From Aquidulcibacter sp. (GTDB taxonomy: Bacteria > Pseudomonadota > Alphaproteobacteria > Caulobacterales > Aquidulcibacteraceae): 62,096 nt of DNA. The notes beneath the pieces were generated by a model. That model saw only the letters and a list, made by a program, of their open reading frames with translations, did not search any database and was not told where the DNA came from. The translations under genes and the position numbers were made by a program. Positions 1 to 62,096 of this stretch are shown here, piece by piece. Location: positions 1-62,096 of the forward strand of contig JAPZTJ010000005.1 in the NCBI GenBank assembly GCA_027532555.1, read 5' to 3'. The first letter of the stretch is position 1. The number at the start of each line of letters is the position of its first letter.

Positions 1-125
1 ACTTGCGCCGTATCGGCGAACGGACAGTATCAGGTCTGTGGGATATCATCGGCTCCCTCGTCACCATGTTCAAACCAGAAGAGTGCCGAAACTACTTCGC
101 TAGCTGCGGATATGATGCATATTAA
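1..125 (+). CDS. IS630-family transposase, C-terminal fragment (runs off the window start)
   Basis: The reading frame from position 3 to the TAA at 123-125 encodes about 40 residues: LRRIGERTVSGLW, then FKPEECRNYFASCGYDAY. The motif 'F-x-P-x-E-C-x-N-Y-F-x-x-x-G-Y' at the extreme C-terminus is characteristic of IS630/Tc1-type DDE transposases. The catalytic domain lies upstream of the window, so whether the element is intact cannot be judged. About 75 bases separate it from the convergent exported-protein gene and probably hold the right end of the element, but I could not define the terminal repeat. Confidence 0.7.
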   Translation, partial: LRRIGERTVSGLWDIIGSLVTMFKPEECRNYFASCGYDAY

Positions 126-199
126 GTGGAAAATGCTCTAAGTTTCCCGGTCTGAAATTTATATTCAGATCAAGTTTCTAATTGAGATATCGGCCAAAT

Positions 200-718
200 T
201 CACTTGATGCGAACCAGCACCATCTCGGTTTGGTTACTTGATACTCCTTGTCGATAAGCCTCCCCTCGCGTGACATATTCCATTTCTGAAAAATCGAAGC
301 TCAACCGATGCTGATGGCTTTGCTCCAAATTCTGCAAGTTTGTGGCATCCTGGAAGTCAAAGCTGATACGGGTTTCTGTGCTGACGCTCTCCATTCTGAG
401 GCGAGGCTGATTACCCTGCGGGCAATAATGGGTCGCCATCAATGCCTCCCCGTCCAGATGATATACTGTAAGGGAATGCATGCGTTCGCCGACCATCCAG
501 CGCTCGACGATGACGCTACCACCAGCAGTCGGCTCGAATACTATGCGCAGCGCCGGATGATCTTGAGTCTTCCATTCACCCATCATTGTGGTCATTTTTT
601 TGAACATCGTGGTTGCAATAGGCTGCACTTCATCCGCCATAGCTGGCGTGCTGACTGCCATCGAGCCCAGGACAATCATTGCCGCAATTGCAGCCTTTCG
701 GACAGGTTCGAACCTCAT
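200..718 (-). CDS. exported protein of unknown function (last gene of XRE-GNAT-ABM operon)
   Basis: This encodes 172 residues starting MRFEPVRKAAIAAM. A charged N-terminus, a hydrophobic stretch and an A-M-A site near residue 29 form a typical Sec signal peptide. The mature part begins DEVQPIATTMFKKMTTMMGEW and looks like a small beta-rich domain ('GEWKTQDHPALRIVFEPTAGG', 'VYHLDGEALMATHYC'), reminiscent of DUF1579-type/lipocalin-like proteins; that assignment is only by resemblance. The ATG at 718 was chosen over longer in-frame starts because it follows a purine-rich ribosome site (GAGGGG). It sits one base after the stop of the upstream monooxygenase (TGA-G-ATG), which implies translational coupling. 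Confidence 0.75.
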   Translation of the reverse strand: MRFEPVRKAAIAAMIVLGSMAVSTPAMADEVQPIATTMFKKMTTMMGEWKTQDHPALRIVFEPTAGGSVIVERWMVGERMHSLTVYHLDGEALMATHYCPQGNQPRLRMESVSTETRISFDFQDATNLQNLEQSHQHRLSFDFSEMEYVTRGEAYRQGVSSNQTEMVLVRIK

Positions 719-719
719 C

Positions 720-1118
720 TCAATAAATCCCCTCTTTACTTCCGCCGATCGCCCGCCCTTGTGGTCCACTATACGCCCGCTCGACTTTGGCGACGCGCAG
801 TTCATAATGCTCGTACCATCTCTCGATGCCGGCCTTTTGCGCTAACAGATGCTTCATCTCACCCTTCCAAGCCAATATACTGGCTTCATCCCTCCAGTAA
901 GAAACGGTAACGCCGAGGCGGTCAGCCCCTCTTGTTGTCTCCATTCCCAGATAGCCTGACTGATGTTCGGCGAGTTCGGCCAACATTGTGCCCATTGCCT
1001 CATAGCCGGCGTCATTGTGGCTTAAGCGACTTGTAAAAATGACGGCGTAGTAAGGCGGTGGCGGTGTCTCAGAAAAGCCATGTGGCACAGTCGTTTTTTC
1101 CATTGGCGCTTTCTCCAT
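720..1118 (-). CDS. antibiotic biosynthesis monooxygenase (ABM) domain protein
   Basis: This 132-residue protein has an ABM/EthD-like ferredoxin fold in its middle: 'YYAVIFTSRLSHNDAGYEAMGTML', then 'GYLGMETTRGADRLGVTVSYW', 'ILAWKGEMKHLLAQKAG' and 'RWYEHYELRVAKVERAY'. Members of this family are small cofactor-light monooxygenases or quinone/heme-type dioxygenases, and the substrate cannot be read from sequence. It is the third gene of a minus-strand operon: 18 bases after the GNAT gene and coupled to the exported protein downstream. The unit (regulator, acetyltransferase, monooxygenase, exported protein) suggests response to a small toxic or redox-active molecule; this is inference. Confidence 0.85.
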   Translation of the reverse strand: MEKAPMEKTTVPHGFSETPPPPYYAVIFTSRLSHNDAGYEAMGTMLAELAEHQSGYLGMETTRGADRLGVTVSYWRDEASILAWKGEMKHLLAQKAGIERWYEHYELRVAKVERAYSGPQGRAIGGSKEGIY

Positions 1119-1136
1119 TTCAGGCAGGGTTTTGGA

Positions 1137-1598
1137 TCACACTTGCAATTGCAAAAATTGATTGAACGCGCTCGCTTCATAGTCCCCGAAAGGCTCGCAA
1201 TTTTCGAAACCGTATCGGCGATATAGCGACAGGGCAGGCTCAAAGGTCGGGCCCGAGCCAGTTTCCAGACAAAGGTGCTGGTATCCGCATTGGCGAGCCT
1301 TGGTTATAAAGAGCTCAAGTAGAAAAGCTGCGGCACCCTTCCTCAGATGCTCCTGTGCCGTTCGCATCGACTTTATTTCACCGGTCGCAGTATCGAGTTC
1401 CTTAAGCGCTCCAATTGCCATGACAGCTTCTCCTTCGCTGTCCCACACAGAATAGAAGGTAATGTCCTTGCTTTGCAGCCTTTCAACATCGAGGGCATAG
1501 ACCGATCCAGGCGGTGAATTGGTTTGCATTTCCGCCAGATGTTCACGAAGCAAGGCGAGCACCTTCGGGTTGGCAAAGTCGCCCATTCGAACAATCAT
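1137..1598 (-). CDS. GNAT family N-acetyltransferase
   Basis: This 153-residue protein has the GNAT fold. The acetyl-CoA loop is seen as 'HLRKGAAAFLLELFITKAR' (motif A, R/Q-x-x-G-x-A/G), followed by 'GYQHLCLETGSGPTFEPALSLYRRYGFENCEPF', the usual C-terminal motif B with the Y-x-x-x-G-F signature. It resembles the YsnE-like putative acetyltransferases. The acceptor substrate is unknown. Its ATG overlaps the stop of the upstream XRE gene by four bases (ATGA), so the two are translated together. Confidence 0.88.
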   Translation of the reverse strand: MIVRMGDFANPKVLALLREHLAEMQTNSPPGSVYALDVERLQSKDITFYSVWDSEGEAVMAIGALKELDTATGEIKSMRTAQEHLRKGAAAFLLELFITKARQCGYQHLCLETGSGPTFEPALSLYRRYGFENCEPFGDYEASAFNQFLQLQV

Positions 1599-2146
1599 TG
1601 CGAGCTCCGGATAGCAAAAAGATATTTTGCTGCACCCTGCCCACAGCTCTCAAGTGCGGTTTTGCCGTAAAGCTTCATCCGGAGGGTGTCATTCGGTTCC
1701 AAATTATAAACAGCATCGCCCAACTCGTATCGAAGGCTCCCTTCAAAGAGAACAATATGCTGTTCCATCCCCGAATAAGCCGGTGCCGGATACTCAAGAC
1801 GCGCGCCAGCAGGCAACTCAGCCCAAACGAGCTCAATTTCGTAGCCACGCGCTGGTGGCGAAATCGACCAGCGTCGAAATCCAGTTTCTGGATCCTCCCA
1901 GAAACTCGCCTCGTTGCGTGAAACAACCGAAGGGGGCCTCTCGTCTAATCCGCCAATCAGGGCCGATAACGTGATGCCATAGGCGGCGGAGAGGCGTCCA
2001 AGAATGTAGGCTGTTGGGCTTGTTTGGGCGCGTTCGGTACGAGAAAGCGTAGCGCGGCTGACTCCAGAAAGCTCCGCCGCTTGATCCAGCGACATCCCCC
2101 GGCTCTTTCTGAGAGCAGAAAGTCGTTTGGCAAGAGCACTATCCAT
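1595..2146 (-). CDS. XRE-family transcriptional regulator with C-terminal cupin domain
   Basis: An N-terminal helix-turn-helix (ALAKRLSALRKSRGMSLDQA, then SGVSRATLSRTERAQTSPT) is followed by a cupin sensor ('YEIELVWAELPAGARLEYPAPAYSGMEQHIVLFEGSLRYELGDAVYNLEPNDTLRMKL', given in parts). These regulators usually control an adjacent acetyltransferase or amine-catabolic gene and bind a small ligand in the cupin. I chose the ATG at 2146 (MDSALAKR) because homologues begin about there. In-frame ATGs at 2173 and a start at 2209 are alternatives; none has a strong ribosome site. It is first in a four-gene operon and overlaps the GNAT gene by 4 bp. Confidence 0.85.
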   Translation of the reverse strand: MDSALAKRLSALRKSRGMSLDQAAELSGVSRATLSRTERAQTSPTAYILGRLSAAYGITLSALIGGLDERPPSVVSRNEASFWEDPETGFRRWSISPPARGYEIELVWAELPAGARLEYPAPAYSGMEQHIVLFEGSLRYELGDAVYNLEPNDTLRMKLYGKTALESCGQGAAKYLFAIRSSQ

Positions 2147-2176
2147 ATTCTCATATTCGGTCACTATTCTCATATT
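2146..2176 (-). promoter_or_regulatory. paired direct repeats, probable operator of the XRE operon
   Basis: The 12-bp sequence TATTCTCATATT occurs perfectly at 2146-2157 and again at 2165-2176, a 19-bp period that puts both copies near the same face of the helix. The first copy abuts the start codon of the XRE regulator. A self-binding site is the simplest reading; if translation starts at 2173 or 2209, the repeats would lie inside the gene. Confidence 0.55.
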
Positions 2177-2310
2177 TAAGAAGTAACGAGCTTGAGCCAA
2201 TGGTGTCAAGTGAGAAACTTCAAGCTCATTTTACTTCGGTCTTTCATACACGAAGCCACTTTTTTACCGTTGCGAGGTCGGTGGATGCTGACTTAATCCA
2301 AGTTTAGTTT

Positions 2311-2382
2311 GGACGCCCGCTTTCACAAGTCCGCTTGCCCAGACCAGACCTTCCGCAATCGGCCAGCTATTGCCAAAATCAT
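2311..2382 (-). repeat. dispersed intergenic repeat, copy 1 (partial)
   Basis: Read on the minus strand it gives 'TTTGGCAATAGCTGGCCG', then 'GGAAGGTCTGGTCTGGGC' and ends with 'GAAAGCGGGCGTCC', matching the right half of the family described at 25768-25906. It sits between divergent genes. Confidence 0.6.
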
Positions 2383-2715
2383 ACGGTCTTGGATGGGCAA
2401 GATGGTATTGAGTTTTGGGCATTTAAATTGGCTAGAACGCCATTCACCGTTGCTTTGAAAATGTGAAAATCGACAAGCGCTTGTAGGGAGATTTATCTAT
2501 CGGGCTTGGAGGTCGCTTAGCACAATAGCGCTTTTACCAACACCGCATGCGCGCACTATGCGAATGCCCCCGTCCACTCCAGCCGCGCAAGGGACAGCTC
2601 GCGCCTCTCCGCCCTTGCGCGTCTGGTTTGGCGTGGGCCGGTGAGACGATTGCCGCGCAGGCGGCCCTGGTGATTGATATCCAACGCTAGGAACTCCCAT
2701 AGGGAGATTAGTCTT
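2383..2715 (+). promoter_or_regulatory. leader region of the parB-like gene with hairpin and motif shared with ardC
   Basis: This 333-base stretch holds no gene. A 10-bp perfect inverted repeat (CGCGCAAGGG at 2584-2593, CCCTTGCGCG at 2612-2621) could form a stem with an 18-base loop. Just before the gene, TGGTGA (2668-2673), AACGC (2683-2687) and TCCCAT (2695-2700) recur in the same order and nearly the same spacing upstream of ardC (5935-5964). AGGGAG at 2700-2705 is the ribosome site. Confidence 0.5.
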
Positions 2716-4923
2716 ATGTCTCACGTTCAAATGTTACCTTTGAAGGCTCTGCAGCCCTCCCCTCTCAATGCCCGGCGCATGGATAAGAAAATCGCCATCG
2801 ATGAATTGGCAGCCTCCATTCAGGCTCATGGCTTGTTGCAGGGCTTGAGTGTCGTTGATGTCGGTTTTGGCAAATATCAAGTCTCCGCTGGCGGTCGTCG
2901 CTTGGCCGCTTTGAAGCTCTTGCTCAAGCGCAAAGCCATCACGTCTGATTTTGAAGTGCCTTGTCAGATCGTTCCTGCTGACCTGGCTGAGGAAGCTTCC
3001 CTGGCTGAAAACGTCCAACGTGTCGCTATGCACCCATTGGATGAAGTTGAAGCCTTTGGTCGCTTGGCTGGCGAAGGCCAAACCGAGGACGCTATCGCTA
3101 CCCGCTTTGGTGCGAGTGTTCGCCATGTTCGCCAAAGATTGGCCTTAGCAGCTCTCTCACCCACCTTGAAGGATGCATTGCGGAAAGGCGAACTTGGCCT
3201 TGATGCGGCACGTGCCTTTTGTCTGGTAGCCGATCATGAGCGCCAAGATGCGGTCTTTGCCATCATGACCAAGCCAGTCAGCAATGCCTATGCGGTCCGG
3301 TCCTACCTTACCCAAGGTGCCGTTCGGATAACCGACCGGCTTGCCAAGTTTGTGGGTGTTGAAGCCTATGAGGCAGCCGGTGGCATTGTCCGTCGCGATT
3401 TGTTTGATGATAGCCTAGTCTTCCTCGACAGCCCGGATCTCTTGAATGAACTGGCCACAGCCAAGCTTGAGGAGTTGCGTGCGCCACTCCTCGCAAAAGG
3501 CTGGGGTTGGGTGAGCTTCAATCTGGGAAATGGCAGAGCCGATGGTGGCTCTATGTATCGCATTCGCCCTGAATGGCATCAGCCGACTGAGGAGCAAAAG
3601 GCCGCTGCACAAGTGATACGGGACAGAGCTTCGCAGATTGAGCAAGCGCTTGTGTCTGATCCAACAGATGAGGCTCTGATCACAGAACTCGAAAGTCTTC
3701 GCGTTAAAGCTCATGAGATGGCTGATGCCTTGTCCTTCTTCGATCCAGAAAAGAAGGCTCTTGCAGGTTGTGTAATCTCTATCGATTTTGAAGGGCATCC
3801 AGATACGATCGTTGGCATTGCCGCTAAGGGAGATCAAAAGAAGATTGCTCGGATCGACGCACGACGTGACGCCGAAAAGGCCAAAGCCGAAGCAGACCGA
3901 CGCCGTGAGAAAGAACGTCTTGAGGCCGAGGCCATTCCTGCAACCGATCCTGTGGCCTTCACACCTTCTCCCGATGGTGTCACCGTCCTTGTAATCGATC
4001 CCGCCGCTGGCACGGCTCGCATCGCGGGTCAGAGCAGCGACGAAACTAACCCCTCGGCTGACGCGGTAACATCAGGTGCTGCGGGCTCTGAAGGCATCCG
4101 CTCAACCACTCTCGAAGAACTTACACCTTGGGAAGAAGATGAGCCTGCGCCAATCAACACATCTGGCTTTACACAAAAGACACTCAATGAGCTGACTAGC
4201 GCACGCACACGCGCCATTCGGGCTCATCTTTGTGAGGCCCCTGATGTGGCCTTAGCCCTATCCGTCTACACATTGGGCTGTCACTTCATGGCGCTGACTG
4301 GCCCTGTCGGCATGAGCATTCATGCCTTTGTGTGTCACTCTTTCTCAGATGCTGAAGCCCTCGCCTCCAAGCGAGACACCTTGAAAGCACTGGACCTCTA
4401 TGAGGAAAATTGGTTTGACTGGTGCTTGACCCAAGGACCAGAGGTTTTGCTTCCAACCCAAGCACTCCTAATCGCTTCCACCCTGGATCTCAACCACAGT
4501 GGCAACACACCCATCTGTCGCCGCAAGCAAGAAGTTGCCGATACCCTCGCCACGCGTCTCCAGGTCGACATGACCAAATGGTGGGCACCAACTTCGGATT
4601 TCTTCATGGGGCTAAACAAGGCTCAGATCGTAGATGCGGTCATGGAAAGTCCCGCGGTCTTAGAATTGCCAACGGCTAAGGATCGTGAGGCGTTTGCGGT
4701 AAAGCTTGCCTCCATGCGCAAGGATGAGTTGGCCCTGATGGCGGCGCACACCCTCGATGGAACTGGCTGGTTGCCCAACGTTATCAAAACGGACGGGTTG
4801 ATCGACGTGGCTGCCTACGACGATGCGCCAGCTTTTGAGATCACCGACGAAGGCCTTGCCGCTTTGGCAGAAGCCGAAGCGGTTGAGCCGGATCTTCAAT
4901 CGGTAGGCATTGCGGCGGAGTAA
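2716..4923 (+). CDS. large ParB/RepB/Spo0J-domain protein (mobile-element type)
   Basis: This 735-residue protein starts MSHVQMLPLKALQPSPLNAR. Residues 1-100 are a ParB N-terminal domain with the CTP/nuclease box 'SAGGRRLAALKLL' and the conserved 'ENVQRVAMHPLDEVEAF', followed by a KorB/ParB helix-turn-helix ('TEDAIATRFGASVRHVRQRL'). The remaining ~500 residues, including a charged coiled stretch (ARRDAEKAKAEADRRREKERLEAEA) and a C-terminal domain, exceed normal ParB length (~300). There is no ParA gene nearby. This long form is typically found with ArdC on plasmids and integrative elements, so a role in element maintenance or gene control is more likely than chromosome partition. The ATG at 2716 follows AGGGAG at 2700; a start at 2674 lacks one. 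Confidence 0.85.
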   Translation: MSHVQMLPLKALQPSPLNARRMDKKIAIDELAASIQAHGLLQGLSVVDVGFGKYQVSAGGRRLAALKLLLKRKAITSDFEVPCQIVPADLAEEASLAENVQRVAMHPLDEVEAFGRLAGEGQTEDAIATRFGASVRHVRQRLALAALSPTLKDALRKGELGLDAARAFCLVADHERQDAVFAIMTKPVSNAYAVRSYLTQGAVRITDRLAKFVGVEAYEAAGGIVRRDLFDDSLVFLDSPDLLNELATAKLEELRAPLLAKGWGWVSFNLGNGRADGGSMYRIRPEWHQPTEEQKAAAQVIRDRASQIEQALVSDPTDEALITELESLRVKAHEMADALSFFDPEKKALAGCVISIDFEGHPDTIVGIAAKGDQKKIARIDARRDAEKAKAEADRRREKERLEAEAIPATDPVAFTPSPDGVTVLVIDPAAGTARIAGQSSDETNPSADAVTSGAAGSEGIRSTTLEELTPWEEDEPAPINTSGFTQKTLNELTSARTRAIRAHLCEAPDVALALSVYTLGCHFMALTGPVGMSIHAFVCHSFSDAEALASKRDTLKALDLYEENWFDWCLTQGPEVLLPTQALLIASTLDLNHSGNTPICRRKQEVADTLATRLQVDMTKWWAPTSDFFMGLNKAQIVDAVMESPAVLELPTAKDREAFAVKLASMRKDELALMAAHTLDGTGWLPNVIKTDGLIDVAAYDDAPAFEITDEGLAALAEAEAVEPDLQSVGIAAE

Positions 4924-5028
4924 CCTGATAGCAAGGTCAGCGGCCGGAAACTTGATCAAAGTGGAAGGTCGCTGATCCCAATTCGCCATTATCTTGCTTG
5001 ATTGGGCACATCGGGATTGGACTATTTC

Positions 5029-5067
5029 TTGAAACGAGCTTGGAGATTGATAGTATATATGCTATCA
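5029..5067 (+). promoter_or_regulatory. promoter and operator of the PIN/RHH toxin-antitoxin operon
   Basis: TTGAAA (5029-5034) and TAGTAT (5051-5056) with a 16-bp spacer form a plausible -35/-10 pair. The -10 lies inside an 18/20 palindrome (TGATAG at 5048-5053, CTATCA at 5062-5067). An operator over the -10, seven bases before the toxin start codon, is what a ribbon-helix-helix antitoxin autorepressor would need. Confidence 0.6.
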
Positions 5068-5073
5068 GGCCTC

Positions 5074-5505
5074 ATGATCAAAGTCGTGATTGATACTAAT
5101 GTCTTTGTCTCAGCGGTGTTGAGCCCGGATGGCGGATCACGGGAAATACTTCGACAGGCATTTAAAGGTGACTTCAAGCCTATTTTCTCAAATGCCCTAT
5201 TCGGGGAATATGAGGCCTTATTGGCGAGAGAGGAGATTTGGGCAAATTGCTCGCTGTCAGCCAGTGAGCGTGATGCCTTGTTAGATGCGCTACTGAGTGT
5301 TGCTGATTGGGTTCGAATTCACTTCCTTTGGCGGCCAAATCTCACCGATGAAGGCGACAACCATGTTCTGGAATTGGCTGTTGCTGGAGGTGCACGCGCT
5401 ATCATTACCTCAAACCTTCGCGATTTCCATAACGCTGAACTTCTATTCCCGGATATAGAAATCTTTAAACCCGGCGACTTTTTAAACTGGAGAAGAAAGT
5501 CATGA
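5074..5505 (+). CDS. PIN-domain ribonuclease toxin (TA system)
   Basis: The 143-residue protein begins MIKVVIDTNVFVSAVLSPDG, the hallmark N-terminus of the PIN toxin family (TIGR00305/COG1569). Acidic metal-binding residues expected in PIN nucleases are present: D in 'VIDTNV', E in 'LFGEYEALL', D in 'LTDEGDNHVLELAV' and 'TSNLRDFHN'. Family members cleave RNA and are neutralised by the partner antitoxin. The ATG at 5074 was chosen because it follows the promoter/operator and because the earlier ATG (5059) lies inside the operator. The toxin comes first and its stop overlaps the antitoxin start by 4 bp. Confidence 0.9.
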   Translation: MIKVVIDTNVFVSAVLSPDGGSREILRQAFKGDFKPIFSNALFGEYEALLAREEIWANCSLSASERDALLDALLSVADWVRIHFLWRPNLTDEGDNHVLELAVAGGARAIITSNLRDFHNAELLFPDIEIFKPGDFLNWRRKS

Positions 5506-5729
5506 GCGTCCTCACCATTCGTTTGCCCGATGACCAGCATGAGCGTTTGAAGGCACTCGCTGCGCACCGTAACATCAGCATGAACAAATTGGTCGAAGAG
5601 CTCGCCAACCGCGCGGTGACAGAATTCGACATTGAAGTTCGGTTCCGAGCTCGAGCCACACGTGGTAATCCAACAATTGGTCTGGCTTTGTTGGACAAAT
5701 TGGATCGGGATTTCAAAAAGTCGGACTAA
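5502..5729 (+). CDS. ribbon-helix-helix antitoxin
   Basis: A 75-residue protein with an N-terminal Arc/CopG-type ribbon-helix-helix: 'MSVLTIRLPDDQHERLKALAAHRNISMNKLVEELANRAV' (read in pieces). The first strand carries alternating residues for base contacts, and the two helices dimerise. The C-terminal 30 residues (FRARATRGNPTIGLALLDKL) would wrap the PIN toxin. It overlaps the toxin gene by ATGA. It probably represses the operon through the 5048-5067 palindrome. Confidence 0.88.
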   Translation: MSVLTIRLPDDQHERLKALAAHRNISMNKLVEELANRAVTEFDIEVRFRARATRGNPTIGLALLDKLDRDFKKSD

Positions 5730-5981
5730 CCCGCAGTCGCGATGCTTCGGTACAATTTCACGAGCACCTCCCCCATCGGCCCAAAATCCCTGCACCCCTG
5801 CTAGCCCGCCCGCAACCGTTTGGTCGGGCGCTTCGTTTCCGCCCCGGTCTGGACGAGGCGGCACTACCGGGGTGCGGGCAGGCAATCAGGGGTGCGGTTT
5901 GTTGATCTCGGCCGATGGGGGCGGCGCGAGCTCATGGTGAGTATCGTGTAACGCAAAATCCCATCGGCGGAGGTATCCGCC
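5730..5981 (+). promoter_or_regulatory. leader of ardC with inverted repeat and shared motif
   Basis: No gene is visible. 'CCCGCCC' near 5806 and 'CGGGCG' near 5825 can pair, and TGGTGA (5935), AACGC (5950) and TCCCAT (5959) repeat the arrangement seen before the ParB-like gene, with the same 9-base spacing between the first two. GGCGGAGG around 5967-5973 is the ribosome site of the ATG at 5982. Confidence 0.45.
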
Positions 5982-6971
5982 ATGTCACTTACAATCGCTG
6001 CATCTCGTCATTCCCGCTATTCATCAGCATCCGATGAAGTTAGTCTGACACCCCATGAGCGTGTCACCGCCCAGATTAGCTCATTCTTGGAACGCGGTGT
6101 TCGCCCCTGGATCAAACCATGGGATGATATCGCCCCGCCTGATGCCTTGGTATTGCCCTTGCGTTCATGTGGCACGCCCTATCGCGGGATAAATATCATC
6201 GCCCTTTGGGCTGCCTCGTTAGAAAGTGGTTTTAGATCCCGCCATTGGTTCACCTTCAAACAAGCCTTGGCCATGAAGGCCTGTGTCCGCAAAGGTGAGC
6301 GCGGGTCCTTTGTCGTCTATTATACTGAACTGGGCGATAAGTCAGAAGGTGACGGCAAGCCTTCACCTGCTCCCAGGTCCACGGGTGCCAATGGCGGTGA
6401 GACTGGTGAAACCCGACGTGTCCTGCGCGGCTATACCGTTTTCAATGCCGAACAGATCTTAGGGCTGCCTGAAACCTTCTATGCGGCTCCTGAAGCGCCT
6501 GTCGTTTCGCGTACCCCAATCACCAACTGCGAGGATGAGACCCGTTGGGCTTCTCTCTTTGCGCGCATCCCCGTCACCCTTCGCCATGGTGGCAATCGGG
6601 CCTTCTACTCCAAGGCCGCAGACTACATCCAAATGCCCCTTCGCGAGGCGTTTCGCGATGGCAGTCAATATTGGGCGACACTTGCCCATGAGACGGCACA
6701 CGCCTCACGCCATGAGACCCGCCTCAATCGTGACTTCGGTCAGACCCGTTTTGGCGATGCAGGCTATGCACTCGAAGAGCTAGTCGCTGAACTCGCCAGT
6801 GCCTTCATCGGTGCGCAAATTGGCCTACCGGCCGATCACCTTGAAGATCATGCCGCCTACATCGATGGCTGGCTCAAGTCCCTTGGCGATAATCCATCGT
6901 CTTTCTTGGTTGCTGCGAGCAAAGCCCAGGCTGCAGCTGATTGGGTTTTGGCAGAGATGGGTCAGGGATAG
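5982..6971 (+). CDS. ardC: ArdC-family antirestriction protein (ssDNA-binding domain + zincin metallopeptidase)
   Basis: The 329-residue protein has the ArdC N-terminal ssDNA-binding domain ('HERVTAQISSFLERGVRPWIKPWD', 'CGTPYRGINIIALW', 'FKQALAMKACVRKGERGSFVVYY') and a C-terminal polyvalent metallopeptidase domain with 'YWATLAHETAHASRHETRL', containing the HExxH zinc motif (HETAH), and 'EELVAELASAFIGAQIGL' supplying the third ligand. ArdC proteins protect incoming plasmid DNA from restriction during conjugation. Together with the ParB-like gene and TA pair it marks this stretch as part of an integrated or decayed conjugative element; no integrase or transfer genes are in the window. Confidence 0.93.
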   Translation: MSLTIAASRHSRYSSASDEVSLTPHERVTAQISSFLERGVRPWIKPWDDIAPPDALVLPLRSCGTPYRGINIIALWAASLESGFRSRHWFTFKQALAMKACVRKGERGSFVVYYTELGDKSEGDGKPSPAPRSTGANGGETGETRRVLRGYTVFNAEQILGLPETFYAAPEAPVVSRTPITNCEDETRWASLFARIPVTLRHGGNRAFYSKAADYIQMPLREAFRDGSQYWATLAHETAHASRHETRLNRDFGQTRFGDAGYALEELVAELASAFIGAQIGLPADHLEDHAAYIDGWLKSLGDNPSSFLVAASKAQAAADWVLAEMGQG

Positions 6972-7011
6972 AGCCTTTCCCTATTCACCAAAAAGCAGAC
7001 GCTTTAGAGGT

Positions 7012-7086
7012 CCGATTTTGGCAATAGTTGGCCGAAAGCTGAAGGTCTGCTTTGAGGACGCGGAGGGGCCAAAGCGGACATTACGA
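7012..7086 (+). repeat. dispersed intergenic repeat, copy 2 (right half)
   Basis: Contains 'TTTTGGCAATAGTTGGCCG', 'AAGGTCTGCTTTGAGG' and 'CCAAAGCGGACATTACG'. It lies in the 386-base gene-free stretch 6972-7357. The rest of that stretch is AT-rich and probably carries the promoter of the next gene; GGAG near 7349 is its ribosome site. Confidence 0.65.
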
Positions 7087-7357
7087 GCCAATTCTGCTCT
7101 CGCACAATATCCTGTCTAAAGGAAAAGAGGCTATGATCATTTTAGCTTTTGACACTCAATACCTGAGATCGAGCACAATTTAGCGGGCTCAAATTTTGTT
7201 GAGGCTAGGAACCGATGTATAAAAAATAATCACACATCGGGGTTACCAATGAAAACTACTACTGAACGGCATCAAATAATCCGAGTACTCGATGAATTTG
7301 AGATGTTAATTTAACTCGATTGTAGCGTCATTTAAATAAATAGGGTGCTGGAGTTGT

Positions 7358-8599
7358 ATGATGGCACTCAAGGCACTTATAAAGAAGCGGGGACAACGGG
7401 GTCACATTGCGCTGATCACCGCCGTTATTGCTATGCCTGTTTCTCTAGTGGTCGTATTCGCAGTCGAAATGACCGCCCTTTCTGGTGAACGCACCAAAAT
7501 GCAAGCGGCAGTAGATGCCGCCGCGCTCGCTGGGGCCCGCGAGATTGGTGTATCCGGGGGGGCTGAACGCAACATCAAAGCATTTACGGAGCAGTTTGCG
7601 AAAGAGCAGACACGAGAAATCATTCCCCACGTGCGCACCACATTCATAGCCGAACAGCTACAAGGCGGCGCCGTGCAAATTGACGGCGTTGGTGTTCGAA
7701 ATTCCTTTTTTGGAAATATGGTTCCAAAAGGCGGATTTGTGATCCGAGTTCGTGCCTTAGCGGAAGCGCTAAACCAACAACCTCTTTGTGTGGTTGGCAC
7801 AGGTAGCACAAGCACAGCATTAGCCATTGATGGCAAAGAACGGAGCCGCATTTTAGCGCCAAATTGTGTGGTGCATGCAAATGCCAATATTGAGTTGAAT
7901 GAGTCAGCTCAAATCGAAGCAGGCACCATTCAAGCTTCAGGCTTTGCCGCTGGGACTGGATATTCGCCTGAAGCGAATAATGGTGCGCTTGTCCTGCGAG
8001 ATCCTTTCAAATCGCGCCGAATTAAACGCAGAAATGCCTGCCCCGCTGGGGTTGTTCAAACCCGGGAAGTTTCCAGCGGCGTGCTTCATTTGCGTCCTGG
8101 TATTTTGCGCTTGCGATATAATGCTAGGGGTACCGGTCAAATTCGGCTGGCTCCTGGAGATTATTACTTCTGCCAGCCTCTAACGATTGAAGAGCAGGCA
8201 TCCTTAATCGGCGACAATGTCGTCCTCATCTTTGACAATGGCGCCCTCAATGCGACAGGAAATGCAAAAGTGTCTCTCACAGGGCGTCGATCTGGCTCTT
8301 GGGCAGGCTTTGTCTTAGTTTCGGCCCGCGAAAATGAGACCGACACAGCCATTTCCTCGGCGTCCGTCGATCGGCTTTTGGGCACCATTTACCTGCCCAA
8401 CAGCAATCTGTTTGTAAATGCGCAAGGCACGGTCGCCGAAAACTCCCTTTGGAGCGTCGTGATCGCACGCACGATCGCGCTGACGGGCGATTCAACTTTG
8501 GTCATTAACGACAATTATGCAGGTTCAGGTGTGCCAGTACCAAAAGGCGTGGGCCGGCTAAATAAAAGTGTAGAAGATGGTGCATGGTTGAAGCGGTAG
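7358..8599 (+). CDS. TadE/TadG-like pilus-associated protein
   Basis: The 413-residue protein starts with a short basic stretch and one membrane helix ('KKRGQRGHIALITAVIAMPV...VVVFAVEMT'), then 'AAVDAAALAGAREI', the classic TadE/TadG-like (Flp pilus assembly) N-terminus. The C-terminal two thirds are beta-rich with a polymer-type region ('RPGILRLRYNARGTGQIRLAPGDYYF', 'SLIGDNVVLIFDNGALNATGNAKVSL'). In complete tad loci such minor pseudopilins sit with TadA/B/C and the secretin; none of those is in the window, so this is an orphan. An ATG at 7361 is an equally good start. Confidence 0.8.
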   Translation: MMALKALIKKRGQRGHIALITAVIAMPVSLVVVFAVEMTALSGERTKMQAAVDAAALAGAREIGVSGGAERNIKAFTEQFAKEQTREIIPHVRTTFIAEQLQGGAVQIDGVGVRNSFFGNMVPKGGFVIRVRALAEALNQQPLCVVGTGSTSTALAIDGKERSRILAPNCVVHANANIELNESAQIEAGTIQASGFAAGTGYSPEANNGALVLRDPFKSRRIKRRNACPAGVVQTREVSSGVLHLRPGILRLRYNARGTGQIRLAPGDYYFCQPLTIEEQASLIGDNVVLIFDNGALNATGNAKVSLTGRRSGSWAGFVLVSARENETDTAISSASVDRLLGTIYLPNSNLFVNAQGTVAENSLWSVVIARTIALTGDSTLVINDNYAGSGVPVPKGVGRLNKSVEDGAWLKR

Positions 8600-8774
8600 G
8601 CGGCAATGCGCTTTGGCCCAGAAAAGCTTGACGGTTCGCAACTCGTGAATCTGACACAGATTACCCATTTATCGCTAAAAGAACTCGTTTGCAGCTTGTT
8701 GGCAGTTATCCAAGGGATCACCAGAGTACTTCTAAATGAAACGAATTATGTTTCATCTCAATGGTCATGCAATG

Positions 8775-8838
8775 GCGACAAGTGGCCGAAAGGAGATGGT
8801 CTGCTTTGGGGGCGAAGGCGGCGAAAGCGGACGTTCGA
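8775..8838 (+). repeat. dispersed intergenic repeat, copy 3 (right half)
   Basis: Reads 'AAGTGGCCGAAAGGAGATGG', 'TCTGCTTTGGGGG' and ends 'GCGAAAGCGGACGTTCGAAA'. It occupies the 284-base convergent gap between the TadG-like gene and the small membrane protein. Confidence 0.75.
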
Positions 8839-8883
8839 AAGCGAGTAGATTTTCAGACCAAGGGGCGTGGATCAGGGATTGGG

Positions 8884-9258
8884 TCACTGGTTTTTCCTTC
8901 GGCTTTGACCAAACCGGGTCATCGCCGGTATGATCAGGAAGATGATCCATTGGCTCATCGGCACCAACGTCCCAAGGCGCGAAAGGCCATAAGAGACAAA
9001 AAGCGCAGCAAAGCCAAGCTGGATGCCCGACAGGATTGCCTCGAGGGCCGGATCCTGCCGCTGAGCGAGGACCCAGAGGCCGCCAGCCAGCCCTATCAGA
9101 ACCAAGGTAATCATGTGCCATAGCACTGCTGCAAACGCCGCTAGAAACGGATCACTCAACGCCGCTTGCAGCGGATCATAAACTTCTGGGCCGCCACCAA
9201 ACACGTGAAGCAAAACGGTCAGCCCCATCAGGGTAGCAGCAAGACGAGTCCAGTTCAT
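8884..9258 (-). CDS. small four-helix membrane protein of unknown function
   Basis: The 124-residue protein starts MNWTRLAATLMGLTVLLHVFGG and has about four hydrophobic helices (residues 5-25, 40-65, 72-95, 98-115). The start at 9258 has a strong ribosome site (GGAGGGG). A longer start at 9312 would run into the regulator's operator region. It is divergent from the TetR gene and is therefore its likely target. I do not recognise the family; a small channel, carrier or stress protein are all possible. Confidence 0.8.
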   Translation of the reverse strand: MNWTRLAATLMGLTVLLHVFGGGPEVYDPLQAALSDPFLAAFAAVLWHMITLVLIGLAGGLWVLAQRQDPALEAILSGIQLGFAALFVSYGLSRLGTLVPMSQWIIFLIIPAMTRFGQSRRKNQ

Positions 9259-9269
9259 TTCGCCCCTCC

Positions 9270-9325
9270 ATACGGTAGAGTATGCTTTAGAAGCTATGCT
9301 TGCTTTCGTCAATACGCTGCCGTAT
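9270..9325. promoter_or_regulatory. two related palindromic operators between membrane-protein and TetR genes
   Basis: ATACGGTAGAGTAT (9270-9283) and ATACGCTGCCGTAT (9312-9325) are each imperfect palindromes (ATAC...GTAT) and are 12/14 inverted copies of each other, 42 bp centre to centre. They flank both promoters of the divergent pair and are the expected binding sites of the TetR protein. Confidence 0.65.
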
Positions 9326-9334
9326 GTTTCCTAC

Positions 9335-9874
9335 ATGACATCAACAACCCGCCCTCGCCTGACCGCTGAAGACTGGCTGATGGCTGGATTTCGTGCCCTA
9401 GCCTGCTCCGGTCCCGCGGCCCTTAAGGCCGAGCCCCTCGCGCGCGACCTCGGCACAACCAAGGGGTCGTTCTACTGGCACTTCAAGGATTTACCTGACT
9501 ATCTAACCCGTCTGATCCGGCTCTGGGAGGAGCGTGCTTTTGACGGAGTTATCGCACTGCTTGACCCCGCTGCGACGCCTCGCGCTCGACTGGAGCAATT
9601 GTGCTTCCTAGCTGTCGGATTTCGTGACGATTCCTATGGAGGTGCTGTCCTAGAACCAGCATTGCGCGCTTGGGCGCTGGCGTCACCGGAGGTTGCGCAT
9701 GCCGTTGCCCGCATGGATGCCCGCCGGATTGCTTATCTTGCAAGCCTCTGCCGTGAAGCGTGCATTGCGAACCCCGATGCACCTGAAGCGCTCTATGCCC
9801 TGATTGTCGGGCTGGAAACCCTAGATATGAAAGATGCACATAGAAGCATGCGCCTGCTCTTGACAGCTCTTTGA
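9335..9874 (+). CDS. TetR/AcrR-family transcriptional regulator
   Basis: The 179-residue protein carries an N-terminal helix-turn-helix ('TAEDWLMAGFRALACSGPAALKAEPLARDLGTTKGSFYWHFKD', in pieces); 'GTTKGSFYWHF' is the recognition-helix signature. The C-terminal ligand domain contains an 'ALRAWALASPEVAHAVARMDARR' helix typical of the short TetR group. The start MTSTTRPRL at 9335 excludes the 13 codons that overlap the second operator. It probably represses itself and the divergent membrane protein. Confidence 0.88.
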   Translation: MTSTTRPRLTAEDWLMAGFRALACSGPAALKAEPLARDLGTTKGSFYWHFKDLPDYLTRLIRLWEERAFDGVIALLDPAATPRARLEQLCFLAVGFRDDSYGGAVLEPALRAWALASPEVAHAVARMDARRIAYLASLCREACIANPDAPEALYALIVGLETLDMKDAHRSMRLLLTAL

Positions 9875-9900
9875 CTCGCCCCTCAGTAACGCGCCCTGCG

Positions 9901-9926
9901 CAGTGCATTCCGGCAGGAATGCACTG
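9901..9926. repeat. perfect 11-bp stem inverted repeat after the TetR gene
   Basis: CAGTGCATTCC (9901-9911) and GGAATGCACTG (9916-9926) flank a 4-base loop, 27 bases after the TetR stop. A rho-independent terminator would need a following T-run, which is absent ('AAGTCAAGC'). It may be a weak terminator or a protein site. The rest of 9927-10273 holds one short transposase remnant (below) and otherwise nothing I recognise. Confidence 0.5.
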
Positions 9927-10040
9927 AAGTCAAGCAAGCGCTGAGTTCGTTTGTATGGGCGCTTAGCCCAAACGATCGGAAGTGGTTTAGACCCTTAGGA
10001 CATAGGCGTCCGGCCTGACACATCTTGACCGCTTAGGCAG

Positions 10041-10106
10041 TTGTTCAGATGTCCGCGTTCTTCCAGTTCTAAGGCAACAGCCCGTGAACGTCGACAGGAC
10101 CGAAAC
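10041..10106 (-). pseudogene. IS66 TnpC C-terminal remnant (very short, with internal stop)
   Basis: On the minus strand this reads 'VDVHGLLP*NWK', matching the IS66 TnpC tail 'ELLPWNWKP', with the Trp codon changed to TAG. Only about 12 codons are convincing. It matters because a second, longer IS66 tail lies in the same orientation about 1 kb away, across the ubiE-like gene. Confidence 0.35.
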
Positions 10107-10273
10107 CGCTTCGCGCCGACAAGGAATCCGTCCAAGGAAACTCGCCGCACGCAAACAGATCACGATCCACTTATCGTACTGGGTGTCCTTAATGCCGTTG
10201 ATTACTCACCTGTTTTCCGTATAGTTCGAGCACTCGTGCCGTTTCGATCCGACACCAAATTTAAGGAACGCAG

Positions 10274-11050
10274 ATGACCAACAGGAAATACAACGAAGAG
10301 GATGGTGCAGGGACAACGCATTTCGGATTCGAGAAGGTCACAGTCGGTGAAAAGGCGGGGAGGGTCGCCGAAGTCTTCGATACTGTTTCGCAGAAGTATG
10401 ACATCATGAACGACGTGATCTCTTTCGGGACCCACCGCGTCGTCAAATGGTACGCGATCAACGCGAGCAACATCAAACCTGGTTCTAAGGTGCTCGATAT
10501 TGCTGCGGGCACCGGTGACCTGACCATTCTTATTAGCAAAAGGGTGGGGCCGCAGGGATCTGTCATCCTCACCGATATCAACGAGCAGATGCTGACGGCA
10601 GCGCGGGCGCGGCTTGCAAAGGCCGACACTCCGGACAATGTGCAGTTTGCTCAGGCAGATGCCGAGGATTTGCTGTTTGCGGACAACACCTTTGACGCCG
10701 TCACCATAGGTTATGGAATCCGGAATTTCACGAACAAGACTAGGGCCTTGCGGGAGATTTTGCGGGTCATCAAGCCCGGTGGACAGTTGACGATAATCGA
10801 GTTCTCGAAGCCTACATCCAAGCCGTTGCAAATGATGGCAGAGGCCTATTCGAGCCTTTGGCCGACCTTCGGCGAGATCCTTGTCGGGAATGGAAAGCCA
10901 TACCGGTACCTTATCGACTCCATCAAGATGCACCCAGACCAGGAAACCTTCAAATCCATGATGCTGGATGCCGGGTATGCACATGTGACCTATGAAAACC
11001 TCATGGGTGGGATCGCAGCTCTTCATATCGGTCTGAAGCCGCAGGCCTAG
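10274..11050 (+). CDS. ubiE: UbiE/MenG-type C-methyltransferase
   Basis: The 258-residue class I SAM-dependent methyltransferase is full length for UbiE. Visible family blocks are 'TTHFGFEKVTVGEKAGRVAEVFDTVSQKYDIMND', the SAM-binding motif 'VLDIAAGTGDLT', 'TIGYGIRNFTNKTRALREILRVIKPGG' and 'YLIDSIKMHPDQETFKSMM'. UbiE methylates the C2 position of the ubiquinone (or demethylmenaquinone) ring precursor. The N-terminus and 'MHPDQ' block look closer to gammaproteobacterial UbiE than to the usual alphaproteobacterial form, by memory only. It stands alone (no ubiB/ubiG) and is bracketed by IS66 tails, so it may be an acquired second copy. Confidence 0.88.
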   Translation: MTNRKYNEEDGAGTTHFGFEKVTVGEKAGRVAEVFDTVSQKYDIMNDVISFGTHRVVKWYAINASNIKPGSKVLDIAAGTGDLTILISKRVGPQGSVILTDINEQMLTAARARLAKADTPDNVQFAQADAEDLLFADNTFDAVTIGYGIRNFTNKTRALREILRVIKPGGQLTIIEFSKPTSKPLQMMAEAYSSLWPTFGEILVGNGKPYRYLIDSIKMHPDQETFKSMMLDAGYAHVTYENLMGGIAALHIGLKPQA

Positions 11051-11238
11051 ATCAAGCGTCCAGCAAGACCCATCTTGGCCCCTAAAGCGGTCGCTCCAAC
11101 TGCCGCGGGCTTCCAGCTCCACGGCAATAGTTCGTGGATCCGATTGTTAAGATGATCTTCGATGCGGGGAAGGATGTCAGCGAGCCATAACCCGGGGTCA
11201 ATATTCCGATTTGCAGCGGTTCCCCGTCCGATGTCCGG
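11047..11238 (-). pseudogene. IS66 TnpC C-terminal remnant
   Basis: Minus-strand translation gives 'NRNIDPGLWLADILPRIEDH', then 'LNNRIHELLPWSWKPAAV' and a stop at 11047-11049. This is the C-terminal IS66 element ('DPxxWLADVLxRIxDHxxNRIxELLPWNWKP'). The DDE domain is gone. Its stop codon overlaps the end of ubiE on the opposite strand. It differs from the intact IS66 copy at 33-35 kb, so it comes from another element. Confidence 0.7.
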
Positions 11239-11383
11239 CTTAGCTTATATCCATCTGACAAGGTTTGATGGCTGTGTGTTGGTTGTCGCTGAAAATCGAC
11301 CTGGGATTATAATTGAGGATTGCCCGCGAACAGAGTATCCGGCAATCATTGATGGACCTGAAGGGCACCCATTTGCTCACTGA

Positions 11384-11534
11384 TCAAACGTCCGCCTTCG
11401 AGCAACCCACAAAACTGCGATAAACGGCAACCCTTGGCGCATTTGAGACTGTCAGCATTTCGGCAGAACTTGGCCGATTGCGGATGGTCTGGTTTGGGGG
11501 CGCGTGGACGTCGAAAGCTGCCATTCGATGCCAA
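11384..11534 (+). repeat. dispersed intergenic repeat, copy 4 (near full length)
   Basis: Starts 'AACGTCCGCCTTCGAGCAA', passes 'CCTTGGCGCATTTGAGAC', 'CATTTCGGCAGAACTTGGCC' and 'GATGGTCTGGTTTGGGGG', and ends near 'GACGTCGAAAGCTGCC'. It fills much of the 588-base gap 11051-11638, which otherwise holds the IS66 tail and the arsR promoter. Confidence 0.75.
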
Positions 11535-11618
11535 ACCTTCAACGTTCGAAAAATTGGAAAGTCGGCGCTGAGCAACAAAGCGATGGATAGACAAACTTTC
11601 GTCTTGCTTCTTTTTATT

Positions 11619-11638
11619 ATTTCATGTATCCATGAAAT
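11619..11638. promoter_or_regulatory. perfect 20-bp palindrome, ArsR operator
   Basis: ATTTCATG-TATC-CATGAAAT is a perfect 8-4-8 inverted repeat that ends exactly one base before the arsR start codon. ArsR/SmtB repressors bind such sites over their own promoters; binding here would block the whole four-gene operon. Confidence 0.8.
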
Positions 11639-11965
11639 ATGGAACAAAATATCGCAATCAAAATGTTGTCTGCAATTGCTCATGAAGGGCGTTTGTCGCT
11701 GGTGCGCAGGCTGATCCAAGCGGGGCCACAGGGCATGCCAGCAGGCGATCTAGCCCGCTTTGCTCAGATCGGGCCAACCACGGCGTCCGCACAATTGCTG
11801 ATCCTGACAAATGCGAACCTCGTCAAATCGACCCGCAATGGTCGTGAGGTGATTTATTGCGCCTGCTACGACCGCTTTAGCGAATTGGTGCAGTTTCTGA
11901 TGCATGATTGTTGCGCCAAGCGCCCTGAGATTGTCCAGCTTCTCGACGACGAGATAAGCGCATGA
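11639..11965 (+). CDS. ArsR/SmtB-family repressor with C-terminal cysteine cluster
   Basis: The 108-residue winged helix protein begins MEQNIAIKMLSAIAHEGRLSLVRRLI. Its recognition region is 'MPAGDLARFAQIGPTTASAQLLILTNANLVKSTRNGREVIYCACYD', in pieces. Cysteines C74, C76, C91 and C92 ('YCACYD' and 'MHDCCAKRPE') lie at the C-terminal dimer helix, as in As(III)/Sb(III)-sensing ArsR proteins with a CC pair there. It is the first gene of an operon (ATGA overlap with the next). No arsenate reductase, Acr3/ArsB or other classical arsenic gene follows, so the inducer may be a metalloid, a thiol-reactive compound or something else. Confidence 0.9.
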   Translation: MEQNIAIKMLSAIAHEGRLSLVRRLIQAGPQGMPAGDLARFAQIGPTTASAQLLILTNANLVKSTRNGREVIYCACYDRFSELVQFLMHDCCAKRPEIVQLLDDEISA

Positions 11966-13242
11966 ACGCCAAGTCAGTTAACTTAATACCAGACAAGGCG
12001 GAAATCACTGCGCTCAATAAGACTTGCTTTTGTCTGCCTTTGGGCCGCAAGCAAATCGATGCTTCGATTCTGTCGTCGGGGAACGTCCCGGAAATGGCCA
12101 GTCTTTTGGCTGAAAGACCAAACCTATTCGCGAGTACTGGCGTTTTTCTTGCTGCAAGCGATCTCGATAGCATGATCGACCAGATTCACGCTATAGAAGC
12201 GGCGACCCAGACCGTCAGTTATCAGGACATAACCTTATCCCGAGCCGATGGTGCTCTGGCCAATGTCCAGCCCGAAACGCGCGGCGTTCTGATGGGCTAT
12301 GATTTCCATGTTACCCCAGACGGCCCCCTCCTGATTGAGATTAACACCAATGCGGGCGGCATATTTCTTGTTCAAGCGCTGAGCCGCGCTGTGCAGGGTG
12401 GCGCGCTGCCTGGCTATCTCGCGTTTGGGGCCAGTCGTTTTGAAGAGCGCATTTTTGAGATGATGGTGTCAGAATGGCGCGCTGCCGGTCGGCTAGGTCA
12501 GCCCCAAACACTTGCCATTGTCGATGACAATCCCGAAGCGCAGTATCTCTATCCTGACATGCTGCTGGCACAGGCACTCTTGAATGAACAGGGTATTACA
12601 ACAATCATTGTCAACTCCGCTTCACTTGCCATAGGTTCCCGCGGCTTGATGGCAGGAGACCACGTTATTGACATGGTCTACAATCGACTGACAGATTTTG
12701 CGTTGGCCATGCCCCAGTCTGAGGCCTTGCGATCCGCTCTACTGCAGAATCAAGTCGTCGTCACGCCTTCGCCTCGCCATCATGCTTTGTATGCCGACAA
12801 GCGCAATCTCGCATTTCTAAGCGATGCCGCAAAACGCAAAACGTTGAACCTAGCCCCCCATCACGCACAAGCGCTCACCAGCCTTCCCGAAACTGTTGAG
12901 GTCACACCTGAAAAAGCCGATGCGCTTTGGGCTGCCCGCAGGGACCTGTTCTTTAAGCCTGCCACCGGATTTGGCGGCGCTGCTGCTTATCGCGGCGACA
13001 AGCTGACGCGACGTGTTTGGAATGAAATTCTAAAAGGTGGCTACGTCGCACAAGCCTTTGTTGCACCCCAGACTCGTCTTGTTGCAACTGAAGAGGGCCC
13101 GGCAGTCCTGAAGTTTGATGTCCGGGTCTTTACGTTTTCAGGCGATCCTCTGATGTTGGCCGCGCGCGCATATCAGGGCCAAACAACGAATTTCCGGACC
13201 TATGGCGGCGGCTTTGCCCCTGTGATCCTAACCGATGCATAA
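11962..13242 (+). CDS. putative circularly permuted ATP-grasp ligase
   Basis: The 426-residue protein shows ATP-grasp elements in unusual order. Near residues 113-133 is 'YDFHVTPDGPLLIEINTNAGG', whose E126/N128 look like the Mg-ATP ligands that normally close an ATP-grasp domain. Near 330-340 is 'LFFKPATGFGGAAAY', the lysine plus glycine-rich loop that normally comes earlier, followed by 'YVAQAFVAPQTR' and 'AVLKFDVRVFTF'. The order implies a circular permutation, as in some peptide ligases. ATP-grasp enzymes join a carboxylate to an amine or thiol. It sits between arsR and TVP38, with a GST further down, so a thiol or peptide product is a reasonable guess. The reaction itself is not identifiable from sequence. 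Confidence 0.7.
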   Translation: MNAKSVNLIPDKAEITALNKTCFCLPLGRKQIDASILSSGNVPEMASLLAERPNLFASTGVFLAASDLDSMIDQIHAIEAATQTVSYQDITLSRADGALANVQPETRGVLMGYDFHVTPDGPLLIEINTNAGGIFLVQALSRAVQGGALPGYLAFGASRFEERIFEMMVSEWRAAGRLGQPQTLAIVDDNPEAQYLYPDMLLAQALLNEQGITTIIVNSASLAIGSRGLMAGDHVIDMVYNRLTDFALAMPQSEALRSALLQNQVVVTPSPRHHALYADKRNLAFLSDAAKRKTLNLAPHHAQALTSLPETVEVTPEKADALWAARRDLFFKPATGFGGAAAYRGDKLTRRVWNEILKGGYVAQAFVAPQTRLVATEEGPAVLKFDVRVFTFSGDPLMLAARAYQGQTTNFRTYGGGFAPVILTDA

Positions 13243-13975
13243 GGTGGCGACCTCTCGGTCAAGCAATTGGCTATTCATCGAAATTGTGGGCGTCCCGCTT
13301 TATCGCTGGCTGTTACTGTGTGGCATTGTGCTCGGTCTTGTTGGCGTATCCATGGTGATCCGAACTCAACTCAGGATCGATTGGAATTTAGACTCTTTGC
13401 GTGCTTTCGTGCAGAGCCTTGGGATTTGGGGGGCCCTTGCGTTTATTGGTATTCTAACTTTCCGGTTTCTATTCCTTATTCCGACCGGCCTATTACTCTT
13501 GGCGGGTGGCGCTATTTTTGGCCCCGTTTATGGCACCCTATACGCCGGGCTTGGGATGTTCTTATCCGGCATGTTGAAATTTGGCCTGGTCGCCATTCTG
13601 GGCCGGGATAAAGTATTGAGCACGTTGCCGCCAAAGGTTCAGTCATGGGTGCGCAAACTGGCGCAAGGCCGCATGAGCGCGTGGGCATTGTTTGGCATTT
13701 GCGCGTATCCGTTCTTTCCGAAGCACGTCTTTCAATACGCCGCGATATTGTCAGGCATGAGCCTCCTTCGCTTCATCGTTGCAGTTCTATTCGGGTGCAT
13801 GGTGCAGGCCTTCTTGTTCGCCAACATTGGCCAAGCGCTATACTCAGGCGCTGGCATTGCCCTTTCAAGCAGCATTCTTCTCATCAGCATCCTCGTGCCT
13901 CTCTGTGTCCCGGCTTGGCGACGCTGGATGTTGGCATCCCTGCAACCCAAAACGGATACGGAGAAGCCCAAATGA
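13235..13975 (+). CDS. TVP38/TMEM64 (VTT-domain) membrane protein
   Basis: The 246-residue protein has about six membrane helices. The VTT/SNARE-associated region is 'LIPTGLLLLAGGAIFGPVYGTLYAGLGMFLSGMLKFGLVA' (in pieces), with the family G-x-x-F-G motif, then 'AYPFFPKHVFQYAAILSGMSLLRF', the conserved P-x-x-x-x-N/Q-Y-x-x-G block. DedA/TVP38 relatives move lipids or ions across the inner membrane, and TVP38-like genes recur in metal- and arsenic-linked operons. The gene overlaps the ATP-grasp gene by 8 bp and the GST gene by 4 bp. Confidence 0.87.
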   Translation: MHKVATSRSSNWLFIEIVGVPLYRWLLLCGIVLGLVGVSMVIRTQLRIDWNLDSLRAFVQSLGIWGALAFIGILTFRFLFLIPTGLLLLAGGAIFGPVYGTLYAGLGMFLSGMLKFGLVAILGRDKVLSTLPPKVQSWVRKLAQGRMSAWALFGICAYPFFPKHVFQYAAILSGMSLLRFIVAVLFGCMVQAFLFANIGQALYSGAGIALSSSILLISILVPLCVPAWRRWMLASLQPKTDTEKPK

Positions 13976-14595
13976 TCACCCTTTTTGGTGCCGCAACCAC
14001 AAACGCGCGCAAGGTCGCCATTGGCTTGGCAGAGCTTGGCCTCGATTGGGTGCCACGTCACGTGCGGCTTGATCAAAAGGAGCAACATGACGCGTGGTTT
14101 CTGGATATCGCGCCCAACAATAAGATCCCAGTGTTGCATGACGACGCGACGGGCATGACAGTTTGGGAGTCAGGCGCAATTCTTACTTATCTGGCCGATC
14201 AGTATGACGCCAAAGGCATCATTCTCGCAAAGTCGGGCGCGGCCCGTTATGCTGCAATTCAGGGTGCCTTCTTTCAAGCTGCCCATATTGGTCCCAACCT
14301 AGGTCGATTGAACGAGCAACTAACGGCCAGCGACGCGGCCAGAAATCCCCAAATGATGGCGCTATTCTTTGGCGAATGTGTGCGTTTGACAAGCGTGGTA
14401 GAACGCATGCTCGGAAATGGCCGGCCTTTTTTGGCTGGCGATTACTCCATCGCCGACATCATGCACTACCCGTGGCTTAAAGCAGGCCTCGATCACGGCT
14501 TCCCGGCACTCCTCGACAAACCCATTGTGACCGATTGGCTGGCCCGCATTTGGGAACGGCCTGCCGTGGGAGTGGGCATGTTGTCCTTTGACTGA
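13972..14595 (+). CDS. glutathione S-transferase, nu-class-like (YfcG/YghU type)
   Basis: The 207-residue protein begins MITLFGAATTNARKVAIGL. The N-terminal thioredoxin-fold domain has 'TTNARK', like the T-x-N active-site motif of YfcG, the cis-proline loop 'NKIPVL' and the glutathione-binding 'WESGAILTYLA'. The C-terminal helical domain carries 'FLAGDYSIADIMHYPWL', the usual GST N-capping box. Nu-class enzymes hold two glutathiones and act as disulfide reductases or peroxidases. It is last of the operon, with ATGA overlap; no gene follows within 300 bp. Confidence 0.9.
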   Translation: MITLFGAATTNARKVAIGLAELGLDWVPRHVRLDQKEQHDAWFLDIAPNNKIPVLHDDATGMTVWESGAILTYLADQYDAKGIILAKSGAARYAAIQGAFFQAAHIGPNLGRLNEQLTASDAARNPQMMALFFGECVRLTSVVERMLGNGRPFLAGDYSIADIMHYPWLKAGLDHGFPALLDKPIVTDWLARIWERPAVGVGMLSFD

Positions 14596-14665
14596 TGTTA
14601 CTGGCGATATATGAAATCAGCTTCTTGGCATTCCAAAAAGAACAATTATTGCAGCGCAATTGGCA

Positions 14666-14723
14666 AATGTCCGCTTTCGAGCAACCGCCAAACCACCCCA
14701 AATGGCAACCCATGGCGCTTGCC
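14666..14723 (+). repeat. dispersed intergenic repeat, copy 5 (left half)
   Basis: Begins 'AATGTCCGCTTTCGAGCAAC', continues 'CGCCAAACCACCCCAAATGG' and 'CAACCCATGGCGC', then stops. It is the left half only. It lies in the 14596-14914 gap, whose remaining part is the end of the IS5-family element. Confidence 0.7.
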
Positions 14724-14803
14724 GGATCAGTGGCTTTGGTTGAATACATCGCTACTTGGACACCCGCACCAACAGCCCGATTTTGAGTATGCTGACGGTA
14801 AGG

Positions 14804-16160
14804 GAGGGGTTTTGGCCTGATCGGTTCTTGTTGTGCGCCTGATCGTCCCGCTTTCGGGGGTTTCTGGTTCATTTTTCTGGGCTTATCGGCGTGTTGGGCG
14901 GATTTTAGGCGCACTTATCCTGTCGCAGGCCTTGGATTTGGTCTTGCTTGAAGGGTGACGAGGCGCGCCATATTGTAGGCGATGTTAGCGATGCCGATCT
15001 TTGTTCTGGCCCGTGCCAGGCCTATGGTCCGGATGAACAGGCCACGCTTGTGCTTGATTACGGCGAACACATGCTCGACCCTAGCGCGAATGATCGATTT
15101 CTTGGCATTGGCGCGGGCTATGTTGGATGGCATGGGTTTGCCTTGGGGTTTCTTCTGGTGGATGCGCGAAGTCAGCGCCTTATCCTTGAGCCACGCCTCA
15201 TTGGTCTTTGATCGATAGGCTGTGTCCGCATAGACTTCGCTGGACAGATTGTCGGTGCTGACGATTTCGCGCAGCATGGCCCCATCATGGGCATTGGCTG
15301 GGGTGGCTTCATAGGACCGGATAAAGCCGTGTCGGCCATCGATAGCGATGTGATCCTTGTAGCCAAAAGTCGGGATGGCAATGTCCACGGGCGGCTTGGT
15401 GCCATCGGGGCGTTCCTTGGCTTTGGTGAACTTCACCGTCCAGCGCGCTTGGGTATCTTTTTGAGCGGCCTTGGCTGGCTCGTCTAGCCAGATCTGTGCG
15501 GCAGTCTTGCCAGCCTTGGCGGCATCCTTTTCCTCTTGGGTCATGCGTTGGCGCGGGGCCTGAACCAGCGTCGCATCGACAATCTGACCACCCATCGGCA
15601 AGTAGCCGAGCGAGCGCAGATAAGCATCAAGCTGATCAAACAATGGCTTGATGGCGCCTACGGCCGTCAGCCTATTTCTGAAGTGGCGGATCGTGTTCTC
15701 ATCAGGTGTCGGCTCGTTCAGGCCAAAGCCCAGAAACCGTAACCAGCTCAAACGGTCCTTGATCAAAAACTCCGTGCGCGCGTCCGACAAATCATTCTGC
15801 GCCTGCAAGAGCAATATCTTGAACATGGCCACTGGGACATAAGGAGGTCGGCCACCCTTGGCTCCATCACTATACCCCAAAGCATCCTCCAGAACCGGAC
15901 GAAACACTTCAAAATCCACCGCCGAAGCCAGCACTTCCAACGGATCGCCGTTCTTCGATATCCGCTTCAAATGCTCCGGCATGTCAAACAAACCGCCCTG
16001 CTTGACCCGCTTCATCCGACGCAAACGCTGCATACCTGCCTCCATCGCAACAACACGATGGAATCACGGTTTAATACCTCAGGCTAAGGGTTTTTGCGGG
16101 TGGCCAGCTTTGTATCGCCAGTGCGGCTAGAATAGCTGGACCCGCCGGCAAGAATCCCTC
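14804..16160 (-). mobile_element. IS5-family insertion sequence (~1.36 kb)
   Basis: The ends are proposed from GAGGGGTTTTGGCC (14804-14817) and the reverse complement of GGCAAGAATCCCTC (16147-16160), which agree at 11 of 14 positions and begin with GAGGG as many IS5 relatives do. They enclose one transposase gene on the minus strand. AAGG occurs just outside the left end (14800-14803) and one base beyond the right end (16162-16165), but I cannot claim a clean target duplication. The exact ends are uncertain by a few bases. Confidence 0.6.
14915..16033 (-). CDS. IS5-family DDE transposase
   Basis: The 372-residue protein has the N-terminal DUF772-type domain ('PPYVPVAMFKILLLQAQNDLSDARTEFLIKDRLSWLRFLGFGL', in pieces, and 'PTPDENTIRHFRNRL'). 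The DDE domain has D in 'GGQIVDATLVQAPRQR', D in 'EVYADTAYRSK' and E in 'RVEHVFAVIKHKRGLF'; the last fits the Y-R-E-K signature of the IS5 group. It is full length without stops, so the element may be active. The ATG at 16033 has GGAGG just upstream; an in-frame ATG at 16045 lacks a comparable site. Confidence 0.9.
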   Translation of the reverse strand: MQRLRRMKRVKQGGLFDMPEHLKRISKNGDPLEVLASAVDFEVFRPVLEDALGYSDGAKGGRPPYVPVAMFKILLLQAQNDLSDARTEFLIKDRLSWLRFLGFGLNEPTPDENTIRHFRNRLTAVGAIKPLFDQLDAYLRSLGYLPMGGQIVDATLVQAPRQRMTQEEKDAAKAGKTAAQIWLDEPAKAAQKDTQARWTVKFTKAKERPDGTKPPVDIAIPTFGYKDHIAIDGRHGFIRSYEATPANAHDGAMLREIVSTDNLSSEVYADTAYRSKTNEAWLKDKALTSRIHQKKPQGKPMPSNIARANAKKSIIRARVEHVFAVIKHKRGLFIRTIGLARARTKIGIANIAYNMARLVTLQARPNPRPATG

Positions 16161-16534
16161 AAAGGACCGCTGCATACATCATAACAAGCTGAAAGCCCCG
16201 CCGCCTTAAGGCGGCGAGCTTGATTGGCACAGCGGGAAAGAACGCTAGCAGGAGAAGGTCGCTTGGCCTTCGAGACTGTGCGTTTCCGCCGTGCCAAATC
16301 CCAAGGCACCAGAGAACACATCGCGATTGTCATCAGGTCCTGCTTGACGGCCGACGTCAAGGCCCATCGGGAAGCGCTATTTGGCAAACCCAACACAGGG
16401 TTCAGTAACCTTGACTAAAATTCAATCAAAATCAACAAATAAGCAGGATCAGAACATCAAAACGCCGCTTCAAAACAACAATCTGCTTACCGCAACTCTA
16501 GGGTATTTGGGTATCCGTACCCCAATTTGCGGGT
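16161..16534. other. gene-free stretch with an 18-bp perfect palindrome
   Basis: Between the IS5 end and the thioesterase stop I see no convincing gene. CGCCGCCTTAAGGCGGCG (16199-16216) is a perfect palindrome, possibly a terminator or protein site. A 64-codon plus-strand frame (16224-16418, including 'FETVRFRRAKSQGTREHIAI') could be the tail of a disrupted gene but matches nothing I know. Confidence 0.35.
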
Positions 16535-16951
16535 TCAAAGCGAAAGTAGGTGTTTGACGAGCGCCTTCGACATTCGACGGGGTTTAAGGTTGCTCGCGTT
16601 TAGAGCGCACCACATCGAATCTATAGTCGAGATGAGTTCCGCCCCACGCTTGACGGTCGAACGATAGTTGGCACGGGGCCCCTTCACCTCCAAAAGTTGC
16701 ACCGCAACAGTCAATTTTTGGCCGAGATACGCTGGTTTCAAATAGCGGATGTCGTGCCGCAACGCGATCCAACGCGTCGCCGCATGCTCGGCGGCGGGTG
16801 CGATCACTTGCCAGTGATCAAGCACGGCTGCTTGTATCCAGTTCAGATAGCGGGCATTGTTGACATGTCCCATAAAGTCGATGTCTTCGGCCAGCGCCGT
16901 AATTGCAAATTCGTGCGGCGTAGGGCCAGCAGTGCGCATCAGAATGTCCAT
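16535..16951 (-). CDS. acyl-CoA thioesterase, 4HBT hotdog family
   Basis: The 138-residue protein is a YbgC/4-hydroxybenzoyl-CoA-type thioesterase: 'DIDFMGHVNNARYLNWIQAAV' has the conserved D-x-M-G-H-V-N-N-x-x-Y active-site block, and 'WIALRHDIRYLKPAYLGQKLTV' follows. It hydrolyses an acyl-CoA thioester in the cytoplasm. Its ATG lies 13 bases inside the end of the TonB receptor gene, after a GAGGG ribosome site, so it is co-translated as the third gene of the dioxygenase-receptor-thioesterase operon. Confidence 0.88.
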   Translation of the reverse strand: MDILMRTAGPTPHEFAITALAEDIDFMGHVNNARYLNWIQAAVLDHWQVIAPAAEHAATRWIALRHDIRYLKPAYLGQKLTVAVQLLEVKGPRANYRSTVKRGAELISTIDSMWCALNASNLKPRRMSKALVKHLLSL

Positions 16952-19179
16952 GATCCCTCGACGCCGAAGATGCGCGGTTCGCCGCGATTTGTGACGACCC
17001 CAAACCCTTGATCGACCGCATAAATCAGGTAGCGTTCATCCAGCAGGTTTCGGGCAAATACTCGGATTTGAGAGTTCGAGCGTACAAAGCGCAACGTTGC
17101 GGAAAAATCGACGACCGAATATGGTCCTTGGCTTTCGTCGATCCGATTTTCCTTCGTGAAGAATTGTCGGGATTCATGCCGGAAGCTTGCGCGGAGCGTG
17201 CCGACCAGCGCGTCGTTCTTGATGGCATCGTAGCTAATGGCTGTGAACGCGGTTAATTCTGGCGCGTAAAGTAGCCGGTTGCCGCGCAGGCTGCCGAGAT
17301 CGGTTACAAGTGTGCGAAACGTCGATTGGTTGAGGGCAAGGTTGGCATCGAAGGTCAACCGCCCGGTTGGACGCCAGCTTCCTTCGAACTCGGCACCGTA
17401 ACTCTTCACCTTCGGGGCGTTGAGCGTCGAAGTCGTCCCGTTGCGCAAAACCTGCAACTGATAGTCGTCATAGTCGAGGAAGAAAGCCGACAGCCCAAGG
17501 TCAAGCGTTCCCCCAGTCATCCGCGTGCGCGTGCCGACCTCGTAGGCCCAGACGCTCTCACGCTCGAACGGCACACGAGAGACGTCGAATGCCGGGTCGA
17601 ACCCACCTGCCTTGAAGCCTCGCGAGGCCGATGCGAAAATGATTGTCCGCGCGTCTGGCTTATAGTCGAGAACAAAACGCGGTTGAATCGACGTCCATGA
17701 CTTTTCAAAGGTCTGAGGCACCGCTGTCGCGGCCGCAAACAGGTTGTTGCCTGTTAGTCCGCTACCGACCGTGACAACTGGCGGCGCACTATATGCGAAC
17801 CTTTTGCGATCAAACGACAGCCGCGCTCCGACGGTAGCGCGTATGTGGTCAGTGACATTAAACGTACCGTCGCCAAAAGCAGCATAGCTGGTATTGCGCC
17901 CGCTCGCGTTGATTGTTTCTATTGCCTCATTGCTGCAAGCAAGACCGAAGACGGCTGTTGTCAGCGGTTCATCGCACACGAAGAACGCGGGCTGACCTTG
18001 AAAAGCTGTATCCATTGGGATTTCGTTGCTAGAGAGCAGTGCAACTTCCGAAAATGTGTAGTCGAAAGATTGGCTTACGCGTTCCTCGAAAAGTGACGCT
18101 CCGACGAACCAGTTGAAGCGCGATCCGTTTCCCACAAGCCGAAACTCTTGGCCGAAGGTCTTGTTTCGATAGCCACGAAAGCGCCCGTTGAGCAGTGGTG
18201 CCGCCGATCCATCGACGTCAAATTGCCGTTCTAGGCGTGTGTCAAGCCCGGTTGTGACCGATTTCAAAGTCAGCGCATCGTTCAGCGTCCAACGCATTTG
18301 CAAGTTGCCCGACCAGAGGTGGCGGTTCTCGAATGTCGGGATATTGGTCGCGTGAAAGCCGTCGAACGGATCGGGCGTGAGTCCTCCAATTGCGGCAAGG
18401 GCGGGATCGATTGTCTGCGATGGGAAGCCACCACCTGCATCACGCACATAGTTAACGATGCCAGTGACGTTGAGGCGGGACGAAGGTTCAAACGCGACAA
18501 CTCCGCGCAACGCTGTCGTTTCGCCGCCGCCCTCGACGCGGTCTAGCAAGACGTTCCGCTCGGTCCCGCCGCGATCACGCTGTAAACCTGCGACACGAAC
18601 GGCTAACGTTTCTGAAATCGGGATGCTGAACCCGGCACTCAACTCATAACTATCGAATGAGGCGTAGCTCGCTGTAACGTCGCCTTCAAAGTCGAATGCA
18701 GGGCGACGAGAAATGATCGAAAGCGCACCGGCCGATGCGTTGCGACCAAAGAGCGTCGACTGCGGCCCCTTTAGAACTTCGACCCGTGCTACGTCGAAGA
18801 AAGGAATGTTCGCGCTTTCAAGGCGCCCGAGATAGCCCTCGTCCCAGAACACCCCAATGCTTGATTCACCGCCTATGCCGACTGTATTTGTACTGATGCC
18901 TCGAATCGAGAAGACGGGTGTGCCTAAGCCTTGAGGCTTCCCGGCCAACCCCGGCGCAAGTGCCGTCAAGTCCCCGGTATCGCGAATTTGTGCGCGTTTG
19001 AGCGACGCAGCCGTCACAGCGGTGATCGACACTGGGACATCGGTGACGGCCTGGTTGCGCCGCTGTGCGGTAACGACGATGGTCTCTGTCGGTTCCGACT
19101 GCGGGATTGTTTCCTGTGCCGCTAACACGGTCGGCGAGGTCGCCGCCAGCAATACGGCTATGTGCTTGCCCTTGATCAT
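16939..19179 (-). CDS. TonB-dependent outer-membrane receptor
   Basis: The 746-residue protein starts MIKGKHIAVLLAATSPTVLAAQ (signal peptide), with a TonB-box-like segment 'TETIVVTAQRR', a plug domain ('VPVSITAVTAASL', 'LTALAPGLAG', 'VARVEVLKGPQSTLFGRNAS') and a 22-strand barrel ending 'RIFGVEGSWTF' with a C-terminal aromatic residue. Such receptors import siderophores, cobalamin or, in sphingomonads, many organic substrates. The ATG at 19179 follows GGGAGGAAG; an upstream in-frame start (19293) would overlap the dioxygenase gene. It is encoded 73 bp after the cupin-PhyH gene, so the substrate is probably what that enzyme oxidises. Confidence 0.93.
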   Translation of the reverse strand: MIKGKHIAVLLAATSPTVLAAQETIPQSEPTETIVVTAQRRNQAVTDVPVSITAVTAASLKRAQIRDTGDLTALAPGLAGKPQGLGTPVFSIRGISTNTVGIGGESSIGVFWDEGYLGRLESANIPFFDVARVEVLKGPQSTLFGRNASAGALSIISRRPAFDFEGDVTASYASFDSYELSAGFSIPISETLAVRVAGLQRDRGGTERNVLLDRVEGGGETTALRGVVAFEPSSRLNVTGIVNYVRDAGGGFPSQTIDPALAAIGGLTPDPFDGFHATNIPTFENRHLWSGNLQMRWTLNDALTLKSVTTGLDTRLERQFDVDGSAAPLLNGRFRGYRNKTFGQEFRLVGNGSRFNWFVGASLFEERVSQSFDYTFSEVALLSSNEIPMDTAFQGQPAFFVCDEPLTTAVFGLACSNEAIETINASGRNTSYAAFGDGTFNVTDHIRATVGARLSFDRKRFAYSAPPVVTVGSGLTGNNLFAAATAVPQTFEKSWTSIQPRFVLDYKPDARTIIFASASRGFKAGGFDPAFDVSRVPFERESVWAYEVGTRTRMTGGTLDLGLSAFFLDYDDYQLQVLRNGTTSTLNAPKVKSYGAEFEGSWRPTGRLTFDANLALNQSTFRTLVTDLGSLRGNRLLYAPELTAFTAISYDAIKNDALVGTLRASFRHESRQFFTKENRIDESQGPYSVVDFSATLRFVRSNSQIRVFARNLLDERYLIYAVDQGFGVVTNRGEPRIFGVEGSWTF

Positions 19180-19252
19180 TTTCTTCCTCCCTTTAAACCG
19201 CCGTGTTTTCACAGTCAGTAATGCATTGGCCGAGTTAGCGACGCGGTCTCCG

Positions 19253-20491
19253 CTAGGTCGGTTCAAGAATTCTCGTCGGGCTGCCGTTCTCATAAAGGCC
19301 GATCATGCCGCCGCGCTTGGAGACGCCGTCGTGCGCGGCATATCCTAGCAACGCTTGCAGTCGCGGTTCGAGCGCGCGGACGGTGTCGATCGGCACGTTG
19401 AGAAAGCTATTCTCGACGGGCCGAAGCCAGCCTGCCACATAGGAGATCGAAAGTGCGCGACGCGAAGCGGTCGACGCGTTCTCGCCGCCCCCATGGATCA
19501 AGTCGCCACGAAATAGTACGGCATCGCCCGCGTTCATCACCGCACGAGCAAATTCATCCGACTTCGGCTGTCGCCCATTATCCCAGCGCCAACTTCCTGG
19601 CGCGATGTAAGTCGCGCCATTAGTCAGGGTGAATGGATCCAGTGCGACAATCGCATTAACGAGGACTGGCGCTTCACCTCGGGCAAGGGCTAACCACGAG
19701 TCGGTATCCCTGTGGAGATATTGCGCGGGCTCATCGGGACCGATCTGAATAAGTTCGCCAGCGTTAAGCAAGACGCTCGCCGCATTGGCACCGATTGCGC
19801 GCTCGGCCCAAGCAACCAATTCAGGATCGGCGAGTAGCGACCGTGTGGTTGGCACCTTCTCCGCGAGGCCGTGTAGCCGAACCGTACGCGCACCTAGGAA
19901 TGCGTCATATGTCGGCGATCCGCTTGCAGGCAGTCCGCCATTCTCTCCACGCGCAAGATAGTCATCGATGTCGTCGTTTACTTCGGCGATGCGGTCATCG
20001 GAAAGCAAGCCCTTGATGATCGCCCCGCCCTCGTCGGCGACAGCACGATCAATGGCAGCCCAGTCATAAGGCCGCTCGAAAGTTGGTAGGCCGTGCGCGG
20101 AACGGGTCGGAGTCGTGACCGTAGCCGACTGCGCAGATTCCACGACGTCGATAGGCAACGGATCGCTATAGGAGATAACCCACCATGAACCGCCCTCGGC
20201 TCCGGTTGTTTCCGGGCCATAAGCATGGCCCGCACGGGTCCAGCGAATATCTCCGGCCCGGTAGGTGCCTTCGCCTTCGATATGATGCTCGCCAGCAGTA
20301 TAAACGTAGACGACATCTCCGTGATGATAGTGCTTGTGTCGCGTCTTGTGCGGTGGATCTTCGACTAAAAAAACGAATGGTTTGCCATCCGAACCCATGC
20401 CGTCGGGCATGAGAAAAATATTGCCCGATCCGGTTGTTGGGTCGACAAAAGGCGTAACCCCTTCAATGTTGAATTTCGCTGCATCCTTCAT
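19253..20491 (-). CDS. cupin + phytanoyl-CoA dioxygenase (PhyH) fusion protein
   Basis: The 412-residue protein appears to be a fusion. Residues ~15-130 form a cupin ('HKHYHHGDVVYVYTAGEHHIEGEGTYRAGDIRWTRAGHAYGP', in pieces). Residues ~140-400 form a Fe(II)/2-oxoglutarate oxygenase of the PhyH type, with the HxD ligand pair in 'YLHRDTDSW', the distal His in 'FRGDLIHGGGEN' and the oxoglutarate Arg in 'SRRALSISYVAGW'. The HH/H pattern in the cupin could bind a second metal. It is the first gene of the minus-strand operon and is divergent from a TetR gene. The substrate is unknown; hydroxylation of an imported hydrophobic compound is plausible. Confidence 0.85.
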   Translation of the reverse strand: MKDAAKFNIEGVTPFVDPTTGSGNIFLMPDGMGSDGKPFVFLVEDPPHKTRHKHYHHGDVVYVYTAGEHHIEGEGTYRAGDIRWTRAGHAYGPETTGAEGGSWWVISYSDPLPIDVVESAQSATVTTPTRSAHGLPTFERPYDWAAIDRAVADEGGAIIKGLLSDDRIAEVNDDIDDYLARGENGGLPASGSPTYDAFLGARTVRLHGLAEKVPTTRSLLADPELVAWAERAIGANAASVLLNAGELIQIGPDEPAQYLHRDTDSWLALARGEAPVLVNAIVALDPFTLTNGATYIAPGSWRWDNGRQPKSDEFARAVMNAGDAVLFRGDLIHGGGENASTASRRALSISYVAGWLRPVENSFLNVPIDTVRALEPRLQALLGYAAHDGVSKRGGMIGLYENGSPTRILEPT

Positions 20492-20525
20492 CCTAGACTC
20501 CGATTCACCCTTGTGTTATATTTCA

Positions 20526-20541
20526 TTTGTTATATAACAAA
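20526..20541. promoter_or_regulatory. perfect 16-bp palindromic operator between dioxygenase and TetR genes
   Basis: TTTGTTATATAACAAA is a perfect inverted repeat centred 30 bp upstream of the TetR start and about 42 bp upstream of the dioxygenase start. An additional half-site-like GTTATAT lies next to it at 20513-20520. It is the expected binding site of the TetR protein for control of both transcripts. Confidence 0.75.
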
Positions 20542-20562
20542 CGATATGTCAAGGGGAAGCTA

Positions 20563-21201
20563 ATGCCAAGAGTTGTCGATCATGCGGAGCGCCGTACAAA
20601 GTTCATTGTCGCCAGTTGGGGGGTCATCGCCAACGAAGGCCTGAACGCCGCAACACTCCGCCGGGTTGCCGCAGCGGCGGGTGTTACGACTGGCGCACTA
20701 ACGCACTATTTCACCGACCGAGAAGCTTTGTTGGTGGAGGCGTTGCGAGCAGCGCATTTCGCTGCAGGTGCCCGAATGCTGCGCGCGGCAGGAAAACTCG
20801 ATGATGATCGAAAAAGACTGCTTGCGGTACTCGAGGAAGCATTGCCCCTTGATAATCGCCGTCTGCAAGAATGGCGGGTATGGCTTGCTTTTTGGGGTGA
20901 GGCAGTCGGGAGCTTGGCACTCTCGGAAGAAAATCAACGGCGGATCGAGGAGTGGCGCGACTTTGCTGAAACGCTGGTCTTACCATTGGTTCCTCCGGGC
21001 CAGTCGACTGCCGTGGTAGCGATGAGCCTTGTCGCACTTATTGACGGGCTGGGCGTGCGTTTGGCGCTCGCGCCAGCGGCCTCGCTTGCAAGCGAGCGTC
21101 GCGATGCACGCGCATCGATCGCGCGTGCGGTCGCAAGTCTCGGTGCTGAAACGACCGCCGAACGAAAAGCAACTCAAAATCAGGGGGGCAAGGGCGTATG
21201 A
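20563..21201 (+). CDS. TetR-family repressor (BetI-like)
   Basis: The 212-residue protein has a helix-turn-helix 'VIANEGLNAATLRRVAAAAGVTTGALTHYFTDREALLVEAL' (in pieces), in which 'TTGALTHYF' is the BetI-type recognition helix. A C-terminal domain contains 'EWRVWLAFWGEAVGSLALSEENQRR'. The start MPRVVDHAERR at 20563 follows AAGGGGAAG; the upstream start at 20527 lies in the operator. Its stop overlaps the next gene (ATGA), so regulator, membrane protein and transporter form one operon. Confidence 0.9.
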   Translation: MPRVVDHAERRTKFIVASWGVIANEGLNAATLRRVAAAAGVTTGALTHYFTDREALLVEALRAAHFAAGARMLRAAGKLDDDRKRLLAVLEEALPLDNRRLQEWRVWLAFWGEAVGSLALSEENQRRIEEWRDFAETLVLPLVPPGQSTAVVAMSLVALIDGLGVRLALAPAASLASERRDARASIARAVASLGAETTAERKATQNQGGKGV

Positions 21202-21611
21202 GCAAACGTTTAGCCGGTTTGATCCTTGTCACGGATACATTGTTCCTGACATATTGGTTCTTCTCTCTACTCCATATTTTCGGTCTGTTTGAGCTGCCCG
21301 CAAGCATGATGTACGGTGACTTCGAAGAGCCTCGCGTTTTCGCTTGGAACTGGTCGTTTTTTCCTATCGACGTTTTATTCTCGCTCAGTGGGTTGCTCGC
21401 GGTCAGATTATCGCGTCGGGGCGATCCGCGTTGGCGACCAGTAGCGATCATCTCCTTATGCCTGACCTTTGTTGCCGGATTTATGGCATGTGCCTATTGG
21501 GCTATCCTTGGGGAGTTCGATCCTGCCTGGTTTTTACCCAATCTCGCGCTCGTAATCTGGCCGCTGTTCTTCTTGCCCAGTCTCATCAATGCTGCGGCTC
21601 AGCCTACATGA
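21198..21611 (+). CDS. small membrane protein, DUF5360-like
   Basis: The 137-residue protein has about four membrane helices starting MSKRLAGLILVTDTLFLTYWFF. 'DFEEPRVFAWNWSFFPIDVLFSLSGLLAV' is reminiscent of DUF5360/YvaD-type proteins; this is resemblance only. It overlaps the TetR and MFS genes by 4 bp on each side, so it is strictly co-expressed and may assist the transporter. Confidence 0.7.
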   Translation: MSKRLAGLILVTDTLFLTYWFFSLLHIFGLFELPASMMYGDFEEPRVFAWNWSFFPIDVLFSLSGLLAVRLSRRGDPRWRPVAIISLCLTFVAGFMACAYWAILGEFDPAWFLPNLALVIWPLFFLPSLINAAAQPT

Positions 21612-22786
21612 AAGGGCGGCGTTCGGCGTTTGTCGTTGCTTGCCTTCTTCATGCGGTCGTGATCGGGGGCGGTTACATGAGCCTGCCTCCGCTATTCGCG
21701 CCGATGGCCTCAGCCGGGTGGGACGCCACCGGATTACAGCAGGCATGGGCCGCAATTCCTTTGGGCTCTATCTTAGGCGCTCTTGTCGGAGCGCGATGTG
21801 TCAAGCGATGGGGCATGCTAAAAGTTATCACGTCGACAAGCGTCTTGGCGGCAGTGGCGATACTGGCACGTGCAGGAACGAGTAACATTGGCGGGCTGTC
21901 GGTTACGCTTGCGATCTACGGCGCAGCAACGGGCACATTGTTGGCGACGCTGACGACAGTGGTGGGACAACTCGCAGAGATGCATCGCTCAGGCCTCGCT
22001 CAAGGCGTGTTCTTTGGCAGCTATGCGCTCGGGGCGGCTGTCGCTCTGGTGGGGGCTGAAGCAACCGTCCAGCTTTTCGATTGGAAAATGGTTTGTTTAA
22101 TCACGGGCTCAGCAAGCTTGTTGCTCGCCTTGATGTCTGGACGCGCAGACCATTTTGCACTCAAGTCCGTCGGCGTGGCGCACGAACCCCTGTCAGTGGT
22201 TCGCTCGCGCGAAGCAGGCCGACTGTCGCTTCGCTATTCGGCTGCTTATGCAGCCTATGTCGGGGGCTACCTCGCGCTTGCCGGACTTTTGCCATATCAG
22301 CTCGAGGGCTGGGGCTGGCCGCGCGACTCTGCCAGCTTGTCGCTGGCCATCACCACCTTGGCATTTCTGGTGGGTGCGGGGATATGGACCGCCATCACGG
22401 ATGCGCGCGGCAAGCGACGGACCGTGTTTACACTAACTATGTTAGTCAGCGGCGCGGCGACGGCTGCAATCGTGCCACTCGCGGGTACCCAGCCCAATGC
22501 TCTGGCTTGGACTTCGATTGTTACAGTTGGCCTGTTTAGCGGCGGGATGGGCGTTTTTTTTCCCATGCTGCTAGGCGATGAGCGGCTGGGACCACTCCGC
22601 GGGTCAATCAGCATCGGCCACGCTACCGCGGCATCATACGTCGGCGGCGCAGCAGTCCCCTTCCTTTTCGCTAACTTAAGCATGGCGCATCCGGAGCTAT
22701 CGATCATACTTTTCGGGGTTACAATTGCCCTTGCCGGCGTTCTCGCGCCTAAGGGAATGCGCAAGATGCCATCACGGCCAATCTAA
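21608..22786 (+). CDS. MFS transporter (CynX/NimT-like)
   Basis: The 392-residue protein has twelve predicted helices. It starts MKGRRSAFVVACLLHAVVIG, with the loop 2-3 motif as 'GARCVKRWGMLKV' and duplicated halves. The start at 21608 overlaps the previous stop (ATGA); a longer in-frame start at 21344 would run through that gene in another frame. It may export or import the substrate or product of the divergent dioxygenase operon. No gene follows for 330 bp. Confidence 0.87.
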   Translation: MKGRRSAFVVACLLHAVVIGGGYMSLPPLFAPMASAGWDATGLQQAWAAIPLGSILGALVGARCVKRWGMLKVITSTSVLAAVAILARAGTSNIGGLSVTLAIYGAATGTLLATLTTVVGQLAEMHRSGLAQGVFFGSYALGAAVALVGAEATVQLFDWKMVCLITGSASLLLALMSGRADHFALKSVGVAHEPLSVVRSREAGRLSLRYSAAYAAYVGGYLALAGLLPYQLEGWGWPRDSASLSLAITTLAFLVGAGIWTAITDARGKRRTVFTLTMLVSGAATAAIVPLAGTQPNALAWTSIVTVGLFSGGMGVFFPMLLGDERLGPLRGSISIGHATAASYVGGAAVPFLFANLSMAHPELSIILFGVTIALAGVLAPKGMRKMPSRPI

Positions 22787-22960
22787 TCAGGGACACTCCA
22801 TACAGATTGTTTATCTCGCGGTTGCGATCATTGCTTAGGTGGTTTCTGCCACCGTGTTGAAGAAGTCGAACGGCGTTACAAAGCTGGACGATTCTTTGTT
22901 GACGATGGCCGGTGAGGAGTCCGAAAACCAAATCCGCCCATTTACTCACGGTCTGCTTTC

Positions 22961-23087
22961 GGAAGCCGCTCGACAAGCGATTTCTGACTACCTTTGGCGC
23001 ATTTTAGACCGGCGGCATTTCGGCGGTACTTGGCCGAAAGGAGATGGTCTGCTTTGGGGGTGGTGAGGAGGATGAGCCGCCATTCTG
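22961..23087 (+). repeat. dispersed intergenic repeat, copy 6
   Basis: Contains 'TTTGGCGCATTTTAGACCGG', 'GGCATTTCGGCGGTACTTGG' and 'CCGAAAGGAGATGGTCTGCT', followed by a divergent right end ('GAGCCGCCATTCTG'). It fills the convergent gap 22787-23115, in which nothing else is visible. Confidence 0.75.
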
Positions 23088-23115
23088 AGAACCGGAGCGC
23101 CAATAGCCGCTTTAC

Positions 23116-23961
23116 CTATTTTGCTTCTATGAATGTCCGCAGTGCAGCTCGGCCCTCAATGCTCTCGAGTGCACCGCCATGACCGCCCGGAGTAGATTGG
23201 AAAACCACGTTGGCACCCTGGGCCGACAACTGATCGCCAAAGCTGCGCATACGTTCTTGCCGAATGGTTTGATCGTCGGCTCCAGAAAGCAAGAGGATAG
23301 GTGCCTTTGCGGCAAGAGCGAACCCAAAATAGTCAAACATTTTGAGATCCTGAGATACTTTCACTCTCACAAAAGGTTTCGCGATGTCCGGCACAAAATC
23401 ACGCCCAATTTTTTCATAATCCGATGCGCTACCCTCTATGATTAGCCCAGAGAAACCGCCAACGCGCGCCAACGCTGCCGCCATGCTGCCGCCGAACGAA
23501 AAGCCGTACGAATAGATCGGCCCCTTGCCCATCCAACCCATTGTCTTAAACCGTTCGACTAATTGCGGGCTGGCAGCAATGACAGCTGGAATAGTCGCGG
23601 GTATCGTTGTTCCGCCGCGCCCTGGATAGTCATAAAGGATGATATCGGCACCGGATATTGCTGCAAGATTGGCAGCAACTCTGCTAGTCCCAATTGAGTC
23701 AACAAATCCACCATTACCCGCGCTGTAGATGATCGTCGCATTGCTGCTTGGGTTGTCGAGGAAAACTGCACGGACAATTCCAAGTTCAGGCAGCTCAATC
23801 ATAGCTTCTGACACTACGTAGCCAACTGGCACCGAAAGCTTCGCTTCAGGCGCTTTAAGCTGTGCGCTCGGGAAAAAGCTGGATTGGTCAATTGTCGCGG
23901 AACACCCACAAAGCATAATCATGGCTATGGCAGCAAGCGTTAGCGTCTTTCCAGCTTTCAT
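23116..23961 (-). CDS. alpha/beta-hydrolase lipoprotein
   Basis: The 281-residue protein begins with a signal peptide ending in the lipobox-like 'MLCGCS', so it is probably a lipoprotein anchored at residue ~20. The hydrolase core includes 'IIYSAGNGGFVDS', 'ADIILYDYPGRGGTT', the nucleophile elbow 'YSYGFSFGGSMAA' (GxSxG), Asp in 'LLLSGADDQTIR' and His in 'TPGGHGGALES'. It resembles BEM46/ABHD13-like envelope hydrolases. It is a single gene with no operon partners; the substrate is unknown. Confidence 0.85.
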   Translation of the reverse strand: MKAGKTLTLAAIAMIMLCGCSATIDQSSFFPSAQLKAPEAKLSVPVGYVVSEAMIELPELGIVRAVFLDNPSSNATIIYSAGNGGFVDSIGTSRVAANLAAISGADIILYDYPGRGGTTIPATIPAVIAASPQLVERFKTMGWMGKGPIYSYGFSFGGSMAAALARVGGFSGLIIEGSASDYEKIGRDFVPDIAKPFVRVKVSQDLKMFDYFGFALAAKAPILLLSGADDQTIRQERMRSFGDQLSAQGANVVFQSTPGGHGGALESIEGRAALRTFIEAK

Positions 23962-24130
23962 TATTTTGCCCCTTATTTATCCTTGCTCGACAAGATAAAC
24001 CTCAACGCATTTGAACAGAAAATGAATGTACTCTCTGTGAATGGCGCAAATAATGCAGACCCAGCCTCTTAAATTCGGACCAAAGGACTTTTGTATCTTC
24101 AGAGGTACGCGGGCTCAATTGTTTCCTTCC

Positions 24131-24271
24131 AAATGTCTGCGCTCGAGCTTAAGTGTATAGCGCTTTGCCAACCTAGTTTGGTGCCTTTGAGACAGGCGGC
24201 ATTTCGGCAATAGTTGGCCGAAAGGAGAAGGTCTGCTTTTGGGGGACTCTGCGGCGAAAGCGGACGTTCAA
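24131..24271 (+). repeat. dispersed intergenic repeat, copy 7 (near full length)
   Basis: Begins 'AAATGTCTGCGCTCGAGC', passes 'GGCATTTCGGCAATAGTTGG', 'CCGAAAGGAGAAGGTCTGCT', and ends 'GGCGAAAGCGGACGTTCAAA'. It occupies most of the 419-base gap 23962-24380. Confidence 0.8.
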
Positions 24272-24380
24272 AAAGACTTTATACTTATTCGCTTTCCTTG
24301 TTCGACGGGGCTGGGCCGTTCTAACAATAAATTCAACGCATCGGGTCCATTTATGGATGCACCCGATGCGTTGATTAGCG

Positions 24381-24851
24381 CTAGTCAAGGACCACGACGG
24401 CCTCAACTTCGAACAACATTGGATCAATGGCGAGCTTCGGGACAGAAATGAGGGTTTGCGCTGGCAATTTACTGCCAAACATCGCCATGACGTTTTGTGT
24501 CAGAACTCCGAGCTTGGACATGTCGTGATTGACCACGTAAACAGTAAGCTTGGCGACCTGGTCCGGTTTGGCCCCGATGCCCTCAAGGGCGGTTCCAAGG
24601 TTCGCATAGGCCTGTGCGACCTGAGTAGCGAAGTCGGGCGACAAGCCACCCGTGCTATCAAAGCCGCCTTGCCCCGAAACATAGGCCAATCGCGTATTTG
24701 CAGGTATAATGACTGCCGTGCTGTAGCCCTTTGATGTTGGATCGCCAAGCTTGGGCGGGTTGACAATAGTTAGCTCCTGAGCAGTTGCCGAGGTTGATAG
24801 TCCCATGATGATTAGTCCTCCAATGAGTAAATGCGTGATAGCGCGTGACAT
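24381..24851 (-). CDS. exported RidA (YjgF/UK114) family protein
   Basis: The 156-residue protein starts MSRAITHLLIGGLIIMGLST, with a Sec signal peptide cleaved near 'TSATAQ'. The rest is a RidA domain: 'PPKLGDPTSKGYSTAVIIPANTRLAYVSGQGG', 'QVAQAYANLGTALEGIGAKPDQVAKLTVYVV' and 'PKLAIDPMLFEVEAVVVL' (in pieces). Classic cytoplasmic RidA deaminates reactive enamines; exported versions have less certain roles. The usual arginine for imine hydrolysis ('R-x-x-x-E' near the C-terminus) is not evident, since 'DPMLFEVEA' occupies that place, so it may not be an active deaminase. It is divergent from a WYL regulator. Confidence 0.85.
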   Translation of the reverse strand: MSRAITHLLIGGLIIMGLSTSATAQELTIVNPPKLGDPTSKGYSTAVIIPANTRLAYVSGQGGFDSTGGLSPDFATQVAQAYANLGTALEGIGAKPDQVAKLTVYVVNHDMSKLGVLTQNVMAMFGSKLPAQTLISVPKLAIDPMLFEVEAVVVLD

Positions 24852-24960
24852 GACTTTCTGAGTCCTTACGAGTCTGAGATGAAGTCTTAGTGGTGGATGG
24901 TATCGCCGATCTCTTTTGTGAACTGGCTGCATGCCTATATGAATTATTAGTGCCAAAAAG

Positions 24961-24974
24961 TGTCACCATTTATG
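24961..24974 (+). promoter_or_regulatory. TGTCACCATTTATG motif between ridA-like and WYL genes
   Basis: This resembles the TGTCAnCATATTAT motif found before the sulfatase, acyl-CoA dehydrogenase and GntR genes. It is the weakest member of the set and may be chance; it could equally be part of the WYL regulator's own promoter. Confidence 0.3.
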
Positions 24975-24987
24975 CTATCGTGCTGCC

Positions 24988-25704
24988 ATGAACACTCGAA
25001 CTCGCCACGACACGATCATTCGCACCCTAAGACGCACCGCCACTGCGACAGTGGACGAGCTCGCGGTCGAGGTCGGAGTTTCAAGGCGCACGATGCTGCG
25101 CGATATCTGTGCCCTTCGCGATCAGGGCTTTGTCATTCATTCAGAGTGCGGGCCAGGAGGCGGCCTTCAACTGGAACCGCAGTCGGTGCAAACCGCCTCT
25201 AAGCTCTCTGTCGTTGAGGTCTTCGCGGTCTTGATCAGCGTCGCGACCATGCGAAGCGCTCGGACTTTTCCTTTTTCCGATTTGGCCGACTCGGCTCTGG
25301 CCAAGATTGAACTTGCCTTGCCATCTGAAAAAGTGAGAGAGCTGCGCGCACTTCTCGATTGTCTTCACGTAGGACAATTGTCGCCACTCCAAGACATTTC
25401 TGATGCGGGTCCGGTCGAACCTACCTTGCTTCCTGCTTTCGAGTTGGCGTTTCTTCAGCAACGGCTCTTGCGATTTAACTACAGAGACGCGAAAGGCAAA
25501 CGAACCAATCGGGAAGTCGAACCACAAGCCATGCTGATTCTCGCGCCGCTGTGGTATCTCGTAGCATGGGATCCGTCGCCCGGGGCTTTTCGGCATTTTC
25601 GGATGGATCGGATCAGCAGTCCCACGGTCATCGACGGCTCGGCGTTTCGCCGAAAGCGAGTGCCTTTCGATGACGACGTATGTCCGTTTAAGGAGCTCCG
25701 TTAG
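24988..25704 (+). CDS. YafY-type HTH/WYL-domain transcriptional regulator
   Basis: The 238-residue protein has an N-terminal DeoR-like winged HTH ('RHDTIIRTLRRTATATVDELAVEVGVSRRTMLRDICALRDQGF', in pieces). The C-terminal WYL domain is 'RLLRFNYRDAKGKRTNREVEPQAMLILAPLWYLVAWDP', where 'WYL' is literal, then 'FRHFRMDRISSPTV'. WYL domains sense small molecules or nucleic acids. It is divergent from the exported RidA gene and probably controls it. Confidence 0.9.
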   Translation: MNTRTRHDTIIRTLRRTATATVDELAVEVGVSRRTMLRDICALRDQGFVIHSECGPGGGLQLEPQSVQTASKLSVVEVFAVLISVATMRSARTFPFSDLADSALAKIELALPSEKVRELRALLDCLHVGQLSPLQDISDAGPVEPTLLPAFELAFLQQRLLRFNYRDAKGKRTNREVEPQAMLILAPLWYLVAWDPSPGAFRHFRMDRISSPTVIDGSAFRRKRVPFDDDVCPFKELR

Positions 25705-25729
25705 CAATCTCACCAAGCTCGAAACGCGT

Positions 25730-25757
25730 ACCAACCTCAACCTCAACCTCAACATCC
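25730..25757 (+). repeat. short tandem repeat (AACCTC units)
   Basis: Three to four units of AACCTC occur between the WYL gene stop and dispersed repeat copy 8. The unit is not in a coding frame and has no evident function. Confidence 0.6.
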
Positions 25758-25767
25758 ACCTTTAGCC

Positions 25768-25906
25768 AATGTCCGCTTTCAAGCAACCGCCAAGCCACCC
25801 CAGATGGCAACCTCTGGCGCATTTGAGACCGGCGGCATTTCGGCAATAGTTGGCCGATTGCGGCTGGTCCGATTTGGAAAACGAGGATCTCCAAAGCCGC
25901 CATTGA
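25768..25906 (+). repeat. dispersed intergenic repeat, copy 8 (full length, best reference copy)
   Basis: This 139-bp copy shows the family layout: 'AATGTCCGCTTTCAAGCAAC' at the left, 'CGCCAAGCCACCCCAGATGG', 'CTCTGGCGCATTTGAGACC', 'GGCGGCATTTCGGCAATAGT' and 'TGGCCGATTGCGGCTGGTCC', then a right end near 'AAAGCCGCCATTG'. In better right ends (copies 3, 7 and 12) the end is GAAAGCGGACGTTC, the inverse of the left TGTCCGCTTTC. An inner pair (TTTCGGC and GCCGAAA) allows a second stem. The rest of 25705-26146 holds nothing I recognise. Confidence 0.85.
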
Positions 25907-26146
25907 TTATTGCTGCCGGGCTATTTTAGAGATCGTAGAGGCTAAGGGCCTCATTTGAAGTTGTATGTAGTTCTGTTTGACCGTGCCTTTGGGAGGTAGG
26001 CAAGTTCACGAGTGACGTTGCCCAACGTTTATGATTTAGTGCAAATTGGAATTTTCAGATTCATCCGAGCGTTGGGAGCTGCCTAGCATTTCATGCTCAC
26101 TTAGAGGTTTGTGAAGGCACTTGAGATCGGCGAAGGATTGGTGGAA

Positions 26147-27019
26147 ATGAAGAAGGGATTTCTATTTGGCGTATTGTTTTTGCTAGCGGCATGTGCTGCC
26201 CGTCCAATTGTTCAATTGCCAACCATACCCACTGCCGCGGAATCGAGAAGCGTAGCGCGCTTAGCTGCTTTACCAATCCTGGCTGGCGATTATTTTCAGA
26301 TCGACTCAGCCACTTTGGGCAGACGCTATCACATTCATGTTGGCTATCCAGAAGGCTATAACCCCGCCAAGCCAGAGCTTTATCCAGTTGTCTACCTTCT
26401 TGACGCAGATTCACTTTTCGGTGTGATCACCGCTGGGCAGCTGTTTATGACCTATGACGACCAAGCAGCCAAAGCGATTATTGTTGGTATTGCTTACGGA
26501 TCGTTTGCGCCAGAAGTGAACAAGCGAGTGATGGATTTCAGTTCGCCTGCCGCCAACGCGTTACAAGGCCAAGGCGGTGCTGCGGCGTTTGATACTTTCT
26601 TGCGCACGGAGTTGATCCCACAAGTCGAGACACGCTACCGGGCGGATCCAGCTCGCCGGATTCTTTACGGACAATCCCGTTCGGGTCACTTTGTGCTTTA
26701 TTCTGCCTTCAACGACCCCGATTTGTTTTGGGGCCGCATCGCCTATAATCCTTCTTTTGAGCCTGGCATGGAGCGCTTCTACAAGTCTCCAGCGATGGCG
26801 ACCCGCACTGATTTGCGTTTAGTTGTGGCTAGCGGGACACGCGACTGGCCCCATAATCGCGCCCACTTCGAAGCCTGGCGGGCAGCTTGGGAAGGCCGCC
26901 AAGATCTCCCTTGGCAGCTCGCAATGCCAGACATTCCTGGCGGCACCCATGCATATGATACCGCAAGCGCCTACCGTACTGGCATGCGCTTCATTGAAGG
27001 CCGTCCAGTCGAACCTTGA
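26147..27019 (+). CDS. esterase-family lipoprotein (IroE/esterase D-like)
   Basis: The 290-residue protein starts MKKGFLFGVLFLLAACAARP, with lipobox LAAC. The esterase_D-type hydrolase domain follows: 'YHIHVGYPEGYNPAKPELYPVVYLLDADSLF', 'AFDTFLRTELIPQVETRYRADPARRILYGQSRSGHFVLY' (in pieces; nucleophile in GQSRSG) and His in 'IPGGTHAYD'. The family hydrolyses siderophore esters, acyl esters or similar. The ATG at 26147 was chosen because the N-terminal 12 codons of the longer frame would spoil the signal peptide. It is a single gene. Confidence 0.87.
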   Translation: MKKGFLFGVLFLLAACAARPIVQLPTIPTAAESRSVARLAALPILAGDYFQIDSATLGRRYHIHVGYPEGYNPAKPELYPVVYLLDADSLFGVITAGQLFMTYDDQAAKAIIVGIAYGSFAPEVNKRVMDFSSPAANALQGQGGAAAFDTFLRTELIPQVETRYRADPARRILYGQSRSGHFVLYSAFNDPDLFWGRIAYNPSFEPGMERFYKSPAMATRTDLRLVVASGTRDWPHNRAHFEAWRAAWEGRQDLPWQLAMPDIPGGTHAYDTASAYRTGMRFIEGRPVEP

Positions 27020-27120
27020 AGTTTGAAAAGATCGTTTCTGTCCAGGGGCGTTGAGTTGCGCCCTTGGCCTTTGCTCAATGCAGATCTTCACCGCACTGAA
27101 AACATCTCGGACTTTGGAAG

Positions 27121-27215
27121 AAGTGGCCGAAGGCGGAATGGCCTGTTTGGGCTTGGAATGATCGGTAAGCTGCCGTTTTTAAGGCCTTGAACGCCAATGG
27201 CAGCTTTTGTGCCGT
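27121..27215 (+). repeat. dispersed intergenic repeat, copy 9 (degenerate)
   Basis: 'AGTGGCCGAAGGCGGAATGG' and 'CTGTTTGGGCTTGG' match the right half; the end has diverged. It contains a possible stem (GCTGCC and GGCAGC, about 27170 to 27205). The family assignment is weaker here. Confidence 0.45.
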
Positions 27216-27287
27216 TACGGGCGACTAGACTCGCGGCTGCCTGACTTGTAATCTGTCTTTCATTGGTCGATCCAAACGAGGGCCTGC

Positions 27288-28004
27288 GTGAAGCTACAAC
27301 TAACCGAACTCATAAAGCCTGCGGTTGCCCTTGCCCAAGCATACAGTCTTCGACGCCATGAACTCGTCACCAGCGAGAAATCTGCGGGGCAGTTCGCGTC
27401 GGAAGCTGACGAAGCTATCGAAGTCAGCATCCGTGCAGCCATCGTCGAAAGGTTCGGTAATGTGAACATCATCGGGGAAGAGCAAGGCGGGTCGTTAAGC
27501 GCCGACGCTTCTGGTTGGGCAATCGATCCGATCGACGGGACGACCAATTTCCTAAGGGGCCTGCCTATGTGGGGAATTTCAGTCGGATTGCTCGAAAATG
27601 GCGTTTCAGTTGCTGGTGTACTTGCACTGCCCGAGTTCAATCTGGTCATAATCGCCGAACAAAATGCACCGCTCTATGTAAACGGCCTACCCTTCGTCCG
27701 CCCAGCAAATCTCATTGGAGGGCGGGTAATTGCCCTAGGGGAGAATGATTTTGAAAGCGGCGAACGGACCGACGAGCGGGCCAGCAAGTTAAGAGCACAA
27801 GGATATACTGTTGTTCGATACAGGTCAGCCGTCTTCTCTCTTGCCAGCGCCGCCCTAGGACGCCTTGATGGCTATGTTGAGCACGGCTGTATGGTCTGGG
27901 ACATCGCAGCGGCTTCCGCGATATGTCGACATGCCGGCCTTAAAACTAACGCTCTGCCTCTCAGCGACGGGCGGTTCTCAATCGAAGCCATAGCGAGCAA
28001 TTAG
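27288..28004 (+). CDS. inositol monophosphatase-family phosphatase
   Basis: The 238-residue protein is an IMPase/CysQ/FBPase-fold phosphatase with the metal-binding motifs 'NIIGEEQGG', 'WAIDPIDGTTNFLRGLPMWGISVGLLE' (DPIDGT) and 'MVWDIAAASAICRHAG' (WDxAA). It removes phosphate from inositol-1-phosphate, histidinol phosphate or related esters in the cytoplasm. It starts at a GTG (27288) with GAGGG six bases before. It is slightly shorter than the typical 260 residues but has all motifs, and it stands alone. Confidence 0.9.
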   Translation: MKLQLTELIKPAVALAQAYSLRRHELVTSEKSAGQFASEADEAIEVSIRAAIVERFGNVNIIGEEQGGSLSADASGWAIDPIDGTTNFLRGLPMWGISVGLLENGVSVAGVLALPEFNLVIIAEQNAPLYVNGLPFVRPANLIGGRVIALGENDFESGERTDERASKLRAQGYTVVRYRSAVFSLASAALGRLDGYVEHGCMVWDIAAASAICRHAGLKTNALPLSDGRFSIEAIASN

Positions 28005-28099
28005 TGACAGATCTGGCTCCTTCTTGCACCTGAAGAGGAATGAGAACTATAGCCACCATTTATCGCCACTTTAGCCGCGTCATTGTAATGCAAACAAGG

Positions 28100-28234
28100 G
28101 CTCCTTTCAGGAGCGCAAGGTTTCCCCATACACGGAAAAGATTGGCGCACCTCGGGCTGTCAGCCCGTCGACAGGACTGACCGATTGCGGATGGTCTGGT
28201 TTGGCGGCACGGTTGGTAAGCCGCCCATTATTTC
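28100..28234 (+). repeat. two small hairpins and dispersed repeat copy 10 (partial)
   Basis: GCTCCT-TTC-AGGAGC (28100-28114) and CGGGCT-GTC-AGCCCG (28153-28167) are perfect 6-bp stems without T-runs. From 28173 'GACTGACCGATTGCGGATGG', 'TCTGGTTTGGCGGC' and 'AAGCCGCCCATT' match the right half of the dispersed repeat. This covers most of the gap 28005-28337; the remainder shows nothing. Confidence 0.5.
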
Positions 28235-28337
28235 AAAAGTAGGGGCAATTATCATGAACCTTGTAACCAATTGAGCATGACGCAAGCCCTTTGACGATGG
28301 CCAATGAACTTACAACGCAAGATATAAGTGAACCTAT

Positions 28338-28823
28338 TCAGAACAGCTGAAACTCAGCATTGGAGCAATAGACTCGGTAGGCGCTCAAGCTAGCGCTCAT
28401 GTTCGGCAGCATTTCAGGAAGATTGTTCAAATCAAACCAATCGAGCTCAAGGCTCTCACCATCCTGCATGATCAAATTTCCCGAAAAGCATCGGGTGAAG
28501 AAGTTAAGCACAAAAAACTGGCACTGATCGCCGTTCGGAAATTCAATGGTCTCTATGTCTGGGTTACTACTGAACCCAAATGGTTTTATATCAGTAATTG
28601 TTAGCCCGGTTTCTTCAAAGACCTCTCGATGGGCTACAGTTCTCAAGTCTTCACCGGGTTCGGCGTTTCCACCTGGGAGACCCCAAACGCCGAAGTCACT
28701 GCGCTTTTGAAGGAGTACTTTTCCCTCGGAATCTTGAATGACTATTCTAACGCCAGGGACTAGCAACAGCCGCGAACCAACTAGCTGGCGAATTTTGCCG
28801 AGATGGCTTTCCTGAAAACTCAT
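28338..28823 (-). CDS. NUDIX hydrolase
   Basis: The 161-residue protein has an intact Nudix box, 'GGNAEPGEDLRTVAHREVFEETGLTI' (GX5EX7REUXEEXGU; shown in full only to place it near residues 51-76). 'GVRIVIQDSEGKVLLQKRSD' precedes it and 'CQFFVLNFFTRCFSG' follows. Nudix enzymes cleave nucleoside diphosphates linked to another moiety. This form resembles MutT/ADP-ribose-type housecleaning enzymes. It is a lone gene; the specific substrate is not determinable. Confidence 0.9.
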   Translation of the reverse strand: MSFQESHLGKIRQLVGSRLLLVPGVRIVIQDSEGKVLLQKRSDFGVWGLPGGNAEPGEDLRTVAHREVFEETGLTITDIKPFGFSSNPDIETIEFPNGDQCQFFVLNFFTRCFSGNLIMQDGESLELDWFDLNNLPEMLPNMSASLSAYRVYCSNAEFQLF

Positions 28824-28962
28824 TTAACGGACCTTTCAAAAAGGGGCGACGATGGTTGTATTCCACTTAAAGGTAGTTGCTCCGGATCCAGCCCGTTAAA
28901 ATCCAGCCAGAGGTTTGCAGTATCTCGAATTGAAGTGAAATGCACTGGACACTCGGTCCACC

Positions 28963-29085
28963 GAATGCCCGCTTTCGAGCAACGGTCAACCACAACCATC
29001 CCAGGCACAACTAAGATCACCGGCCGTTTGCGAAACCTGGTCGAAAGGGGCTGGGTCAGATCTAATCGATCAAAACGCGCCATTA
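28963..29085 (+). repeat. dispersed intergenic repeat, copy 11 (degenerate)
   Basis: Starts 'CGAATGCCCGCTTTCGAGCA' and includes 'GAAACCTGGTCGAAAGGGGC' where other copies have the GGCCGAAAGGAG block, ending 'AAAACGCGCCATT'. The middle is diverged. It covers part of the 325-base gap 28824-29148. Confidence 0.5.
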
Positions 29086-29148
29086 CACAGAGGGCCAAGT
29101 AACAATGGCGCCCTCATTTAATCCGGCTCAAAATCAGCCCGAGGAAGT

Positions 29149-30096
29149 CTAAATCCTGCACAAACGCTGAGCATCAACTGGAACTGCTCCACGATAACAA
29201 GGCTTTCCCAGAAGTGCAGTCAGTGCCTGATACTGAATCAACGCATGACTGGCACCAAAGACGACTGTCACAGTCCTGTGCTTTGCCAGCTGCGCCTTGG
29301 TGAGTTCGTATAAATGGGTATCCCGAGCACGCGAAATTGAAGCCGCTATACGGCTTGTTGCCCATGGTCCATCCACTAAGGGTCCCGCTTCTTCGATATT
29401 AATCATTTTCGGATTAGCCCGTGGATTGAGTGATAAACGCCACCGACGCCAAGCACTTGCATCATTGAGAAGCTCAGGACCCAGACTCAACTCTTTGCGG
29501 CTAAGATCAAGCATGTAATTGATCAATTCACCCGCAGCTTCACTCTCCAAATCGTCGAACTTCTTCTGAGACACCAATTGAGGCACAACGCGAAGCACAT
29601 AAAAGCCAAGTAGGTCCACATCATTGACACCTAGTTCAGTGGCAATGCGGCGAACATCGGCGTCATTCGGCTCACCGCCGAGAAGCTTACCTCGAGCTTT
29701 CAACGCACCCCTAACCGCTGGGTTTGTTTCGCCGCTTGGAAGTAGTCCAAGGGCGTCAGGCTTCTCATTGGCGATCTCCATTAGGCGCGGCGGATTATAT
29801 CCCCAGCTGGTTGGAGCACCTTCAACAATCACTATTCGCGTCGGGATAAGGCCAAGCGTTGACGCGATAAGTTGATGTGTAGGACTATTCGGGTCGGAGC
29901 CGTGGTGGACACCAATGAATACAAGTCTCTGAGTTCCACGCTTGAAGACCATGATTTCAGGATTATCCGACTGACTGGCTGCAAGCTCTTGGTTCCAAAC
30001 CGCAAGTTTTTCAGAACTTCCGCCGCTTGCACATCCAGCTAGAGCCAGAAAGCCCAAACAAGCAATGGCGGACAATTTTGAAGTTGGGATGGCCAT
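29149..30096 (-). CDS. TraB/Tiki-superfamily-like lipoprotein
   Basis: The 315-residue protein has a signal peptide ending in 'LALAGCAS' (lipobox). The core resembles TraB/GumN/Tiki proteins: 'RLVFIGVHHGSDPNSPTHQL' (GxHH/xE start), 'RIVIVEGAPTSWG' and the C-terminal 'VTVVFGASHALIQYQAL', where GxxH is the final catalytic motif. Tiki-fold proteins include metal-dependent proteases and heme- or pheromone-handling proteins; the role here is unknown. It is a single gene on the minus strand. Confidence 0.65.
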   Translation of the reverse strand: MAIPTSKLSAIACLGFLALAGCASGGSSEKLAVWNQELAASQSDNPEIMVFKRGTQRLVFIGVHHGSDPNSPTHQLIASTLGLIPTRIVIVEGAPTSWGYNPPRLMEIANEKPDALGLLPSGETNPAVRGALKARGKLLGGEPNDADVRRIATELGVNDVDLLGFYVLRVVPQLVSQKKFDDLESEAAGELINYMLDLSRKELSLGPELLNDASAWRRWRLSLNPRANPKMINIEEAGPLVDGPWATSRIAASISRARDTHLYELTKAQLAKHRTVTVVFGASHALIQYQALTALLGKPCYRGAVPVDAQRLCRI

Positions 30097-30301
30097 CTGC
30101 TCAATCCTTCGCGAACTTTCTTTGGTCTGGCAGCAAGATAGTCGAACTTTAACTACTCATGTGTGCAGCGCAAGTGCCTGCTCGGAGTACATTTCGTGCC
30201 GCAAAATCAGCTCTTTTATGGACTTGAGCCCGCTCTTTGAACTCCAACCAAGGTCAAGTCCGTCATTCGAAATAGTTTCGCTGTACGCATTTCGAGATCG
30301 C

Positions 30302-30442
30302 CTAAATGTCCGCTTTCGGGCATAGGTAAATGGTGCCTTATCGACCTACTCTGGCGCATAGGAGACGGTCGGCATTTCGGCCGAACTTGGCCGAAAGCGG
30401 ATGGTCTGCTTTGGGCGCGTGGGGGCGAAAGTGGACGTTCAA
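30302..30442 (+). repeat. dispersed intergenic repeat, copy 12 (full length)
   Basis: Left end 'AAATGTCCGCTTTCGGGCAT', middle 'GGTCGGCATTTCGGCCGAAC', 'TTGGCCGAAAGCGGATGGTC' and right end 'GGGCGAAAGTGGACGTTCAA'. The 11-base ends are inverted with one mismatch. It lies within the long gene-poor region 30097-31637. Confidence 0.85.
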
Positions 30443-30486
30443 CGGCGGTTCAAAGAGAGTTTGGCTGTGGCAAGCGGCATCTGAGA

Positions 30487-30623
30487 TGGTGCAGTCCTTG
30501 CGGCACTCACCCTAAGGCGCGAAGCGCATTGCTACGTAGATAAAGCCAGTTCCAAGGCCTCAACTCTTGGGGTGGTGCAGTCCTGCCGGACGGGACCTTA
30601 CGGTGCAGAGCGTATTGCTGGCT
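30487..30623 (+). repeat. imperfect direct repeat (about 49 bp, two copies)
   Basis: Both copies start GGTGCAGTCCT and end with GAAGCGCATTGCT or GAGCGTATTGCT, 88 bp apart, roughly 70 percent identical. A similar GATGGTGCATTCCTTGCG occurs at 56132, at the truncated end of hipA. The function is unknown. Confidence 0.4.
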
Positions 30624-30744
30624 CATGCGCAAGCCAAGATTTACAAGCAATATCCAATACCGTTTTCGTGGAGTGAAGCATTATTCGATAGTGCTTGAGT
30701 CCGTCGAGCCGTGTTGTTTGATTAATACTGGATACCCATTCAGA

Positions 30745-31015
30745 TTATTCGTATTCTATCAAAGAGCCCAACATGTCTATATCCAAGACTTGCTGATAAC
30801 GAAACACGCTAAATCCCGGGATAGATGATTTAATAAAATAAAGTGCCATCATGAATTCAATTGACAGCATCATGCTTTGATCTGACGCTGCATCTACATA
30901 AAAATGTATAAACATATAGCGTGCCATCCTTGTACATTAGTTCAACGCTGTCCTCACCGTCACCGGGGAGAAATTTATCAAGATCAAAGACACTCTTCGC
31001 GTTGTACGTCTTCAT
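30745..31015 (-). pseudogene. small acidic protein gene with a frameshift (unknown function)
   Basis: An ATG at 31015 opens a frame encoding MKTYNAKSVFDLDKFLPGDG, then EDSVELMYKDGTLYV, and then degenerates to a stop. The +1 frame continues naturally from about 30910 as 'HFYVDAASDQSMMLSIEFMM' to 'DIDMLGSLIEYE' and stops at 30745. The change-over is at a run of five T residues, so it is probably a single-base indel (or a sequencing error). The joined product would be about 90 residues, acidic and beta-rich. I do not recognise it; an immunity-type protein is one guess. Confidence 0.4.
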
Positions 31016-31637
31016 TGTTTCTGCCTTCTCGCATTACTCCGCAATCTTCCGCAATTTTTGTTGATCTGACGCTGACCAAGTAATGCGCTTCGCCAAAGAC
31101 TTCATTCCATCAATGGAATGCACCTTGGTCAAGCAATTCTTGAGAACGTCAATAATGTGCCTAAGCCAAATGACTCGGAACTGTTCAATACGTCGCTCCG
31201 CTTGCCTTGAAGCCGCCCGACAATTCTTTCTGCGCAAGCTGGGGTGTTCAGGGCCATAAGAATGGTTTGTTGGGGACAGATGTGACAGACACATAATTTG
31301 GTCAGGTTCTGCATTTCTTCCAGACGCAACCTTGGCAGATCCAGAGGTACAAGCACGCGCATTCTATGGATGGCTATGCATGGCCTTCGGACACTTCGTT
31401 TGGGTCTGTCAGGTCGGTTGACTACGGCATGCAAAACAAGTTGGCCGTCGATAGCGCCATAAAGCAGTCGTGAATGGCGTTCTGGACAGGCATAACGCAC
31501 CAAACGCAACGTCATACTCCAATCGGTGAGGCGGCAAGATTTGCGCAATCGCTAAACAGCAATCGCTTGCAAATAGTCCAGCGGCCAATTGATTGTGGAA
31601 TGAACAACGAGCGAGCGCAAAACCTAATGCGAACAAT
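31016..31637. other. gene-poor stretch, no supported gene
   Basis: Several minus-strand frames of 85-140 codons exist here but have no recognisable domain, skewed composition and no ribosome sites. I call nothing in this stretch. Confidence 0.5.
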
Positions 31638-31775
31638 CTAATCGGTATCGCGATCTTCTTTGCTTCTTGGCCCGTCAAGCAAGCGCAGCGACGTATAAAC
31701 TAGGAAAATCAAACCCACAAAGACGATTAGCCCCGCTAGAATTGACAACTTAGCTAGGTTGAAAGAACTGTCCAT
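31638..31775 (-). CDS. 45-residue single-pass membrane protein (small ORF)
   Basis: The frame from ATG at 31775 to TAG at 31638 encodes MDSSFNLAKLSILAGLIVFV, then GLIFLVYTSLRLLDG, then PRSKEDRDTD. It has one clear hydrophobic helix (residues ~10-30) and a charged C-terminal tail, a layout seen in many real small membrane proteins. An AAGGAG sits very close to the start (one base), which is a weak point. It lies 140 bp after the 31915-32262 gene on the same strand. Confidence 0.5.
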   Translation of the reverse strand: MDSSFNLAKLSILAGLIVFVGLIFLVYTSLRLLDGPRSKEDRDTD

Positions 31776-31914
31776 GCTCCTTCATAAACTGCGATTTTTC
31801 ATCCGCTACTGGGAAAATCCACCAAGGCGGTTGATGTCACGTCAGATTTGAATGCTTAAACGTGCAACATGAAACGAGCAGATTACGCGATACGCCAATC
31901 TCCAAGGGGATTAA

Positions 31915-32262
31915 TTAGAGATAACGCCCCGTGCTTGGATCCTTAAAGCTAACCATGGTTATGGGTTGGCCTTCCCATTCTAAAGTACCCGGCAATGCTT
32001 TATTTTGATCATAAAGTTTCGCGACCAAGAGAGCATTTCGTCGGCTCGTAGCTGCGACGAGGGTCTTACTGAATCCATCCCAATCGTCGATCGTATTGCC
32101 TTCGGAAACTTCCCCGCTTCCGACGAAATATAGTTTCAGATCGCCATAATTCTCGACCATTCCAGTCATTTCCTTGTTGAAGATATCCCCGCTAAGGTTA
32201 TGTCCATGGGACCGGGCCGCCTGTCCGTCATAAGAACGATTAGAAATCACGACATTTGCCAA
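31915..32262 (-). CDS. hypothetical protein downstream of a PaaI-type thioesterase
   Basis: The 115-residue frame begins at a TTG codon (32262) immediately after the stop of the thioesterase gene, consistent with re-initiation. It contains 'SNRSYDGQAARSHGHNLSGD', 'YGDLKLYFVGSGEVSEG' and 'WEGQPITMVSFKDPSTGRYL'. No family is recognised. Composition is normal for a soluble protein. If the TTG is not used, a GTG four codons in is the next choice. Confidence 0.5.
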   Translation of the reverse strand: MANVVISNRSYDGQAARSHGHNLSGDIFNKEMTGMVENYGDLKLYFVGSGEVSEGNTIDDWDGFSKTLVAATSRRNALLVAKLYDQNKALPGTLEWEGQPITMVSFKDPSTGRYL

Positions 32263-32694
32263 CTAATAGGCAAACTCGCTGACGCCCCGCGCAACGAGCT
32301 CCAACGTCCGGACTGACATGACATCACACTCAACATAAGCTCGCGTTGAGCGAAAGCTTCTGACAATTGCCTTAAACAGATAATCGTCATTCGACGCTGG
32401 GGACAGAAAGTGAGTGTGTTGATATACTGTGCCCTTGCCGATACGTTCAGTCGTACCTGAGGCAAGTCCAGATGCGGTATCAACGCCAGCCATAATCGCC
32501 TGGCCGCACATCGAGCCGGTCACAAACTTGACCTTGCTGGATAGGGGTAGAATGACACTGCAATACCCTTCGGACACCGTGAAGTCTTTGAACCCTAATT
32601 CTTTAACCCATGGGGCAAAAATATAGCCGAAGACCTGCTCTACGTTGGTCTGGGTGATAGGAAATAGTGAGTTTCTTGGTGTGCTTCCCGACAT
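32263..32694 (-). CDS. PaaI-type hotdog thioesterase
   Basis: The 143-residue protein fits the PaaI/DUF4442-like hotdog: 'GYCSVILPLSSKVKFVTGSM' then 'CGQAIMAGVDTASGLASGTT', where the D of 'MAGVDTASGLA' is the usual catalytic Asp on the long helix, and 'TVYQHTHFLSPASNDDYLFKAIV'. Such enzymes hydrolyse aromatic or medium-chain acyl-CoA. It is directly followed by the hypothetical protein and preceded by two hairpins in the divergent promoter region. Confidence 0.75.
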   Translation of the reverse strand: MSGSTPRNSLFPITQTNVEQVFGYIFAPWVKELGFKDFTVSEGYCSVILPLSSKVKFVTGSMCGQAIMAGVDTASGLASGTTERIGKGTVYQHTHFLSPASNDDYLFKAIVRSFRSTRAYVECDVMSVRTLELVARGVSEFAY

Positions 32695-32787
32695 AGTAAC
32701 CTCAATGACATGGCAAGCGCAAAATGGCCTGATTAGATCAAACGGGCTAAATGGGAGAACTTAACTGGCAGTAAGAAAGGGTTGGTC

Positions 32788-32857
32788 CTTGGTGGATTCT
32801 CACCAAGCACAATGTGCGCAAATGGGCCTAAACAAGAGCCAATCAGCTTGTTTAGGC
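32788..32857. promoter_or_regulatory. two tandem perfect inverted repeats in a divergent promoter region
   Basis: CTTGGTG-(6)-CACCAAG at 32788-32807 and GCCTAAACAAG-(10)-CTTGTTTAGGC at 32826-32857 are both perfect. They lie between the thioesterase start (32694, minus) and a plus-strand frame starting at 32865. Operators or a leader attenuator are possible. No T-run follows either stem on the side I can read. Confidence 0.5.
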
Positions 32858-32864
32858 AACGAAT

Positions 32865-33144
32865 ATGATCTTTTCTTCCCCTGCTACACCTGTCAACGAC
32901 AACCATAAAAGCGAGTCTGTGGCCCGCCAGAACAGCTTTGATGGTGTAAAACCCCACCAAGTGCCAAGTGATCCTGTCTTGAGCATCATACGGACCGCAC
33001 TGCAATGTTTAGGACCACTCGGACCGGGCGACGCGATCATATTGTCGCGGATGTTAAGTCGACTGTTTGAGGTTGAAAGCCATTATGGTGTTGGGGTTGC
33101 AATCGATCATGCAAAAGAACTTGCGAAAGTTCTTCAGGTACAGA
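32865..33144 (+). pseudogene. unknown protein gene, truncated by the IS66 insertion
   Basis: The frame starts MIFSSPATPVNDNHKSESVA with an AGG 11 bases upstream, and continues through 'DPVLSIIRTALQCLGPLGPG' and 'ESHYGVGVAIDHAKELAKVL' until the IS66 end at 33145. It then reads ten codons of IS sequence before a stop (33176). The composition (disordered N-terminus, helical rest) looks coding, but I do not recognise the family. What followed is not visible on the other side of the IS. Confidence 0.45.
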
Positions 33145-33204
33145 GTATCCATTCGGCGAGGGCCACATACCGGTGAGGTATGAACTGGGCTAGTTACTGT
33201 GCGT

Positions 33205-33621
33205 ATGGAGACGTTACAGACGATAGCAGCGGGATATGGGGGTCGACTTGATGTTGTTGATCTGGGCCGTCGGCGTCGCTTTTCCGATGATTTCAAGCTG
33301 TCGGTTGTGGCGGAGAGTTATGCGGCTGGTGCAGTGATTACTCAGCTTGCGCGCCGCCATGGGGTCCATCCAAGTCAGATCTACGTTTGGCGTGCGCAGG
33401 CTCGTGGTGATGGTGGTGGGGTTGGCCGGATTTCGGAGCCACCGGCATTTGTTCCGGTAGTTGCGACTGGCGACCATGGGGGTTTATGTGAACCTTCGCC
33501 AGCACCGGTAAGTGCCCCACTGGTCATTGTGTTGTCAGGAGCGCGGCGAGTTGAGGTTCACCCGGGCTTTGATGCGGCCACGCTGGCAGCAGTGGTCACT
33601 ACGCTGGAGGATTTACGATGA
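33205..33621 (+). CDS. tnpA: IS66 transposition protein TnpA (HTH)
   Basis: The 138-residue protein has an HTH_Tnp_1 domain: 'RRRRFSDDFKLSVVAESYAAGAVITQLARRHGVHPSQIYVWRAQ' (in pieces), followed by a variable linker and 'VLSGARRVEVHPGFDAATLAAVVTTLE', the usual IS66 OrfA tail. It helps the TnpC transposase bind the ends. A GTG two codons earlier (33199) is an alternative start. Its stop overlaps tnpB by 4 bp. Confidence 0.92.
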   Translation: METLQTIAAGYGGRLDVVDLGRRRRFSDDFKLSVVAESYAAGAVITQLARRHGVHPSQIYVWRAQARGDGGGVGRISEPPAFVPVVATGDHGGLCEPSPAPVSAPLVIVLSGARRVEVHPGFDAATLAAVVTTLEDLR

Positions 33622-33965
33622 TCCCGGTTCCGTCTGGTGTGCGGGTATGGCTGGCGTCTGGCGTCACCGATATGCGGAAGGGCATGAACAGCCTGACCAC
33701 CATGGTGCAGGGTGGCTTAGGCCGTGATCCCCATGGCGGGGACCTGTTCGTGTTTCGGGGCAGAGCTGGCCACAGTGTGAAGGTGTTGTGGTACGATGGG
33801 CTGGGCTGCTCGCTCTATATCAAGCGACTGGAGCGGGGCCGGTTCATCTGGCCGAGCCCGGCTGATGGTGTGGTGTCGATCTCGCCTGGCCAACTTGGAT
33901 ATATGCTCGAAGGTATCGACTGGCGTCATCCGCAGAAGACGTGGAGACCAACAGCTGCGGGCTGA
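33618..33965 (+). CDS. tnpB: IS66 accessory protein TnpB
   Basis: The 115-residue protein is the IS66 Orf2 type (PF05717): 'VRVWLASGVTDMRKGMNSLT', 'HGGDLFVFRGRAGHSVKVLWYDGLGCSLYIKRLERGRFIWP' (in pieces) and 'QLGYMLEGIDWRHPQKTW'. This family is required for transposition of IS66 elements, though its biochemical role is unclear. It overlaps tnpA (ATGA). Confidence 0.93.
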   Translation: MIPVPSGVRVWLASGVTDMRKGMNSLTTMVQGGLGRDPHGGDLFVFRGRAGHSVKVLWYDGLGCSLYIKRLERGRFIWPSPADGVVSISPGQLGYMLEGIDWRHPQKTWRPTAAG

Positions 33966-34029
33966 TATTTCCTGCTCCATGTGCCCATTTTTGCTGGTGT
34001 TTGACACCGTTTCGTGATTCTCTTCTGAG

Positions 34030-35667
34030 GTGTTGGAACGCCCTGATGACATAGCAGCCCTAAGGGCCCAGATGGCTGCCATGAAGGCAGAACTGGTTGC
34101 CGAGCGACTGGCCCGGGCGGAAGTTCTGGCCCAGCTTGCAGAGGCTCTGGCGTTCAAGGAACTGGCCGCCCATCAAGCACTCGAGATCGCCAAGCTCAGG
34201 CATCAACTCTATGGCCGCAGCGCTGAACGCTCGCGCCAGATCATCGACCAGCTTGAGCTGGCCTTAGTCGAAGCGGTTGGCGATGCCACCCAGGCCGAGA
34301 TCGTCGCCGAGGAAGCCGCCAACGCGGCAGGCGTCGTCCCCGTCAGGAGCTTTGAACGCAAGAAGCCAGCGCGTGCGCCTCTACCAGAGCATCTGCCGCG
34401 TGAACGCGTGGTTGAGCCAGCCCCCTGCGCCTGTGATCACTGCGGCTCACACAGACTGGTCAAGGTCGGCGAAGACGTCACAGAGACGCTCGAAGTGATC
34501 CCCCGCAGCTGGAAGGTAGTCCAGCATGTCCGCGAGCGCTTCTCCTGCAGGGCGTGCGAAGGCTTCTCCCAGGCACCAGCCCCGTTTCATGCGATTGCAC
34601 GAGGGCGGGCTGGCCCATCACTTCTGGCCATGATCTTGTATGAGAAGTACGGCCAACATGTGCCGCTCAACCGGCAAGCCGAGCGCTATGCCCGCGAAGG
34701 GGTTCCCATCGCGCTATCGACGCTGGCCGATCAGGTCGGTGCCTGTGCCCACGCGCTTACCCCCATGGCTGAACTGATCGAAGCCCATGTCTTGGCTGCT
34801 GGTCGCATCCATGGTGATGACACGCCAGTCCCATTACTCGATAAGGGTAAGACAAAGACCGCACGATTGTGGACCTATGTGCGCGATGACCGACCGTTCG
34901 GGGGTGCTGACCCGCCAGCAGTTTTGTTCAAGTTCTCCGATACCAGGTCTGGCGATCACCCGAAGGCACATCTGAAGGCCTATCCCACCACTCGGGGTGG
35001 GGCCATCCTGCAAGCCGATGCCTTTGCTGGCTATAACCATCTGTTCGAGCAAGCCCGAAGTCCAGCCCCGTTCATCGAGGCGGCCTGTTGGGCCCATGCC
35101 CGGCGCAAGTTCTTCGAGATCGCCAGCCTGCCCGTAAAGGGCAAGGCAGGGTCAGCTGTGCAGGCCGCTGCACCCCTTGCCACACAAGCCGTCAAGAAAA
35201 TCGACGAACTCTTCGCCATCGAGCGCGAGATCAATGGTGCAACCGCCAACGAGCGCCTCGCCACCCGCACCAGCCAGTCCGCCCCACTGGTCGCCAACCT
35301 GTTCGACTGGATGAGCGAACAACGTCAAAAACTATCCCGCCACGCACCCGTTGCCGCTGCCATGGATTATATGCTCAAGCGACAGCCCGCGTTTAGCGTC
35401 TTTCTCACCGATGGCCGGGCCTGCCTTAGCAACAATGCCGCAGAGCGCTCCCTGCGACCAGCCGCCCTTGGCCGCAAAGCCTGGCTGTTCGCAGGATCAC
35501 AAGCCGGAGGCGAACGCGCCGCCCTGATCTATACCCTCATCGGTACTGCCAAACTCAACAATATCGATCCCCAAGCCTGGCTCGCACACCTGCTCGCCCA
35601 CATGCCCTCATGGCCAGCTTCACGCCTCCAAGAACTCGCACCCTGGAACTGGAAACCAGCGCCCTAA
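34030..35667 (+). CDS. tnpC: IS66-family DDE transposase TnpC
   Basis: The 545-residue protein has an N-terminal leucine-zipper-like coiled coil (residues ~1-60, 'ALRAQMAAMKAELVAERLA'), a zinc finger ('CACDHCGSHRLVKVG', 'RFSCRACEGFSQ'), the DDE domain (D in 'GRIHGDDTPVPLL', D in 'LQADAFAGYN', E in 'NNAAERSLRP') and the C-terminal 'WNWKPAP'. It starts at GTG 34030, with TTG at 34033 an alternative. No stops interrupt it, so the element could be active. Confidence 0.93.
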   Translation: MLERPDDIAALRAQMAAMKAELVAERLARAEVLAQLAEALAFKELAAHQALEIAKLRHQLYGRSAERSRQIIDQLELALVEAVGDATQAEIVAEEAANAAGVVPVRSFERKKPARAPLPEHLPRERVVEPAPCACDHCGSHRLVKVGEDVTETLEVIPRSWKVVQHVRERFSCRACEGFSQAPAPFHAIARGRAGPSLLAMILYEKYGQHVPLNRQAERYAREGVPIALSTLADQVGACAHALTPMAELIEAHVLAAGRIHGDDTPVPLLDKGKTKTARLWTYVRDDRPFGGADPPAVLFKFSDTRSGDHPKAHLKAYPTTRGGAILQADAFAGYNHLFEQARSPAPFIEAACWAHARRKFFEIASLPVKGKAGSAVQAAAPLATQAVKKIDELFAIEREINGATANERLATRTSQSAPLVANLFDWMSEQRQKLSRHAPVAAAMDYMLKRQPAFSVFLTDGRACLSNNAAERSLRPAALGRKAWLFAGSQAGGERAALIYTLIGTAKLNNIDPQAWLAHLLAHMPSWPASRLQELAPWNWKPAP

Positions 35668-35697
35668 GCCACGCCGTGGCCCTCGCCGGATGGATAC

Positions 35698-35880
35698 TTT
35701 TTAGGGCACATTCAGGTTGTTAGCCGGGACGCTTTGCGTCGATCTCCGCGACGGAGTTCGAGTATACTGTTTCCCCGCTGATGCCCGGGGCCAGTCCATT
35801 TATCCTGACAGTGTTCTTTGATGGCGGCCAGGTGTCTGCCAGTCGCCGGAAGCATTGATCAGGCTCACTCCAGTTGGTAA
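35698..35880. other. IS66 right flank, no gene
   Basis: The 183 bases between the element end and the deacetylase stop contain a possible stem (GACGCTTTGCGTC near 35728) but no gene and no repeat copy. This sequence does not continue the truncated frame left of the IS. Confidence 0.4.
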
Positions 35881-36588
35881 TCAGACACTTGCTAAAGCTC
35901 GGATCACCATGCCTGGCGGCATGATTGTTGCTCCCAGCCCGACTGCCTCCCGGATGATCGCGCGCAAGGCGTCAGCGGGCAATGGACCCCAGCCTTCGTC
36001 ATCCAGTCCATGAAAGCACAAAGTTAGCCATGCATCCGCACTGGTTATGAAGTTCGCGATCCGTGTTCGGGCGTCAGTTTCAATGGCGGGGGGCAAGGGA
36101 AAGCAGGCATCAAAGACAGAGCGGGTGCGATTCCACGCCACGGGATTAGTGCCAATATTGGCTTCAGATGCCCGGATGGCCCGCACCTGTGGCTGTAGCC
36201 AGTCCGCAAGCGAAGGCAGGATGTGATTATAGGCGCAGTGGTATATCAGGTCAGATGGGCCCGACAACTGCATTCTTTCGCAGAACAACCGCAGGCACGC
36301 TTCGATTTCAGCCTTTGCTTCGGCTTCGCTTGCCGTTCCGAGATGGATATGGTGGTGGCCGTGCGGCATCACTTCGTGGCCGCGCGCCGCAAGGGCGCGC
36401 CACAACTCAAAGTCACCAATTCTGCCTGAACGCACATAGTCGTCGGCTGAACCTGCGGGATCGGTCAATACACAGAAGCTGGCGGATGCGCCTTCGCCTT
36501 CAAAGATATCGGCAATTGCACGACAGGATTTTTCATAACCGTCATCAAAGCAAAAGCTGATAAAACGGGGTTCAGACGAGCCGTTCAT
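35881..36588 (-). CDS. polysaccharide deacetylase-like protein
   Basis: The 235-residue protein begins MNGSSEPRFISFCFDDGYEKS, with the NodB-type first motif (FDDG). 'GHEVMPHGHHHIHLGTASEAEA' gives the histidines of the second motif (H-x-x-x-H form), and 'WLTLCFHGLDDEGWGPLP' the late motif with His. NodB-fold enzymes remove N- or O-acetyl groups from sugars. The true ATG is at 36588, overlapping the aldo-keto reductase end by 17 bp; a longer open frame upstream is merely the antisense-phase image of that gene's end. It is second in the operon. Confidence 0.78.
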   Translation of the reverse strand: MNGSSEPRFISFCFDDGYEKSCRAIADIFEGEGASASFCVLTDPAGSADDYVRSGRIGDFELWRALAARGHEVMPHGHHHIHLGTASEAEAKAEIEACLRLFCERMQLSGPSDLIYHCAYNHILPSLADWLQPQVRAIRASEANIGTNPVAWNRTRSVFDACFPLPPAIETDARTRIANFITSADAWLTLCFHGLDDEGWGPLPADALRAIIREAVGLGATIMPPGMVIRALASV

Positions 36589-37525
36589 AATGGTTCTTGG
36601 TCCAGACATGATAGGTGGTGATTTCATCGACGATGGCTTGGGGCAATGGACCATTGGCGGCGGCCTGCAAATTGGCGTGGACCAGTGCCCGGGTTGGGCA
36701 ACCCAGTGTAATGGTCGACAAGCGCTGATCCGAAAGCGCGTATCGCACGGCCAATTCGCCAAGACTGTTGGCATGTGTCCCAACATAGGCTGTCCTCAGT
36801 GCGTCGAGACGCTTTTGATAGTCGGAAAAGGGCGCATGTTTGAGAAACAGGTTCTGGGCGAATTGAGCTTCAGTTAACGTGCCCGAAAGTCCGCCACTGT
36901 CGAGGACGCAACGACCGATCGTGGCGACACCATGTTTTTCGGCAAGAGGCAGAACACTCACTTTGGGACGTGATTCAAAGATATTGAAGATGAATTGGAT
37001 GCAGTCGACCATGTTGCTCCGGATGATTTCAAGAAGCGCGTCATGCTCATGGTCCTGAGCGCTGACGGCAATAGCGCCGATTTTGCCTTCGCGCTGGAGT
37101 TTATGCAGGCTGTCGAACCACGCAGGTTCAAAACTCCACAAATAGAACCATTGATGGAGATGCAAGACGTCGACCCGTTCAACGCCCAGCGCTCTTAGAC
37201 TTGCTTCGACAGAGTCTCGAATGGATTGCGGGGTGAAGGCGCTGGCGAGCGGGCGAAATTGGCGGAATGTCTTGGCCGTTAATGGCGCGATTTTGGTTGA
37301 GATGAGCGGCTTTTCGCCTTTCCAGGCACGCAGGCTCTTGCCGATGATTTCTTCCGAGCCCGGGTAAATTCGGGCTGTATCGATCATGGTCATGCCCTTC
37401 TCAAGAGCTAGCAGTAACGACGGAGAAATGCCGTTATTCAAATCAGGGTCCAATGCAATTCCCATTGCTCCGTAGGAGATCGGGGAAACCCTCCATCCAG
37501 TCTTTCCGAATTTTCTTTGGTCCAT
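36572..37525 (-). CDS. aldo/keto reductase
   Basis: The 317-residue protein starts MDQRKFGKTGWRVSPISYGA. The TIM-barrel AKR catalytic tetrad is visible: Asp and Tyr in 'MIDTARIYPGSEE', Lys in 'LISTKIAPLTA', His in 'VDVLHLHQWFYLW'. NADPH-side residues are in 'LSTITLGCPTRALVHANL'. It reduces an aldehyde or ketone, or oxidises an alcohol, with NAD(P). The ATG follows GGAG. It is first in a two-gene operon with the deacetylase; its promoter carries the same palindrome as the TetR/PhyH locus at 54 kb. Confidence 0.92.
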   Translation of the reverse strand: MDQRKFGKTGWRVSPISYGAMGIALDPDLNNGISPSLLLALEKGMTMIDTARIYPGSEEIIGKSLRAWKGEKPLISTKIAPLTAKTFRQFRPLASAFTPQSIRDSVEASLRALGVERVDVLHLHQWFYLWSFEPAWFDSLHKLQREGKIGAIAVSAQDHEHDALLEIIRSNMVDCIQFIFNIFESRPKVSVLPLAEKHGVATIGRCVLDSGGLSGTLTEAQFAQNLFLKHAPFSDYQKRLDALRTAYVGTHANSLGELAVRYALSDQRLSTITLGCPTRALVHANLQAAANGPLPQAIVDEITTYHVWTKNHYERLV

Positions 37526-37565
37526 TGTATTTCTCCACAAGCAAGGCTTGACATATAGCATTGAA

Positions 37566-37579
37566 TATCCGATTGGATA
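37566..37579. promoter_or_regulatory. TATCC-N4-GGATA operator upstream of the aldo-keto reductase
   Basis: Read on the minus strand this is ACTATCCAATCGGATAT, differing only at two central bases from ACTATCCAAGTGGATAT upstream of the TetR gene at 54.3 kb. It is 41 bp before the reductase start. The match suggests the TetR protein also controls this operon. Confidence 0.6.
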
Positions 37580-37847
37580 GTGAATATCATCCCGGGAACG
37601 GATTGCAAAAGCAAGAGCTGGCGAATGGCAGTGGCGAAAACAGCATTGCAGACCAATGGGCGCTGGTTCCGTGACAGGTCAGACCGAGCCTTACTGCGAC
37701 GTGGTGTCGATCTGGGTGGGGATTGCAGAATTCCCTATGGCTTGGCCGAAGCGCTCCTGACGGCAACAGTTTTTAACGACCACACGACTGTCGGCTTCAT
37801 CGGGTGTCCGTTCCTTCCCAAGGGCTACAACATTGGAAAATCCTGAG

Positions 37848-39107
37848 ATGGAAAAACCCAAACTTCTGGCGAATCTTCGCCTTGAAAGAAGAATGGCTCG
37901 GGGGTCGATAGCCGTTGTTTTCGCCCTTGCCGCACTTGCCACCATACTTGTGGTTGGCATGACGGTTTCTTATGCCGAGAAGTTGAATTTGGAGACGAAG
38001 TTCCAAATCGCATTAGACTCCGCAACCTTAGCCGCAGCCAGGCTAGAAGATGAGGATATGGACCGAACCCAGATCGCAGAGCGCCACTTCGATTCGAACC
38101 TAACAACCGAAGAACGTGCAATGGTTACTGCGCTAGAATTCAAGATGACTGATGATAAGGACTTTATGGAAGGCAAAGCTCAACTGAGCATTCCTACAAG
38201 CTTTTCGTCACTAATCGGGGTATCTCGCTTTCTTTCGAATGTACAATCTACTGCAGCCATCGCGAAACCCGAAGTACGTCAATTAGACATTGTGATGTGT
38301 ATCGATGCGACGGGGTCAATGGGACCTACCATTAATGCTGTAAAGGCCAATGCGCTCAACTTGGAGACGAACCTTAATGCCGAATTGGAAAAGCGCGGGA
38401 TTAAAGCCTTCGACGCAATGCGCGTTCGCGTCATCTATTATCGTGATTTCGGCGGTATAAACCTCACCGGATTTGATTATTCATGGTTCGATGGCACCAA
38501 ATGGATAACAGTCAAGTCCTCGGATCCAGAATATTGGAAGTTCGTTGGAGACATACCGCCCCTAAAGGCGTCGGCATTCTTCGAGCTTCCAACTGAAAGA
38601 ACAGACTTCAGTGCTTACGTGAACCCTGAAAAGGCTACTGGGGGGGGGGATCTCCCTGAGTCGGGGCTGGAGTGCATCAATGAAGCGATGGATTCCGAAT
38701 GGGCCAAGGTTGGCGACATTCCAGACGGTGGCGGTAAGCCTCTTGAGGCCGTGTATCCGGTCATTGCAGTCTGGACAGATATTACCGCGCACCGGCCGAA
38801 TTACTCGGTGAGCCTGAAAAACCCTGACTATCCACCGGCCGCAAAGATGCCACGTACCTATGACGCATTACGCTCTAAATGGGACAATCCAGAGGTAATC
38901 GATCAGAATCGTAAGCTGCTCGTGTTTTTCGGGAACCCTAATTTGATGGGCACCGACATGGATGGCCAAGCAGACGGATGGCTAAAGGTTAAAGAGTGGC
39001 CGAGCTTTATGGTTGGCGGCACGTTGACCGAAGGAAACTCTCAGTTGGTCGCAAGACTGGCTGATGCAATCTCCAGCAAAATACTCATCCCAACTTTGGC
39101 AAAGTAA
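37848..39107 (+). CDS. TadG-like protein with von Willebrand factor A domain
   Basis: The 419-residue protein has a basic N-terminus and one membrane helix ('ARGSIAVVFALAALATILVVGMT'), then 'FQIALDSATLAAARL', the TadE/G-like pseudopilin start. From residue ~145 a VWA domain begins ('LDIVMCIDATGSMGPTIN', a MIDAS-type D-x-T-G-S with Thr in place of one Ser). Late 'AVWTDITAH' supplies a further MIDAS acid. Such proteins are surface adhesins or pilus-linked. No other tad genes are near. The ATG at 37848 is preferred over a TTG at 37833. Confidence 0.85.
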   Translation: MEKPKLLANLRLERRMARGSIAVVFALAALATILVVGMTVSYAEKLNLETKFQIALDSATLAAARLEDEDMDRTQIAERHFDSNLTTEERAMVTALEFKMTDDKDFMEGKAQLSIPTSFSSLIGVSRFLSNVQSTAAIAKPEVRQLDIVMCIDATGSMGPTINAVKANALNLETNLNAELEKRGIKAFDAMRVRVIYYRDFGGINLTGFDYSWFDGTKWITVKSSDPEYWKFVGDIPPLKASAFFELPTERTDFSAYVNPEKATGGGDLPESGLECINEAMDSEWAKVGDIPDGGGKPLEAVYPVIAVWTDITAHRPNYSVSLKNPDYPPAAKMPRTYDALRSKWDNPEVIDQNRKLLVFFGNPNLMGTDMDGQADGWLKVKEWPSFMVGGTLTEGNSQLVARLADAISSKILIPTLAK

Positions 39108-39276
39108 CGGCAATCTGGATGAACTTACCAATAAGAAACCATGGTGAAATTGGTTTGTCGGGGGACAGCCAGGCCGTCGTTGGAAATGCAATTCAAGTTT
39201 TCGGTCAAACATTTGACCTGAGCCATTAGGGTTACTCATCTATTTTGAGGTGCCTTGTTGATTGAGAGGAAGTGTC

Positions 39277-40227
39277 ATGTACGTCAAAAGCGAGATTCAA
39301 TCACGTCCCTTCTCTGCCAAAGTCTGCGAAGAAGGCGGTGAGGACGGCATGATTGTGCTTACCGGTCCTTGGCGCACGCCATCAAACTTGCTCACGCGCC
39401 AGACCTACGCGGACCATGCTTCGATACATGATGACTCGACCGCCCTAAGTCTCGGGTTTCGTGGCGGCGCGATTGAGGGGCCCACGCACTTTAGCCAGTT
39501 TGCGCCCCTTCTACTGCAGGCTTTCGGTCTGGCGTGGTTCAATTATGGCAGCATTTCCGTTAACTACAAGAATGCGAGTTATGAAGGCGAAGAGCTTCAA
39601 GCTACTCTGATTGTAACCCCTCAAAACCTTGCTTATATCTCCTTGACGAAGCGCGATGGGACAGTTGTTCTCGTTGGTACTGCCGGGGTAGGCTCTGGTT
39701 GTGAAAATACCCTTGCAAGGCAACGACTTGCATTGGCACGGCCACTGGCCGCGCCGAGGATCCTAGCTGGCTGCCGCCCGGGGTTGGTAGCTCAAAAGAT
39801 TTGTGTACGGCTGGAGCGGGAAACACCTTTGGGCGACCTCTATCCTTTCAGTCTTGTAGAAAAGCTGCATGTAATAACCGAACCCAGTCCTTGGTATTTG
39901 GAGGGGACAAGCACTCCATGGGGCAGGGCCATTCTTCCTGTTGAAATGATCAGTGTGCTTTGCCAGTCAGTCGCGCTTCAGGATTCATTCCCGATTCACC
40001 AGCCTGTTGTGGGCCTATTTCTGGATCAGGAGATTCTTGTGGTTGATGGACCGCTTTATCCTGGGGTCGATTATGAGTTAGAGCGCGAGATCGTACGTTT
40101 GAGTGAGTCTCACAAGACCGAGTCAATGTGGATACGAACTAAGATTCGCGAAAAGTCGACGAAACGACTGTGTGCTGAAATGTTGCTCAATCAAGGCTTC
40201 CTCAAGGCCTCCTCAGAACTCTATTAG
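39277..40227 (+). CDS. double-hotdog (MaoC-like) protein
   Basis: The 316-residue protein starts MYVKSEIQSRPFS. The first hotdog resembles MaoC hydratases ('RQTYADHASIHDDSTALSLGFRGGAIEGPTHF', like D-x-N-x-x-H...GF-x-G). The second half is less conserved ('PVVGLFLDQEILVVDGPLYPGVDYELEREIV'). The MaoC catalytic Asp/His pair is only partly recognisable ('ADHASIHDD'). It is probably an enoyl-CoA hydratase or acyl-CoA binding protein in the same pathway as the following acyl-CoA ligase. GAGAGGAAG precedes the start. Confidence 0.6.
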   Translation: MYVKSEIQSRPFSAKVCEEGGEDGMIVLTGPWRTPSNLLTRQTYADHASIHDDSTALSLGFRGGAIEGPTHFSQFAPLLLQAFGLAWFNYGSISVNYKNASYEGEELQATLIVTPQNLAYISLTKRDGTVVLVGTAGVGSGCENTLARQRLALARPLAAPRILAGCRPGLVAQKICVRLERETPLGDLYPFSLVEKLHVITEPSPWYLEGTSTPWGRAILPVEMISVLCQSVALQDSFPIHQPVVGLFLDQEILVVDGPLYPGVDYELEREIVRLSESHKTESMWIRTKIREKSTKRLCAEMLLNQGFLKASSELY

Positions 40228-40520
40228 GCTCGAAGGCAGCTATTCTTCCTAGCTGCGATTAATTCTCGCTAACATGGCTCATCTGGGGGAGCCAGTTCAA
40301 AGACTTTTGGGGCCCAGTTTCAATCTCTTGTTGTCTAGCTACCACTGGGTAGAAAGTTACCTATAAATCTGACTGAATTGACTTTTTTAACTTAAATGAT
40401 ACTAAGTTGATACATTTTTTAAGAACTTATCAGTCTTGAGAAAACCAACAAACGCACGGGGGAAATTTTGTATTTTGTTGTAATATACCCGCTTCAGGGT
40501 CAGTCTCGCTCGGAGGCTCA
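40228..40520 (+). promoter_or_regulatory. intergenic promoter region before the acyl-CoA ligase
   Basis: These 293 bases carry no gene. The centre (40378-40430) is AT-rich with repeated AAGTTGATAC/ACTTAAATGATAC-like words and a TTTTTTAAG run, a likely promoter. The site bears only a weak resemblance to the TGTCAACATATTA motif. Confidence 0.35.
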
Positions 40521-42074
40521 ATGAGCAAAGAATGGCAAAACGGGCCTACCCATGCAGGTTTTGTTCTGCGTGCCCTTGAGCGCTATGGTGATAGCACAGC
40601 CTTCATAACGGGTGAAGCGGTGATAAGTTACCGAGCGGTCCGAGACCTAATCGGACGGATCCAAGCGGCGATGGTGAGGGCCGGAGTTGGGAGGGGTGAC
40701 ATTGTCGCAGGTCTTGCCTCAAATAGATTTGAGGCTTGGTGCGCTGGGGTCGCCTGTCAGGGACTTGGGGCTGCTAGTACTTCTCTCCATCCACTAGGGT
40801 CTCATCGAGATCATCTTGATCAAATAGCCGATTCAGGTGCGACAGTGCTGTTGTTGGACCCTATATTCGGAGACATAGCAGGGCAGCTTCATGCTGAGGC
40901 ACCTATTCGGACCAAATTGGTACTTGGACCCTCATCGTTTGGAGTTGATCTCATCGAAGAGGCCAAGAATTCGTCATTTAGCCCCAAAGACCTATCTAGC
41001 CCGGATGATTTGGCCATCATTAACTACACTGGTGGGACAACTGGTCATCCGAAGGGAGTTAAGCGAAGTCATAGAGAACTTTTGGCAGGATCCATTGCTG
41101 TTCTCGCTAACTTCCAGCTGCCAAAGTTGCCAGTTTACTTGGCTGCTGCTCCTATTAGCCATGCAGCCGGTCTGTTCGTTGCCCCAGTAATTGCTCGAGG
41201 TGGGGCGATTAATCTGATGCAAGGACTTGATCCCGACACATTTGTCCGACGCGTCCGAGCGTCGGGTGCAAATATGACAATGCTTGTTCCATCAATGATT
41301 TACACACTGCTGGATCAAAAGGGGTGGAGTCGTGCTGACCTAAGATCATTGGAGTTACTTCTTTATGGAGCATCACCAATCGCTCCCTCACGGTTGGAGG
41401 AAGCACTGGATCGTATCGGCCCAGTCTTTTGCCAGCTTTACGGGCAGACTGAGTGCTATCTGATTTCCTCTCTGCAATCTGTGGATCACCGCCGGTCTCG
41501 ACCGGAGTTGCTGACATCAGCCGGACATCCATTGCAAGACTGCGAAGTCTGCGTGCTTGATGCCGATGGCTTGAAGGCAAAACCCGGAACGAGTGGAGAG
41601 ATATGTGTACGGGCTCCCTACGCCATGCAAGGTTACTGGAACCAGCCTGAACTCACTGCAGCAACCATCAAAAATGGTTGGCTGTATACCGGGGATATTG
41701 GTTGGCAGGATGATGAAGGCCGCCTCTTCATAGTTGATCGGAAGAAAGAAATGGTGATCTCCGGCGGTTTCAATCTTTATCCAAGTGAGTTAGAGAGCGT
41801 CTTAAGTGCCCACCCTGCAATCGCTGGGGTTGCGGCTATTGGCGTACCTGACAGCAGGTGGGGAGAAGCCATTAAAGCTTATGTCGTGTTCCGCCCGGGT
41901 CGCAATGCCAGTCTTGAAGATCTTGCCGGATGGGTCCGTTCACGCAAGGGGCCGATTTATGTCCCAAAATCATTTGAAGTTGTCGACCTGTTGCCTTTAA
42001 CCCCATTGGGTAAAGTAGATAAGAAACTCTTGCGCGCACCGTGGTGGAGCGCAGTAGACCGCCAAATAAGTTAG
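40521..42074 (+). CDS. acyl-CoA synthetase (AMP-dependent ligase, FadD family)
   Basis: The 517-residue enzyme has the P-loop 'INYTGGTTGHPKGVKRSH' (A3), 'QLYGQTECYLISS' (A5), 'YTGDIGWQDDEGRLFIVDRKKEMVISGGFNLYPSELE' (A7-A8, in pieces) and the catalytic lysine in 'LTPLGKVDKKLLR' (A10). It activates a carboxylic acid to acyl-CoA with ATP. Context (two acyl-CoA dehydrogenases and a MaoC-like protein) points to breakdown of an organic acid released from a sulfated compound. It converges on the dehydrogenase at 42545. Confidence 0.93.
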   Translation: MSKEWQNGPTHAGFVLRALERYGDSTAFITGEAVISYRAVRDLIGRIQAAMVRAGVGRGDIVAGLASNRFEAWCAGVACQGLGAASTSLHPLGSHRDHLDQIADSGATVLLLDPIFGDIAGQLHAEAPIRTKLVLGPSSFGVDLIEEAKNSSFSPKDLSSPDDLAIINYTGGTTGHPKGVKRSHRELLAGSIAVLANFQLPKLPVYLAAAPISHAAGLFVAPVIARGGAINLMQGLDPDTFVRRVRASGANMTMLVPSMIYTLLDQKGWSRADLRSLELLLYGASPIAPSRLEEALDRIGPVFCQLYGQTECYLISSLQSVDHRRSRPELLTSAGHPLQDCEVCVLDADGLKAKPGTSGEICVRAPYAMQGYWNQPELTAATIKNGWLYTGDIGWQDDEGRLFIVDRKKEMVISGGFNLYPSELESVLSAHPAIAGVAAIGVPDSRWGEAIKAYVVFRPGRNASLEDLAGWVRSRKGPIYVPKSFEVVDLLPLTPLGKVDKKLLRAPWWSAVDRQIS

Positions 42075-42544
42075 AAAATGCTATTAGATTTCTGTTTTAT
42101 CTATAGAAAAAAATAAACTATAACTTACTTGGTTTTGGACGTTTGGTTTATCGGCTGAAGAAGCTGTTTTGAGTGGCGTCCCATTCTAGTATGATAGCGA
42201 GATTGCCTCGCTAATGCTGACCTCGATGCGTTATTTTCCTTGTTGCCATACAACTTATAGTGAAAATATGCGCAGTCATGTGTTGCCCTTCTGACCTCTG
42301 CCAGGATTGGTCAGCAAGTTGAAGAGAGAGTCCGCTACTCTGGCGGCACCAGTTCAATAACGTGGCGCCCAACAAGAGCCCCGGCTTGCTTACGCCCGCT
42401 GCGCGCCGCACGCTCTAACCACGGTGGCGCGTCAGCAGTGGCACGCTAGCCAAAAGCCAAAGCATGATGGTCTCACCAGGCAGGATCCTCCTGATAATCG
42501 GCGGACCCCAAGAGCCAGGCAGGGTTGATTCCGTGTAGAGATGG
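42075..42544. other. convergent gene-free stretch with small hairpin
   Basis: 470 bases between convergent genes. AGCGAG-ATTGC-CTCGCT (42196-42212) could act as a terminator. The 42300-42540 part has GC and codon-like character on the minus strand ('LPGSWGPPIIRRILPGET') and may be a gene remnant; I cannot name it. Confidence 0.35.
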
Positions 42545-44299
42545 TCAATCAACCAGAAGGTCTGTGTCTGGGTCGTTATAAGGCGGTGAGTTACCCTCTA
42601 TAATATTCTTTATAACCGCCATCGACTGCGGAAGAATCAACTGGCTGAAGCATAGTGCCGCTGCCTGCTTGGAAAGAGCCACGCTATCAGAATGTCCGCG
42701 CATGGCTTTGATCTGCCTTAGCCATAACCACGCAACAAGCGTATCGCCAACACAGAGGGCAAATGGGCTTGCCCAAGCGCGAGCAACGCCTTTTTCGCTG
42801 GCCACTAAGATAGCTGCGCAGGCTTGGATCATGCTCACGCTTTCTGCAAGTGTTTTGGAAAGCGCCAACTCCTTATCACCGTCTATTGACGCTAGTTCAG
42901 AAGTGATTCTTGACAGAAGTTGGAGCAGGGCTTCCCCGCCATCCCGCCGAACACCTCTCAGGATAAAGTCGATCGCCAGAACACCATTCGTGCCCTCATG
43001 TATCGGATTGAGCCTTTGATCTCGGAACAACCTTTCAACTGGATGATCGCGAACATATCCGGCACCTCCCATGACCTGTATTGCCAGCGAGTTTGCTTCG
43101 AGACCGCGCTCGGAGCACCAAAGCTTGATTAATGGAGTGAGTAGTTTCAGGAGTATCCCTGCCCTGGAGGCCTCAACTGGATCCGGATGGCTTTGAGAGT
43201 CATCTACCATGCGTGCGCCGAATAGGCAGAGACAAAGGCCGCCGTCGCAAATAGCCCGTTGCATTAAAAGCATGCGCTTTACGTCGGCGTGACCGACAAT
43301 TGCTACTTGCGCCCCTGTTTCAGGGTCGCGGCCTTGAAGTCGCGTCCGGGCGTATTCAGTAGCATAGCGATAAGCAGCATAGGCCGTAGCTGCAGCGGTA
43401 ACCCCAACGCCGATGCGAGCTTCGTTCATCATTTGGAACATATAAGAAAGGCCTGCGTGCGGCTTGCCGATCAAATAGCCGGTTGAAGGACCATCCGTTC
43501 CGAAAGTCAGTGCACAGTTTGATGTTCCTCGGTGGCCCAGCTTATGATTTAGTCCGATCGTAGAGACTTTGTTTGAACTACCATCAAGACTCATCTTTGG
43601 TACAATAAGAAGCGACAAGCCTGAAGCATTTGATGTGCCGCCGTCGATTCTTGCCAAAACAAGATGGGCGATGTTAGCTGTGAAGTCTTGATCTCCGCCT
43701 GAGATCCACATCTTAGTGCCTGTAACATTATAGCAACCATCGTTACGCAGGACTGCCTTGGTGTGAATTTCGCCAAGTGCAGACCCTGCATGAGGCTCGC
43801 TGAGGCACATTGTCCCTGCCCAAATCCCGTCACGTAAAGGAGCTAGGAAGGTTGACTTCTGCCAGACATCACCAAACGTTTGGATGATCCTAGCTGCAGC
43901 AGTCGTGAGAAATCCATAGCCAGCCGCCGGTGTGCATGCTGCTCCAAATATTGCCATGAGTGTTGTTGATACGCAGGCAGGTAGCTGTAGCCCCCCTGAT
44001 TCAACATGCAAACTAGCCCCAAGAAAGCCCGCGTCGGCGTAAGCTCGAAACGCCCGAGCCACTGCCTTGTGGACAGTCACATTTCCTTGCAGAAGCAGCG
44101 GCTCTTCCCTGTCAATTATGTCGGCGATCGGGCCAAACTCCCGCTTGGCCAAGTCATCCGCTGCGGTCAAAATGCACTCAAGGTCAAGCTGATCAAGGTG
44201 ATTAAACGTCGGACGGACTAGCAAGGCCTCCGCATCGAGTACGTCAAATAAAAGGAAGCGCAATTCCTGTAGCAGCAAGTCGGCACCTAATGTCGGCAT
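42545..44299 (-). CDS. acyl-CoA dehydrogenase (long, FadE5/AidB-like)
   Basis: The 584-residue flavoprotein is longer than the standard ~380 residues, with N- and C-terminal extensions as in FadE5-type enzymes. Domain features are 'AGTMCLSEPHAGSALGEIHTKA' (FAD/substrate loop), 'WISGGDQDF', 'IGLNHKLGHRGTSNCALTF', 'AIQVMGGAGYVRDHPVERLFRDQRLNPIHEGTNGVLAIDF' (the E in IHEGTNG is the catalytic base). It alpha,beta-desaturates an acyl-CoA, possibly a bulky one. It starts 10 bp from the TGTCAACATATTA motif. Confidence 0.92.
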   Translation of the reverse strand: MPTLGADLLLQELRFLLFDVLDAEALLVRPTFNHLDQLDLECILTAADDLAKREFGPIADIIDREEPLLLQGNVTVHKAVARAFRAYADAGFLGASLHVESGGLQLPACVSTTLMAIFGAACTPAAGYGFLTTAAARIIQTFGDVWQKSTFLAPLRDGIWAGTMCLSEPHAGSALGEIHTKAVLRNDGCYNVTGTKMWISGGDQDFTANIAHLVLARIDGGTSNASGLSLLIVPKMSLDGSSNKVSTIGLNHKLGHRGTSNCALTFGTDGPSTGYLIGKPHAGLSYMFQMMNEARIGVGVTAAATAYAAYRYATEYARTRLQGRDPETGAQVAIVGHADVKRMLLMQRAICDGGLCLCLFGARMVDDSQSHPDPVEASRAGILLKLLTPLIKLWCSERGLEANSLAIQVMGGAGYVRDHPVERLFRDQRLNPIHEGTNGVLAIDFILRGVRRDGGEALLQLLSRITSELASIDGDKELALSKTLAESVSMIQACAAILVASEKGVARAWASPFALCVGDTLVAWLWLRQIKAMRGHSDSVALSKQAAALCFSQLILPQSMAVIKNIIEGNSPPYNDPDTDLLVD

Positions 44300-44308
44300 A
44301 TATAAAAT

Positions 44309-44325
44309 AATATGTTGACACTTTT
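44309..44325 (-). promoter_or_regulatory. TGTCAACATATTA motif before the long acyl-CoA dehydrogenase
   Basis: The minus strand reads AAAAGTGTCAACATATT, then ATTTT. Thirteen consecutive bases (TGTCAACATATTA) are identical to those in the palindrome before the GntR gene at 61.9 kb, in the same orientation relative to the gene. The position also fits a -10 element, so promoter and operator may overlap. Confidence 0.55.
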
Positions 44326-44542
44326 AGGGGAAATCGTCTTGGACTGCAAGCGATTTCCTGGAACTCAAGCTTCTAAGGGCATAGCTGCTCACGTAAGTCT
44401 TACGTTTGGTCAATGTGGCAACATGCACGCCGCTTCTGAGACAAATTTGAACTTCATCTGCACCGACGATCGGCTGCGCTAAAGATAACTTTGCCGGGTT
44501 CAACGTCTGCGCTGGCATTGCCGGCGATCGGTGTAGCTTGCT

Positions 44543-45661
44543 CTACCAAGACTGAGCCTGAGATTGGCGGGGAGCAAGCCCTGCGTCAAACTCGAGCAAA
44601 ATATCATAGAATTCTTTCCATTTTAGTAAGCGCGCGGAACCGTTTTGAAAGCGGTAAGCCCAGAATGACGAGATATGCGAAATCATACCCATTGAATGGC
44701 CTAAATCCAGCAAGAGAACTGGTGCATTCAACAAGAAGCTGCGGAAGGCTCCAGGATTGCCTCGGTGGACGAGGTCGGCGAATGCATCATCATAGAGCGC
44801 CAGCGCTTGACTACAGCCTCGCGCAGTTTCCCGGAGCCGCGTACGAATTGATGCTTTAAGCGCGTCAAATCTTTCTTGCGTTGCAACTTCATTCGACCCC
44901 ACAGGTCTGATATGGTCGATTTGTTTGGTCACACGGATTAAGCCTTGCATCATTTCCGAGAATTGCCATTTGTAGTAGATGAAACCCTTCCAGCTAAAGA
45001 TTCCCTTTGTGAAATGAGTGCCGTTTAAGCCCAATGTCTCACGCAAGGGGTTTAGTGCGCCAACATCATTTGCGAGCAAAAGTGCGTTGGCGAGTTTGGC
45101 AATCATGGCGTCGCTGCCCATGCCACTAACGTCTCCAACCGCCATCCGGATCAGCGGTGCCATCTCTGAGTTTGCGAAATTTTGCATGCGCTGGGCATCA
45201 GCTGGCGATATCGGGAAATAGCATTCGGCGGGTTCGTGTTGGTTCCGGCGCAAACATTCCCGAACCAAAAACGGATCAAGAGAAGGCAACTCGTCCAACA
45301 TGTCCAAGACTGAAAAGTCTTTTTCGAGCTCCTGTTCGCCTAGGCCTACCATGTCGCAGATGGTGCGTTTATAACCTTTTTGGTTCACAAAAACTGAGTG
45401 CCCGCCTAATGCCAAGTCATTGAAGTCGAGTGGGAATATGATTTTAGTCGCTACAAGTGTAGAATTTGGGATCAGATAAACTTCATCGCGCCGCAGGCGG
45501 TGCTTTATTATGATCGACCGGTTTAGTAGGTCGTTGGTAAACAGCGGTGCCTTTTTGTATGACAGATCGTCAGCGTAGCGCTTCCCGACTTGGAGCAAAT
45601 TGAGCACCCGACTGGTTGACGCGGTAGCCGCGAGAGCAGTTAAGTTTCGTCTCCCCGCCAT
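44543..45661 (-). CDS. hypothetical protein inside the acyl-CoA dehydrogenase cluster
   Basis: The 372-residue soluble protein starts MAGRRNLTALAATASTSRVL. It has no recognisable domain. Visible features are 'KHRLRRDEVYLIPNSTLVATKIIFPLDF', a helical middle ('MIAKLANALLLANDVGALNP') and an aromatic-rich segment 'GIFSWKGFIYYKWQFSEMMQGL'. There is no signal peptide. It lies between two acyl-CoA dehydrogenase genes on the same strand with 240-250 bp gaps, so it may be expressed separately. No function is inferred. Confidence 0.75.
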   Translation of the reverse strand: MAGRRNLTALAATASTSRVLNLLQVGKRYADDLSYKKAPLFTNDLLNRSIIIKHRLRRDEVYLIPNSTLVATKIIFPLDFNDLALGGHSVFVNQKGYKRTICDMVGLGEQELEKDFSVLDMLDELPSLDPFLVRECLRRNQHEPAECYFPISPADAQRMQNFANSEMAPLIRMAVGDVSGMGSDAMIAKLANALLLANDVGALNPLRETLGLNGTHFTKGIFSWKGFIYYKWQFSEMMQGLIRVTKQIDHIRPVGSNEVATQERFDALKASIRTRLRETARGCSQALALYDDAFADLVHRGNPGAFRSFLLNAPVLLLDLGHSMGMISHISSFWAYRFQNGSARLLKWKEFYDILLEFDAGLAPRQSQAQSW

Positions 45662-45911
45662 GGGCCAGCCTACTCAACAAGCGGTCAATTAAAAATTTCA
45701 ATGTTCTGGCAGCACAACTGGGCCGTGGAGTAACAATCGGTTTGGACAGTCATCATGTTGCTAAACCTCAGTTTTGTTAGTCAGAGTTGCTTTAGATACA
45801 TTACGGCAAGGCCCGTGAAGTGATGTGCCGCAAAACGACATTCACTTGGTACCGATAGACTCTTGGGAATCGCACGATGTGACGTCAAAGACATTGGGCT
45901 AAACAGGAAAG

Positions 45912-47141
45912 CTATCTGCAGTGAGCTTTTAGCTCTAACCGAGCCACAGTCTCTGCATGGACCTCATCAGGTCCATCGGCAATTCGGAGAATTCGGGCAC
46001 CTGTAAAGGCGTAACCGAGGAAGTGATCGTCGCACAAGCCGGCACCGCCGAACACTTGGATTGCTCGGTCAATGACAGTCTGGGCCATTTGGGGTACTGC
46101 GAGTTTGATCATTGCAATATCTTTGCGTGCACCCTTGGTCCCAAGCTCATCAATACGCAACGCTGCCTGCAATACTAGCAGCCTTGCTTGCTCGATCTCG
46201 ATGCGCGATTGCGCTATCCAGCGTCGCACGACACCATGATCACTAATTGGGCGGTCGAAAGCGCGTCTAGCTAAAGCCCGGGCGCACATCGCTTCAAGGG
46301 CTCTTGAGGCAAGTCCAATCAGTCGCATACAATGGTGAATCCGCCCAGGTCCAAGTCGGCCTTGAGAAATCTCGAACCCGCGGCCCTCCCCGAGCAGCAT
46401 GTTGTCGACTGGCACCTTCACATCGTCAAAAATCAGTTCTGCATGTCCGTGGGACGGCTCGTCAAAGCCCAGTGTTCTGAGGGGGCGGACAATCTTGACG
46501 CCAGGCGCACTTAGGGGAACGAGGATCATGGACTGCTGAAGATGCTTTGGTGCCCACGAGTCGGATTTGCCCATCACGATCGCAACCTCGCATCGTGGGT
46601 TCAAAGCGCCGGTGATCCACCACTTCCGCCCCCTGATCACATAATTGTCGCCTTCGCGTCTAATCTCAGTCTCTATGTTTGTTGCATCCGAAGAAGCGAC
46701 TTGTGGCTCGGTCATAGCAAAGCAGGACCTGATCTTCCCGTCGGCGAGCGGACTGAGCCAGCGTTCCTTCTGGGCTTGCGACCCATATCGTTCAAGAACC
46801 TCCATGTTACCGGTGTCCGGAGCGTTACAGTTGAAAACCTCGCTTGCCCATACAATCCTACCCATCTCCTCGGCAATCGGCGCATAATCAAGATTGCTTA
46901 GAGGTGGTCCTGGGTTAAGTTCCGACAAGAACAAATTCCAAAGCCCCTGTTTCCGAGCTTCAGTCTTTAGCTCGTCAAGGACCGGCGGTGTAAGCCAGGG
47001 ATTGGGGGCCTCCTTGACCTGTTGGTCAAATGTGGCCTCGGAAGGTATTACGTGATCGCGCATGAAGGTTTTGACTTTGGCGAGTACCTGAATCCCATGA
47101 CTTGAGAATGGAAACAAACTAGTCGCTTGATCATTGCTCAT
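45912..47141 (-). CDS. acyl-CoA dehydrogenase
   Basis: The 409-residue flavoprotein starts [20 protein letters not shown]. Motifs are '[20 protein letters not shown]', '[10 protein letters not shown]', '[21 protein letters not shown]' and '[41 protein letters not shown]' (in pieces). In this ACAD group (ACAD10/11-like) the C-terminal '[16 protein letters not shown]' is typical. It belongs to acyl-CoA oxidation in the cytoplasm. The ATG at 47141 has GGGAGGATT upstream and overlaps the sulfatase end by 11 bp, so sulfatase and dehydrogenase are co-translated. Confidence 0.92.
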
Positions 47142-48609
47142 GAAAAGAAATCCTCCCACACTGAAACACTTGAACCACCTGATTTGATGGCCATGCCGGT
47201 TGCCTCATAGATTTTGCCCAGTCGTTGTAGCGCCTTTGTAAGTCGGCAACTTCAGAACGCCTCTCAAAGGTGAGGCTTTTCCTTTCGCGAGGATCTGAAG
47301 ACAAATCAAACAGCCAAGGAAAGGCACCTTGGCGCGTATTGGACAAGAGCTTTAGATCACCTGAGAGCACAGCGTATTCCGCCCCGGTGCGCCAGAACAG
47401 CGTTTCGTGAACCGTCTCCGATTGCCGATCCGGTGTCATAAGTGGGGTTAGGTCTCTTCCGTCAAAGCGGGTTGCCGCATCAACTTTTGCGGCTGCCAAT
47501 ATGGTAGGAGCGAGATCAAGTTGGGAAACATTGCGGCTATCGACCCGCCCGCTTGGCCATTTTCGCGGCCAACTAATGATAAGGGGAATCCGCGCGCCGC
47601 CTTCGAAATAGCTCAGTTTGCCACCGGCCAATGTTTCGCAATCCGAAACACCCATATAGGTTGCAGCTCCATTATCAGCGGTGAAAATGATGAGTGTATC
47701 CTCTCCCGCACCTGAAGCTTCCACGGCGTCAAGCACCGCTCCTACGCTGCGATCGAGTGAGGAAATCATGGCTGCATAGGTACGTTGTAACGGGTCCTTT
47801 AAATTGGTGAAGTTGGCGACATCTGCCTCGAGTGCCTGATAGGGTGTGTGGGGTGCCAAGTGAGCGAGGTACAGAAAGTACGGGGATTGTCCTGAGGAAC
47901 GTATGAATTCCACCGCCTTCCGGGTCAGCAGATCCGTCAAATAGCTCTGATCATCGTTTTCAATTTTAGGCGGGGTATTGTCGCCGGCCAAGTCAGACAT
48001 GAGTTTGATCCACTCTGCACTCCGGGTGAAGCTACGCTTACCTACATAAGGTGCCGCAACACTTATAAGGCCAGGCGTTTTCTCTTCAGCGTAAGCCGTT
48101 TCACCAGCAAGAAAGCCAAAGAATTGGTCAAATCCTCGAGTTGTTGGCAGGCGGTCGTTTGTTGAGCCCAAATGCCACTTGCCGAGCATAGCGGTCCGAT
48201 AACCTCCGACCTTAAGGTCACTAACGAAGACTCTCTGGTTCTCTGCCAATCCTTGGCCTCCACCGTCAGGTCCTTCCGGTGTCAGAAACTCAAATCCGTA
48301 CCGCTGCTGGTATTGGCCAGTCATTAATGCAGCCCGAGACGGGCTACAAACCGATGCCGTAGAATAGCCTCTCCTGAATGTGACTCCCCGCTTCGCCAGA
48401 CGGTCCAAGTTAGGGGTTGGAACACTTATAGGCGTTTTACCATAAGTTGATAAATCTAGCAGAGAAAGATCATCTGCAACTATAAGTATTATGTTCGGCT
48501 TGCGCGCCTGCTCTGTTCCCAGACTGGAAGCACCAGAGGCACTGTGAGTCGCGCATCCGACCAACAGCAGAATGGAACTGAGCGCGACGATGACGAGATT
48601 TGTTTTCAT
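47131..48609 (-). CDS. type I sulfatase, lipoprotein
   Basis: The 492-residue protein has a signal peptide with lipobox 'LLLVGC' (C19), then the arylsulfatase domain: '[21 protein letters not shown]' (metal Asp pair), the formylglycine motif 'C88[10 protein letters not shown]', 'MLGKWHLGS', 'APHTPYQ' and 'IFTADNGA'. Cys88 must be oxidised to formylglycine to act. The enzyme removes sulfate from an organic ester at the envelope. It is co-transcribed with an acyl-CoA dehydrogenase and divergent from a maturase-sulfatase operon. Confidence 0.95.
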
Positions 48610-48640
48610 GAGTCATCCCAATAAGGATCACTTGCTTGAC

Positions 48641-48678
48641 ATAATATGGTGACACATGCAACATAAATTGTCGACACT
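48641..48678 (-). promoter_or_regulatory. two copies of the TGTC-N2-CA motif between sulfatase and FGE genes
   Basis: The minus strand reads TGTCACCATATTAT (in 48641-48656) and TGTCGACAATTTATG (in 48662-48678). The first matches the motif before the long acyl-CoA dehydrogenase and GntR genes with one difference; the second is less similar. Placed between the two divergent starts, they could control both transcripts. Confidence 0.5.
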
Positions 48679-48784
48679 TTACAGAAATTCACTAGAGAGT
48701 CTGAGGTCAGATGGCTTTGTTAACACTTGCAAACCCATGTCACTGGCCTGCCCCAAAGGCGAGTGAGCCAATGGAGAAAAGCTC

Positions 48785-49732
48785 ATGTGCCTTTTGAGGT
48801 TGGGAGCTGGCCTTATCTTATCATTGGTGCTTGCAGCCTGCCGTGATGGTCACGAAAAAGTTCAATTCAATCTGAAGGCTCCACCAAGCAAGAAAGATGC
48901 GTGCTTGTCGAAAGGACCAGACGAAATCACCGATGATAAGGTCGGCGTGTGGATACCTGCGCAAACCCTAACCGTTGGCTCCGAAGAGCACAGTGCTGAG
49001 GAGGGACCCAGAGTAGTCGTCTCGGTTGCAGGCTTTTGGATAGACAGTACCGAAGTAACAAATGCGGATTTCGCCAAGTTTGTAGACGCTACAGGTTACC
49101 TTACTGTCGCCGAGCGAGATGGAGCGGGAGGAGGCGTCTTTGAGGGTGCCTGGCACCTTGAAGAGACCGCGAGTTGGAGACAACCATTTGGGCATCATAG
49201 GGAAGATGCACGCCCAGACTTCCCTGTCGTTCAAATAGCATACGAAGACGCTCTGGCCTATGCACGCTGGTTGGGGCGCGATCTACCGACCGAGATTGAA
49301 TGGGAGGCAGCGGCACGCGGCGGCATACAAAATGCGATTTACACCTGGGGCAACGAAGCCAGAGGGGCCGACGGCAAACCTCAGACAAACCACTGGCAAG
49401 GGATCTTTCCAATTGTTGATACCGGCGACGATGGCTTCGAAGGCCTAGCACCGGTGGCCTGCTTTCCTGCGAACGGCTACGGCCTTTATGACATGGCGGG
49501 CAATGTCTGGGAATGGACGCAAGATCCATGGAGCGACAGGCGGCAGACTGTAACAGTAGCGGCAGCGGCAACACGCGAAGATGCGGCACGTGTAATCAAG
49601 GGTGGGTCATGGCTGTGTGCCGACAATTTCTGTCATCGTTATCGACCCGCCTCGCGGCAGCCCGGAGACCCTTCGATTGGAACCATCCACATCGGATTCA
49701 GGACTGTTCTAAGACCAAGGAATTCCTCATAA
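48785..49732 (+). CDS. formylglycine-generating enzyme (FGE/SUMF1), lipoprotein form
   Basis: The 315-residue protein has a signal peptide with lipobox 'LVLAAC' (C19), followed by the FGE domain: 'VVSVAGFWIDSTEVTNADFAKFVDATGY', 'DFPVVQIAYEDALAYARWLGRDLPTEIEWEAAARGG', 'GLYDMAGNVWEWTQDPW' and 'VIKGGSWLCADNFCHRYRPASRQP' (in pieces). The catalytic cysteine pair C278 and C283 (CxxxxC) matches copper-dependent FGEs, so it should convert sulfatase Cys to formylglycine. An envelope-anchored form acting on exported sulfatases is unusual. It is followed by a sulfatase 21 bp downstream. Confidence 0.9.
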   Translation: MCLLRLGAGLILSLVLAACRDGHEKVQFNLKAPPSKKDACLSKGPDEITDDKVGVWIPAQTLTVGSEEHSAEEGPRVVVSVAGFWIDSTEVTNADFAKFVDATGYLTVAERDGAGGGVFEGAWHLEETASWRQPFGHHREDARPDFPVVQIAYEDALAYARWLGRDLPTEIEWEAAARGGIQNAIYTWGNEARGADGKPQTNHWQGIFPIVDTGDDGFEGLAPVACFPANGYGLYDMAGNVWEWTQDPWSDRRQTVTVAAAATREDAARVIKGGSWLCADNFCHRYRPASRQPGDPSIGTIHIGFRTVLRPRNSS

Positions 49733-49753
49733 CCTAAAACTGGATGATAGCTC

Positions 49754-51367
49754 ATGAACTTCAAGTATAGCTCAGCCCAATGGTACCACTCAAAGAAGGC
49801 ATCGCGCGATAAGACGACGTTTAAATCCTTAGGCGTGTTTATGAGCATTGCATGCACATTCGGGTTCACCTTGCCCTTGTCCGCTTGTCAGTCTCAACAG
49901 ACCGGCGATGAGTTGGTAAACACTGTTTCAGCACTCACGGCAGCCAAGCCAAATTCTCGCGGCAGACCCAATATCATCGTCATCATCGCAGATGACCTGG
50001 GCTACGGCGACATCGGAGCCAATGGGGGGCGCATCCCGACTCCCAACATTGATGCTCTGGCAGCATCAGGTGTCCGGATGACGCATGGCTACGCCACGGC
50101 CGCAGTTTGCGCACCTTCACGAGCTGGATTGATGGTCGGGCGTCAGCAAACCCGATTTGGCTTTGAATTTAATCCAGCCGGTCGCGATACGCAGCGAGGC
50201 ATGTCTGTACAAGAAACCACCATTGCCCAAACACTAAAATCAGCTGGTTACCGCACTGGAATTGTCGGCAAGTGGCACTTGGGCCAGGCGGAAGGCTTTG
50301 CCCCGCTCGACAGGGGCTTTGATAGTTTTTATGGAATTCTCGGTGGTGCAACGCCTTATATGACAGCGATTGGGCCAAACGACCTCCATGTTGAGACGGC
50401 TGAAGACAAACTCATTACGCGGGATCGCTTGCCTATTTTTGACGGTCGCACTCGAGTAGAGCCAACGGCGTATGTCACGGATCTCTTTACTGACAAGGCA
50501 ATTGAATTTGCGGGCAAAGAACCCGAGAAGCCATTTTTCCTTTATTTGGCCTATACCGCTCCGCACACCCCACTTCAGGCACCGGCAAAGTATTTGTTGC
50601 GCGCAAGCAATCAACCATCTGACTACCATAAAGTCTATACGGCGATGCTTACTGCATTGGATGATGGGATAGGCCGACTGGTCCAACATCTGAAGTCAAG
50701 TGGGGCTTATGAGAACACCTTGATCGTTTTTCTGAGTGACAATGGCTGCCCGAGCTATATTGGGGGCGCTTGCTCTAACGCGCCACTTCAAAGCTGGAAG
50801 GGATACCCATGGGACGGCGGCACTAGGGTGCCCTTTATTGTCTCTTGGCCACAAACATTAGCGCCGGGGGTGTACACCAATCCTGTTAGCGCCCTGGATA
50901 TAGCCGTCACTACGTCAACTGCCGCCGGGGTTACACACCCAGGTGCTGAGGGACTTGACTTGGTTAGCCTCGTTCAAGATCAGTCACCTCAGTCAAATCG
51001 GGCTCTATTCTGGCGTATGGGACCTACTCGGATCGTCCGCGAGGGACGATGGAAGCTGATTGTTGTGAATCGTGCGGCACCAGGTGGAGCGGCAACGACC
51101 GAGCGTAGGGTCGATGACCTCGCCCGCTCGATGAGGCCTGATGGAATCCCGGCCACCGTCTCTGCTCTAGGTCAGTGGACGCTTCTATACGATCTGCAGA
51201 CGGATCCCGGCGAAAAGTTCAATCTTGCCGAACAGCATCCAGAAAAGGTCAAGGACCTTCTGAAAAAGTGGGATGCTTGGAACGAAAAGAATGTGGAGCC
51301 ACAATGGACAAGTCGACGTGGCGTTGCTGCCGAGGTCGAGAACATGTGGGTAGAAATGTTTAACTAG
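49754..51367 (+). CDS. type I sulfatase, lipoprotein
   Basis: The 537-residue protein has an extended N-terminus (basic, residues 1-25) then a hydrophobic stretch ending 'TLPLSACQS' (lipobox, C45). Sulfatase motifs are 'RPNIIVIIADDLGYGDIGANGG', 'C119-APSRAGLMVGR' (formylglycine site CxPSR), 'IVGKWHLGQ', 'APHTPLQ' and 'FLSDNGCPSY'. An internal ATG at 49841 would remove the basic n-region, so the longer form is preferred. It is the second gene of the FGE-sulfatase-hydrolase operon. Confidence 0.93.
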   Translation: MNFKYSSAQWYHSKKASRDKTTFKSLGVFMSIACTFGFTLPLSACQSQQTGDELVNTVSALTAAKPNSRGRPNIIVIIADDLGYGDIGANGGRIPTPNIDALAASGVRMTHGYATAAVCAPSRAGLMVGRQQTRFGFEFNPAGRDTQRGMSVQETTIAQTLKSAGYRTGIVGKWHLGQAEGFAPLDRGFDSFYGILGGATPYMTAIGPNDLHVETAEDKLITRDRLPIFDGRTRVEPTAYVTDLFTDKAIEFAGKEPEKPFFLYLAYTAPHTPLQAPAKYLLRASNQPSDYHKVYTAMLTALDDGIGRLVQHLKSSGAYENTLIVFLSDNGCPSYIGGACSNAPLQSWKGYPWDGGTRVPFIVSWPQTLAPGVYTNPVSALDIAVTTSTAAGVTHPGAEGLDLVSLVQDQSPQSNRALFWRMGPTRIVREGRWKLIVVNRAAPGGAATTERRVDDLARSMRPDGIPATVSALGQWTLLYDLQTDPGEKFNLAEQHPEKVKDLLKKWDAWNEKNVEPQWTSRRGVAAEVENMWVEMFN

Positions 51368-51376
51368 GTTACGCTG

Positions 51377-52273
51377 ATGTTCAAAAAACTGCTTTCACGC
51401 CGAAGTGCACTTGGTGGCCTATTTGTGGTCGGAGCTTGCAAAAGCATCGGATCCGAAATTCCGAAAGAGCGGAGCCTAGTCAAGGGACGCAATGGCGATA
51501 TCGAGGTTCTCTCGGTTGGCATAAAGTATGCTCCATCAATAGTCTTGCTTCCTTCACTTGGTCGCGGAGCAAGTGACTTTGGATTGCTGGCGGATGCGAT
51601 TGCTCGCGCTGGCTTTCAGGCTGTGTGCCCGGAACCTAGAGGGTTTGGGAAATCCGAACCCTATCGCGCAGAAGTGACGCTCAGCGACCTAGCCGACGAT
51701 GTTATCGATGTAATCGAAAGTAGACCACGCCGGGGTCCAGTCATTGTTCTTGGTCATGCATTCGGCAATCGGGTAGCGCGAATGACTGCGGCCTTGCGGC
51801 CAGATCTGGTGGAAGCTGTCATCCTTCTGGCAGCTGGCGGCAAGGTCGCGATGGCCCCGGATATAGAACAATCGCTCTTGGCTTCTTTTGATCTTTCGTT
51901 ACCTGATGCGGAACGTATGAATCATGTTTCCCGCGCATTTTTCGCGCCCGGCAACGAGCCAACTGCTTGGCGGTATGGCTGGCGCCGTGACGTGGCCGAG
52001 GCTCAAATAAATGCCACCCAGCGCACCCCTGTGGATAAATGGTGGAACGCAGGACGCGCATCAATCTTGGTAGTACAGCCGCTGCAGGATGTTTTGGCCC
52101 CTCCTGAAAACATTGACGCATTGAGAGCAGCTGCACCAGGGCGCATTCAAGTTATCCAGATTGACCGCGCAGGCCATGCACTGTTGCCCGAGCAGCCCGA
52201 TGCTGTTGCGCAGGCGGTTATTGAGTTCGCGAAATATCTACAGGCCCAAAAGCAAAGCAAATTTCAGCATTGA
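51377..52273 (+). CDS. alpha/beta-hydrolase-fold lipoprotein lacking the nucleophile serine
   Basis: The 298-residue protein starts MFKKLLSRRSALGGLFVVGA, with RR and a lipobox (VVGAC, C21), so Tat-type lipoprotein export is possible. The hydrolase core is 'IVLLPSLGRGASDFGLLADA', 'QAVCPEPRGFGKSEP', 'PVIVLGHAFGNRVARM', 'DVLAPPENIDAL' and 'RAGHALLPEQP'. The nucleophile elbow reads G126-H-A128-F-G where GxSxG is expected; the codon is GCA. Asp and His remain. It may be a non-enzymatic or unusual hydrolase. It follows the sulfatase by 9 bp. Confidence 0.87.
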   Translation: MFKKLLSRRSALGGLFVVGACKSIGSEIPKERSLVKGRNGDIEVLSVGIKYAPSIVLLPSLGRGASDFGLLADAIARAGFQAVCPEPRGFGKSEPYRAEVTLSDLADDVIDVIESRPRRGPVIVLGHAFGNRVARMTAALRPDLVEAVILLAAGGKVAMAPDIEQSLLASFDLSLPDAERMNHVSRAFFAPGNEPTAWRYGWRRDVAEAQINATQRTPVDKWWNAGRASILVVQPLQDVLAPPENIDALRAAAPGRIQVIQIDRAGHALLPEQPDAVAQAVIEFAKYLQAQKQSKFQH

Positions 52274-52334
52274 TATATGATCAAAAATTAAATCCAAGGA
52301 CGCCCAACACCATTTCATGCACTTGCAAATCTGA

Positions 52335-52661
52335 GGGTTTAAATGCCTGCGCTTCCTGGCCACTTGGGAAGCGGTCGAGCATGCCGGACCTAGCCAGTAT
52401 GATCACGATTATCTTGAAGCCGTGGTGCGTTTGGCGGTCACTTACGGTTTTCATGTCTTGATCAGTTTCCATAAGTATATGTGGGCCCGGATGAGCGTTG
52501 GCACCGCGGCTCTGGGCTGGACATTCGACAAGATGGGGTTGGACTTCACGACATTCCACGATGCCGACGCCGCGCGCGCCCTGGAGATAAGTATGACTAT
52601 CAGTGCGGCGGGCACCATGAGGGCCGGTAACCGACCAGGAGCCCGACTCAAAACAACATGA
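52335..52661 (+). pseudogene. glycoside hydrolase family 5-like fragment
   Basis: In one frame after an in-frame TGA, the codons give 'GFKCLRFLATWEAVEHAGPS', 'QYDHDYLEAVVRLAVTYGF' and 'HVLISFHKYMWARMSVGTAA', then 'LGWTFDKMGLDFTTFHD'. The pattern RxLxxWEAxEHAGPxxYDxxYL...GFxVxIxxHxDxWSR is that of GH5 beta-glycosidases of the endoglycoceramidase-like type. Only the N-terminal third remains and Asp of HQD is changed to Lys-Tyr. Likely the relic of a glycoside-utilisation gene, next to a symporter relic. Confidence 0.55.
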
Positions 52662-53030
52662 TGCCCGCAGATGCGATCATGTGAACCTTTTTTCGGTTAG
52701 CAATTTCTTGACCCTTACATTTCTGATTTGGGACGAAACGGCCCAGGATTAGCGGCAGTCGGTGCCAGGCGGCAGGTGGGGCTGCGGGTGGCCGATTTGG
52801 CCGATATGATCTGCTTTGACAGTCTGAATGAGCCCGGCACCGACTGGAAAGGTGAGCCCAAATAACCCGATAGATCCTCGACGGTGTCTAAGGGTGCCTT
52901 ATGGTCGCCAAGGGATGGATTCGTAAAGGCAGATGTGGACCATCGTGTCGCGTCGGCAAGCGTATGGTGCGGATGGCGGCGGGTCTGATTAGTAGCACCC
53001 CGTTGCTGACGTTGGCCTTGTTTCCCTACG

Positions 53031-53438
53031 CCCCAGTTATCAAGCGCGCTGGTGCTTGTTGCTCGCAGCCGGGTCGGTGCCGCAGCCTTCGCGCTTTCTT
53101 TCCGGTCGATGCTGCCTGCCTCCGTCAAATTTGGCGAATGGAAAGCAGGGGTCCGGGCAGAGGATGCAACCTACGGCCTGATCATTCTGGCGCAAATAGT
53201 TGCGCTCGGTATCGGCGTTGGCCTATTGGGCGCTTTACTCGATTTGGTGGGCTATCGGGCAATTGTCATGCAGAACCCCGCGACGCTTAAGATGCTACAG
53301 GCCCTGTTGACACTGCCTACCGCCCTCTATGGGCAGAGCTCGATTGGCTGCGTCGCCATTTATCCGCTAGACGCCCGAACGCGTGCGCGATTAGTCCGCT
53401 TCATCGCCCAGCGCGCTCGGCACATGCATCCGCTTTGA
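53031..53438 (+). pseudogene. GPH/MelB-family sugar symporter, C-terminal fragment
   Basis: The frame reads 'SSALVLVARSRVGAAAFALS', 'FRSMLPASVKFGEWKAGVRA', 'EDATYGLIILAQIVALGIGVG' (in pieces) and ends 'YPLDARTRARLVRFIAQRA'. The block 'SMLxDxVxYGEWKTGVRxExATY' is a GPH (MelB) signature. The N-terminal ten helices are missing; the preceding 370 bases (52662-53030) contain only scrambled sequence. It is a remnant. It meets the PhyH gene end-on, 1 bp apart. Confidence 0.6.
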
Positions 53439-53439
53439 T

Positions 53440-54225
53440 TTACAGGAGAAACTGTCGCCCCGGATCATTCTGCAAGACCGGCTCATCCTGGCCGGCAGGA
53501 TAGGCGAGCGCACCGTCTGGCGCATACTGGAGAACATAGCTTTTGCGAACTCCTGCGGTCAGATTGGGACCGGTCCGGTGAGGTGTGAGAGACGAGAAAA
53601 CCACTATATCACCCTTTTGCGCTGGCACACATATTGCGCCCTCGGGATTGTCAAGGCATTGCCAGCCAAGCTCAGTAAGTTCATGGCTGATCGTCCCTAG
53701 CCGGTGCAGGCCAGGTACGACCCACGGACAGCCATTGTCCTCTGTGGCATCGTTCAGCGCGACCCAGCAAGTAAGATACTGCTGTGGCTCGGTAAAGGCA
53801 TAACCATTGTCCTGATGCCAAGGGAATTCATCAGAATTGCCTGGCTTCTTATAAACAGCCTGGTCCCAATAGAGACGTGATCGCGGGCCTATAATGTCCT
53901 GGCAAAGTTTCTGGAACACTAAGTGCCGACTGAAGGCCTTAAGCGTATCGGACTTCTCGACGAGATGGACAGTGAAGGTGATTGCACCGGCCTTCGCAAT
54001 CATCAGCCGTCCATTGGGCTGTTCGCGCAACCAAACCTCTATCTGATGTTCGAATGGCTCGATCGCATCTGCGACGGCGTCAACCTCTTCAGGGCTGAAG
54101 GCACCTTTGAGCAGGAAAAACCCCAGTTGATCATACTGTAGGGCTTGCTCTGCTGTGAGGATGGCATAAGGCGGCAAGGTGGGTCGCCAGATGAACTGCT
54201 TGTTGCGCGGATGTAAATCGACCAT
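53440..54225 (-). CDS. phytanoyl-CoA dioxygenase family protein (PhyH)
   Basis: The 261-residue Fe(II)/2-oxoglutarate oxygenase starts MVDLHPRNKQFIWRPTLPPY. Metal ligands are H and D in 'FPWHQDNGYAFTEPQQYLT' and a distal His in 'FSSLTPHRTGPNL'. The oxoglutarate Arg is in 'GVRKSYVLQY'. It is intact, unlike its left neighbours. It is divergent from a TetR gene across the TATCCA-N2-TGGATA palindrome and so probably repressed by it. The substrate is unknown; hydroxylation of a fatty, amino-acid or secondary-metabolite compound is usual. Confidence 0.9.
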   Translation of the reverse strand: MVDLHPRNKQFIWRPTLPPYAILTAEQALQYDQLGFFLLKGAFSPEEVDAVADAIEPFEHQIEVWLREQPNGRLMIAKAGAITFTVHLVEKSDTLKAFSRHLVFQKLCQDIIGPRSRLYWDQAVYKKPGNSDEFPWHQDNGYAFTEPQQYLTCWVALNDATEDNGCPWVVPGLHRLGTISHELTELGWQCLDNPEGAICVPAQKGDIVVFSSLTPHRTGPNLTAGVRKSYVLQYAPDGALAYPAGQDEPVLQNDPGRQFLL

Positions 54226-54262
54226 AAAGCAGAATCCTTTTTGGATAGGGTGCAGATTTTAC

Positions 54263-54276
54263 TATCCAAGTGGATA
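54263..54276. promoter_or_regulatory. TATCCA-N2-TGGATA operator between PhyH and TetR genes
   Basis: A perfect 6-2-6 palindrome (TATCCA AG TGGATA). A further GGATA lies at 54243-54247. It overlaps the likely -10 of the TetR gene (TATATAA) and is 38 bp from the PhyH start. An almost identical site lies upstream of the aldo-keto reductase at 37566-37579. Confidence 0.7.
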
Positions 54277-54285
54277 TATAAATTT

Positions 54286-54996
54286 ATGGATCGTTTCAAG
54301 AGGCAGATATTGGCAGACGAGAAGCGCATATACCGAACCGACAAACGCAGGCAGCAAAAGCTGGAAACGCGGATCCGAATCCTAGATGCTGCACTGGATC
54401 ATTTTTCGAGACGCGGTTTCGAAGCCGCTGCCGTTCGTGATATTGCTGCGGATGCGGGCGTTACGCATGCCGTTATCCGCTTGCATTTCGGGACCAAAGA
54501 CCAGCTTTGGCGTGAAGCCGTTTCGCAATTGTTCGCCCGGTTCGAGCAGGAGATGGCCGACCCGCCGGAAGAGCCTACGTCGGCCACTCCATCCCTTGCC
54601 CAGTTCATCCGGCGCTATGTCCTTTATAGTGCGCGTCATCCTGAACATGCACGCATCATGATGCATGAATCTATGGAGCCTAGCGAGCGACTATCGTGGA
54701 TGGTCGACACCTATGTCATTCCCGCCCATCGCCGGGTGATGCCGGCACTCGAACGGGCCGTTCAAGGTAGGCGTCTCCCAGCGATGTCCTTGGTTTCGCT
54801 GATCTATATCATATCTTCGAGCGGCCAGTCACTGTTTATGCTGGGTGCCGAGGCCAAGCTGATTTATGGGATAGACGTTGCAGCACCAGAAACTATCGAC
54901 CAGCATGTGGCGGCGGTTCTGGCGCTTTTGCGCATCTCATACGGGTCAACAGTGGGTGCTGACCGTCAGTCAGAAGGTGCGATCGGCATCGCGTGA
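54286..54996 (+). CDS. TetR-family regulator
   Basis: The 236-residue protein starts MDRFKRQILADEKRIYRTDK, with the HTH 'RIRILDAALDHFSRRGFEAAAVRDIAADAGVTHAVIRLHFGTKDQLWREAV' (in pieces) at residues 35-85. A long helical ligand domain follows ('RHPEHARIMMHESMEPSERLSWMV'). I prefer the ATG at 54286; a TTG at 54310 has a better ribosome site (AGAGG), so the N-terminus is uncertain. It is divergent from PhyH with the operator between them. Confidence 0.88.
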   Translation: MDRFKRQILADEKRIYRTDKRRQQKLETRIRILDAALDHFSRRGFEAAAVRDIAADAGVTHAVIRLHFGTKDQLWREAVSQLFARFEQEMADPPEEPTSATPSLAQFIRRYVLYSARHPEHARIMMHESMEPSERLSWMVDTYVIPAHRRVMPALERAVQGRRLPAMSLVSLIYIISSSGQSLFMLGAEAKLIYGIDVAAPETIDQHVAAVLALLRISYGSTVGADRQSEGAIGIA

Positions 54997-55017
54997 CGCC
55001 CACTGGAAATAGCCACA

Positions 55018-55203
55018 GCGCTGGCAATTTGGATATCTCCGGACCTCGTACCGTGGGCCGTCGTGCTGGCCTGCCTTGTCACGCTCCTCCTGCTTCCCTT
55101 TTTGAACAGATTTGGCCCGCACGGGGGCAGCAGACTTCCATTCGCTCCGGGGCTCGGCCTAGGATTCGGAGTGTGCCCTATAATACAACTTGCGTGTTCC
55201 TGA
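55018..55203 (+). pseudogene. possible prepilin peptidase C-terminal fragment
   Basis: In frame after the TetR stop the codons read 'ALAIWISPDLVPWAVVLACL', 'VTLLLLPFLNRFGPHGG' and 'SRLPFAPGLGLGFGVCPIIQ'. Two hydrophobic segments and the 'LPFAPxLxLG' motif recall the C-terminus of type 4 prepilin peptidases (LPFGPFLALG). It is only about 60 codons, so this is tentative. The remainder of 54997-55387 is the hipB promoter. Confidence 0.35.
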
Positions 55204-55324
55204 TACCGTCACCGATTGCCGGTTGCATTCCTTCATGTCGACAAACCCTGCCGCCGGGCCGGGCTATTTGAAAATGATCAGGTGCGATTTTGTGTACTTT
55301 TCCTGGACATTATCACGCACTAAT

Positions 55325-55367
55325 GATGCATATATTGCTTTTTTGGATTAATATCACGCATATATGC
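55325..55367. promoter_or_regulatory. paired palindromic sites, likely HipB operators
   Basis: GATGCATATATTGC (55325-55338) and CACGCATATATGCTG with the perfect core GCATATATGC (55358-55367) are two related palindromes, 32 bp apart, upstream of the hipB start. HipB dimers bind tandem sites of this kind to repress hipBA. Confidence 0.6.
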
Positions 55368-55387
55368 TGCAGATTAGGACATCTTCC

Positions 55388-55642
55388 ATGTTGCAGCTTA
55401 CAGACATTGCCGAACAAATTCGTGAAGCAAGGAAGGCGCGGAAGCTCTCGCAAGCCGCGCTGGCAGAACGCGCCGGCATTAGCCGTGCGCAAATCGAGCG
55501 GCTCGAAAACGACAAGCTTGGTGATATGGGGATCGTCCTAATCTTGCGTGTTCTACGCGTCCTGGACCTCGATCTTACGCTTCAAGCATTCAACCATGGT
55601 CGCCCGACCCTTGACGATCTCGTAAAGGATAATGAGGGATGA
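55388..55642 (+). CDS. hipB: HipB-type XRE antitoxin
   Basis: The 84-residue protein starts MLQLTDIAEQIREARKARKL, with the HTH 'SQAALAERAGISRAQIERLENDKLGDMGIVLILRVLRVLD' (in pieces) and a C-terminal tail 'QAFNHGRPTLDDLV'. It binds DNA as a dimer and in HipBA neutralises HipA. The ATG at 55388 is chosen because AGGAC precedes it; an in-frame ATG at 55364 lies in the operator. Its stop overlaps the hipA start (ATGA). Confidence 0.85.
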   Translation: MLQLTDIAEQIREARKARKLSQAALAERAGISRAQIERLENDKLGDMGIVLILRVLRVLDLDLTLQAFNHGRPTLDDLVKDNEG

Positions 55643-56181
55643 TCCAGGCCTGGACCGGGAGCCGTGACTGCCACCTAGCTAGCGGCGTGTTGGACCGTAG
55701 TGGTTCAAGTGGGTCTACGTTTGCCTATACGCCGCTAATTGATCAGACCCGAGCGGTCTCACTGACAATGCCCAGTCGGCTACCATCTTGGAATTGGCCC
55801 GTTGGCCTTGCTCCTAACTTCGAAATGAATCTGCCCGAGGGTGCTCTACGCGAGAGGCTGCAGCGCCAGTTTGGTAAGGCAACCGGCAGGTTCGATGATC
55901 TAGATCTTCTGGCAATCACCGGGCGCGCACAGTTGGGGCGACTGCGTTATTCGCCTTTTGGCGAAGGTCTTGATCAAGCGGCCCCGTCTCAATCCGTTGA
56001 CGAGATTTTGCCGGCGCGTCGGCAGGATGGTCTCTTTGACTATCTCATGCAGCGACACGCGGCCCAATCGTGGATTGCCGGCGTTCAAGGGCAGTCCAAA
56101 GCGAATTTGGCCGTCGCCACCGGCTTTAGAGATGGTGCATTCCTTGCGAAGCGCACTCTCGACGGCCAGAAGGCGTTTTGA
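55639..56181 (+). pseudogene. hipA: HipA toxin gene, truncated after the N-terminal domain
   Basis: The 180-residue product has the HipA N-terminal domain ('LAPNFEMNLPEGALRERLQRQFGKATGRFDDLDLLAITGRAQLGRLRYSP', in pieces). At the point where the kinase domain should start ('SGVQPK' equivalent: 'IAGVQGQSKANLAV') it diverges and stops at 56181. The ~250-residue Ser/Thr kinase part with its catalytic Asp is absent. It cannot phosphorylate GltX, so the pair is a remnant whose antitoxin may still act as a DNA-binding protein. Confidence 0.8.
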
Positions 56182-56289
56182 CCAAGTTTTGCGCTTATCC
56201 GATGGTAGGAACCGGAGTTTCGCACTTGGTCTAAAGTCTACAATCTCTCTGGTTTGGCCCGTCGATAACCAGGCACCGATTTGTCGGCT

Positions 56290-57207
56290 CTAATTCTTAC
56301 TTGCCATGCGATATCGTGTCGGGGGCATGTCTTTGGCTTTAATGAAGGCGCGGGTGAATGAGGGGATAGAAGTATAACCGCAGTCCCGCGCAATGTTTGA
56401 GATCGAGCGAGTGCTAGTTCTTAAGTGGTTTGCAGCCCGATCCAGCCTCACCTTGGTCACATAGGCCATTGGCGTCTCACCGATCAGGCGGTGGAATGCC
56501 TCGGCAAATGATGATCTGGACATACCCGCTTCCTCAGCAAGTCTATCCAATGACCAAGGATCACCCGGATGTGAATGGATAACGACTAAAGCCCGTCTGA
56601 GTTTCGGATCGTTGATGGCCGATAGCCATCCAACCTTATCAGAGCTACGCTCAGCAATGGCTTGGACAGCGGTTACAAACAATATCTCGCTCAGACGACG
56701 GAGGACGGCTGATCGACCTAACCTTTCGGCATGATATTCCGCCCTGCAAAGCTCGACCAGCGAGGCTAGCTTCTTGTGGTCGGACGCCGGCAACACTACC
56801 AATGGGGCGGCACCGCTGAGAGCAATACCGGGTAGAAAATCCGCTGTTTTAAAGCTGGCTGTAATCAGACAGGTCAGCGCGCCGCTACCCCCATAATCAA
56901 GCCGCACCAATTGCCGGTCGCTGCGATCAATATCGGGCAATTCGCGTGCAGGAATAGATCTGACCCCCGCATCTGAACTTAGCGTGTGCGGCGTATCAAG
57001 TGGCAGGAAAGCCACATCTCCCGATTCAAGAGACTGCGCCGGGCCGCCATCTGCCAATTCAATCCAACAGCGCCCGTCCAGAATGGCATGAACAGCCGCC
57101 AGGCGCCCACCTGGCAGCTCAATGCCCCAAGGCGCGGTCAACCGGCTTTCGCAGAAGAACCACCCTTCGAATTGAATATCGCTTAGAGCCGCTGTTAGTG
57201 CATCCAT
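56290..57207 (-). CDS. AraC-family regulator with cupin_6 sensor domain
   Basis: The 305-residue protein has an N-terminal cupin_6 domain ('ESRLTAPWGIELPGGRLAAVHAILDGRCWIEL', 'SLESGDVAFLPLDTPHTL') and a C-terminal double HTH: 'DPWSLDRLAEEAGMSRSSFAEAFHRLIGETPMAYVTKVRLDRAANHL' and 'SISNIARDCGYTSIPSFTRAFIKAKDMPPTRYR' (in pieces). The start is taken at 57207 (MDALTAAL) with GGAG upstream; a start at 57246 is possible. It is divergent from the intradiol dioxygenase gene and is its probable activator. Confidence 0.92.
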   Translation of the reverse strand: MDALTAALSDIQFEGWFFCESRLTAPWGIELPGGRLAAVHAILDGRCWIELADGGPAQSLESGDVAFLPLDTPHTLSSDAGVRSIPARELPDIDRSDRQLVRLDYGGSGALTCLITASFKTADFLPGIALSGAAPLVVLPASDHKKLASLVELCRAEYHAERLGRSAVLRRLSEILFVTAVQAIAERSSDKVGWLSAINDPKLRRALVVIHSHPGDPWSLDRLAEEAGMSRSSFAEAFHRLIGETPMAYVTKVRLDRAANHLRTSTRSISNIARDCGYTSIPSFTRAFIKAKDMPPTRYRMASKN

Positions 57208-57298
57208 TCTTGGACTCCAGGATAAAAATTTAGGATTAATCGACACCGATCCTACGATAACGTCTCGCCGAGATCAAGATTGGTATCTGGAGATCCGA

Positions 57299-58000
57299 AT
57301 GAGAGCCCCTGTAAAGACCCGTCGAACTTTCTTGAATGTAACACTTGCCGCCATGACCTCCATACTCATGCCCGGACGCCTGGTTGCCTCGGAGACACTA
57401 GCGCCCACGCCGGAGTTAACTCGTGGGCCGTTTTACCCACCGGCACCAACGGGCCTTCCCCTGCTGCGGGCCCGAGCTTTTGTGCCCCAGCCTTTGACTA
57501 ACGATCTGACCAAGACGACAGCCCAGCGCCGCGCCCAGGGCCGTCAAATCTATGTCTCCGGCACTGTAACTGATACCGTTGGCAGGCCCTTGATCGGCGC
57601 TAGGGTAGAGATCTGGTCAGTGAACGCCAAAAACATCTATCTGGTCGAGGATGGCGGCGCATCTGACCCCGGATTTGCGGGGTTCGGCATGACCGTGACC
57701 AACGATGAGGGGCGCTATACGTTCCGGACTATTCGGCCGGAGGGTTATGATCGCTATCTCGGCTTAATCCGTCGTACCGCCCATATTCATTTCTTGGTCC
57801 AAGTGAACGGCGCAAGAACATTTTCAACCGAAATGTGGTTTGCCGACGAGCCCCGGAACCGGATCGACAGCTTTTTCAAGCGAGTGACTAACCGGCGGAT
57901 AAGGGCGCGCATGGCGGTTGAACTTAGGCCAGTCGATGGAATCGATCACGCGCAATTCGATATCGTGCTGGCACCTGAATTTGCCGGGAGGGCCGTTTGA
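57299..58000 (+). CDS. exported intradiol ring-cleavage dioxygenase
   Basis: The 233-residue protein has a twin-arginine-like leader ('KTRRTFLNVTLAAMTSILMP') ending near 'LVASE'. The intradiol domain follows: 'SGTVTDTVGRPLIGARVEIWSVNAKNIYLVED' (first Tyr), 'TVTNDEGRYTFRTIRPEGYDRYLGLIRRTAHIHF' (second Tyr and His-x-His). These four residues bind Fe(III) and the enzyme cuts catechols between the hydroxyls. Export is a known variation for several of these proteins. It overlaps the next gene by 1 bp. The ring substrate is not identifiable. Confidence 0.88.
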   Translation: MRAPVKTRRTFLNVTLAAMTSILMPGRLVASETLAPTPELTRGPFYPPAPTGLPLLRARAFVPQPLTNDLTKTTAQRRAQGRQIYVSGTVTDTVGRPLIGARVEIWSVNAKNIYLVEDGGASDPGFAGFGMTVTNDEGRYTFRTIRPEGYDRYLGLIRRTAHIHFLVQVNGARTFSTEMWFADEPRNRIDSFFKRVTNRRIRARMAVELRPVDGIDHAQFDIVLAPEFAGRAV

Positions 58001-58644
58001 TGCAGATCGCAGTTATTGGAGCGACCGGATTGACTGGACAGGAAGTGCTGCATGCCGCCAAGGTTCGAGGCATCGCTGCCACAGCAATTGTTCGGGACAG
58101 ATGGCGCCTTTCCGCACCCGCTGAGCGCATTATTGAACTACCTGACTTGAGTCAGATCAACGCACTTGAAAGGGCACTTTCGGAAGTCGACTGTGTGATT
58201 GTAACGGTTGGCATTACCCGCAAAACTCGCTCGCCCTGGGCACCGCTTGTCTCCCCCCCAGATGTCTGCTCGCAGGTGGTCGGCACTTTAGTGGAGGCAC
58301 TGAAGGCGCCAAAAAGACTAATCTACATGAGCACATTCGGAGCATCGGAGCAGTGGCGTGAATTACCTTTATGGATTCGTGGTCTGATTTATACCTCAAA
58401 TGTTTACATCGGCTATCGTGATCACACCGCTGCCGAGCTCAAACTGCGCAATTCAAATCTGGATTGGACAATTGTGCGCCCAACCGCACTGAGCGAAGGA
58501 AGGGAAACAGAGTGGATTGAAGCACAATCAGACACAAGCGTAATGAGCAAGATTTCGCGCGTGGCCGTTGCCAGCGCATTGCTCGACATCTACCAAAAGC
58601 GTCGATCATCCCAAATTATTTCGATCACGGGGGCTTCAGGTTGA
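58000..58644 (+). CDS. NAD(P)-binding atypical SDR/NmrA-like protein
   Basis: The 214-residue protein begins MQIAVIGATGLTGQEVLHAA, a Rossmann GxxGxxG start. 'VDCVIVTVGITRKTRS', 'RLIYMSTFGASEQ' and 'LDWTIVRPTALSEGRETEW' mark the NAD(P)H-binding (PF13460) family; the YxxxK motif is not evident, as is common in this branch. It may be a redox sensor or an oxidoreductase. Start ATG 58000 overlaps the previous stop (TGATG), so it is translated with the intradiol dioxygenase. Confidence 0.85.
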   Translation: MQIAVIGATGLTGQEVLHAAKVRGIAATAIVRDRWRLSAPAERIIELPDLSQINALERALSEVDCVIVTVGITRKTRSPWAPLVSPPDVCSQVVGTLVEALKAPKRLIYMSTFGASEQWRELPLWIRGLIYTSNVYIGYRDHTAAELKLRNSNLDWTIVRPTALSEGRETEWIEAQSDTSVMSKISRVAVASALLDIYQKRRSSQIISITGASG

Positions 58645-58835
58645 CCTGACGTTCGATATTGTTCCACACATTATGCTCAATTGACCAAGTATCTGGCTTT
58701 GAGCGTGATCGATCGAAGATTTTTCTTGAAGCGATCCGCAATAGGCCTAATCGTGTTAGCTATTGCACACCGAGCGACCAGGCGGGCTGCTGAAGAAATT
58801 GAACGTCGCTTTAGAATCCAAGCTTATAAGAAGTG

Positions 58836-58873
58836 ATCCAGCCCCTAGGAATCCAGCCCCTAGGAATCCAGCC
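58836..58873 (+). repeat. 15-bp tandem repeat, 2.5 units
   Basis: The unit ATCCAGCCCCTAGGA occurs at 58836-58850 and 58851-58865, followed by ATCCAGCC. All copies are identical, suggesting recent slippage. It is non-coding as far as I can see. Confidence 0.8.
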
Positions 58874-58928
58874 ATGAGTCTGCAGGACATTCGACCGAGT
58901 TCAAGAGCAACTATCCTGACAACTGATA

Positions 58929-58990
58929 AACGTCTGCTTTTGAGAAACCGCCAACCCACCCCAAACGACCACCCTTGGCGCATTTGAGAG
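58929..58990 (+). repeat. dispersed intergenic repeat, copy 13 (left half)
   Basis: 'AACGTCTGCTTTTGAGAAAC', 'CGCCAACCCACCCCAAACGA' and 'CCCTTGGCGCATTTGAGAGC' match the left half of copy 8 closely; the right half is missing. Confidence 0.7.
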
Positions 58991-59646
58991 CGTTGAACAA
59001 GATTCACAATTGATGTTTGGAGAAAGTAGGCGTTGAAAAGTTGGCCTTGAATCTGCGGTTGCGCGTAGGGAACATTTCTTAAAGTTAGCTGCCCGCATTT
59101 CTGTCCCAGCCGACCGGCACCCAGGCCAACCCTGACCACTTTTCGTGGCAAACAGCGCGGTCTTTGAAGACTTAAAACACGCTAGCGCACTACGTGTCTT
59201 CACGGAATCTCTAGTGGATTTCCGCGCGTTCGGCTTCTGAGTCATCCCGCTGGCTGGTCGGCAGTTCCGGCCGATGTCGCGGGCAAGCAGGATTGATGCC
59301 AGTCGACCAGGTTACATCGATGAATCTCGGCCAGAAACAAACTTGACGCCGCTTGGCGGTTGGAGCCCGTGCGGCAAGCGTCTGCGCATTAGGACGCCTA
59401 TTGGCTGTTTAAAGACTATGAACTCCATCGAAAGCTCGCACCGCGACGGGACTACAGGATCCTAGCTGCTGGACGGCCGGATCAACGGCGAAGCCTTTTC
59501 CAACCGGGTCAAGCGTGAACGTCGACAAGCTCCATAGCCACAAGGGAAAGGCGTAGGAGCGCTGATCAGCACCTTCACCCCAGCCGGATGTGCCAACCAT
59601 CCCTGAACCTCCAGGTGCGCTTCCATTTAAACATGTCTCAATCTGG

Positions 59647-61044
59647 CTAAACCCCTGACACCGCGTTAACTTGGGGCAATAGGTATCGACCGTCTAACAT
59701 GCTGGGTTGCGGGTTGTAGGCGCGTAAGATCAAAGCAAACCGAGTTCCCGTAGCCGGAAGCCAATTTGACCGCCTATCTTCGCCTGGGTCAGGACCACCG
59801 AGCCAAATCGTGAGTGACCCGTCTGTCTCGGTACGTAAGCCGGGTGTCCGGTCGCCGATGGCATGTCGTCCGAGGGGGTTTGGTGAGAAGAAGAGACGAC
59901 CATCATCGAGCGCTTCGTAAAGACTTAGTGACCAGAAAGCCCTTGCAGGTGGTGCAGCACCAGGTTCGAACCTGAGGACAAATGACTTGTCCGAGGGAAA
60001 GGTAGCAACGCCATCCTGAGCAACCGCTCGAAAGTATGCCGCCTCACGCAAAGGCAGTGCTCCAAGTCCCCAAACAGAGATTGATGCACGATAAAGATAA
60101 TCGTTGCCAAAGTCGCCAAGATGCGCCTCTGGATAAATCCAACCGGATATGGGGGTACTCGCTGCTAAACGTTTTGTTATACGAGCTCTGGCGTCTTTTA
60201 TCCCGTTAACAGCTAACGTTAGGCGGGATTGGGGGGCATTTGCCAGACCCTCAGACGTTAGCTCCGCCCGCTCCCAACGATCTCTAAGTTGATGTTCTCC
60301 CGGAAGAGGTGGTGCTTCGGCTTCCAGCAGTCCAACTATTGCTTGCAACTCGCTAAGAGGGTCAGTAGGCGCAGATACAGGATCAGGTGGCGGCAACTGA
60401 TCTCCCAAGATTCGTAGCCCATCCTGAAATTCGTGGGCAAGTTTAAGGTCGTCAGCGTTCGAGACTAGCGTCCGGACCTGCGCCCACACCCAGGGTGTTG
60501 GTGCAATGATCTCGTCGCCTGTCGTGGGCCCGTCAGGTGCGACTAGACGGACACTACCTGATTGCCCGAGCGTTTGCTCTGGCCCAAGAACAACAAAATT
60601 GTTGGTGAACATATCCAGGAATGCGACAGAAAAGTAACGGCCAGTCGCATTGGGATAAGTTAGCTCAACCGGGCCTTTTCGCAAATCTAGCCACGCAGAA
60701 GAGTAAAGAGTGTCATTATTTGGGGTAGTTACCTTTCGCGACGACGAGTCAGCTAGCTTACGAACATGTCGCCATTGGTTTGCTGCTTTACCTATGGTTC
60801 TCTGCCGCGCTCGCGCCATTTCGAGGACTGGCAGACCATAGAGATAAAGATCACCGCACGAAGCATCGAAGGGGCTCAGATCGGCAGTCAATAATGACGA
60901 GCACCCGCCAAGATTAGCCAACCCGAGCGCGGACGCATAGCGTAACAACATTCGCCTGTCCGGCAATTGGAGTCCCTTAAATCCTGCATCCCCGTCAGCC
61001 AGATAGCTCGCACAGTCAGAACGAGTGTTTTGCAGCTTCATCAT
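59647..61044 (-). CDS. DUF1254/DUF1214 exported protein (Tat-type lipoprotein)
   Basis: The 465-residue protein has a twin-arginine-like leader and lipobox ('PDRRMLLRYASALGLANLGGCSS'). DUF1254 ('LYLYGLPVLEMARARQ', 'VTTPNNDTLYSSAWLDLRKGP', 'YFSVAFLDMFTNNF') is followed by DUF1214 ('LPLREAAYFRAVAQDG', 'FWSLSLYEALDDGRLFFSPNPLGRHAIGDRTPGL', in pieces). These domains occur together in proteins of many environmental bacteria with no proven reaction. It overlaps the GntR gene (ATGA), so it is the regulated target. It may act in the envelope on the same substrates as the sulfatases. Confidence 0.88.
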   Translation of the reverse strand: MMKLQNTRSDCASYLADGDAGFKGLQLPDRRMLLRYASALGLANLGGCSSLLTADLSPFDASCGDLYLYGLPVLEMARARQRTIGKAANQWRHVRKLADSSSRKVTTPNNDTLYSSAWLDLRKGPVELTYPNATGRYFSVAFLDMFTNNFVVLGPEQTLGQSGSVRLVAPDGPTTGDEIIAPTPWVWAQVRTLVSNADDLKLAHEFQDGLRILGDQLPPPDPVSAPTDPLSELQAIVGLLEAEAPPLPGEHQLRDRWERAELTSEGLANAPQSRLTLAVNGIKDARARITKRLAASTPISGWIYPEAHLGDFGNDYLYRASISVWGLGALPLREAAYFRAVAQDGVATFPSDKSFVLRFEPGAAPPARAFWSLSLYEALDDGRLFFSPNPLGRHAIGDRTPGLRTETDGSLTIWLGGPDPGEDRRSNWLPATGTRFALILRAYNPQPSMLDGRYLLPQVNAVSGV

Positions 61045-61775
61045 GGCTCAGATAGGGTTTTTCTACGTTTGCGCTGGACGAAATCAGTGACTGTCGAAAC
61101 GTGGCCATGACCAAGGGCGCTTTTACTTAGCTCCATCGCCCGCGCAACACCTTGGGAATGCATTGCTCGCGCATGTAAGAATGCGGCTGATGCATCGCCA
61201 TTCGCTATCAGCTTGAAGAGCTTTTGGTATCCCTTGAGATCCTTCAGCCGCATATCGCGAGTTGCAATGGCCATGTATCCATAAAGCTCTGCAGCACCAA
61301 TGCTAAGATCTCTTATTGACTGAGCTAGCCGGCCGGACCCAACAATGACATTCATTTGAGCAACATAACGATATGTTGCGACTTGGAACCTGCGAGGAGT
61401 TGTCTCTGGACATCGAGCAATCTCCTCCAATTCCTCTAACTCGCGCCGCAGAGCCATAATACTCGTTGGCGTGGCAGCCTTTGCACATCGCTCCGCAAGA
61501 AGCGCGAACAAGACCTCCCGGACGGAGAGCAGATCCTGAACTTCACAATCATCAGGCCTTATGACAAAAGCACCGCGCTGCGGCACGATCTTGACGAGCC
61601 CCGATGACTCCAACAATCGCAATGCTTCCCTGAGCGGGCCACGGCTAACTCCAAATCGCTCCGCGAGCTCCACCGTCCCAAGATGTGAACCGGGAAGAGC
61701 CTCGCCAGACTGGATCATCCAACGAATCTTGCGCGCCAAAGAAGGTGGACTACGATCATCATCTGTATCGGACAT
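61041..61775 (-). CDS. GntR-family regulator with FCD domain
   Basis: The 244-residue protein starts MSDTDDDRSPPSLARKIRWM, with the winged HTH 'SHLGTVELAERFGVSRGPLREALRLLESSGLVKIVPQRGAFV' (in pieces) and an FCD ligand domain ('VREVLFALLAERCAKAAT', 'DLSIGAAELYGYMAIATRDMRLKDLKGYQKLFKLI'). FCD GntR proteins repress catabolic genes and are released by an acid or CoA-type ligand. A GTG at 61811 is an alternative start. The palindrome at 61927-61942 is its probable site, and similar sites precede other genes in the window. Confidence 0.9.
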   Translation of the reverse strand: MSDTDDDRSPPSLARKIRWMIQSGEALPGSHLGTVELAERFGVSRGPLREALRLLESSGLVKIVPQRGAFVIRPDDCEVQDLLSVREVLFALLAERCAKAATPTSIMALRRELEELEEIARCPETTPRRFQVATYRYVAQMNVIVGSGRLAQSIRDLSIGAAELYGYMAIATRDMRLKDLKGYQKLFKLIANGDASAAFLHARAMHSQGVARAMELSKSALGHGHVSTVTDFVQRKRRKTLSEP

Positions 61776-61925
61776 TAATCCAAAATCCCGTTCAGTTGCC
61801 GCCCTTTTCACCCTGCCCCGACAGGCTGGCTATCCGACCAAGGCGATCAGTAAATTTGAGTGATCCGCGACGCTAAAACCACCCTCGTAAGAAATGAATA
61901 ACCTAATATGAAGACATTTTCAATG

Positions 61926-61942
61926 TAATATGTTGACATATT
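61926..61942. promoter_or_regulatory. AATATGT-TG-ACATATT palindrome, GntR operator
   Basis: A 7-2-7 perfect inverted repeat about 150 bp upstream of the GntR start. The core TGTTGACA fits the TGT-N-N-ACA pattern of FCD GntR sites. The flanking TGTCAACATATTA on the minus strand is identical to that before the acyl-CoA dehydrogenase at 44.3 kb. The remaining bases to 62096 contain no gene I can support. Confidence 0.6.
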
Positions 61943-62096
61943 GCGGCCTGCTGCGGGATCGTGTCCCATGGCGTGGTGTAACAGCGGCGTCATGATGTAG
62001 CCGGTTTAGGGCTGAGTTGATCATGTTCAGGGGACTGCGCTGAGCATGACGATGGGATCATTGCTTAAAGGTGCGAGAGTTTCAAGAGACATGTAG

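Follow-up and report, generated by a model that had tools for sequence, protein, structure and literature searches.

A candidate metal(loid)-responsive gene module of Aquidulcibacter sp. combining an ArsR-type repressor, a putative permuted ATP-grasp ligase and a glutathione S-transferase

The window analysed here, a stretch of 62,096 nucleotides from Aquidulcibacter sp. (contig JAPZTJ010000005.1), contains an operon of four genes behind a predicted promoter and an operator-like inverted repeat:

11604..11632, plus strand: predicted promoter (TTGCTT at 11604-11609, 17 nt, TATCCA at 11627-11632)
11618..11639, no strand: inverted repeat resembling an operator, TATTTCATG-tatc-CATGAAATA, which covers the predicted -10 hexamer
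11639..11965, plus strand: arsR (gene call), ArsR-family repressor with vicinal C91-C92 (HTH profiles, 6j05 match)
11962..13242, plus strand: ligase of 426 aa (gene call), a permuted ATP-grasp enzyme with the glutathione-synthetase/glutathionylspermidine-synthetase fold according to its predicted structure
13235..13975, plus strand: VTT-domain (TVP38/DedA-type) membrane protein (PF09335 match)
13972..14595, plus strand: YfcG/YghU-like glutathione S-transferase, GST (GST_N and PRK13972 matches)

All four genes overlap, by 4, 8 and 4 bp, as the initial annotation had stated, and its remark that no known arsenic gene is among them agrees with our Pfam and NCBIfam searches of the four. A classical ars operon has an arsenic effector (pump, reductase or methylase), whereas this operon is without one. 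ACR3, the sole ars family searched for genome-wide, had no match in the genome. The names given to the last two genes were also appropriate. The membrane protein matched VTT_dom (PF09335) with 55.1 bits at a cut-off of 33.9. The GST matched GST_N of Pfam (49.6 bits), and its best NCBIfam models were PRK13972 (YfcG, NF010579; 95.4 bits) and PRK11752 (62.6 bits), with the YfcG structures 5hfk and 3gx0 among its sequence matches. In this it resembles the YfcG/YghU-like GSTs, although it stayed far below the equivalog cut-offs of both models (332 and 325, respectively). A 29-nt imperfect direct repeat occurs on both sides of the operon, with related copies elsewhere in the genome, and a transposase-like ORF lies directly downstream.

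The arsR start had been described as abutting a perfect 20-bp palindrome. A palindrome does lie there, but it is an imperfect one of 22 nt, in which two 9-bp arms flank a 4-nt spacer and 20 of the 22 positions are self-complementary; the A of the arsR ATG forms its final base. The predicted -10 hexamer ends 6 nt before this ATG, from which we infer a leaderless mRNA, so that the arsR promoter would be both leaderless and blocked by its repressor. When 17 upstream regions of relatives were aligned and counted by eye, 12 had TTG in the same register and 8 had a NATNCA hexamer 17 nt past the -35 slot and 6 nt ahead of the start codon. The genome contains the pattern TTGNNT-N17-NATNCATGRA a single time. 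The operator core TYCATGNATNCATGRA was present in 7 of 11 genomes with an ArsR-ligase pair, and the control, the same pattern reversed, had no match in any of the 11, which shows that the palindrome exceeds chance. Each of these seven genomes has one such site directly before arsR. The eighth and last site, in genome G368, is a terminator-like hairpin. No site with the exact pattern was found in the other four genomes (G458, G468, G582 and G625), where the repeats differ. A regulon beyond the operon was rejected, since apart from the hairpin no further exact-pattern site was found in these genomes. With one exact-pattern site per genome, ArsR would control a single operon, so far as the pattern shows.

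The repressor itself came close to the cut-offs of HTH_metalloreg in NCBIfam (52.4 bits, cut-off 55) and HTH_20 in Pfam (26.8 bits, cut-off 27). Its nearest solved sequence was 6j05, 'transcriptional regulator ArsR' (E 3.5e-6), which we take to be the As(III) repressor of Acidithiobacillus. The initial annotation had pointed to cysteines 74, 76, 91 and 92 as the arrangement of a metalloid sensor. All four are present in the translation, but the arrangement is not a feature of the family: C74 and C76 are both kept in one of 26 ligase-adjacent ArsRs (locus L079) and were rejected as a conserved metal site. The vicinal pair is a different matter. The CC of 6j05 aligns with C91-C92, and CC is present in every one of the 26 ArsRs found within 400 bp of a ligase relative among 170 unique loci. 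For these two reasons a thiophilic ion is the likely inducer. The operon resembles AfArsR-type ars operons in the vicinal CC of the C-terminal ArsR helix, in its autoregulatory layout and in an operator lying over the promoter. It differs from them in the lack of an arsenic effector and, in the whole genome, of ACR3, and in the additional C74 and C76. It also differs in having no third cysteine past C92; that of AfArsR, presumably C102, follows shortly after CC. The ArsR of locus L080 has RPDIC at this position.

The ligase had been claimed to have a permuted ATP-grasp layout and to belong to a candidate undescribed system. It matched no Pfam or NCBIfam family at E ≤ 0.1, and of the 31 plasmid records with a relative 30 call it hypothetical, while the remaining one leaves it unlabelled. 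Neither Pfam, NCBIfam nor the literature, as judged by titles and beginnings of abstracts, gave a description of the family or the operon. Over nearly its whole length the predicted structure (pLDDT 90.6) is matched by YgiC/YjfC, by eukaryotic glutathione synthetase and by glutathionylspermidine synthetase (Gss); homoglutathione synthetase and the E-64 ligase Cp1B have this fold too. Unpermuted enzymes with the GshB fold align with the C-terminal part only (residues 181-424), and the model thus bears out the permutation. Sequence identity to YgiC/YjfC, Gss and eukaryotic (homo)glutathione synthetase is about 11-13%. No sequence-profile link to YgiC was found; a profile of 33 relatives gave chance-level matches only against PDB sequences, and the single sequence hit E. 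coli GshB (E 0.003). The literature places Cp1B alongside the peptide-spermidine ligases YgiC/YjfC in this fold group, gives it an active-site residue set homologous to that of Gss, and counts COG2308 among the circularly permuted ATP-grasp families (PMC12568646/PMC12506659/PMC10092412/PMC8407117). The window ligase would share the permuted ATP-grasp with the CP_ATPgrasp_2 families but, unlike them, it matched no CP_ATPgrasp profile (including CP_ATPgrasp_2, PF14403) at E ≤ 0.5. L114, a distant ArsR-linked relative, reached 31.3 bits against CP_ATPgrasp_2 at a cut-off of 32.

Landmarks of the ligase are NxxCxC at 19-24, D114, E126-x-N128, K332-P333 and a glycine-rich C-terminal loop (406-417); NxxCxC, counted anywhere in the frame, recurs in 165 of 170 relatives. 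D114, E126 and N128 are spaced as D318, E330 and N332 of E. coli Gss, which together with R316 we take to be active-site residues of that enzyme. The set R316-x-D318...E330-x-N332 is incomplete, as G112 stands in the place of R316, and for this reason the acceptor side may differ from that of Gss. The ligase is also set apart from the Gss family by the N-terminal NxxCxC, by the metal(loid) contexts described below and by the lack of a match to PF03738 (glutathionylspermidine synthetase), a profile that hit no protein of the entire genome at E ≤ 0.001. Although it fails this profile and one active-site residue, it would work like other permuted ligases of the glutathione-synthetase fold: the predicted fold supports ATP-dependent formation of an amide on a carboxylate. 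That it might be the glutathione synthetase of the genome was rejected because a separate, ordinary gshB is present at C70, the sole match to TIGR01380 at E ≤ 0.001 (381.9 bits).

Relatives of the ligase were found in 79 of the 398 genomes searched within the order and 124 of 299 genomes of a phylum sample (own genome included in both; many of the latter distant), in 6 of 384 other genomes of a class sample (E ≤ 1e-60) and in 31 plasmid records. A scan of GTDB contigs gave at least 588, of which the best 80 were kept. From 190 loci (16 plasmid, 88 order sample, 80 GTDB contigs, 6 class sample) 170 unique ones remained, uniqueness being judged on the last 300 residues; these loci are related and some lie on short contigs. 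They were compared with 39 control windows picked by hand from the same genome set; L202 was left out because it overlaps another ligase locus, and L233 overlaps a case locus by about 1.5 kb. An ArsR gene occurred within 400 bp of the ligase at 26 of the 170 loci and in none of the 39 controls, in a scan that overlooked the ArsR of L285 and the farther-off one of L133, both found in gene tables. When 169 ligases were placed on a tree, the distribution of ArsR required 15 changes, at least 9 of them forced, which may be gains or losses. Co-occurrence, which the initial annotation proposed to search for, is seen in other lineages for the ArsR-ligase pair and for the link of ligase and GST, but not for the VTT protein, whose ortholog was found in only 2 of 398 genomes of the order, the own one and G348. 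For the same reason a conserved four-gene unit had to be rejected: with the VTT gene in one other genome, the intact set was likewise found in one other genome only (G348). The VTT protein is a local addition, and the recurring core consists of an ArsR with vicinal Cys-Cys and the ligase, joined in some cases by a YfcG/YghU-like GST.

Copper islands are home to many of the relatives that lack an adjacent ArsR. Copper-island markers were present at 16 of 40 order loci and in 0 of 39 control windows (p = 5e-6), with the copper reference proteins drawn from plasmid relatives and several of them from pCB4, which is itself case locus L100. When all reference proteins were used, generic ones included, the figures were 20/40 and 5/39. 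Within this first set no marker was found at the 13 ArsR-bicistron loci, as against 16 of the 27 others; two bicistron loci had generic matches, MerA-like in L099 and Cu-ATPase-like in L104. Counted over all 170 loci, ArsR lay within 400 bp at 26 and a copper marker was present at 70, with a single locus showing both and 75 showing neither. In the extended set, ArsR and CueR occur together at L286. Copper and mercury genes are present in many of the 16 plasmid neighbourhoods, which include copper islands on pSinB, pHAL1, pMOSL3, pAK2, pCB4, pCME4A9II and p_2. Further relatives reside on pMR68, a mercury plasmid, and on a plasmid of Stutzerimonas that combines mer with copper-binding genes; few metal genes surround the relatives on, for instance, KO116, pSCD and pF1. 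The association of the ligase family with metal genes is strong, and the contexts lend support to a role in thiophilic metal stress. Close relatives of the Henriciella group occur in copper islands that have no ArsR, so that the inducer need not be arsenic.

A GST gene lies within 1 kb of the ligase at 7 of the 170 unique loci, six of the seven being YfcG/YghU-like; that of L157 is a weaker match on the opposite strand. A weak GST match was found in one of the 39 control windows (1.2e-7). The order ArsR-ligase-VTT-GST is found in the window and in L079, ArsR-ligase-GST in L080, and ArsR-GST-ligase, with a different type of ArsR, in L133. In L170 ligase and GST face a convergent ArsR, and in L285 and L286 the GST is divergent from ArsR-ligase. 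Apart from the window's own arrangement, such a GST adjoins the ligase in four more lineages or gene orders, and at least 4 changes are forced in the ligase tree. E. coli gss also adjoins a GST gene, yghU. Since the same parts recur in shuffled order, there is good evidence from gene arrangement that they act jointly.

The reading we prefer, with a probability of about 45%, is that of a self-regulated module in which a ligase induced by a thiophilic metal or metalloid modifies glutathione or a related peptide and the GST handles the resulting thiol. The repressor would occupy the operator overlapping its own promoter until it is released by a thiophilic ion that bridges the thiols of C91 and C92; As(III) and Sb(III) are the likeliest such ions, and another soft metal is possible. 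A single mRNA would then be made from all four genes. With ATP, the ligase would convert the carboxylate of a peptide, most likely glutathione or gamma-glutamylcysteine, to an acyl phosphate and join it to an amine, e.g. an amino acid or a polyamine. The product, a modified low-molecular-weight thiol, might bind the ion or help to reduce what the ion oxidises, and would be used or recycled by the YfcG/YghU-like GST; the VTT protein would be a local add-on. The initial suggestion of a peptide or thiol conjugate made by the ligase and used by the GST fits the predicted fold and the neighbourhood. Counted against this reading were the 75 loci without nearby ArsR or copper marker, the 163 of 170 loci without a nearby GST, G112 in place of R316, the lack of a PF03738 or YgiC profile match, the missing third cysteine of AfArsR and the ArsR-free copper islands of the Henriciella group.

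The ligase might instead make a non-thiol product, such as a metal ligand of peptide or amide type, or modify a protein or peptide, while the GST deals separately with oxidative damage. The fold does not fix the substrate, as it is shared by YgiC/YjfC and Cp1B, and most loci have no GST; however, the GST association recurs, and 12 gene tables inspected by eye revealed no precursor peptide or efflux gene recurring beside the ArsR-ligase pair, which makes this alternative unlikely. It might also be thought that the ArsR thiols sense persulfide, disulfide or electrophile stress and that ligase and GST restore the thiol balance. BigR, named a sulfite-sensing repressor in NCBIfam, was indeed among the weak matches of ArsR (29.4 bits, cut-off 155), 3pqj was matched as well, and the GST resembles disulfide-bond oxidoreductases. 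We consider such a redox function quite unlikely, as ligase relatives sit in copper and mercury islands and the CC is aligned with that of 6j05, an As(III) repressor. It is very improbable that an ArsR-ligase pair on mobile DNA gained VTT and GST genes as neighbours of no shared function: the VTT gene in two genomes only, the flanking repeats with their related copies, the transposase-like ORF just 3' of the operon and the patchy distribution (6/384 in the class sample) would agree with this, but ArsRs of the same type, ligase and GST meet in several gene orders and lineages.

What emerges is a widespread ligase family without a name, often plasmid-borne, that recurs under arsenic-sensor-type repressors as well as in islands of copper and mercury genes. 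The recurrence of its members beside ArsR switches or in copper-resistance islands suggests a so far undescribed chemical means of defence against toxic metals. A mobile, metal(loid)-inducible pathway of Proteobacteria, switched by an ArsR with vicinal cysteines or by a regulator of the copper islands, in which the ligase makes and the GST uses an undescribed glutathione-derived thiol, is a rather doubtful extension; if it were true, this thiol would be like trypanothione or phytochelatin in its role. With a small gene core and a repressor that has one operator per genome, as far as the pattern shows, the module is directly testable. Metal resistance is usually described in terms of efflux, reduction, methylation or sequestration by proteins, and the ligase, if its product is a modified thiol, would add a biosynthetic arm to it.

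The ligase family possesses a distant branch, whose members are about 355 aa long at about 30-35% identity, and in part of this branch the ligase gene is adjoined by genes of the TIGR04283 and TIGR04282 families ('arsenosugar biosynthesis glycosyltransferase'). An example among the loci holding relatives of the window ligase (L-numbers) is the following:

L240, 5859-8201: distant ligase locus linked to glycosyltransferase genes

Both glycosyltransferase clusters were present in 7 of the 20 distant loci (L240, L241, L242, L244, L252, L253 and L258) and one of the two in each of L243 and L256; the family assignment derives from a scan of the two L240 proteins alone, both of which scored above the cut-off, and was extended to the other loci by cluster membership. 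Different recurrent neighbours took the place of the TIGR04283/TIGR04282 genes in L239, L246-L251, L254, L255 and L257. These neighbours were an SbcC/Rad50-like gene (8/20 distant loci), a PstS-like gene (6/20) and an MFS transporter gene (5/20).

Gene order showed variants as well. L315 and L332 had the reversed arrangement, the ligase gene being followed by, and overlapping at its end with, an arsR gene whose product bears the vicinal cysteine pair. The record labels of L170 (Hydrogenophilaceae) and of L147 and L192 (Klebsiella pneumoniae MAG titles) seem doubtful.

The window operon itself lies between the two copies of an imperfect repeat and is directly followed by an open reading frame that was recognised by eye:

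11385-11413 and 14664-14692: imperfect direct repeat, 29 nt, 86%, on either side of the operon
14915-16045, minus strand: transposase-like ORF, 376 aa

Sequence resembling the downstream repeat copy was found at four further sites in the genome.

An 'ATP-grasp domain-containing protein' (NIS_RS04835) appears in published metal-response data, namely in a table of Nitratiruptor genes differentially transcribed under Cd and Cu (PMC10092412).
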